A stretch of 22,382 nt of DNA. Origin: a virus. Positions 1 to 22,382 of the stretch are shown here, piece by piece. The translations under genes and the position numbers were made by a program. Below the pieces are notes generated by a model. It was not told where the DNA came from and ran no database searches. It worked only from the letters and a program-made list of their open reading frames with translations. How positions within the stretch are numbered: position 1 is the stretch's first letter; the number at the start of each line of letters is the position of its first letter. The DNA lies in IMG/VR virus record IMGVR_UViG_3300007533_000022, positions 1 to 22,382 of that record; one strand, written 5' to 3'.

Positions 1-1
1 C

Positions 2-112
2 GACGACGGCACGCAGACGGTCGGCGTCGGAGGGTTCAGCCTCGGCTCGCCGGACGGCAACGACTGGGTGCTGCTGCTCGACGACTCCACGCTGGGACTA
101 CCCGCCCCATGA
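2..112 (+). CDS. C-terminal end of an unidentified protein (partial)
   Basis: The reading frame from base 2 is open to the TGA at 110-112 and encodes about 36 residues, rich in Gly, Asp and Leu, ending in SPDGNDWVLLLDDSTLGLPAP-like sequence (first part not repeated here). The other two forward frames give Arg-rich or Ala/Arg-rich products typical of shadows. The gene starts outside the window, so its function cannot be stated. The next genes look like fibre or adhesin components, so a structural protein is the most likely guess. By hand count this piece is about 70% G+C, clearly above the roughly 55% of the gene that follows. Confidence 0.55.
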   Translation, partial: DDGTQTVGVGGFSLGSPDGNDWVLLLDDSTLGLPAP

Positions 113-124
113 AGGTAACCTGAC

Positions 125-184
125 ATGAGCCTCGTAATCGCAGCCAACACCAATACTGATGCCTACGTGGTGAGGATTGCATAG
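125..184 (+). CDS. 19-codon mini-ORF between structural genes
   Basis: A short ORF (MSLVIAANTNTDAYVVRIA) starts 12 bases after the preceding stop, behind an AAGGT Shine-Dalgarno-like stretch at 112-116. It stops 2 bases before the ATG of the large fibre-like gene. It could be a real micropeptide, a translational-coupling leader for the next gene, or the decayed start of a larger structural gene. Nothing in the peptide identifies a function. Evidence is limited to the position, the ribosome-binding-like sequence and the tight spacing. Confidence 0.3.
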   Translation: MSLVIAANTNTDAYVVRIA

Positions 185-186
185 CG

Positions 187-2025
187 ATGGCCCTTACAGT
201 AGCAGGAGACGGAGACTACGGTGAGGTAACTACTACCGCCGCAATACCGCAATCAACCAGTTGGACGCTGGCGGGTTGGGTGCGAGTGAATTCACTGTCT
301 GGTGGGGATAACGATGTATTCTCACTAACAGGCGCAAAAGAAGTCGACCTCGGATGGAATGGATCGGCGTTCGGCGGTTGGCATACCTCCTACTTCACGA
401 CAACCTCCAATCCTCCCGCAGATGGGACGTGGTTCTACTGTTACGAAACGTTCAACCTAGCATTATCTACGGTAGAAGTTGGTTGGTGGGACGGGGCCGC
501 TTGGGTAACGGGATCGATTAGCGCAACATCCTTTGCCTCCAGTTCACTTTCAGTTGGAAACGCTTCCACCTTCACGTCTGGACTTAACGGAAGCCTAGCC
601 TACGCACGCTGTTGGAGTTCCACTCTTACTCAAACTCAACTTGAGGCAGAGAAGGATTCAACGACTGCGGTAGTGACTGCGAACCTGTTGGACGATTGGC
701 CGCTGATTTCCAACACTACTGAGGTGTCCGGTAACGGCGTCGATCTTACGCTATCTGGAGCCGCAGGATTTGATGCTGCCGATCCACTAGGTGGTGCGGC
801 ACCCTCTTTTTCTATAGCAGGCGACATTACTGTCACAGTAACTCCGGGCGCAACGACTTCGTTTTCTGGATCGTCTTCCTACTCACTGACCGGAGACATA
901 ACAGTAGAGGTTACTCCCGCTGCTACCACATCCATTGAACGGTATATTTCGTCTTCGGTTTCTACAAATGTATATCCACAAGCCACGGCACTTGTGTTTA
1001 CACCCGCGAACGAAACAGTCACGGCGGCGGCCGGTGCAGCATCCCTGACCGTATCCGGTCAGGTGCCGACCGTTACTACGTCTACGTCTATCGATTCAAT
1101 TGTAACGGCCGCATCTGCATCCTTGGTCTTAACCGGTCAGGTGCCGACAATACAGACCTCGGTCAGCACCGACGCCATAATGACGGCCGCATCTGCATCC
1201 CTGACCGTATCCGGTCAGGTGCCGACCGTTACTACGTCTACGTCTATCGATTCAATTGTAACGGCCGCATCTGCATCCCTGACCGTATCCGGTCAGGTGC
1301 CGACAATACAGACCTCGGTCAGCATCGACGCCATAATGACGGCCGGTGCAGCATCCCTGACCGTATCAGGTCAGGTGCCGACCGTTACTACAACCACACA
1401 CATCAATCTTGTCGTGACATCGGGTACAAGCACGTTGACGATTGCAGGTATGGTTCCATTGCTTGAGGCTGGAGGAAACCTGACGGTAGAACCGATCACC
1501 GCCATTGTTTCCATTAGTGGTACCACACCAACAATACAGGGAGATTGCCGCGTCACGATTGAAAACGGACACCTGCACGTATCGTCGGACGATCAGGGCT
1601 TGGCTATTGGTGTTGCCGAAGAGGCACAAGCGGCGGACTTGGTCATCAATGGCTACGCCCCAAGCCTGTCGACCAGTACGGCGGCGCTGCTACAGCCCGG
1701 CACTGCAAGCATAACCCTCACCGGGCTCGCGCCGACGATACATACCGGTGCGGGCGTCCTCGTTAGTGTCGCCACTGGTATGTTGGAGGTCTCCGGATTA
1801 TCGGCCGAAATCCATACCGGAACCCGCGTTCAAGCGAGGTCGGCCGACATCATCGTTAGTGGCAATGCGATTGAAGTGGTTGTGCCTCTTCGCCAACTGG
1901 TATTGGACGAGATTCAAGTGCGGCCAGTTGTATACGGAGAAGTGTTTGCGCGCACGATTATGGATGCAGACATAGACGTCGAAGAGCGCCTGCACGGAGA
2001 TGTCTATATCGGACCAGACCACTAA
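187..2025 (+). CDS. LamG-like domain protein with 26-residue repeats, probable fibre/adhesin
   Basis: This 612-residue protein starts at an ATG preceded by a TGAGGA sequence at 171-176. Residues about 1-200 resemble a LamG/concanavalin-A-like jelly roll: an early SWTLAGWVRV strand, several Trp-rich strands, and a late GSLAYARCWSSTLT strand followed by a short helix. Such domains are common in phage fibres and adhesins and bind glycans. From about residue 205 to 575 the protein is Ser/Thr/Val-rich beta sequence. It includes five near-perfect 26-residue repeats (core SLTVSGQVPT) and further degenerate copies with the same GxxPTI-type turn. There are no signal peptide or membrane segments. The last 40 residues are different and acidic and may be an attachment or assembly tip. 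The fibre/adhesin role is inferred from architecture; the receptor is unknown. Confidence 0.6.
   Translation: MALTVAGDGDYGEVTTTAAIPQSTSWTLAGWVRVNSLSGGDNDVFSLTGAKEVDLGWNGSAFGGWHTSYFTTTSNPPADGTWFYCYETFNLALSTVEVGWWDGAAWVTGSISATSFASSSLSVGNASTFTSGLNGSLAYARCWSSTLTQTQLEAEKDSTTAVVTANLLDDWPLISNTTEVSGNGVDLTLSGAAGFDAADPLGGAAPSFSIAGDITVTVTPGATTSFSGSSSYSLTGDITVEVTPAATTSIERYISSSVSTNVYPQATALVFTPANETVTAAAGAASLTVSGQVPTVTTSTSIDSIVTAASASLVLTGQVPTIQTSVSTDAIMTAASASLTVSGQVPTVTTSTSIDSIVTAASASLTVSGQVPTIQTSVSIDAIMTAGAASLTVSGQVPTVTTTTHINLVVTSGTSTLTIAGMVPLLEAGGNLTVEPITAIVSISGTTPTIQGDCRVTIENGHLHVSSDDQGLAIGVAEEAQAADLVINGYAPSLSTSTAALLQPGTASITLTGLAPTIHTGAGVLVSVATGMLEVSGLSAEIHTGTRVQARSADIIVSGNAIEVVVPLRQLVLDEIQVRPVVYGEVFARTIMDADIDVEERLHGDVYIGPDH
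1027..1416 (+). repeat. Five tandem 78-bp coding repeats
   Basis: Units start at about 1027, 1105, 1183, 1261 and 1339, each 78 bp (26 codons) and in frame. Two unit types alternate (PTVTTSTSIDSIVT and PTIQTSVSxDAIMT endings), giving a 156-bp super-period with long identical stretches. Most units carry the inverted repeat CTGACCG-TATC-CGGTCAG (1045, 1201, 1279; one mismatch at 1357; degenerate at 1123). Near-identity at DNA level implies recent duplication or ongoing homogenisation, so copy number may vary between isolates. Confidence 0.9.
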
Positions 2026-2033
2026 ATACATAC

Positions 2034-2342
2034 ATGAAATTCTATGTTGGCAATGACCACACTATCTACGTGCGTGGATTGAAACTTGATGATGGTGTCG
2101 CCATCAACGATGCTACCGTGGAGGCCACGCTGTATTTTCGTGACCGAAGCACCGCAATCCCCGGAATCACGTGGCCGATTGTTTTGACTCCGGAAGGAAG
2201 TGGTGGTCATTACAAGGGCAAGTTGCCGGTCAGTGCGGTTATCACTACCGCCAATCATACGGTCGTGTTGCGCGTCACTGCGACCACGACAGGAAACGAC
2301 GTGTCAAGTTGGGACAGAGAACTCGTTGTCACTTGGCGTTGA
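2034..2342 (+). CDS. Small beta-rich protein, probable structural accessory
   Basis: The predicted protein has 102 residues and starts MKFYVGNDHTIYVRGL. It is made of alternating hydrophobic/polar stretches with no long helix, Cys, signal peptide or membrane segment, which fits an immunoglobulin-like or baseplate/fibre-associated beta domain. It follows the fibre-like gene by 8 bases and is probably co-transcribed and functionally linked with it. No strong Shine-Dalgarno sequence precedes the ATG. Instead a CTAAATAC motif (2022-2029) sits 4 bases upstream and overlaps the previous stop codon. No specific family is recognised. Structural role is inferred from location and composition only. Confidence 0.6.
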   Translation: MKFYVGNDHTIYVRGLKLDDGVAINDATVEATLYFRDRSTAIPGITWPIVLTPEGSGGHYKGKLPVSAVITTANHTVVLRVTATTTGNDVSSWDRELVVTWR

Positions 2343-2361
2343 TCCCGTTTTCCTGTAGAAT
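2333..2361 (+). promoter_or_regulatory. Possible sigma70-like promoter upstream of the reductase
   Basis: TTGGCG (2333-2338), a 17-base spacer and TAGAAT (2356-2361) match the -35/-10 layout. The -35 box matches 4 of 6 consensus bases and overlaps the end of the preceding gene. A transcript would have a leader of about 165 nt before the ATG at 2531, including a possible stem-loop CGTCGC(N16)GCGACG at 2452-2479. This is weaker than the four promoters listed further on. Confidence 0.35.
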
Positions 2362-2480
2362 CCATTCCCTGATTTGAGGCGATCCCTTTGTGTTGCTCAA
2401 GACAATATGGGATCATTTAGAACAAAAACAACAAGTTGCGAGACCGATTTCCGTCGCGTTGATGCAAAGTCGAGCGACGC

Positions 2481-2488
2481 CTAAATAC
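2481..2488 (+). promoter_or_regulatory. CTAAATAC motif, possible phage late-type promoter element
   Basis: The 8-mer CTAAATAC lies 43 bases before the reductase ATG, after a possible stem-loop and before the AGGAGA ribosome-binding site (2515-2520). It resembles the T4 late promoter box TATAAATA. Exact copies also occur at 2022-2029 and, on the minus strand, at 19510-19503. Function is inferred only from similarity and position. Confidence 0.3.
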
Positions 2489-2530
2489 TCTCCGCACCCT
2501 ACTAAAACGATAACAGGAGACCCGTTTTCA

Positions 2531-5500
2531 ATGTCGAAATCCTACTTCGATGTGACCAGTAATCCCATCTATTCCGAGTTCATCAATCTCTCCCGATACG
2601 CACGATACCGTGACGATCTTGGCCGACGTGAAGTCTGGCCCGAGACCGTTGCACGGTACTTTGATTTCTTCGACGGCCATATCGAAAAGCATCATCCGAA
2701 GAGTGTCGAAGAGTATCGCAAGATCAGAAAGGAACTGGAGTCGTCGGTATTCAACCTCAAGACCATGCCGTCAATGCGCGCCCTGATGACGGCGGGCAAG
2801 GCGTTGGAACTTGACAACATGGCGGGGTTCAATCCTGTAACCGGTGACACGCGGGTGGTCACCAGAGAGTTGGGAAACATCAACATCTCGGAACTGGAAG
2901 GCAAAGAGTACACGGTTTTGAACAAAAACGGTGAGTGGACCAGTGCCACATTCAAGTCGTACGGCAGCCAACATGTCAGGAAGATCACCCTGCGGCTGGA
3001 CTCAACCACGAAGACGGTGCAAGCGACGTATAATCATCGATGGGTACTGGAGGATGGCCGCGTCAAGGCATCTTATGAGTTGGTCGAGGGAGACCGCATT
3101 GCATTCGTATCGGCTCCCAAGCCGGAACCGGACGCAGACTACATCTTGGGGGTTCGGCATGGGCTCGTATATGGGGATGGAACGGCGCTCACAAGCTGTG
3201 AACGCGTCACTGGCTACCGCATAAGGCTGTATGGCAACAACAAGGAACTGTTGCAGTTCTTTGATGGTTATCCGGTTATCTATCCGGACAGTGCCAACGG
3301 TGATCCGATTGTCATGATGCATGATGGATTCGCGCAGACGCATGCATTGAAAGAGGTACCGGATGCCAGCGAGACCGAGTCCTACCTTCTCGGTTTCATG
3401 CGGGGACTGATTGCCGCAAGCGACAGTGTAGTGAAAATGGGCCGCGTGTCTCTTTATGTATCGGCAGAGGCCGCGTTATGGATCAAGAATCACGGCGAGC
3501 GGTTGGGGTTCACGGTCCAGAGAATAGGCACGCGCTCATCCAATACCAGTAGCGGCAAGAAGCACAGTTACGTAGTGCATCTCAGTCGCTCTTCCGTGGT
3601 GGCCGAGGACTTCCTGTGCTCGTGGCAGAAGTCGAAGTTCGAGTCATGGGATTCCCCCCATTACGTGGTCACGTCGGCCACGGACGGAGGTCTTGGGCGC
3701 GTATACTGCGCTGAAGTCCCGGATACCAACACATTTGTTCTGGAAGGCGGGCTTGTTACCGGAAACTGTTCCTACCTGCCTATCGATGACCCGCGCTGCT
3801 TTGACGAGTTGATGTACATCCTGCTATGCGGGACCGGGGTCGGCTTTTCAGTTGAAGAGCGCTACGTAAACAGGCTCCCCGTCGTCTCGGAAGAGTTCCA
3901 TCATACCGAGACCCCCATTGTGGTTAGTGACTCGAAGATAGGATGGGCGAGTGCTTTGCGCGAGATGATCTCACTGCTGTACGCCGGACGCATCCCGTCG
4001 TGGGACATGAGCCGCGTGCGCCCGGCAGGCGCACGCCTGAAGACGTTTGGGGGGCGTTCCAGCGGTCCCGAACCGCTCAAGGCCCTGTTCCACTTCACGG
4101 TAGAACTCTTCTGTAAGGCTGCCGGGCGGCGTCTCACGACCCTTGAGAGCCATGACCTTGTCTGCAAGATCGCCGACGTGGTCGTGGTCGGGGGCGTACG
4201 GAGAAGTGCCCTCATCTCCCTGACCGATGTAAATGACGACCGCATGCGAGTTGCGAAGTCCGGTCAATGGTGGATCGAGAATCCGCAACGGGCGCTGGCG
4301 AACATCAGCGCGACCTACAACGAGAAACCCTCATTCGAACTGATGCTCAAGGAGTTGGTTGCATTGTATGAGTCTCGTTCCGGTGAACGTGGCATCTTCA
4401 GTCGTTACGCTTCACAGAAACAGGCGGAGAAGAATGGCCGTCGTGAGTCGGATCATGAATATGGCACGAATCCATGCCTGACTGCTGATATGCTGTTACT
4501 CACGGACCGGGGGCTACAGTCTATCGGGGCGCTCGCTTCTCGACATGAGCCATTCATGATCTACAACGGAAACCGCGAGTATCGACCATCCGTTGCATGG
4601 AGAACAGGAGTGAAGCCCGTCTACGAGGTAACGCTGAGCAATGGGTTGTCGTTCAAGGCAACGGCCGATCATCGGGTGGAGGTATGCCGCAAGCAGCACC
4701 CGTCGCAAGATTGCGACACGGAGACGATGGAAAGTCGGGTCGACGCCCTTGCTGTCGGCACAAGGATGAAGACCTTTGTCGGCAATGGCCAATGGCATGG
4801 AGAAGTACCATGTGATTTTACAGAGGCCATAATGGCCGGTTTGTTTCACGGTGCCGGCTATGTGTCCGACGTGGACCCCGATTCCATCTGCGTTGTAATC
4901 GAGGATGATGTTGAAGAAGTGGAAGCGGCGCTTCATTACGTCTATGGGAGCCACGTCCGGAAAACGACATACGCGGATGGGGCCGTCGTCTATACCATCA
5001 TGGGCATCCGAGCGCGACTTGAATCCTTGGGACTGAGTTTCGATCCATTTTCGCAACGGCAATTCCCGCGCGCGGTACTCACATGGTCATCCGACATGGT
5101 ACGGGGATTCGTTCGAGGCGTTTACAGCGCCACGGGCTCATCCATACCGGAGCAGAACCGGATCACGCTCAGGACAACCTGCAAGCCATTCATCGATGAC
5201 ATGCAGCGACTGATGGTCGCCCTCGGTTTCTCTGCGTTTACAACAACAAGTGGAGAAGGCTGCGTTCTCGATGTCGTCGGCTATGATGACTATGAGCGCT
5301 TTCGGCACGAGATCGGATTCTTGCAGCTACACGAATGCGCGATGCCCGCGAACGGTAGTGGTCCCTCCAAGGCCCCTCGTTCCGCAGAAGTGGTGTCGGT
5401 AGCATACGTGGGAGAGGAAGAAGTGTTCGACTTCCATGAGTCGGACACACATTGGGGATGGGTCAATGGCCTCAAGATTCACAACTGTAGCGAAATCATA

Positions 5501-6445
5501 TTGCGCCCGATGGAGACCTGCAATCTGTCCGAGGTCGTGATCCGACCCAATGACACCCTTAAACAACTGAAGGACAAGGTGCGCACGGCCACCATTCTTG
5601 GCACCCTGCAATCAACATTGACCCGCTTTCGTTATGTACGCAAGGCGTGGCAACGCAACGGCGAAGAGGAACGCTTGCTCGGGGTGAGCCTGACGGGCAT
5701 TATGGATCACCCGGTGCTGAATGGTTCACGTACATGGGACGGCACGGAGTCCACCGGGCCTGACAATGACATACTCAAACAGGCGCTGAAAGAACTCAAA
5801 CAGGTTGCCATCGACACGAACAAGCAATGGGCGCAGCAGCTTGGCATCAACCAGTCCGTGGCTATCACGTGTGTGAAACCAAGCGGTACCGTGTCGCAGC
5901 TATGTGATACCTCCTCTGGCATTCATCCGCGTTACTCGAAGTACTACCTTCGTTCCGTGCGCTGTGACACGAGGGACCCGATTGCGCAGTTCATGATCGA
6001 CCGGGGCTTCATTTATGAGCTTGCCCGCTCGAACCCGAACACCTACGTGTTCTACTTCCCGGTCAAGTCCCCGGACCATACCGTGACCTCGGAGCAGGTC
6101 GGGGCGATCCAGCAGCTTGAATTGTGGCGAACCTATCAGGAACACTGGTGCGAGCACAAACCGTCGATGACCTGTTACTATCGCGACCACGAGTTTCTTG
6201 ATGTGGCCTCATGGGTATGGAAGGGTTTTGATCGAATCAGCGGGGTCAGTTTCCTCCCCCACACCGATCATACCTACGAGCAGGCGCCATATATCGAGAT
6301 TTCAAAGGAAACGTACGAAGAATATCTTGACAAACAGCCCGATCCGGCTACAATTGACTGGACTGAACTCGGCCAATATGAATTCGAGGACAATACAACC
6401 GGGCAGCAGGAACTCGCGTGCTCGGCCGGTTCATGTGAGATTTGA
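2531..6445 (+). CDS. nrdJ: Class II (B12-dependent) ribonucleotide reductase with two inteins
   Basis: This precursor of 1304 residues would splice to about 656. It reduces ribonucleotides to deoxyribonucleotides for phage DNA synthesis. The extein matches monomeric adenosylcobalamin-dependent reductases: FNLKTMPSMRAL near the N-terminus, CGTGVGFSVEE, VGGVRRSALISL, NPCSEI...ETCNL and VKPSGTVSQL. By comparison with the Lactobacillus leichmannii enzyme, the NPC cysteine is the thiyl-radical Cys408 and the Cys 11 residues on is Cys419. The first Cys after intein 1 is the Cys119 partner, and the C-terminal CSAGSC pair has the same spacing as Cys731/736. I chose the ATG at 2531 because of AGGAGA 10 bases upstream. 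A GTG at 2390 would add 47 unconserved residues. Mature size is below the roughly 740 of the Lactobacillus enzyme. Confidence 0.92.
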   Translation: MSKSYFDVTSNPIYSEFINLSRYARYRDDLGRREVWPETVARYFDFFDGHIEKHHPKSVEEYRKIRKELESSVFNLKTMPSMRALMTAGKALELDNMAGFNPVTGDTRVVTRELGNINISELEGKEYTVLNKNGEWTSATFKSYGSQHVRKITLRLDSTTKTVQATYNHRWVLEDGRVKASYELVEGDRIAFVSAPKPEPDADYILGVRHGLVYGDGTALTSCERVTGYRIRLYGNNKELLQFFDGYPVIYPDSANGDPIVMMHDGFAQTHALKEVPDASETESYLLGFMRGLIAASDSVVKMGRVSLYVSAEAALWIKNHGERLGFTVQRIGTRSSNTSSGKKHSYVVHLSRSSVVAEDFLCSWQKSKFESWDSPHYVVTSATDGGLGRVYCAEVPDTNTFVLEGGLVTGNCSYLPIDDPRCFDELMYILLCGTGVGFSVEERYVNRLPVVSEEFHHTETPIVVSDSKIGWASALREMISLLYAGRIPSWDMSRVRPAGARLKTFGGRSSGPEPLKALFHFTVELFCKAAGRRLTTLESHDLVCKIADVVVVGGVRRSALISLTDVNDDRMRVAKSGQWWIENPQRALANISATYNEKPSFELMLKELVALYESRSGERGIFSRYASQKQAEKNGRRESDHEYGTNPCLTADMLLLTDRGLQSIGALASRHEPFMIYNGNREYRPSVAWRTGVKPVYEVTLSNGLSFKATADHRVEVCRKQHPSQDCDTETMESRVDALAVGTRMKTFVGNGQWHGEVPCDFTEAIMAGLFHGAGYVSDVDPDSICVVIEDDVEEVEAALHYVYGSHVRKTTYADGAVVYTIMGIRARLESLGLSFDPFSQRQFPRAVLTWSSDMVRGFVRGVYSATGSSIPEQNRITLRTTCKPFIDDMQRLMVALGFSAFTTTSGEGCVLDVVGYDDYERFRHEIGFLQLHECAMPANGSGPSKAPRSAEVVSVAYVGEEEVFDFHESDTHWGWVNGLKIHNCSEIILRPMETCNLSEVVIRPNDTLKQLKDKVRTATILGTLQSTLTRFRYVRKAWQRNGEEERLLGVSLTGIMDHPVLNGSRTWDGTESTGPDNDILKQALKELKQVAIDTNKQWAQQLGINQSVAITCVKPSGTVSQLCDTSSGIHPRYSKYYLRSVRCDTRDPIAQFMIDRGFIYELARSNPNTYVFYFPVKSPDHTVTSEQVGAIQQLELWRTYQEHWCEHKPSMTCYYRDHEFLDVASWVWKGFDRISGVSFLPHTDHTYEQAPYIEISKETYEEYLDKQPDPATIDWTELGQYEFEDNTTGQQELACSAGSCEI
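2834..3766 (+). other. Intein 1 in the reductase (311 aa, class 3-like, Pro1)
   Basis: The intein lies between extein residues GFN and CSYLPID. It starts PVTGDTRVV, with proline (codon CCT) where the nucleophilic Cys1 normally sits, and ends GGLVTGN followed by +1 Cys. Block B reads ATYNHRW (Thr65, His68, Trp70), block F reads RVYCAEV (Cys292), and Thr309 lies two residues before the terminal Asn311. Trp at B:12, Cys at F:4 and Thr at G:5 form the WCT signature of class 3 inteins, which splice without an N-terminal nucleophile. The penultimate residue is Gly, not His. A central LAGLIDADG-type region has one intact-looking motif (residues 104-117, with GDG) and one degraded motif (185-198, IAASD), so homing activity is doubtful. 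Confidence 0.9.
4475..5485 (+). other. Intein 2 in the reductase (337 aa, class 1)
   Basis: The intein lies between extein GTNP and CSEIILRP. It has canonical ends: Cys1 in CLTADMLLLTDRG, block B TADH (Thr63, His66), block F EVFDFHESDTHWGW, and a terminal His336-Asn337 before +1 Cys. It therefore should splice by the standard class 1 pathway. The middle holds two LAGLIDADG-like segments, IMAGLFHGAGYV and VRGFVRGVYSATGS. In both, the usual catalytic aspartates are replaced (GAG instead of GDG; SAT instead of DAD), so the homing endonuclease is probably inactive. Splicing restores the conserved NPCxE motif of the reductase active site. Confidence 0.93.
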
Positions 6446-6460
6446 GGGAGTGCAAGACCC

Positions 6461-6802
6461 ATGCAGACCCATGACCCCGTCATTGTGGTGTCCGGAGACA
6501 AGTTCCCCTTCGTTGCCAATCGAACGAAGGGGAGCATCATCCTTCCGGGATGTGAGTCGGTCATTACGGGCGCCAACACCGTGTTCAACGTCGACACGAG
6601 GGCATCGTTTCCAATCGCGGTCTATTTCATATTCTGGACCATGGTCAACCGCATCTCCGACAAGGACGTGGAGTGGTTTGGATTCGAGTCCCGGGACGAA
6701 GTCTTGGCGTTTTTTCAAAGGGAACATCCGGAACTGACAACCAACAGTCTAGTCACGGTCATCCGATTTTGGAATGATACCGTGTTTGGATCGGGAGCAT
6801 GA
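6461..6802 (+). CDS. ASCH-like (PUA-related) domain protein
   Basis: This 113-residue protein starts at the ATG 10 bases after a GAGGGAG ribosome-binding site that overlaps the reductase stop. Its C-terminal half, MVNRISDKDVEWFGFESRD followed by EVLAFFQREHP and a final VIRFW strand, has the pattern of ASCH domains: an acidic (S/T)DxDxxxxGFxS helix, then a helix ending before a beta strand. ASCH proteins are PUA-like RNA- or nucleotide-binding folds, and some have hydrolase activity. The N-terminal GDKFPF segment could correspond to the GxK motif, but the usual ExR motif is unclear. It overlaps the next gene by ATGA, suggesting coupled translation. Target or substrate is unknown. Confidence 0.5.
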   Translation: MQTHDPVIVVSGDKFPFVANRTKGSIILPGCESVITGANTVFNVDTRASFPIAVYFIFWTMVNRISDKDVEWFGFESRDEVLAFFQREHPELTTNSLVTVIRFWNDTVFGSGA

Positions 6803-7020
6803 ACATGACGACCAAGAGTGCCAGTGCCAGTGCCAGTGCCAAATTCTGGAGCAATACCATCGCCTACGCCATATGGATCGCGCTCGGCGTGCTCATGTAC
6901 ACACATCCCGACTTGGATCGGGAGCTTTCGGTGCTCATGGATATCCCGCTGCAACTTGCAACCGGGATGGTCTATGGCGTAATCGCGGCCGGGGCGATCC
7001 ACATGCTGTTTATTCTGTAG
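6799..7020 (+). CDS. Small two-pass membrane protein
   Basis: The 73-residue product starts at an ATG overlapping the previous stop by ATGA (6799-6802). After a polar N-terminus with four Ser-Ala pairs it has two hydrophobic segments, about residues 17-36 and 51-72, separated by a short acidic loop (HPDLDREL). It probably sits in the host inner membrane. No family is recognised. It lies between the ASCH-like gene and the metallophosphoesterase, 20 bases before the latter. Two similar-sized membrane proteins occur further on (7836 and 9549). Confidence 0.65.
   Translation: MNMTTKSASASASAKFWSNTIAYAIWIALGVLMYTHPDLDRELSVLMDIPLQLATGMVYGVIAAGAIHMLFIL
6817..6840 (+). repeat. Hexanucleotide microsatellite (AGTGCC)x4
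   Basis: Four perfect copies of AGTGCC encode Ser-Ala x4 near the N-terminus of the small membrane protein. The unit length is a multiple of three, so slippage would change repeat number without breaking the frame. Confidence 0.9.
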
Positions 7021-7040
7021 AACAAGGGACGACGATCATC

Positions 7041-7823
7041 ATGAAACTGGTCATTGCATCCGACCTGCACAACGAAATGCGGCATGACCCCCGTCCTGTC
7101 GAAAACCCGTTCCCACGGATCGCCGACGAACATGAGATGGCGATCATCGTGGCCGGCGATCTCGGGTCCATCAAGTACATGCAGGACACGATCCTTCCAT
7201 ACATCAAGGACCTTTCCGGACGTTTCCGGGCCGTGATCTATGTCCCGGGGAACCACGAGTTCTACGGCAGTGACATCGAAATGGCCGATGCAAAGCTGGC
7301 TCACGCTCTGCGGCGGCTCACCAACGTGTACTATTCCACGATCCAAGGTAAGTCCATCTTGCTCGACGACCTACAGATCGTGAGTCATCCGCTGTTCTCT
7401 GATATGGGCGGCACAGAAGAGACGAAGTATGCCATCGAATGCGCGCTTTTCGACTTCCGGGTCATTACGATCAACGGACGCGCGATCACGGGCGACAACT
7501 ACGTCGACTACTTCACGCAGGCACAGCGTTTCATTGGCGAGGAACTGTCACGGAATGACCACAAACACAAACAGGTCGTGGTAACGCATTGGGCGCCCTC
7601 GTATCAGTCCGTGCATCCACGATTTCGGAACACGTCCGTCAATGGCGGGTTCTGTAGCGAAATCGATTTCGATACGTTACGCCCGGCACTTTGGGTGCAT
7701 GGTCACACGCATGACGCGTTCGACTACACGATCAAGGACACACGCATCGTGTGCAACCCGGAAGGCTATCGCAGCGAGCACGGGTTTAACGGCTATCGAT
7801 CCATGAAGGTGATTGAAGTCTGA
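7041..7823 (+). CDS. Calcineurin-like metallophosphoesterase
   Basis: This 260-residue protein carries the full metallophosphoesterase motif set in order: ASDLHNE (Asp8, His10) at the N-terminus, VAGDLGS, PGNHEFYG, VVTHWAP and VHGHTHD. These residues coordinate two metal ions and hydrolyse phosphomonoesters or phosphodiesters. The exact substrate (nucleotide, RNA end or protein phosphate) cannot be read from the sequence. The start at 7041 places the first motif at the N-terminus as usual, with AAGGGA about 12 bases upstream; the frame is open further upstream but would overlap the membrane-protein gene and lacks homology. The protein looks complete and cytoplasmic, with no signal peptide. 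Similar enzymes are common accessory genes in large phages. Confidence 0.88.
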   Translation: MKLVIASDLHNEMRHDPRPVENPFPRIADEHEMAIIVAGDLGSIKYMQDTILPYIKDLSGRFRAVIYVPGNHEFYGSDIEMADAKLAHALRRLTNVYYSTIQGKSILLDDLQIVSHPLFSDMGGTEETKYAIECALFDFRVITINGRAITGDNYVDYFTQAQRFIGEELSRNDHKHKQVVVTHWAPSYQSVHPRFRNTSVNGGFCSEIDFDTLRPALWVHGHTHDAFDYTIKDTRIVCNPEGYRSEHGFNGYRSMKVIEV

Positions 7824-7835
7824 TGGAGATCGACA

Positions 7836-8027
7836 ATGAACAACAGCAAATCCGACGAAACCCTTGCAAGAATCACAATCACCATGATCATGATCATCGC
7901 GGGTATACCACTGGTTCTGTTGTTGTGGTGGGTGGTCTACGCCGCAGTGCTCTACCTGTCGCCGGCAGGAGTGGCCGCAATTTTCATGTTCGTGTGTGTA
8001 GCCATATTCATGCGCCTTGAGGTCTGA
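7836..8027 (+). CDS. Small hydrophobic membrane protein
   Basis: The 63-residue product has a short polar N-terminus, a long hydrophobic stretch at about residues 13-40 (containing LLLWWVVYAAVLYL) and a second one at about 44-60. It is probably two-pass in the host membrane. The ATG at 7836 has GGAG in TGATGGAGAT a few bases upstream and follows the phosphoesterase stop by 12 bases. The other open frame in this place gives a His/Arg-rich product with no sense, so the hydrophobic frame is preferred. Holin-like size and topology are possible, but nothing nearby (no endolysin) supports that role. Confidence 0.65.
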   Translation: MNNSKSDETLARITITMIMIIAGIPLVLLLWWVVYAAVLYLSPAGVAAIFMFVCVAIFMRLEV

Positions 8028-8063
8028 CACGGGGCGGCTGCTTTTCAGATGAAACCCTGATAA

Positions 8064-8092
8064 TTGACAATCATGCTCGTTCATGTTAGGAT
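8064..8092 (+). promoter_or_regulatory. Strong sigma70-type promoter with extended -10
   Basis: Perfect -35 TTGACA (8064-8069), 17-base spacer, -10 TAGGAT (8087-8092) and a TG dinucleotide one base before the -10. Expected transcription start is near 8099, leaving a short leader with a GGGGAGG ribosome-binding site. This is the best host-type promoter in the window and probably acts early in infection. Confidence 0.85.
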
Positions 8093-8119
8093 GAAACATA
8101 GCGTTGGGGAGGATGCATG

Positions 8120-8641
8120 ATGCTTTACAAGCCATATCCCAAGACACTGTCGGATGATCTGAAGGGATACGAGGTCACGCACGGTCTTGCCGACCCATAT
8201 GTTGATACCGAGTACGGCACGCTCATGTCCGTCGATGACGAGTTCGCCTATGTACGGTTCACCAAGAATGGTGCGGCCAAGAAGTGCCTCCGAGAGAACG
8301 TGGAAGTATGCAAGGTGCAGCATGATCACGACATCATGTTTCTGACCGATGCATTCTTCGCGGGTATTGATCTGACCCTGTCCGAGGAGGAGATTCAGCA
8401 ACAGGTTCGTGCGAACTACAACACCGTGCTGAAGAGCACCACCGGCAAGCGCAACAAGCGTGATCCCATTGCGGCCGGAAAGCGAACCAGCAAGAAGAAG
8501 TCCGTCAGCAAGAAGAACGAAGCAAAGCCGGTCGAGACCCCGACCGTCGCGCGTCGTCGTGCCAGCAAGAAGAAGGCCACGACGACGGTCGCTCCGAATC
8601 AGCCGGCGTCACTGATGATCAAATGCAAGGATGGCATCTAG
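8120..8641 (+). CDS. Early-type protein with Lys/Arg-rich tail
   Basis: The product has 173 residues from the ATG at 8120, which lies 7 bases after GGGGAGG; an ATG at 8117 is also possible but too close to the ribosome-binding site. Residues about 1-100 look globular, with a small beta domain (YGTLMSVDDEFAYVRF) and a helix (LTLSEEEIQQQVRANY). Residues about 110-160 are a low-complexity basic tail with repeated SKKK and RRR clusters interspersed with Ala, Pro and Thr, like histone H1 or other non-specific nucleic-acid-binding tails. It is driven by its own strong promoter. The function is unknown. Nucleic-acid binding is inferred from the tail only. Confidence 0.75.
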   Translation: MLYKPYPKTLSDDLKGYEVTHGLADPYVDTEYGTLMSVDDEFAYVRFTKNGAAKKCLRENVEVCKVQHDHDIMFLTDAFFAGIDLTLSEEEIQQQVRANYNTVLKSTTGKRNKRDPIAAGKRTSKKKSVSKKNEAKPVETPTVARRRASKKKATTTVAPNQPASLMIKCKDGI

Positions 8642-8652
8642 GGCGGACACGA

Positions 8653-8681
8653 ATGACAGGTCCTTGCGCGGTTGTTATACT
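8653..8681 (+). promoter_or_regulatory. Strong sigma70-type promoter with extended -10
   Basis: ATGACA (8653-8658, 5/6 to TTGACA), 17-base spacer, TATACT (8676-8681) and a TG one base before the -10. The expected start is near 8688, about 46 nt before the ATG at 8734. Confidence 0.8.
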
Positions 8682-8733
8682 ACTGCCTTATCGGGACTCG
8701 GTCTCACAATAACAACAATAGGAATCCCACTAC

Positions 8734-8961
8734 ATGACACGGGCAAAGATTGCCAGTTCTGCGGAACGATTGAAAAGCCGTTATCATTATGCGCGAAACG
8801 TACTCAAGCGCTCCCCCAACAATGTCCTATCCCGGGATGAACAAGTCGAGGTCTGCTATCTTATCAAGCGGATTGAAGACTATGGGTTCCGGTTCTTCCC
8901 GGATCACTACCTGCGTGATGATGTGGTTCGTCTGGAGCGCTTGGCCGGACGGGAGCACTGA
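8734..8961 (+). CDS. Small basic helical protein, unknown function
   Basis: The 75-residue protein (MTRAKIASSAERLKSRYHY...) is rich in Arg and Lys at the N-terminus and predicted to be mostly helical, with no Cys pairs or membrane segment. AGGA lies about 9 bases before the ATG. The gene follows a strong promoter and is separated from the next gene by only 3 bases, so that promoter probably also drives the downstream small gene, dsbA and possibly the polymerase genes. No family is recognised. Confidence 0.7.
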   Translation: MTRAKIASSAERLKSRYHYARNVLKRSPNNVLSRDEQVEVCYLIKRIEDYGFRFFPDHYLRDDVVRLERLAGREH

Positions 8962-8964
8962 TCC

Positions 8965-9237
8965 ATGACCAAGAAAGTAGAGTGGAAGCCGACCGACGCC
9001 GACCATCTACTGTACGAATTGTACATCGATGACAAACCCGCACTCGTCAGGTTTTCAACCCAAACCTATCGGGCACTGATTCGCGAGTTCCCCAACATTG
9101 ATATCAAGGGTTTCGTCGTCGATTCCATGGAAGACATCCTCGTGAAGGACCACGAACTCAGCCTCACCAAAGAAGAGGTCCATCAACTCGCGGAACAGTT
9201 CCGCGATATTGCCACAAAGGAAGACTGCAAGAAATGA
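8965..9237 (+). CDS. Small acidic protein upstream of dsbA, unknown
   Basis: The 90-residue protein has a beta-like N-terminal half (LLYELYIDDKPALVRFS) and a helical acidic C-terminal half (LTKEEVHQLAEQFRDIA). Its last codons overlap the dsbA-like ATG by ATGA (9234-9237), so the two are probably translated together. In T4, dsbA neighbours gene 33, the late-transcription coactivator that bridges RNA polymerase and clamp. This protein occupies a comparable place but lacks the hydrophobic clamp-binding C-terminus (LDFLL-type) of T4 gp33, so I do not assign it. Confidence 0.7.
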   Translation: MTKKVEWKPTDADHLLYELYIDDKPALVRFSTQTYRALIREFPNIDIKGFVVDSMEDILVKDHELSLTKEEVHQLAEQFRDIATKEDCKK

Positions 9238-9518
9238 CTACCAGAGACTATCGAGCCCCGCAACTCAACGAAGATCAGCGCGAGACGCTACGCAAGCTCG
9301 TCATCGAGGGCGTGAACAGCCGCGTTCGTCAGGATGCCGAGAAGGACCTTACCAAGGAACTGCGCCAGCGCGCAAAGGAAGAACTTGGGGTAAATACCAA
9401 GTTGTTCAACAAGGTCGTCGAGATCGCTCACAAAGAGAGCGGAGAACAGTACGATACGGAAACGGAGTCCGTGCTGTTGCTGGCCGAATGCGTAGGCATA
9501 TATCACTCCGACAAGTAA
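9234..9518 (+). CDS. dsbA: DsbA-like double-stranded DNA-binding late-transcription protein
   Basis: This 94-residue protein matches T4 DsbA in size and in its core: LTKELRQRAKEELGV here against LIKDIRIRAKDELGV in T4 (recalled), followed by KLFNKVVEIAHKES against KMFNRLLALYHKDN, then a YDTETESVLLLAE helix against FEAETEEVVELYD. DsbA is a small DNA-binding protein that binds near T4 late promoters and enhances late transcription. The protein is helical, charged and has no Cys-rich or membrane region. It overlaps the preceding small gene by 4 bases. Assignment rests on remembered sequence and could be tested by profile search. Confidence 0.75.
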   Translation: MTTRDYRAPQLNEDQRETLRKLVIEGVNSRVRQDAEKDLTKELRQRAKEELGVNTKLFNKVVEIAHKESGEQYDTETESVLLLAECVGIYHSDK

Positions 9519-9548
9519 ACGGGAACAAGCCAAGGATGGCAATTTACA

Positions 9549-9713
9549 ATGAATAAACTAAAAAGAATCGTAAAATTTTTGCTCAGCGTATTGTTCTGGA
9601 TCACCTTCATTACCTTCCTCACTACCGGCATCGTGATATTGTATGTCGCCTTCATCCTTGTGTGGATACTGGATACGGGTCTATCACGCCTGAGCCGGGG
9701 GAACGAAGTATAG
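9549..9713 (+). CDS. 54-residue membrane protein just before the polymerase
   Basis: A short ORF starts at ATG 9549, 11 bases after AAGGA, and ends with TAG directly abutting the polymerase ATG at 9714. The product begins MNKLKRIVKFLLSVLF and is hydrophobic over about residues 8-43, with a basic N-terminus and a polar tail (LSRLSRGNEV). It is probably a one- or two-pass inner-membrane protein. The exact abutment suggests translational coupling to 43A, whose own start lacks a separate ribosome-binding site apart from GGGGGAA-like sequence within this ORF. The function is unknown. Confidence 0.65.
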   Translation: MNKLKRIVKFLLSVLFWITFITFLTTGIVILYVAFILVWILDTGLSRLSRGNEV

Positions 9714-11414
9714 ATGTATATCGACGCGGAACGCATTCGAGGTACGAATGACGTCATGGTGTGGTGTCGAGACGACAAGGGCACGCTCTATACCTATCAG
9801 GACACCATGAAGCACTACTGCTACGTGGAGAGCCCCAAGGGAGAGTATCAATCCATCTTTGGCCACAAACTGGCCCGAGTAGACTTTGATACGTGGGGTG
9901 CCTTCGAGCGATACAAGCAGAGCAAATCCAACCTGTTCGAGTCGGATATCAATTCGATCTACAAGTACCTCTCCGATACCTTTCATGATGCCTCGCCGGG
10001 AACACTCAATGTCGGACTGTTTGACATCGAGGTCTATCCCAATCTGGAGGCAGGAAAGGGGTATCCAATCCACGACGATCCGCACGGGTACATCAACTCG
10101 ATCTCCCTGTTCGACCGCACGAAACAGGTGTATCACCTGTTCTTGCTGGACTCGGACCATATCACGGTCCAGTCCCCGGACGGCCTGCCGGTCGAACACC
10201 ATTACCATTCACAGGAAATACACCTGCTTTATGACTTCTTCCATACCATCAAGCCGATAGACATTCTCAGCGCTTGGCATGGTGACGGCTTCGACATCCC
10301 CTACATGATCGCGCGCACGGCCATGTTGCTGGGACCCAATGCCACCAGACATTTCTGTCGGAGTGACTTCCGGCCGATTGCTCGTACCCTCAATGACGAC
10401 TACGGTAATGAAGAGACCCGGTACATGTTGGTCGGGCGCCCGCACATTGACATGCTCAAAGCCTACAAGAAGTTCACGTTCGAAGAGCGGCCCTCCTACA
10501 AGCTCGACAGTATTGCCGAGGAAGAGGTCGGTGAACGCAAGACCGAGTACAGTGGTGACCTCGGCAGGCTCTACAACGAAGACCGCCAGACCTTCTATGA
10601 CTACTCCCTGCGCGATACCTACCTACTCAAGAAGCTGGATGACAAGCTGCGCCATATTGACCTAGTGGTGACCATGGCACGGCAGGCCAGCGTTCGTTTC
10701 AACGACGTCTTTGGCAGCATTCGGTATCTGGAACACACGATTCTCAACTACTGCCATTTTCACAAGGACCCGATGCTGATCGTCCCTGACAAGAAGGACC
10801 ATCTACGGGAAGCGTTTCCGGGGGCATTGGTATTCAAGACGATGACCGGGGTTCATGGTTGGTCCACGTCCATCGACCTGACCTCACTATACCCATCCGT
10901 GATCATGGCACTCGGGATCAGTCCGGAGTCCATTGTCATGCAGTGTGAGAGTCGCGGAGAGGATTTCGTTCGAATCGTGGAACGTCAAGAGACCATGGTC
11001 ACCGTGGTGGTGCGCAACAATTTGACGGATGAACGGGAGTCGTTCACCATCAGCGCCCGTGAACTTGACGATGTGATCCGTAGCAATGGCTACACGCTTT
11101 CTGCCAATGGCACCATCTTCGATGGCAGGGGTGGTATCATTCCCGAAGTGATTCGTCTGTGGTTTGAAACTCGAAAGCAATTGAAAGACCGGATGAAAGT
11201 CTGCGCGAAGGCAGGCGACCACGAGGGCGAGAAGTTCTACGACATGCGCCAACACATCCAGAAGATCAATCTAAACTCACTCTACGGCATGTTGGCCAAT
11301 CCGTTCTCCCGTTTCTTTGATATCGAAATGGCCCGCTCCATCACGCTCACCGGTCAGGAGATCGCGAAACACCAGACGCGGATGGCAGATGAGATCGTCA
11401 GGGGCGCCGTATGA
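9714..11414 (+). CDS. 43A: Family B DNA polymerase, N-terminal part (gp43A)
   Basis: The 566-residue product is the exonuclease plus most of the polymerase domain of a T4 gp43-like replicative polymerase. Visible motifs: Exo I FDIE (Asp104, Glu106), Exo II GDGFDIP (Asp194), Exo III YDYSLRD (Asp301), polymerase motif A DLTSLYPS (Asp388) and motif B KINLNSLYG (Lys517, Tyr524). The proofreading site is complete. The protein stops 40 residues after motif B, before motif C, which lies in the next gene; neither part can polymerise alone. The stop overlaps the 43B start as ATGA. Split gene 43 is known in some T4-like phages of Aeromonas. The ATG follows the stop of the small membrane gene directly. 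Confidence 0.95.
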   Translation: MYIDAERIRGTNDVMVWCRDDKGTLYTYQDTMKHYCYVESPKGEYQSIFGHKLARVDFDTWGAFERYKQSKSNLFESDINSIYKYLSDTFHDASPGTLNVGLFDIEVYPNLEAGKGYPIHDDPHGYINSISLFDRTKQVYHLFLLDSDHITVQSPDGLPVEHHYHSQEIHLLYDFFHTIKPIDILSAWHGDGFDIPYMIARTAMLLGPNATRHFCRSDFRPIARTLNDDYGNEETRYMLVGRPHIDMLKAYKKFTFEERPSYKLDSIAEEEVGERKTEYSGDLGRLYNEDRQTFYDYSLRDTYLLKKLDDKLRHIDLVVTMARQASVRFNDVFGSIRYLEHTILNYCHFHKDPMLIVPDKKDHLREAFPGALVFKTMTGVHGWSTSIDLTSLYPSVIMALGISPESIVMQCESRGEDFVRIVERQETMVTVVVRNNLTDERESFTISARELDDVIRSNGYTLSANGTIFDGRGGIIPEVIRLWFETRKQLKDRMKVCAKAGDHEGEKFYDMRQHIQKINLNSLYGMLANPFSRFFDIEMARSITLTGQEIAKHQTRMADEIVRGAV

Positions 11415-12331
11415 GCACGCGTCCGAGGAGGGGCACCGCCGGTAGCTTTCATACGTGGTTCGAGCAGGAGGACGGCAGCATGCGCCTCCTGCAATACGAT
11501 GCCACACATGTCATCGCGGGCGACACGGATTCATCATACGTCTCGTTGGATTCCATCTTCAAGCCCGATGCGAGCGTCGATGATGTAGTCAGTTATGCCA
11601 ACAATCTTGGCATAAAGGTCAACCAGAGCTTCCCGCGATTCATGCAACGGGTGTTCAATGTCGGCGAAAATCGCATGTCCTTCAACGGCGAGCAGGTGAT
11701 CGTGACCGACCGGGAAGTCGTGGCCGACAAGGCCCTGTTCAAGGCCAAGAAGAACTACATGATGCACTTGGTCGACAAGGACGGGAAGCGCATAGACAAG
11801 AACAAGATTACCGGCTTGGAGATCATCAAGGCGGATACCCCCGGTTGTGTGCAGGATTTCCTTCTGAAAGCTGTCCTGAGCATTGTTGATGGCGCTGACT
11901 ATGAAACGATCCGGGACATGATTGCGGAGTTCAAGTCCGAGTATCACGAGAAGACGTTTCAGGAGATCGGCCGGCCAATGTCGGTGAAAGTGCTCAAGAA
12001 GTGCGAAGACGAATACAAGACGTCCGGGACCATGAAGGGGTTCAGTTACCATGTCCGCGCCGCCATGTTTTACAATAGCCTCTGCGGACCGAACGACATA
12101 AGAATCCGGTCGGGTGACAAGATCGCAATCTGTTACATCGACCATCCAGACAGCAAGTACATTGCGGTTCCCATCGATGCCGACGTACTACCAGACTTTG
12201 TCGCCGACATGAGCGTGGATTGGAAGACGCAATGGAAGACTGTAGAGAAGAAAATAGGAAACTATCTCAAGTCCCTAGGATGGGACATCCAGAGCCGTCA
12301 GGAAGATGTTCTCAATCAATTCATAGAGTAA
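11411..12331 (+). CDS. 43B: Family B DNA polymerase, C-terminal part (gp43B)
   Basis: The 306-residue product carries polymerase motif C, AGDTDSSYVSLD (Asp38, Asp40), which supplies a catalytic aspartate to the palm, followed by a thumb region containing KAKKNYMMHLVDKDGKR and DTPGCVQDFL. The C-terminal end (EDVLNQFIE) may serve for clamp binding, as the gp43 C-terminus does in T4. The ATG at 11411 overlaps the 43A stop, and AGGGG lies 6 bases upstream, so reinitiation by the same ribosome is likely and would give equal amounts of the two parts. About 25 N-terminal residues have no obvious counterpart in unsplit gp43 and may help the parts associate. Confidence 0.93.
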   Translation: MSTRPRRGTAGSFHTWFEQEDGSMRLLQYDATHVIAGDTDSSYVSLDSIFKPDASVDDVVSYANNLGIKVNQSFPRFMQRVFNVGENRMSFNGEQVIVTDREVVADKALFKAKKNYMMHLVDKDGKRIDKNKITGLEIIKADTPGCVQDFLLKAVLSIVDGADYETIRDMIAEFKSEYHEKTFQEIGRPMSVKVLKKCEDEYKTSGTMKGFSYHVRAAMFYNSLCGPNDIRIRSGDKIAICYIDHPDSKYIAVPIDADVLPDFVADMSVDWKTQWKTVEKKIGNYLKSLGWDIQSRQEDVLNQFIE

Positions 12332-12342
12332 ACGTATAACAA

Positions 12343-13065
12343 ATGGCTATACAAGAAGAACAACAGAAACCAAAACACGCTGACTCTTCCAAAGAACAGA
12401 TCATCATGCAGACCGCTAGGGGGCTATACATAGACCTCTACAACATCTCGGCCAATGAACTGTTCATTGAGGACATCGCCCATTCATTGGGGAACCAATG
12501 TCGTTATGGCGGTCATACGCACGAGTTCTATTCAGTAGCGGAGCATTCAGTACTAGCCTCCAAGATAGGGGAGTTCTTCTGCGAGCAGTTCCCAAACGAA
12601 ATGGCGCAGTTGTTAGGTATTGATGATGTTGGGGGCTTGGATGGAATCCGGAACGAGTACCTTTTGGGGCTTCTTATGCATGATGCATCTGAAGCCTATC
12701 TTTCCGATGTGATCACTCCCATCAAGCGCAAGCTTGGGGACTACCTCCTCATCGAGGAACGCATTCAGAAGAAGATCGAGGGACTGTTGGGGCTGCATTT
12801 CAGCCGCCCCGAGGAATCGGCCGCGATCAAGATGGTCGACATCTTCATGTTGATCATTGAATCGTTGCACCTGATGATAGACCCGCAACCCATGATCGAT
12901 ACGGAGTTCCCCAAGTTGCCGCAGTTCGTGCAGGAGTGGTTCCGTGAGGACTTCGATATCGATGCACACGGCTGGATGGTACCAATGCCGCTGTTGCCGA
13001 AACCCGCCAAACAGGCGTTTCTGGATCATTTCGATATCCGTGTCGAAGCCATGGAGGCGGCATGA
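12343..13065 (+). CDS. HD-domain hydrolase, YfbR-like 5'-nucleotidase family
   Basis: The 240-residue protein has the HD phosphohydrolase pattern of YfbR-like enzymes: IEDIAHSLGNQCRYGGHT, then EFYSVAEHSVLAS, then LLMHDASEAYLSDVITPIK (His113, Asp114), then a later conserved Asp in KMVDIF. Known members remove phosphate from deoxynucleoside monophosphates, so a role in nucleotide pool balance alongside the phage reductase is plausible. Family members usually begin near MQTARGLYIDL, i.e. an ATG at 12406; the longer start at 12343 adds 21 polar residues. Neither start has a strong ribosome-binding site. It overlaps the clamp gene by ATGA (13062-13065) and so is translationally linked to the replisome. 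Confidence 0.85.
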   Translation: MAIQEEQQKPKHADSSKEQIIMQTARGLYIDLYNISANELFIEDIAHSLGNQCRYGGHTHEFYSVAEHSVLASKIGEFFCEQFPNEMAQLLGIDDVGGLDGIRNEYLLGLLMHDASEAYLSDVITPIKRKLGDYLLIEERIQKKIEGLLGLHFSRPEESAAIKMVDIFMLIIESLHLMIDPQPMIDTEFPKLPQFVQEWFREDFDIDAHGWMVPMPLLPKPAKQAFLDHFDIRVEAMEAA

Positions 13066-13823
13066 ATATCACACTCTTGCACAATCGTCTCAAGATCATT
13101 CAGTCCGTGTCCAAGATCGACCGGGTCGTAATCAACAAAACGAACGATGAGGACGAGTGTTTGACCTACCGGGGGATGAACGATGATGCCTCTTTGGTCC
13201 TGTTCGATGAACACGAGCAACACTTCGATGAGGATTGGGGTGCCTATTCCATGGGGATCGGTTCTGTGGGAACCCTGTTGGACCGGCTGTCATTGTTCGA
13301 TCTGAGCGCGGCGCGGGTCGAGGTCACGAGCAACGAAGACCATGTGCTGGAGCGGCTGTCGATCAAGCAGTCGCGGCAAAAGGCGACGTATACGTTCACA
13401 CCCCCGGAACGATGTGTGACATGGAAGCGCAACAAACACGCCTATGAAGAGGTCATCTTCACCATGAAATTCGACAAGACATGGTGGCAGGATGTGCAAC
13501 GAGCAATCAGTTCCATGCGCCAGTCACAACACGGAGCCGAGTCCTTCAATGTCGTCTGTGACAAGAAGGGTGAGGTCAAGCTGATCCTGCGTGACGCAGA
13601 CAAGGGGGATTGCTTTGAATACGTGCTGGCAACAGCAGAAGAATCCGAACAGCAGACCAAGTGGTCTGCGTGTTGGAAGACGGCAACGGTACAGAAGTTG
13701 ATACGAGAGGGCATAAAGTTCAATTCAAACGGAACCATCCAAATCGGTATCACTCAAAGAGGTATGGGTATAGTGGAGGTCGATGGCTTGGCTTTCTTCC
13801 TGATCCCATACATCGAAGACTAA
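13062..13823 (+). CDS. 45: Sliding clamp (gp45-like)
   Basis: The 253-residue protein is assigned as the DNA polymerase processivity clamp from its size (T4 gp45 is 228 residues), its position directly before SSB and near the clamp loader and polymerase, and its beta-rich two-domain pattern. Examples are VINKTNDEDECLTYRGMND near the start, an interdomain FTMKFDKTWWQDVQRAIS helix and a C-terminal GMGIVEVDGLAFFLIPYIED strand pair. In T4 the trimeric ring tethers the polymerase and also activates late transcription. GGAGG lies 7 bases before the ATG, which overlaps the HD gene. Sequence identity to T4 is low by eye, so context carries much of the call. Confidence 0.75.
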   Translation: MNITLLHNRLKIIQSVSKIDRVVINKTNDEDECLTYRGMNDDASLVLFDEHEQHFDEDWGAYSMGIGSVGTLLDRLSLFDLSAARVEVTSNEDHVLERLSIKQSRQKATYTFTPPERCVTWKRNKHAYEEVIFTMKFDKTWWQDVQRAISSMRQSQHGAESFNVVCDKKGEVKLILRDADKGDCFEYVLATAEESEQQTKWSACWKTATVQKLIREGIKFNSNGTIQIGITQRGMGIVEVDGLAFFLIPYIED

Positions 13824-13837
13824 CGTTGCAGACAACG
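13824..13837 (+). promoter_or_regulatory. Small hairpin in the SSB gene leader
   Basis: CGTTG-CAGA-CAACG forms a 5-bp stem with a 4-base loop immediately after the clamp stop and 27 bases before the gene 32 ATG. It is followed by an A-rich, unstructured stretch containing GAGG. In T4 a structured element plus an unstructured A/U-rich leader lets gp32 repress its own mRNA; a similar role here is only a suggestion. Confidence 0.35.
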
Positions 13838-13863
13838 AAAACAAAAGAGGAATCACAGCAATA

Positions 13864-14763
13864 ATGAGCAGACTGACAAAGACCGAACTCAAGACCGAAC
13901 TCCTGAAAGACAAGCTGGCAAAAGAAGAAGAAAAGCGCGGCGGCAAGAGCGATTCACGCATGCTGCCGTTCTGGAATCTGACCCCGCGCGAACAAATCAA
14001 GATGGTAATCGTCCCGGACGAGAAGCAGAACCTCTTCGTCAAGTATCGCACCCATGGCGGGAAGCTTTCGGGTGTCAAGTCGATCAACTGTGCCTATGAA
14101 TCGTCAGGGGAGAGTTGCCCGGCATGCCAGTTGTCGTTTCAGTATTACAACGAAGGCGACAAGGATGAGGCCGCGAAGTGGCGCTCCAAGGAGACCTTCA
14201 TCTCGCAGTGCATCCCGATTGAATCGGATATCGAGATTCCGGAGAATGAGGACGGCAACCTCGTGAAACTGATGTATCTGCCATGGGCGGTCAAGGAGAA
14301 ACTGACCGAGGCCATCATGAGCGGCGAGATCGATGATCCCTCTGATCATGTATTCGTGTTGCGCGCCAGCAAGAATCAGGGCGGACGTAACTCATACGAG
14401 AACTCGTACTTCCTGCACAAGCCCTTGGAAGACGAGGTCCCCAAGGAGTTCTTCGAGGCGGCGGATGCCGGACTCATTCAGCCTTACGATCTAGAGGCCG
14501 AATTGCCGGCTCCGACTACCACGCACGACGTCCAGACGTGGCTTGACGGCGCACTGGAAACCGTGGAAAATGCCCGCAAGGCAAAATCGTCTGCGGAGGA
14601 CGTTAAATCGAAAATCCGGGATTCCCGGAATGACGATGAGGACCATACCGACACCACAACGAGCGCACCTGTGCGCGAGACCGAACCGGTGTCGAGTGAA
14701 AACAGCACATCCGCATTACGTGAACGCCTGCGTAATCGAGCACGCAATACCGCCGACGACTGA
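13864..14763 (+). CDS. 32: Single-stranded DNA-binding protein (gp32-like)
   Basis: The 299-residue protein closely fits T4 gp32 (301 residues). A zinc site is visible as His64, Cys76, Cys85 and Cys88 (motif CPACQ), very close to T4's His64, Cys77, Cys87 and Cys90. The N-terminus is rich in Lys/Arg/Glu helix, as in the cooperative-binding domain, and is followed by LPFWNLTPREQIKMVI, the start of the OB-fold core. The C-terminal 60 residues are polar and disordered, with acidic patches (DDEDHTD), as in the protein-interaction tail, although the extreme end is basic before a final DD. The protein coats template DNA and recruits primase and helicase loader. A good terminator follows. Confidence 0.93.
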   Translation: MSRLTKTELKTELLKDKLAKEEEKRGGKSDSRMLPFWNLTPREQIKMVIVPDEKQNLFVKYRTHGGKLSGVKSINCAYESSGESCPACQLSFQYYNEGDKDEAAKWRSKETFISQCIPIESDIEIPENEDGNLVKLMYLPWAVKEKLTEAIMSGEIDDPSDHVFVLRASKNQGGRNSYENSYFLHKPLEDEVPKEFFEAADAGLIQPYDLEAELPAPTTTHDVQTWLDGALETVENARKAKSSAEDVKSKIRDSRNDDEDHTDTTTSAPVRETEPVSSENSTSALRERLRNRARNTADD

Positions 14764-14790
14764 TCCCGGTCGTCCTGTCGGAGTGAAACA

Positions 14791-14819
14791 GAGGGGGACA
14801 TTGTCCCCCTCGTCTTTTT
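14791..14819 (+). terminator. Rho-independent terminator after gene 32
   Basis: Stem GAGGGGGAC (14791-14799) pairs with GTCCCCCTC (14803-14811) around a 3-base loop and is followed by GTCTTTTT. It begins 28 bases after the SSB stop. A terminator here would allow abundant SSB mRNA while limiting read-through to the clamp-loader genes. Confidence 0.9.
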
Positions 14820-14837
14820 GAATGAAGGGGAAATCTG

Positions 14838-15209
14838 ATGGCCAACAAAAAAGGCACGTCCGCGAGCCAGAAGGCACAGTATCAGAGCTACAAGGCCGAA
14901 CAGCGCTGGAAGAAGAACCGCATACTGAAACTCCAGCGTCACGTGAAGCGGTATCCGCAAGATCAGCAGGCCAAGGCCGCGCTCGCGCGCGCGGAGGACG
15001 GGGATATGGTCTATCGTCGCAAACGCCCGCTGTCGCACAAGAAAGTATGGACCGCAACCGCCCGCTACGAGGCACAGTTGTTGCGTCAGGCAGGCAGCAA
15101 GGGTACCGACGTGTTCCTCTCGGATGAGGTCAAGCTGCGCAGGGCCAAGTCCCGCATCGCACAGGACAAGAAGAGGTCCGGTGCGGACATTCTGGAGGAC
15201 GTGGCATGA
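14838..15209 (+). CDS. Basic protein between SSB and clamp loader, unknown
   Basis: The 123-residue protein is very rich in Lys, Arg, Gln and Ala and looks almost entirely helical, with segments such as QRWKKNRILKLQRHVKRY and KLRRAKSRIAQDKKRSG. It has no Cys or membrane segment. It has a good ribosome-binding site (AAGGGG about 8 bases upstream) directly after the gene 32 terminator, and it overlaps the next gene by ATGA. Nucleic-acid binding or a structural RNA-like role is suggested by composition only. Confidence 0.75.
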   Translation: MANKKGTSASQKAQYQSYKAEQRWKKNRILKLQRHVKRYPQDQQAKAALARAEDGDMVYRRKRPLSHKKVWTATARYEAQLLRQAGSKGTDVFLSDEVKLRRAKSRIAQDKKRSGADILEDVA

Positions 15210-15400
15210 CCATCGTCAACCGGGTGCATTTGTGGTACCAACGACGGAAATCCTACGCCTATTGTCGAGAGATACTGCCATTGCGTATCCCGGTATACAA
15301 GGCGCGGTCAAGAGGCGTCTACCATTGCACCGGGAGCGGCGTCTACCATATCGGTGATCTGTATTGCTTCTGCAACTTCGATGGATACACCAATGGCTGA
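15206..15400 (+). CDS. Small Tyr/Cys-rich protein, unknown
   Basis: The 64-residue protein (MTIVNRVHLWYQRRKSYAYC...) has 10 Tyr and 4 Cys, including a CFC pair near the end. It overlaps the upstream basic gene by ATGA and the clamp-loader start by 8 bases, a pattern typical of a translated link in an operon. No family is recognised. The Cys residues (one at about 20, one at 41, then the CFC pair at 54-56) could bind metal, but spacing is not that of a known finger. Confidence 0.55.
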   Translation: MTIVNRVHLWYQRRKSYAYCREILPLRIPVYKARSRGVYHCTGSGVYHIGDLYCFCNFDGYTNG

Positions 15401-16388
15401 TATCTGGTTCCAGAAGTACCGGCCTCGGTCATTCGACGAGTACGCGTTTCAGAATGAAACCGTCAAGCGCTTCGTTCAAGACTGTATCGAGACCGGCATC
15501 ATTCCCAATCTCCTGTTGAGTGGCGGTCCGGGTACCGGCAAAAGCAGCTTGGCGCAAGTCCTGCTCAACGAACTGTCCATCGAGCGCAGTGATGTGTTGC
15601 AGATCAATGCATCGGCCGAAAGCGGCATCGATACGATCCGCGAACGCATTGTGAGCTTCTGCCGCACATTCCCTAGCGGGGCATTCAAGGTGGTCCTGCT
15701 CGAAGAAGCGGATGGCCTCACGCCGAATGCACAGCGAGCACTTCGGCAACTGAGTGGCGAGGACTATCTGGACACGGTGCGATTCATCTTCACGTGCAAC
15801 TACCCCTCCAAGATCATCGAGCCGCTGCACAGTCGATGCCAGTGCATCGAGATCAGTCAACCCGACAAGGACATGGTCTTCGATCTGGTTGCGGGCATAC
15901 TGGAAAACGAACTCCCGGAAGATCGTCAGGCGCTCTCGGACGAAGATATCGAGACGATTACCGTACACATTGAACGGTTCTATCCGGACCTCAGACGCAT
16001 CATCAATTCCATCCAGCAGGGGATCGACAAGGAGGGCAACATCCACTTGCCCGCCGGCAAGACGGATCACGAGGACATGGAACGATGGGAACATGCATGG
16101 GAGCACCTTTCGGACCGATTGCTCGACGGTCAAGCGCTGGATCAGGTGATTCGGGTCCGGTTCCTGCCATTGACGGCAGTTGTCACGACCGACAACTTTG
16201 ACACGGTCTACACGATCATGTATCGCAACATCGAGGGATTGAACAGATTTTGGACGGATGGTAATGTCACCGAGATGGTAATCCCGCTCATTGCGGAACA
16301 TTTGTATCGGGCATATACCATGGCAAACCAGCAAATGAATCTTGATGCATGCCTGTATCGAATGATCCATGAAGCACAGGCGCAGTGA
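15393..16388 (+). CDS. 44: Clamp loader large subunit, AAA+ ATPase (gp44-like)
   Basis: The 332-residue protein starts MADIWFQKYRPRSFDEY, the typical RFC/gp44 opening. Walker A is GGPGTGKSS (about residues 45-53), Walker B is VVLLEEADGL, and the sensor/arginine-finger region reads FTCNYPSKIIEPLHSRCQCI with the SRC motif. A C-terminal helical collar follows. In T4 four gp44 and one gp62 open the clamp and load it on primed DNA using ATP. I chose the ATG at 15393 because homology begins there; ATG 15381 or GTG 15354 would add a few residues. Unlike T4, the gene 62 partner is not adjacent but about 1 kb downstream. Confidence 0.93.
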   Translation: MADIWFQKYRPRSFDEYAFQNETVKRFVQDCIETGIIPNLLLSGGPGTGKSSLAQVLLNELSIERSDVLQINASAESGIDTIRERIVSFCRTFPSGAFKVVLLEEADGLTPNAQRALRQLSGEDYLDTVRFIFTCNYPSKIIEPLHSRCQCIEISQPDKDMVFDLVAGILENELPEDRQALSDEDIETITVHIERFYPDLRRIINSIQQGIDKEGNIHLPAGKTDHEDMERWEHAWEHLSDRLLDGQALDQVIRVRFLPLTAVVTTDNFDTVYTIMYRNIEGLNRFWTDGNVTEMVIPLIAEHLYRAYTMANQQMNLDACLYRMIHEAQAQ

Positions 16389-16391
16389 AAG

Positions 16392-16411
16392 CCTCGACAA
16401 ATTCGGGGTTT
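16392..16411 (+). terminator. Possible weak terminator after the clamp loader gene
   Basis: CCTCGA and TCGGGG can pair (one G-U) around CAAAT just after the gene 44 stop, followed by TTTGGGTGTTT rather than a clean T run. It lies before a new promoter, which makes an end of transcription plausible. Confidence 0.35.
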
Positions 16412-16445
16412 GGGTGTTTCATTTGAATACGTCTTCTTGCCGGGT

Positions 16446-16474
16446 TTCACATTTCCATTGGCTTCTGGTATCAT
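16446..16474 (+). promoter_or_regulatory. Sigma70-type promoter with extended -10
   Basis: TTCACA (16446-16451, 5/6 to TTGACA), 17-base spacer, TATCAT (16469-16474) and a TG one base before the -10. The expected start is near 16481, giving a leader of about 21 nt to the ATG at 16502. Confidence 0.8.
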
Positions 16475-16501
16475 GATGCAATCCTTGATAAGGCATCCGC
16501 A

Positions 16502-17296
16502 ATGAGATCGACAGAGTTTGACGGGTACCGCGCACACGTGCCGCTCATACGCGATTCGGTTTCGCTCGAAGCGAACCTTGTTCATGAAGATGTCGTTGAT
16601 CGCATCTTGGTGGATGCGTATCGCAACATGATTGCCACAAAGACGATGCCGTACGAATTAGCGATCACCAACAACGAGAACGAGCCACCGCGTTGGCAAG
16701 AAGCGCGAGCACGATGGGGCAAGGCATATGAGACCTCCTCCACATACTGGAGACTCGGTATGTCGTCACACAACTGTTATCACCTACGACGGCGCACACG
16801 GTACCCACTGGTCGCGGTCAGCTACATTGCGGCGCCGGCACAAATCTTCTCCAGTCGGCTCTTGGATTCGTTTGTCGGAAGCGGGAAAACGAAAAACATC
16901 ACACGGGTGTTGTTCGGACAGTTCGACCGCGCCAAGGAGAAGCTGTGGGCAGAGATCAAGGACACCCCAATCAGCGAAATCGATCTGTCGCTCGCACATA
17001 TCTTGGATTCCCTTTCCCTGAAATCGGCACTTCGTGACAAGATTGATTTGGGAGATCGAAAAACCCGCAGGTTCTACAAGGAACTGTCGGCGCTCATGTC
17101 CGTGGTTCTTTTCAGTCGATTGATGTTGTCGCTCATGGTGCGAGACCAATGGCTGAGCGAGTTCACGGCCGCTCAGCCACGTGCCGCCGACGATACCCGT
17201 GTCCACAGGAACCATAGAAATCGGGTCTACATGGTTCGCCTGTCTACGACTGGCGTCAGACGCGCCAAGGGGGCTCATATGATGCAGATTCTATAA
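16502..17296 (+). CDS. Unknown protein driven by its own promoter
   Basis: The 264-residue protein starts at an ATG behind AAGGC and a strong promoter. It is basic overall, with many Arg and His near the C-terminus, and mixed helix/strand. A hydrophobic stretch (MSVVLFSRLMLSLMV, about residues 199-213) might be a membrane or core helix. A segment YPLVAVSYIAAPAQIFSSRL is followed by GSGKTKN, which resembles part of a P-loop but lacks the usual GxxxxGK(S/T) spacing (Val-Gly-Ser-Gly-Lys-Thr only), so I do not call it an ATPase. The gene separates clamp-loader genes 44 and 62, adjacent in T4. Inserted early-gene cargo is the likely interpretation. Confidence 0.7.
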   Translation: MRSTEFDGYRAHVPLIRDSVSLEANLVHEDVVDRILVDAYRNMIATKTMPYELAITNNENEPPRWQEARARWGKAYETSSTYWRLGMSSHNCYHLRRRTRYPLVAVSYIAAPAQIFSSRLLDSFVGSGKTKNITRVLFGQFDRAKEKLWAEIKDTPISEIDLSLAHILDSLSLKSALRDKIDLGDRKTRRFYKELSALMSVVLFSRLMLSLMVRDQWLSEFTAAQPRAADDTRVHRNHRNRVYMVRLSTTGVRRAKGAHMMQIL

Positions 17297-17363
17297 GAGC
17301 GTGATATATATGGTGTGAGAACAGAAGAATTACAAAAGAACATATTGATGAGAGAAGTGAACG

Positions 17364-17387
17364 GTCCCCGTCCGGCAGGGCGGGGAC
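17364..17387 (+). terminator. Stem-loop before gene 62, possible terminator
   Basis: GTCCCCG (17364-17370) and CGGGGAC (17381-17387) form a perfect 7-bp stem around a 10-base loop (TCCGGCAGGG) that may itself fold. ATTTATCT follows, a weak U tract. It lies in the 112-base gap between the unknown gene and gene 62 and could end the promoter-driven transcript or shape the gene 62 leader. Confidence 0.5.
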
Positions 17388-17408
17388 ATTTATCTCCCGA
17401 GACCTTCC

Positions 17409-17837
17409 ATGGCCAAATACCAGAACGACATTCATCAAGTCCTGCGACAGGTCAATCAAGGCAACACCCTCTACTTCAACGAACTACAAGACAGTGAAGA
17501 ACGCCGCAAAGCGCTGTCGCCATTCGTCGTGTTTCATTTCCTCGCGGGCGCGCGCGACCACCGCGCCGCACATGTCGTGATGACCAATGATCAGGTGAAC
17601 CCATACCTGTTCTCCCTGTCACAACACCCGCTGCTCCTGTACAAACTGATGACGAGCGCGAACTGTGGCATTGGCGATAACGATCAATACCAGTTCTCCA
17701 AGCCGCGACAGGATACGATCACGATCACGGAACGACTGATTGCACGGCACTTCGGATGCTCCATACGGGAAGCCCGGGACATCATGACGCTGATCGACAA
17801 GAAAGAACTGGATCAGATCAAGGATATGTACGCATGA
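17409..17837 (+). CDS. 62: Clamp loader small subunit (gp62-like)
   Basis: The 142-residue protein is assigned by a patch resembling T4 gp62 (recalled): ITERLIARHFGCSIREARDIM here against IIKLLAKRYQVNTNDAINY in T4. It also resembles gp62 in its helical C-terminus (LIDKKELDQIKDMYA) and in lying within the replication block with gene 44. It is shorter than T4 gp62 (187 residues). In the loader, gp62 is the single non-ATPase subunit holding the gp44 tetramer. No clear Shine-Dalgarno sequence precedes the ATG, which may keep expression low, consistent with a 1:4 stoichiometry. It overlaps the following gene by ATGA. The family call is moderate. Confidence 0.62.
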   Translation: MAKYQNDIHQVLRQVNQGNTLYFNELQDSEERRKALSPFVVFHFLAGARDHRAAHVVMTNDQVNPYLFSLSQHPLLLYKLMTSANCGIGDNDQYQFSKPRQDTITITERLIARHFGCSIREARDIMTLIDKKELDQIKDMYA

Positions 17838-18583
17838 GCGACATATATACGGAGGTCTTCGGCAAGACCATGGAACAGGTCTACCAGAACGGGATCGTCA
17901 CCGGGCTGGAAAAGGACTATCGATGCAGCGTGTGTGGACGCGAGTACGTGCGTCTGAGCGCAGCCAAGAAACACTTCGAGCGGCGCGACTGTCATGACTA
18001 TCGCAGCTTGTTCAAAGGCTCTCGGTTCGAACAGGAAATGGAAAGGCTGCTGATCGACATGAAGAGAAGGCTGCTGATCGCCACAGAGTTCAGGACGAAC
18101 TCACATATGGGGATACATACCATACATACCACAGGTGAATACGATCTGCTCGCGAAATACACGGCCTTTTGTATCAAACACATGCGCAATACACGCAATC
18201 GATCCATGTACTCCAGATTCCTGTTGCACGAACTCGTCCCCGATTATTCCTTGTCCCCGATGTCAATACGAAAAGAGGTGCATCAACACATCAACACGGT
18301 ACTGAAAGTCGGCGGCAAGGGGACCTATCTGTACAAGTTCCGGGATTACGCCCTGCAACGGCCGGAACCGCCCCAATACTACTCCGCATTCATACACACA
18401 TACCAGACGGACCTGAGCGACGACGACGAGTTCCTGTTATGTTCATTGGAACGAGTAGACCTGCCATTGGAACTGGCTCGCGCGGTGTTCCATCTGGATT
18501 CCCGGATCGAACGTCTCAGTGACACACAGAAGATGCGACTGGAACACCTCATGGATCGAATCGACATGTTGACCAGACTATGA
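17834..18583 (+). CDS. Zinc-finger protein of the replication operon, unknown
   Basis: The 249-residue protein starts at the ATG overlapping the gene 62 stop. Residues about 31-57 form a zinc-finger-like motif CSVCGREYVRLSAAKKHF followed by ERRDCH (C-X2-C-X12-H-X5-C-H), embedded in an otherwise helical, charged protein. The C-terminal half is helical, with segments ARAVFHLDSRIERLS and MRLEHLMDRIDML that could be coiled. It overlaps the next gene (PolIII-alpha-like) by ATGA. Tight coupling with 62 and the polymerase-like gene suggests a DNA-transaction role, e.g. loader or adaptor. No resemblance to T4 gp59 or RegA was convincing by eye. Confidence 0.75.
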   Translation: MSDIYTEVFGKTMEQVYQNGIVTGLEKDYRCSVCGREYVRLSAAKKHFERRDCHDYRSLFKGSRFEQEMERLLIDMKRRLLIATEFRTNSHMGIHTIHTTGEYDLLAKYTAFCIKHMRNTRNRSMYSRFLLHELVPDYSLSPMSIRKEVHQHINTVLKVGGKGTYLYKFRDYALQRPEPPQYYSAFIHTYQTDLSDDDEFLLCSLERVDLPLELARAVFHLDSRIERLSDTQKMRLEHLMDRIDMLTRL

Positions 18584-19182
18584 CGCAGACATTCGACATT
18601 GACATTGACATTGCACCGGGCGTAGAACGTTCCGAGTATGGCACCCGGGCGATGATCCACGAAAACTACAGGATCAAACCACATCCCTGTGGGGTGTACC
18701 TGCATCCCGTGGCGACCGACCCCGAAACCGGGTTGTGTTCCATATGTTATTGGGACGATGATGTCTACCAGTATCGCAAGGTCGATCTGTTGGTCAATAC
18801 TGCGTATGCGATCTTCGACCGCCCCGGAGCCAACAAGGAGCTGGTACTTGCGGCCTACCATCGAGTGGTGGATTGGGACCTCTTCTGTACCACCAAGTAC
18901 CTGAAGCGGTTACCCCACGTGAAGGGGCACATCGAGTTCGTACAACAGATACAGCCGCGTTCCATTCATGATCTGGCCGATCTGCTGGCACTGATCCGGC
19001 CCGGGAAGGTGCATCTGATCGATGCCTATCTGTCCGGGAAGAAAGAACACGTACGCAAGAACCTGTACGTGCGACCACCCAACAACAAGATGTACTTCAA
19101 GAAGTCACACAGCTATGCCTATGCGGCCATGATCATCTCCGTGTTCAACGAGATGGTCCAGAATCATGCGTTCTTGGAATGA
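18580..19182 (+). CDS. Condensed DNA polymerase III alpha-like protein (C-family palm/fingers motifs)
   Basis: The 200-residue protein contains, in the order found in bacterial DnaE, motifs of C-family polymerases. DIDID (residues 6-10) resembles the palm PDFDVDF. HPCGVYLHP (35-43) resembles KHAGGVVIAP. QYRKVDLL (64-71, Asp69) resembles the region of the third catalytic Asp, GLVKFDFL. IQPRSIHDLADLLALIRPG (124-142) resembles [20 protein letters not shown]-type sequence. FKKSHSYAYA (173-182) resembles FNKSHSAAYA. Full DnaE is about 1160 residues; PHP domain, clamp-binding and OB domains are absent here. Whether it polymerises DNA is unknown. The DIDID segment is encoded by a GACATT hexamer repeat (18595-18612) and may be fortuitous. 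It overlaps the upstream zinc-finger gene by ATGA, and its 3' end overlaps the minus-strand gene by 19 bases. Confidence 0.7.
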   Translation: MTQTFDIDIDIAPGVERSEYGTRAMIHENYRIKPHPCGVYLHPVATDPETGLCSICYWDDDVYQYRKVDLLVNTAYAIFDRPGANKELVLAAYHRVVDWDLFCTTKYLKRLPHVKGHIEFVQQIQPRSIHDLADLLALIRPGKVHLIDAYLSGKKEHVRKNLYVRPPNNKMYFKKSHSYAYAAMIISVFNEMVQNHAFLE

Positions 19183-19496
19183 GGGCGTACGGATTGTCTG
19201 CGCTGCTTGATCTTGGGAGTGACCTCCAGATTGGCGGTCGAGTCCCGGATGTTGTTGCGATGAATCAGGTTGGCGGAAGGTAGGTGGAACTGCGGGAAAT
19301 GCGTGGTGGCATAGATGGAGAACCGCTTGGTCGAGTGTGTGAATCGCCATAGCAATGCCAACAGGGTGAGGTCCGGGTCTTCGGCCATGGAGAAGTCAAA
19401 GAAGTAGATGTGCTTCTTTGACACATAGTCGACAATCCCGTAGTATTCCTTGCCACTGTTAAGCGTTATTCGATCAAAAACTGGATATGTAGTCAT
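19164..19496 (-). CDS. Lone minus-strand gene, unknown small protein
   Basis: Reading leftward from the ATG at 19496, the product has 110 residues. The N-terminal half looks like a small alpha/beta domain (ITLNSGKEYYGIVDYV, HIYFFDFSMAEDPDLTLLALLW, FSIYATTHFPQ), and the last 30 residues are basic and polar. It is the only convincing minus-strand gene here. Its 3' end overlaps the PolIII-like gene convergently by 19 bases. An upstream ATG at 19574 would add 26 residues but would overlap the divergent gene. No ribosome-binding site precedes 19496; instead CTAAATAC lies 6 bases upstream, so expression may be late and leaderless. Composition is coherent enough to be real, but no family is recognised. 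Confidence 0.65.
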   Translation of the reverse strand: MTTYPVFDRITLNSGKEYYGIVDYVSKKHIYFFDFSMAEDPDLTLLALLWRFTHSTKRFSIYATTHFPQFHLPSANLIHRNNIRDSTANLEVTPKIKQRRQSVRPHSKNA

Positions 19497-19502
19497 GGAC
19501 GT

Positions 19503-19510
19503 GTATTTAG
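19503..19510 (-). promoter_or_regulatory. CTAAATAC motif before the minus-strand gene
   Basis: On the minus strand CTAAATAC lies 6 bases before the ATG at 19496, resembling the T4 late box TATAAATA. If used as a late promoter the transcript would start at or just inside the start codon, unless the gene starts elsewhere. Confidence 0.3.
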
Positions 19511-19529
19511 TCCAACGTGGACGCTTGCA

Positions 19530-20147
19530 GTGAAAATACTCACACCAGTTGTTGATGTGTTCTCCTTGATGCACGCAGACGCCCTAGCAGCGTCCACGAA
19601 CTACGTGGTGATAGCATCGGTGTTCTTCATCTATCGAGAACAGACGGATATCTATCGCGTGTTCCGCTGTACATGGAAGTCCCCCGGCATGGGCACCGGA
19701 TTGGAAGAAAACATCGGCATCGATACGATCCTGCATTCATTCGATGTCGGTTCGCCCCATTACCAGTTCCAAGAGATTCCGGCCGAGGACCTGATAGGGC
19801 GATTCCTGTGGTCTGCTCATGCCATTCGAGCCGATGCCCCGTGGCGTCAAAACGATGGTCAGTGGTGCCCCATGTATCGTACCCGCGAATCCATCGTCAA
19901 TCTGATAAGTAAAAGCAAAGATGGTTCGAACCCGGTCTCTGCCCTCATACATATCTGCGCGCACACGGTCACCAAAGACGTGCGGTTTATCGACATTTCG
20001 GATGTGATAGAGAACCTGACTATCGATGAACTCACGCAGTTCATCATGTCAAAACGATTCATGAATAGTCATGGCCACAGACCCTTCGATGATTGTCATA
20101 CTTACCGGGATATCGCGCAGCAGTTGGTGTTTGATCTGAGGTTCTAA
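19530..20147 (+). CDS. Unknown protein upstream of primase
   Basis: The 205-residue product starts at GTG 19530, or at ATG 19569 (192 residues); neither has a good ribosome-binding site. It begins with a short hydrophobic strand region (NYVVIASVFFIYREQTD), contains two HxxxxxC-type clusters of His/Cys spread along its length (ALIHICAHT and a late DDCHTYRD), and ends in a helix. It lies divergent from the minus-strand gene and overlaps the primase start by one base (TAATG), so it is likely co-translated with primase. No family is recognised. Confidence 0.7.
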   Translation: MKILTPVVDVFSLMHADALAASTNYVVIASVFFIYREQTDIYRVFRCTWKSPGMGTGLEENIGIDTILHSFDVGSPHYQFQEIPAEDLIGRFLWSAHAIRADAPWRQNDGQWCPMYRTRESIVNLISKSKDGSNPVSALIHICAHTVTKDVRFIDISDVIENLTIDELTQFIMSKRFMNSHGHRPFDDCHTYRDIAQQLVFDLRF

Positions 20148-21160
20148 TGGGTGATCTGACGCGGGAAATCGAGGCTCGAATCCATCAGGCGATATCACTT
20201 GGTGCCGCCACCGATTCCGGGTTTCATTCGTATCTGTGTCCGATCTGTGAGGACACCAAACACGGCAGGGCTGGTTTTCGCTTTGACGACGAAGCGATCA
20301 TCTACAATTGCTTTCGCGCGTCATGCACCGCCTCGTGTTCCTACAAGGAAGGACAATACGTCAATCGTAGGTTCCGGCAGTTGATGGACGCAATCGGCGT
20401 CGAGTTGCCGATTGAGGTTCTGGCCGCCAATCGTAACGCGCGACGACACGAACAGGAGAAGCTTCAGGCAGAGCTGTATCAGCCATTCGCGATTCATGAT
20501 GATCTCCGTCCTGTGATCGAGGAAGAAGGACTCAAGCGCCTCACGGACTATCACGCCATCCGCGCCTATCGATCCTCCAACAGGACATTATTGAGATATT
20601 GTCCCGCCAGTGTTGCCCGTTCCATCTACGTGACCACGAATGAGTGTCATGGATCGAACCGATCCATACCACAGGGAATTGTGGCCTTCTGTTGCTGGTA
20701 CGGGGAGTGTCTGGCCGGCATCGTGTACTATAACCATCTGCATCCGGAAAGGCAGACGGCCCGATCCGATTACCTGATCGATTCTCGTTCCGCGCCGGGC
20801 ATGATATACATGCCCATGGGGTATCTGCCAGACAATCCCATTGTCGTCGAAGGCATCTTCGACGCGCTCGTGTTCCCGCATCATGCCGTGGCCCTGCTTG
20901 GTAACCACGTGACCAAGACACAGGCATGGTACCTGCGCAATTCCAATCCGATCCTGCTACCGGATCGGACCGGATCGAAATTCTTTGAAAGCGCCAAGAC
21001 CTACAACTGGAGCATGTCGATACCCGACTGGAAGTTCAAGGACTTGGACGAGGCGGCGGAAGCGGTTGGGGAATTGGTCGCGGCCCGGGTTGTTCACAAC
21101 AGCATCATCGACGAACCCAAGCTGGCCGAAATCGCGTTCAAGATGTATCACGAACTGTAA
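20147..21160 (+). CDS. 61: DNA primase (gp61-like)
   Basis: The 337-residue protein matches T4 gp61 (342 residues) in size and domain order. An N-terminal zinc-binding module has Cys31 and Cys34 (CPIC) with later Cys55 and Cys60 (CFRASC). A TOPRIM catalytic core follows with the acidic motif IVVEGIFDAL, a GNHVTKTQ turn, and ILLPDRTGS as the aspartate-bearing strand. It synthesises RNA primers for lagging-strand replication with helicase gp41. GAGG lies 6 bases before the ATG, which overlaps the previous stop. The last motif has DRT rather than the common DxD, so metal-site details may differ. Confidence 0.9.
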   Translation: MGDLTREIEARIHQAISLGAATDSGFHSYLCPICEDTKHGRAGFRFDDEAIIYNCFRASCTASCSYKEGQYVNRRFRQLMDAIGVELPIEVLAANRNARRHEQEKLQAELYQPFAIHDDLRPVIEEEGLKRLTDYHAIRAYRSSNRTLLRYCPASVARSIYVTTNECHGSNRSIPQGIVAFCCWYGECLAGIVYYNHLHPERQTARSDYLIDSRSAPGMIYMPMGYLPDNPIVVEGIFDALVFPHHAVALLGNHVTKTQAWYLRNSNPILLPDRTGSKFFESAKTYNWSMSIPDWKFKDLDEAAEAVGELVAARVVHNSIIDEPKLAEIAFKMYHEL

Positions 21161-21176
21161 TATCAATTGAAACCGG

Positions 21177-21205
21177 TTGGCACGATTTCTCCGTCGCGTT
21201 ACAAT
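21177..21205 (+). promoter_or_regulatory. Sigma70-type promoter after primase
   Basis: TTGGCA (21177-21182, 5/6 to TTGACA), 17-base spacer and TACAAT (21200-21205). The expected start near 21212 excludes ATG 21204 as a start codon and supports ATG 21231, which has GGGAGAG just upstream. Confidence 0.78.
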
Positions 21206-21230
21206 GGACCCCTTGTACGGGAGAGCACGC

Positions 21231-21740
21231 ATGGTATTGCGCAACACGAAACGGCTACAACGTACGGTGGACCGTTGGCTGTGCAAGTACGATCACGATC
21301 TGTTTGCATGTCTATGCGGACTTCAGACCCGAATCGAGACCATGTCCATTATGAACTCCCAATGGCCATACGAGTCATTCTCGGAAGCGGTCGCGGATTT
21401 CATTCTATCACCATGGAGGCCCTTCGGCGGCCTGTACAATGAATGGTTGTTCGTGAAATTCATCCTGCTGGTCTCGATCATATCCGACACGGACAACAGG
21501 AGCACGGTCGAGGGGTCTGGCACGGAACGAAGAAGAGAGACGTTTGCCATGTGTTACGTCGGGTGCCTGCGAGATGCCGGCGTCAGTCCGGCAACGTTGC
21601 AGGCGTTGGTTACCTACATTCAAGGACGACCGGAATTTCAACAGTTCCTGTTCTTCTATGCATTCGTGGAATCCTCCCCGCACACGGATGCGCTGTTTGC
21701 GCGCCTGTTTGCATCCGACGATCACATGATGCTCTTCTGA
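21231..21740 (+). CDS. Unknown protein driven by its own promoter
   Basis: The 169-residue protein starts at ATG 21231, with GGGAGAG about 6 bases upstream and a promoter immediately before it. It appears mostly helical, with a hydrophobic segment (EWLFVKFILLVSIIS, about residues 66-80) that could be a membrane helix or a buried core helix, and four Cys spread without a motif. It sits between primase 61 and helicase 41. No family is recognised. Context resembles the other promoter-plus-one-gene units at 8064, 8653 and 16446. Confidence 0.7.
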   Translation: MVLRNTKRLQRTVDRWLCKYDHDLFACLCGLQTRIETMSIMNSQWPYESFSEAVADFILSPWRPFGGLYNEWLFVKFILLVSIISDTDNRSTVEGSGTERRRETFAMCYVGCLRDAGVSPATLQALVTYIQGRPEFQQFLFFYAFVESSPHTDALFARLFASDDHMMLF

Positions 21741-21788
21741 CGATGACGGCCGGGTAAATACATTGACAATCACAAGGACCCGCACAAA

Positions 21789-22382
21789 ATGAGAGACCTG
21801 ATCGATCAAAAGGAAAAGCTGCTGATCGAGTACTGCATCTCCGACCGTAACCTGTTCATCAAGACGTTCCATCTGCTGGACCCGGTTTACTTTGAAAAGC
21901 CGCTCAATCAAGTGGTCGGATTCGTTACCGACTACTTCAATCGCTATCATGCCATTCCAACGCCGGATGTGATCAGCGCTGAGACCGGCATAGAGCTTGT
22001 CTCCCGGGACTTCGCAGACGGCGAGTACGACTACGCTCTCGACGAGATCGAGCAGCACTGCCAGAATGAGGCGATGAGACAGGCAATCCTGTCCTCGGTC
22101 GACCTTCTGCACGAACACGAGTTCTCCTCGATCTTCGAGCGGATACGTCAAGCATTGACCGTCAAGATGGACAAGAAGCTCGGTCTGAGTCTGTTCGATG
22201 ACCCGGTGGCGCGCCTGTCGAACATGCAGGCGAACTTGGACTCCCGACCCATCGGCATCCCCAAGCTGGATGCCCTGCTGGACAATGTGCGCCGAGGCGA
22301 GATCGGCATATTGGCGGCTACGACCGGGGGCGGCAAGTCGATCTGTCTGTCCAATATCGCGCACTACATGGCCAAGCAGCAG
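21789..22382 (+). CDS. 41: Replicative DNA helicase, DnaB-type (gp41-like), 5' part
   Basis: The frame is open from ATG 21789 to the window edge (198 residues seen; T4 gp41 has about 475). Residues 1-140 are the helical N-terminal domain. From about 150 the RecA-like domain begins with IGIPKLDALLDNVRRGEIG, and Walker A AATTGGGKS lies at about residues 175-183. DnaB-family helicases unwind duplex DNA on the lagging strand and partner with primase 61 encoded upstream. The start has AAGGA about 11 bases before it and a TAAATAC motif at 21755-21761. The gene continues beyond the window. Confidence 0.93.
   Translation, partial: MRDLIDQKEKLLIEYCISDRNLFIKTFHLLDPVYFEKPLNQVVGFVTDYFNRYHAIPTPDVISAETGIELVSRDFADGEYDYALDEIEQHCQNEAMRQAILSSVDLLHEHEFSSIFERIRQALTVKMDKKLGLSLFDDPVARLSNMQANLDSRPIGIPKLDALLDNVRRGEIGILAATTGGGKSICLSNIAHYMAKQQ

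What the first reader, a model, noticed from the sequence alone, without database searches (positions are those of the whole stretch)
2834..3766. Apparent class 3 intein with proline at position 1 in a class II ribonucleotide reductase
Seen: the first intein residue is Pro (CCT), with Trp70 in block B, Cys292 at block F position 4, Thr309 at block G position 5, terminal Asn311 and penultimate Gly. Known: class 3 inteins lack an N-terminal nucleophile and use a Trp-Cys-Thr triad, with the block F Cys attacking the N-terminal splice junction; the prototype is the mycobacteriophage Bethlehem DnaB intein, where +1 is Ser or Thr. Here +1 is Cys, which appears atypical. Inference: functional splicing through the block F Cys.
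Basis: partly seen in the sequence, partly recalled or inferred. Interest (0 to 1): 0.8.

Follow-up and report, generated by a model that had tools for sequence, protein, structure and literature searches.

The report
Proline-start self-splicing insert in reductase
A phage DNA-precursor enzyme carries a self-removing protein insert that lacks the usual first cysteine and most likely cuts itself out with an internal cysteine; relatives suggest this rare "class 3" chemistry evolved a second time here, from inserts that had both cysteines.

Summary
Intein 1 (2834-3766, 311 aa) lies in a phage class II ribonucleotide reductase (RNR). It begins with Pro (CCT) and has Trp70 (B:12), Cys292 (F:4), Thr309 (G:5), Gly310, Asn311 and Cys+1. 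Its model is a HINT fold plus LAGLIDADG domain (pLDDT 95). Pro1 is not a sequencing error: at least eight other distinct IMG/VR inteins at the same RNR site keep Pro1 plus WCT, by three Pro codons, with synonymous sites saturated.

The refinement is lineage. This clade is nested in a broad family of inteins that have BOTH Cys1 and WCT and end in TGN|C. The canonical class 3 inteins (DnaB/TerL type, DxxH, THN|S/T) form a separate clade. A full-length tree rejects uniting the two (AU p=0.0004); splicing-domain columns alone cannot (p=0.27). Best reading: class 3-type splicing through Cys292, acquired independently by loss of a redundant Cys1. That bears on the published view that class 3 arose once and had to pass through a splicing-dead intermediate. 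Splicing itself is not shown. The homing endonuclease is probably decayed. A second, class 1 intein in the same gene sits before the thiyl-radical Cys408.

The parts
2390..6445 (+). Class II (adenosylcobalamin-type) ribonucleoside-triphosphate reductase precursor with two inteins; listed ORF starts at GTG 2390, but the likelier start is ATG 2531 (AGGAG upstream)
   Evidence: phrog_367 E 4e-171; TIGR02505 E 1.6e-81 in 3 stretches; homologue L016 matches L. leichmannii RTPR 1l1l
2834..3766 (+). Intein 1: Pro1, class 3-type WCT signature, TGN|C end
   Evidence: structure
2834..2836 (+). Pro1 codon CCT in place of a Cys/Ser/Thr nucleophile
3026..3043 (+). Block B: Thr65 (B:7), His68 (B:10), Trp70 (B:12)
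3131..3658 (+). LAGLIDADG homing-endonuclease domain (about residues 100-275): first motif HGLVYGDG intact; second motif reads IAASDS where relatives read LAADGS, so a catalytic Asp is probably lost
3707..3709 (+). Cys292 (F:4), inferred first nucleophile and branch point
3758..3766 (+). Block G Thr309-Gly310-Asn311
3767..3769 (+). Cys+1 = RNR redox cysteine (L. leichmannii Cys119), second nucleophile of splicing
4475..5485 (+). Intein 2: class 1 type (Cys1, Asp at F:4, IHN|C), LAGLIDADG Asps lost (HGAG, SATG), inserted before the thiyl-radical cysteine (Cys408)
5486..5488 (+). Cys+1 of intein 2 = RNR thiyl cysteine (L. leichmannii Cys408); Cys419 equivalent follows 11 residues later

Best explanation
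Intein 1 is a cis-splicing intein that works by the class 3 pathway. His68 (helped by Trp70 and Thr309) activates Cys292, which attacks the Asn(-1)-Pro1 bond and forms a block F thioester branch. The N-extein then moves to Cys+1, Asn311 cyclises, and an S-N shift leaves native FN-CSY in the reductase. The Pro1 state is a derived loss of Cys1 within a family that already carried Cys1 together with the complete WCT triad. Class 3-type splicing would therefore have arisen here independently of canonical (DnaB/TerL) class 3 inteins, through redundant intermediates. Sequence, fold, conservation and phylogeny are shown; the chemistry and order of steps are inferred.
For: Residues and junctions are exact. 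[quoted passage not shown] A profile of the family hits the engineered WCT variant of gp41-1 (6riz, E 5e-5) far better than wild-type gp41-1 (6qaz, E 0.21). At least nine distinct Pro1 inteins at the same site keep W, C, T, H and N, with pN 0.19-0.41 against saturated pS 0.76-1.0. Nesting: Pro1 clade 100/97 with same-site Cys1 inteins L111 and L113 as sisters (98/86), inside Cys1-WCT inteins on starred branches, canonical class 3 separate (100/99). AU test rejects Pro1 + canonical, p=0.0004. Window scores 238.9 bits with the Cys1-WCT HMM and 2.6 with the canonical class 3 HMM. Precedent: in Bvi IcmO (class 3, Cys+1) only Cys F:4 can start splicing (PMC5222942).
Against: No splicing data. It lacks three usual companions of canonical class 3 inteins: DxxH in block B, penultimate His, Ser/Thr at +1. 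With splicing-domain columns only (129), one clade with canonical class 3 is not rejected (AU p=0.27), and the full-length tree includes the endonuclease domain, which can have its own history. The root is not inferred, so loss rather than gain of Cys1 rests on parsimony. The intein profiles of Pfam and NCBIfam score this intein below or near cut-off.
Confidence: 0.78

Rival explanations
1. Class 2-like bypass: Cys+1 attacks the Asn-Pro bond directly and Cys292 is not the first nucleophile.
For: Cys+1 is present and position 1 is non-nucleophilic, as in KlbA inteins (PMC4031507).
Against: Class 2 inteins need Asp F:4 and have Ala1 and Ser G:6 (PMC4031507); here F:4 is Cys and G:6 is Gly in every Pro1 member. 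Cys292 is invariant. In the Cys+1 class 3 intein Bvi IcmO, Cys+1 could not replace Cys F:4 (PMC5222942).
Confidence: 0.07
2. True member of the canonical class 3 lineage that entered RNR and adopted TxxH, TGN and Cys+1 secondarily.
For: Same WCT signature; Pro1 also occurs in canonical members (Lopton TerL L205, Endozoicomonas L210); splicing-domain AU test does not exclude it (p=0.27).
Against: Full-length tree nests it in Cys1-WCT inteins, AU p=0.0004; HMM 238.9 against 2.6 bits; shares TxxH and TGN|C with that family.
Confidence: 0.12
3. Splicing-dead or cleavage-only intein; the reductase is non-functional or made from another copy.
For: The second LAGLIDADG motif is altered, and the Arsp-FB24 intein shows that decayed class 3 inteins exist (PMC3196547).
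Against: All splicing residues conserved, frame open, strong purifying selection across the clade; RNR catalytic Cys positions retained; the insertion abuts an essential cysteine, so no splicing means no enzyme.
Confidence: 0.06
4. Assembly or sequencing error hides a Cys or Ser codon at position 1.
For: Single virus record; no reads available.
Against: CCT to TGY needs two changes; Pro1 is in at least eight other distinct inteins by three codons.
Confidence: 0.01

Closest known systems
Canonical class 3 inteins (MP-Bethlehem type, MchDnaB1, MsmDnaB1, Dra Snf2; here Gaia TerL and 11 others)
   Same: No N-terminal Cys/Ser/Thr in most, Trp B:12, Cys F:4, Thr G:5, His B:10, HINT fold (VIA Z 18.4 to 6bs8 and 6rix)
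   Different: They have mostly D/SxxH, THN and Ser/Thr at +1 in helicase/terminase ATPases; this has TxxH, TGN and Cys+1 in RNR and does not group with them
MP-Catera Gp206 type (Ser1 + WCT; class 3 by mutagenesis according to Tori and Perler 2011, from memory of the abstract; presumed relative FudgeTart L201)
   Same: Shows that a position 1 nucleophile can be dispensable when WCT is present
   Different: L201 lies in the canonical clade; the window intein has lost the nucleophile outright
Bvi IcmO intein (PMC5222942)
   Same: Class 3 with Cys+1; block F Cys obligatory
   Different: Host gene and lineage; sequence not compared here
AceL NrdHF split class 3 intein (PMC7891396)
   Same: Class 3 mechanism in a probable-phage RNR gene, no penultimate His
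   Different: Split, RNR beta subunit, Ala1, MCT triad
Cys1-WCT inteins of Thermobifida phage P318 RNR (L001), NrdD of Morganella phage MP1 (L004), DnaG primases (L176-L195), IMG/VR RNR L111 and L113
   Same: Roughly 25-45% identical, same WCT and TGN|C (or TGQ|C); L111 and L113 at the same RNR site
   Different: All retain Cys1

Membership tests
Class 3 inteins (mechanistic class, WCT signature) | No Cys/Ser/Thr at position 1 | tested here: met
   Pro1 in the window and in 8 further distinct inteins
Class 3 inteins (mechanistic class, WCT signature) | Trp B:12, Cys F:4, Thr G:5 | tested here: met
   W70, C292, T309 by alignment
Class 3 inteins (mechanistic class, WCT signature) | His B:10 and C-terminal Asn | tested here: met
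   H68, N311
Class 3 inteins (mechanistic class, WCT signature) | HINT splicing fold | tested here: met
   AF2 model; Foldseek and VIA hits to inteins
Class 3 inteins (mechanistic class, WCT signature) | Splices through an obligatory block F branched intermediate | not testable with these tools
   needs expression and mutagenesis
Canonical class 3 clade (DnaB/TerL/Snf2 type) | Groups with canonical class 3 inteins | tested here: not met
   Separate clades; AU p=0.0004 full length. Splicing-domain columns alone do not decide (p=0.27)
Canonical class 3 clade (DnaB/TerL/Snf2 type) | Ser/Thr+1, penultimate His, DxxH block B (usual, not absolute) | tested here: not met
   Cys+1, Gly310, T65xxH68; usual features from PMC5222942 and PMC12245125
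Class 2 inteins (KlbA) | Asp F:4 with Ala1 and Ser G:6 | tested here: not met
   Cys F:4, Pro1, Gly G:6; features from PMC4031507
Class 1 inteins | Cys/Ser/Thr nucleophile at position 1 | tested here: not met
   Pro1
Class II monomeric RNR (RTPR, TIGR02505) | Active-site Cys119, Cys408, Cys419 and C-terminal Cys pair | tested here: met
   FN|C, NP|C, METC and ACSAGSC align with 1l1l via homologue L016

The most novel reading that the evidence does not exclude
Class 3 protein splicing evolved more than once. In phage RNR inteins it arose from dual-nucleophile (Cys1 + complete WCT) ancestors by dispensable loss of Cys1, with no splicing-dead intermediate. L219 may hold another such loss: a Pro1, Cys F:4 intein (about 4393-5343 in the locus) at the thiyl-Cys site of a different RNR, without Trp and Thr.
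Probability: 0.55. Interest if true: 0.75.

Novelty: new variant of a known kind. Interest (0 to 1): 0.62.

Why it matters
Published work holds that class 3 inteins are monophyletic, that the first of them must have spliced badly or not at all (PMC3196547), and that class 3 is unlikely to evolve directly from class 1 (PMC7664689). A living series in phage RNRs would show a workable route and make it testable by mutating position 1 in natural intermediates. The series is Ser1 with Asp F:4 (W-D-T), then Cys1 with W-C-T, then Pro1 with W-C-T. The family also offers Cys+1, TGN-ending class 3-type inteins for protein engineering, of which very few are characterised.

Tried and rejected
A single-sequence scan of viral contigs with the window intein found nothing; a degenerate junction pattern then found L103, and profile scans found the clade. 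Phmmer against PDB with the single sequence gave only chance hits. Bethlehem, Catera, Cali, Solon and ScottMcG records were not held under the accessions tried; canonical class 3 was reached through Gaia TerL instead. Helicase DnaB of RedRock led to no inteins in the rows listed. dN/dS could not be computed because synonymous sites are saturated. Sequencing error at position 1: rejected. The profile scans used patterns from the endonuclease motif, so inteins without that domain are under-sampled.

Full report
What is there. The window is a 22.4-kb virus record with T4-like replication genes: DNA polymerase, clamp loader and a weak match to single-strand binding protein. Its class II RNR gene (2390-6445; likelier start ATG 2531 behind AGGAG) carries two inteins. 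Intein 1 is 2834-3766 (311 aa) and intein 2 is 4475-5485 (337 aa). The RNR is identified by phrog_367 (E 4e-171) and TIGR02505.

Insertion sites. An intein-free homologue (L016) aligned to L. leichmannii RTPR (1l1l) puts intein 1 directly before Cys119, one of the redox pair, and intein 2 directly before Cys408, the thiyl-radical cysteine (numbering read from that alignment; the roles of these cysteines are established knowledge). Both inteins thus use an enzyme-essential cysteine as their +1 nucleophile. About 70 of 80 related IMG/VR RNRs have an empty site 1, reading YN-CSY.

Observation. P1 (CCT), T65-x-x-H68-x-W70, C292, T309-G310-N311 and C+1 are all present. In an alignment of 39 relatives T65, H68, W70 and C292 are invariant, and T309 and N311 nearly so. 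The model has pLDDT 95.3 and pTM 0.92. It matches PI-PfuI (Z 22.4, 297 residues, rmsd 3.6) and, over its splicing domain, the class 3 inteins 6bs8 and 6rix (Z 18.4, rmsd 2.1-2.2), tied with several class 1 inteins. The fold therefore shows an intein but does not by itself decide the class.

Pro1 is real and probably selected. A degenerate junction pattern found L103. Profile scans found L104, L106, L107, L108, L109/L110, L112/L213 and L212. All have Pro1, Trp, Cys, Thr, Gly, Asn and Cys+1. Pro is encoded CCT, CCA or CCC. Among the eight compared, synonymous sites are saturated (pS 0.76-1.0) while pN is 0.19-0.41. The clade has thus kept Pro1 through divergence that erased the synonymous signal.

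Wider family. Phage relatives at RNR sites (class II, NrdD, NrdA) and GTDB relatives in DnaG primases (before a cysteine of the zinc finger) nearly all carry Cys1 plus Trp/Phe, Cys and Thr, ending mostly TGN|C or TGQ|C. Same-site RNR inteins L111 and L113 have Cys1 with full WCT. Three RNR inteins (second inteins of L138, L152 and L158) have Ser1 and Asp at F:4 but Trp/Phe and Thr and TGN|C. That gives a plausible series S1-WDT, C1-WCT, P1-WCT; its direction is inference.

Lineage. Canonical class 3 inteins were collected from Gaia TerL, which PMC5050341 discusses with the class 3 group (TerL1-e), and tblastn relatives. They end THN|S/T, mostly with D or S at B:7, and position 1 is Ala, Ser, Pro, Asp, Gly or Cys. 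On 129 splicing-domain columns, with the diagnostic columns removed, canonical class 3 (100/100) and the Pro1 clade (100/100) are separate, and the Pro1 clade lies inside the Cys1-WCT family (98/93). The AU test on those columns does not reject joining them (p=0.27). On 309 full-length columns the nesting is resolved by starred branches, with L111 and L113 as sisters of the Pro1 clade, and joining is rejected (p=0.0004). The endonuclease domain contributes to that result. HMM scores agree: window 238.9 bits to Cys1-WCT, 2.6 to canonical class 3.

Mechanism. With no nucleophile at position 1, either Cys292 or Cys+1 must attack Asn(-1)-Pro1. Class 2 needs Asp at F:4 (PMC4031507), absent here. 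In Bvi IcmO, called in 2016 the only class 3 intein known with Cys+1, Cys F:4 is essential and Cys+1 cannot replace it (PMC5222942). The class 3 path through Cys292 is therefore the best-supported; it was not tested here.

Endonuclease. The first LAGLIDADG motif (GLVYGDG) is intact; the second reads IAASDS where relatives read LAADGS, so nuclease activity is probably lost in this copy while the splicing residues are kept. Intein 2 has lost both motif acids (HGAG, SATG; sequence).

Novelty. Class 3 inteins are known in large numbers (1701 in nr, PMC7891396), and a split one is known in an RNR beta gene, so a class 3 signature in an RNR is not new in kind, and some Pro1 members may be in that set. 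I found no paper in the held library describing Pro1 or Cys1-WCT inteins in class II RNR; that library is incomplete. What looks new is the evidence for an independent origin through Cys1-WCT intermediates. It bears on statements that class 3 is monophyletic with a poorly splicing ancestor (PMC3196547) and unlikely to evolve directly from class 1 (PMC7664689).

A further lead. L219 holds a Pro1 intein with Cys at F:4 but Phe at B:12 and no Thr at G:5, ending ISN|C, at the RNA|CTEV site of another RNR. Uninterrupted NACTEVT coding is found in at least 120 viral contigs and NAPCTEVT in one, so Pro most likely belongs to the intein. It is a single genome and was not put in the tree.

Noticed in passing
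window 9714-11414 and 11411-12331: T4-like DNA polymerase (phrog_262) is split into two ORFs overlapping by ATGA, covering profile 14-561 and 571-850: a natural split gene or a frameshift.
   Followed up: no
window 4475-5485: Second intein, class 1 type (Cys1, Asp F:4, IHN|C), before the thiyl-radical Cys408, with both LAGLIDADG acidic residues lost; two inteins of different classes in one gene.
   Followed up: partly
L103 8640-9493: In this Pro1 relative the RNR frame breaks right at the NPC|S site where the window has intein 2, followed by an ORF resembling a homing endonuclease: perhaps an intron at the intein's site, cut by the contig end.
   Followed up: no
L103 1071-1609: Group I intron (RF00028, 57.4 bits) with an HNH-like ORF inside a DNA polymerase gene.
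   Followed up: no
L219 4393-5343: RNR intein with Pro1, Cys F:4, Phe B:12 and ISN|C end at the thiyl-Cys site: a possible second independent loss of the position 1 nucleophile.
   Followed up: partly
L176-L195, e.g. L182 2998-3939: Cys1-WCT inteins before a cysteine of the CHC2 zinc finger of DnaG primases in Sphingomonadales and Azospirillum.
   Followed up: partly
L138, L152, L158 (second inteins), L162: Ser1 inteins with Trp/Phe, Asp F:4 and TGN|C in RNR genes: class 1 relatives that already hold Trp and Thr of the WCT triad.
   Followed up: partly
L001, L008, L010-L012, L146, L153, L193: Family members whose last intein residue is Gln (TGQ|C) instead of Asn.
   Followed up: no
L014 2498-3424: Cys1-WCT intein in a fused MobF relaxase/primase on Skermanella rosea plasmid pSR-4.
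   Followed up: no

Follow-up and report, generated by a model that had tools for sequence, protein, structure and literature searches.

The 200-residue protein encoded at positions 18580 to 19182 of the window, by which we mean the whole 22,382-base stretch of viral DNA analysed here, is a further member of the split minimal PolIII proteins, a kind that is already known, and it probably acts as the C-terminal unit (C-unit) of a two-piece minimal accessory polymerase of the PolIII alpha type beside the family B polymerase (PolB) of the same phage. In the mechanism that we propose, the C-unit would contribute the aspartate triad that binds metal, the palm's second half and short fingers, and a separate N-terminal unit (N-unit) of about 170-195 residues would supply the first half of the palm with its GRGS phosphate-binding block. 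The two proteins would bind each other and assemble into a C-family active site devoid of PHP, thumb, clamp-binding, OB and tau-binding domains, and the pair may polymerise DNA with low processivity, as an accessory to the T4-type PolB replisome, in primer extension, gap filling or repair. Among these roles, primer extension or gap filling is the most likely; primer extension is suggested because the C-unit gene lies near clamp-loader and primase/helicase genes.

Iyer et al. 2021 (PMC7824862) have described such a split minimal PolIII, accompanied by a family B polymerase, in jumbo phages of group 2.2 and also used it to model the ancestral PolIII. As described there, this system is, like the window protein, phage-specific, placed beside a family B polymerase and without the other PolIII domains. 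It comprises a standalone C-terminal unit that binds Mg2+ and template, a feature shared by the window protein, and a standalone N-terminal unit that binds NTP, which was not found on the 22-kb window fragment and which its named relatives have. The C-unit of the paper corresponds to phrog_11778 and its N-unit to phrog_11127, the C-unit of the window being equated with the former by the description given there. The paper deals with jumbo phages, whereas the window is a record of 22,382 bases whose nearest named relatives have genomes of 141 kb. Two proteins noted earlier in other papers, namely CBB_328 (172 residues, called a truncated short PolIII alpha; PMC5259590) and Atu_ph07 gp316 (a short PolIII alpha; PMC6102473), are most likely N-units. 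The reading made from the sequence alone knew of no described function for such a protein; this holds in so far as no experimental test of split minimal PolIII was found in PMC papers under an open licence (a set that takes in few subscription papers or preprints), but the kind of protein itself had been described (PMC7824862). To this the present analysis adds the location of the break, evidence from structure on how the two units tile, the absence of a thumb-sized segment, co-occurrence counts, and members in 141-kb genomes.

The C-unit gene and its two catalytic motifs are placed as follows.

18580 to 19182, plus strand: C-unit gene, the C-terminal unit of a split minimal PolIII alpha (200 residues, ATG start), holding the second half of the palm and short fingers according to PF17657, phrog_11778, the AF2 model and an 80-sequence alignment
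18595 to 18609, plus strand: DIDID (Asp6, Asp8, Asp10), the PDxDxDF motif, E. coli 401/403/405, invariant in 80/80
18778 to 18786, plus strand: KVD (Lys67, Asp69), the KxDFLG motif with the third catalytic Asp, E. coli K553/D555, invariant in 80/80

PolIII-like segments collinear with DnaE had been claimed within these 200 residues, and those quoted are present in the order seen in bacterial DnaE (DIDID, HPCG, KVD, RPG, FKKSH). The DIDID, rightly taken for the palm Asp motif, aligns with P400-F406 (PDFDVDF) of E. coli K-12 DnaE; HPCGVYLHP carries H35 and G38 and matches H511-G514; KVDLL carries K67 and D69; DLADLLALIRPG carries R140 and P141, with R639-G641 as its counterpart; and FKKSHSYAYA carries K175 and H177, with F756-H760 as its counterpart. 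We take D401, D403 and D555 of E. coli DnaE to be the catalytic residues. The conserved positions had been given as Asp7, Asp9 and Asp69, of which the last is correct and the first two are off by one, the motif aspartates being residues 6, 8 and 10.

Profile searches agree with this assignment. The check proposed together with the original claim, a profile search for PolIII alpha, yielded a Pfam match above the cut-off (PF17657, DNA_pol3_finger, E=3e-5; score 23.9 bits, cut-off 22), and the PHROG family phrog_11778 ('DNA polymerase', 197 residues) matches residues 4-194 with E=2.6e-39. A phmmer search of PDB sequences with the C-unit gave no PolIII match (best E 0.71, an unrelated oxidoreductase), because a single-sequence search is too weak here. 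A match to PF14206 (Cys_rich_CPCC, E=6e-4, below cut-off) was rejected as spurious, since there is no Cys among the 90%-conserved columns. The palm/fingers fold and the collinear motifs are shared with bacterial DnaE and PolC (E. coli 2hnh; Taq 2hpi/3e0d; PolC 3f2b), but with 200 residues against the 1160 of bacterial DnaE the window protein lacks the PHP domain, the first half of the palm, the thumb, the long fingers insert, and the beta-binding (clamp-binding), OB and tau-binding domains. The GS (GRGS) motif is likewise absent from its chain; the reading frame begins at the PDxDxDF motif and so leaves no room for the GS motif, which belongs to the first half of the palm. Homologous core motifs also occur in phage DnaE-like polymerases of the single-chain type (phrog_405 and phrog_11165; weak matches, E=0.013 and 0.25), which, unlike the C-unit, are long single chains.

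The AlphaFold model of the C-unit, obtained with the 80-sequence alignment as input, has a pLDDT of 92.2 and a pTM of 0.84. When this model was compared with known structures by VIA-align, the 14 best rows were PolIII-type polymerases with Z from 10.4 to 6.2, followed by an unrelated chain at Z 3.1; for helical models, the tool warns, a Z below ~13 can reflect a common arrangement. Of these rows, ten bear PolIII or PolC in their title and four plainly 'DNA polymerase'; the latter (5lew, 7pu7, 9qrn and 9qrl) we take to be DnaE/PolC, in keeping with the residue range. The top row is 3e0d (Z 10.4, 195 residues, 3.5 A), and residues 4-198 of the model superpose on E. coli 2hnh 400-781 with Z 9.7. 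The 12 best Foldseek rows against the PDB comprise 11 titled PolIII and 5lew, with a best E of 1.4e-3 at probability 1.00, none at or below 0.001, and probabilities under 0.5 in rows 9-12. Among viral models in BFVD, 16 rows have a probability of at least 0.94, and 8/8 of the named ones are DNA polymerases, three of them named DnaE. Sequence identity to PolIII-type structures is 13-18%, and hhalign of the C-unit profile with E. coli DnaE reaches only 65%, over residues 529-642. The drastically reduced C-family fold that had been read from the letters is thus upheld by the Pfam and PHROG matches and by the 14 best VIA rows, and the structure comparison that could have revealed an unrelated fold returned PolIII-type polymerases instead. 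The spacing of the motifs locates the reduction: D10 and H35 are 25 residues apart in the C-unit versus 106 in E. coli DnaE, with ~80 residues missing from a segment that is presumably the thumb, and R140 and F173 are separated by 33 versus 117, while the distance from D69 to R140 is nearly kept (71 versus 84).

Relatives of the C-unit are widespread in phages. By tblastn (E up to 1), 73 phage records match it, with 63 covering 80% of the query or more, all at below 60% identity. They include phages of the RaK2, GAP32, CBB, PBECO4, PA5oct and Callisto types and further Atu_ph07, SCTP-2, XacN1, RAS14 and Vibrio 2.275.O, the nearest named relatives being the Alishewanella phages Slicko01/Slickus01 (42.8% identity, 141-kb genomes). 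The 10/73 records that cover less than 80% of the query were set aside: among the matches listed, most come from Lactococcus phages whose annotation has a DNA polymerase (III alpha subunit), and they represent ordinary PolIII matches. A single-sequence scan of viral contigs with the C-unit found no relative; an alignment-based scan of IMG/VR found relatives encoded in 584/599 pattern-matched stretches among the matches listed. In bacterial chromosomes, 8/25 pattern-matched stretches encode a relative, and all 8 records are titled MAG and are probably misbinned phage contigs.

The active site is preserved throughout this family. When the window protein is aligned with 79/80 metagenomic loci (one, L039, was omitted as a contig edge cuts its N-terminus), D6, D8, D10, H35, G38, K67 and D69, and likewise W99, L111, R140, P141, K143 and H177, are identical in 80/80 rows, of which 75 are distinct and which form 63 clusters at 90% identity; the scan patterns held the RP and K.H motifs, so that the conservation of R140, P141, K175 and H177 arises partly by this selection, and the aspartates, H35, G38 and K67 are in no scan pattern. 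The conservation of the motif residues in homologues, on which the identification had been said to depend, is thus complete for D6, D8, D10 and D69. All 79 metagenomic C-units are 184-210 residues long with an intact active site. In an 18-row alignment with named phages, which were gathered by tblastn without patterns (the unannotated record L017 was omitted), H35, G38, K67, D69, R140, P141, K143 and H177 never vary, and 17/18 rows have the DIDID aspartates, the exception being Atu_ph07 with a mis-set start codon. The annotated start of this C-unit (FDI40_gp074; L008, locus 3001-3561) lies too far downstream and skips DIDID, which is found in frame upstream of it. The dN/dS ratio is 0.014-0.042 in 10 C-unit pairs from five close relatives, which are rough values as dS exceeds 1 in 7/10 pairs, and the C-unit thus appears to be under purifying selection. 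As a matter of annotation, the C-unit is named 'putative membrane protein' in JN882285 and KU574722 (L005 and L007), and the RefSeq note for GAP32 claims one transmembrane segment; the match of the predicted structure to the PolIII fold argues against a membrane protein.

The missing first half of the palm is found as a separate protein in many of these phages. This N-unit is a standalone protein of 168-196 residues, depending on the chosen start (17 measured), with the GRGS block. PF07733, which covers the first palm half, is present in 18/22 other C-unit records, namely 12/12 named phage genomes and 6/10 large metagenomic records, with E-values of 1.4e-8 and 7.7e-11 for two N-units. In the 22-kb window no N-unit was found with PF07733, nor with an N-unit profile on open frames of at least 40 codons (E up to 10), and the N-unit gene of this phage is assumed to lie beyond the fragment. 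A profile from 17 N-units matched in 16/49 C-unit records and identified a separate N-unit in 15; a single-chain PolIII-like protein in one contig (G041) had scored as an N-unit and was taken off the count. Among C-unit records of at least 100 kb, 8/12 have the N-unit and four lack it (111, 292, 148 and 161 kb; possibly fragments), and the remaining 29 records without a match are contigs of 6.6-82.5 kb. The N-unit of Atu_ph07 was omitted from the N-unit alignment (17/18 used) and from the distance test described below, and 5/85 short or cut rows (L061, L124, L152, L155 and L171) were omitted from a larger N-unit alignment.

The position of the break can be given closely. N-units finish at the GRGS block, as in GAP32 with the terminus '...WGLGRGSSVSSYCLYLIGLHLVDSIKYDLDVNEFLKW', and end in '...EFLK' or similar, and C-units start with '(MP)DIDIDF' or similar; the break therefore falls at about residues 394-399 of E. 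coli DnaE. By hhalign the N-unit profile corresponds to E. coli DnaE 273-393 (96%). The N-unit model (pLDDT 86.3, pTM 0.60) superposes with residues 76-179 on E. coli 278-393 in VIA, where the 16 best rows have Z from 13.2 to 8.4 (11 PolIII/PolC and 5 'DNA polymerase') and the next one 2.7. In Foldseek the best E is 0.036, and polymerases of these same kinds fill the first 17 rows. For the first ~75 residues of the N-unit, the structure comparison found no counterpart in PolIII. On E. coli DnaE, the two models thus cover residues 278-393 (N-unit) and about 397-781 (C-unit) and do not overlap. No open frame among 201 sequences matched both profiles as an N+C fusion. The G041 contig (L201, G041:C1:3701-5401, minus strand) encodes a C-unit and, in addition, a 563-residue single-chain PolIII-like protein without PHP domain, which matches phrog_405 (E=7e-69) and holds the GS motif and DLPDVDIDF in one chain; this protein is a possible relative of the pre-split form.

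The two units are inherited together. In 50,697 phage records, the RaK2 N-unit as query gave 63 matches and the RaK2 C-unit also 63, and in the best 60 of 63 rows of each query 56 records are common to both. Among the listed rows that are not shared, XbC2 and MIJ3 hold a C-unit by C-unit tblastn, and we infer that rows beyond the best 60 of each query account for the rest except MT836517 (a 10-kb record, weak match to the N-unit query only) and PP728206 (an unverified 109-kb record, matched by the C-unit query only). Pairwise distances of N-units and C-units correlate with r=0.83 across 21 genomes, and 0/5000 permutations were as high; judged from such distances, this is a sign of shared descent, not of contact. 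The two genes lie apart, by ~33 kb in RaK2, 11 kb in Slicko01 and 3.1 kb in a metagenomic record (G013), where the order is uvsW-like, N-unit, gp44-like, gp62-like, zinc finger, C-unit, minus-strand gene, primase and helicase, with gene names read from sequence and order and further small frames interspersed.

In the window, the C-unit gene is surrounded by a T4-type replication set.

9714 to 11414, plus strand: N-terminal part of PolB (exonuclease, palm), phrog_262 positions 14-561, E=6.4e-122
11411 to 12331, plus strand: C-terminal part of PolB (GDTDS motif), a separate overlapping ORF, phrog_262 positions 571-850, E=5.8e-46
15393 to 16388, plus strand: clamp-loader ATPase, T4 gp44-like, phrog_168 E=2.3e-59, scanned from 15396
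17409 to 17837, plus strand: clamp-loader small subunit, T4 gp62-like, phrog_225 E=2.6e-5
17834 to 18583, plus strand: zinc-finger-like gene with a single CxxC...H...C, directly upstream of the C-unit gene, zf-C2H2 E=0.07, below cut-off
19164 to 19574, minus strand: convergent gene (open frame) overlapping the 3' end of the C-unit gene
20147 to 21160, plus strand: DNA primase-like gene downstream of the C-unit gene, phrog_47 E=8.8e-7 over a short stretch

Also encoded in the window are a clamp-like protein (phrog_223, E=1.2e-5) and an SSB (phrog_224, E=3.9e-6). The family B polymerase reported for this phage is therefore present, at 9714-12331, and so are the reported ATGA overlaps, at 17834-17837 between the gp62-like and zinc-finger genes and at 18580-18583 between the zinc-finger and C-unit genes. 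PolB was found in 13/15 records tested, namely the window and 12/12 named C-unit genomes, the two misses being 15-kb fragments. In 68/88 loci the C-unit gene is abutted at its 3' end by a minus-strand open frame of at least 90 codons; the corresponding figure is 85/683 for other plus-strand frames of at least 120 codons in 80 metagenomic loci. This convergent gene is an annotated CDS in 15/17 annotated loci. An annotated primase and/or helicase lies downstream of the C-unit gene in 15/17 loci, with XacN1 and RAS14 as exceptions. The zinc-finger gene was rejected as a constant neighbour, as a crude test found its motif in only 32/82 loci with enough upstream DNA.

How, then, would the pair work? 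Of the three options offered by the sequence-only reading, a minimal polymerase is the best, but the C-unit is only the C-terminal half of it, the N-terminal half being separate in relatives. Several results count against a two-piece polymerase: the loss of the thumb, which bears on the grip on primer-template; the absence of the N-unit from the window and from 4/12 records of at least 100 kb; and the modest Foldseek E-values together with the 65% hhalign result for the C-unit profile. An active site that is invariant although thumb, clamp-binding and OB domains are missing would also suit a pair that keeps a nucleotidyltransferase site and uses another substrate, or serves the PolB replisome as a nucleotide sensor or regulator, and is not a template-directed polymerase. 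We consider this unlikely, as the fingers motifs (RPG, KxH...Y) are kept besides the catalytic aspartates and the C-unit gene sits in a replication cluster. The other two options, a non-catalytic binder of clamp or primer-template and a decoy that interferes with host Pol III, would fit the small size and the fact that the C-unit alone is an incomplete polymerase. They are disfavoured, and quite improbable in our judgement, because the metal-binding aspartates are invariant in 80/80 sequences and dN/dS is low (0.014-0.042 among five close relatives). PolIII partners bind the PHP, beta-binding and tau-binding regions, whereas the parts kept here are palm and fingers, and the C-unit is co-inherited with an N-unit.

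That only about 200/1160 residues are left might suggest that a host dnaE was captured and is decaying here. Such decay is contradicted by the active-site conservation, the dN/dS values and the intact lengths (184-210 residues in 79 aligned relatives), and purifying selection, conserved synteny and relatives in 584/599 stretches among the matches listed make it very improbable. Chance resemblance of an unrelated fold, to which the 13-18% identity to PolIII-type structures might point, can be dismissed almost entirely: Pfam, PHROG, Foldseek and VIA rule it out, and the conservation and the AlphaFold model also stand against it. The two-piece accessory polymerase thus remains the preferred reading. 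A more specific form of it, in which N-unit and C-unit make up a working thumb-less two-subunit C-family polymerase that extends primers and hands them to the T4-type PolB, is put forward tentatively, with somewhat less than an even chance. To our knowledge, the pair would be smaller than any known C-family polymerase. If active, it would represent a very small C-family core that can do without thumb, PHP, clamp-binding and OB parts, and a replisome in which a PolB of archaeo-eukaryotic type is combined with a PolIII core of bacterial type. As two proteins of about 170-200 residues are concerned, a bench test would be direct.

In addition, PolB of the window is itself divided into two overlapping ORFs, with an ATGA at 11411. 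The PolB of Slicko01 is divided at the same place into two annotated CDS (36% and 38% identity to the window), and a sequencing error is unlikely because Slicko01 shares the split, position included. If the two-piece reading of N-unit and C-unit is true, the window phage and its Alishewanella relative would have both replicative polymerases as two-part enzymes. A literature search for a split gp43 found nothing on it. In the same region, PolB of PAC2 carries an N-terminal intein part (TIGR01445 and PF14890 both exceed their cut-offs); a C-terminal intein part is matched less strongly, below cut-off, and a gene for a Hef-like homing endonuclease lies between the two. This arrangement suggests a possible origin of the PolB split. 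Inteins apparently occur elsewhere in the window too: an adenosylcobalamin-dependent ribonucleotide reductase of 1351 residues at 2390-6445 appears to be interrupted, with an intein C-terminal region at residues 438-460, an N-terminal one at 696-763 and a LAGLIDADG region at 903-976, which would be consistent with two inteins.
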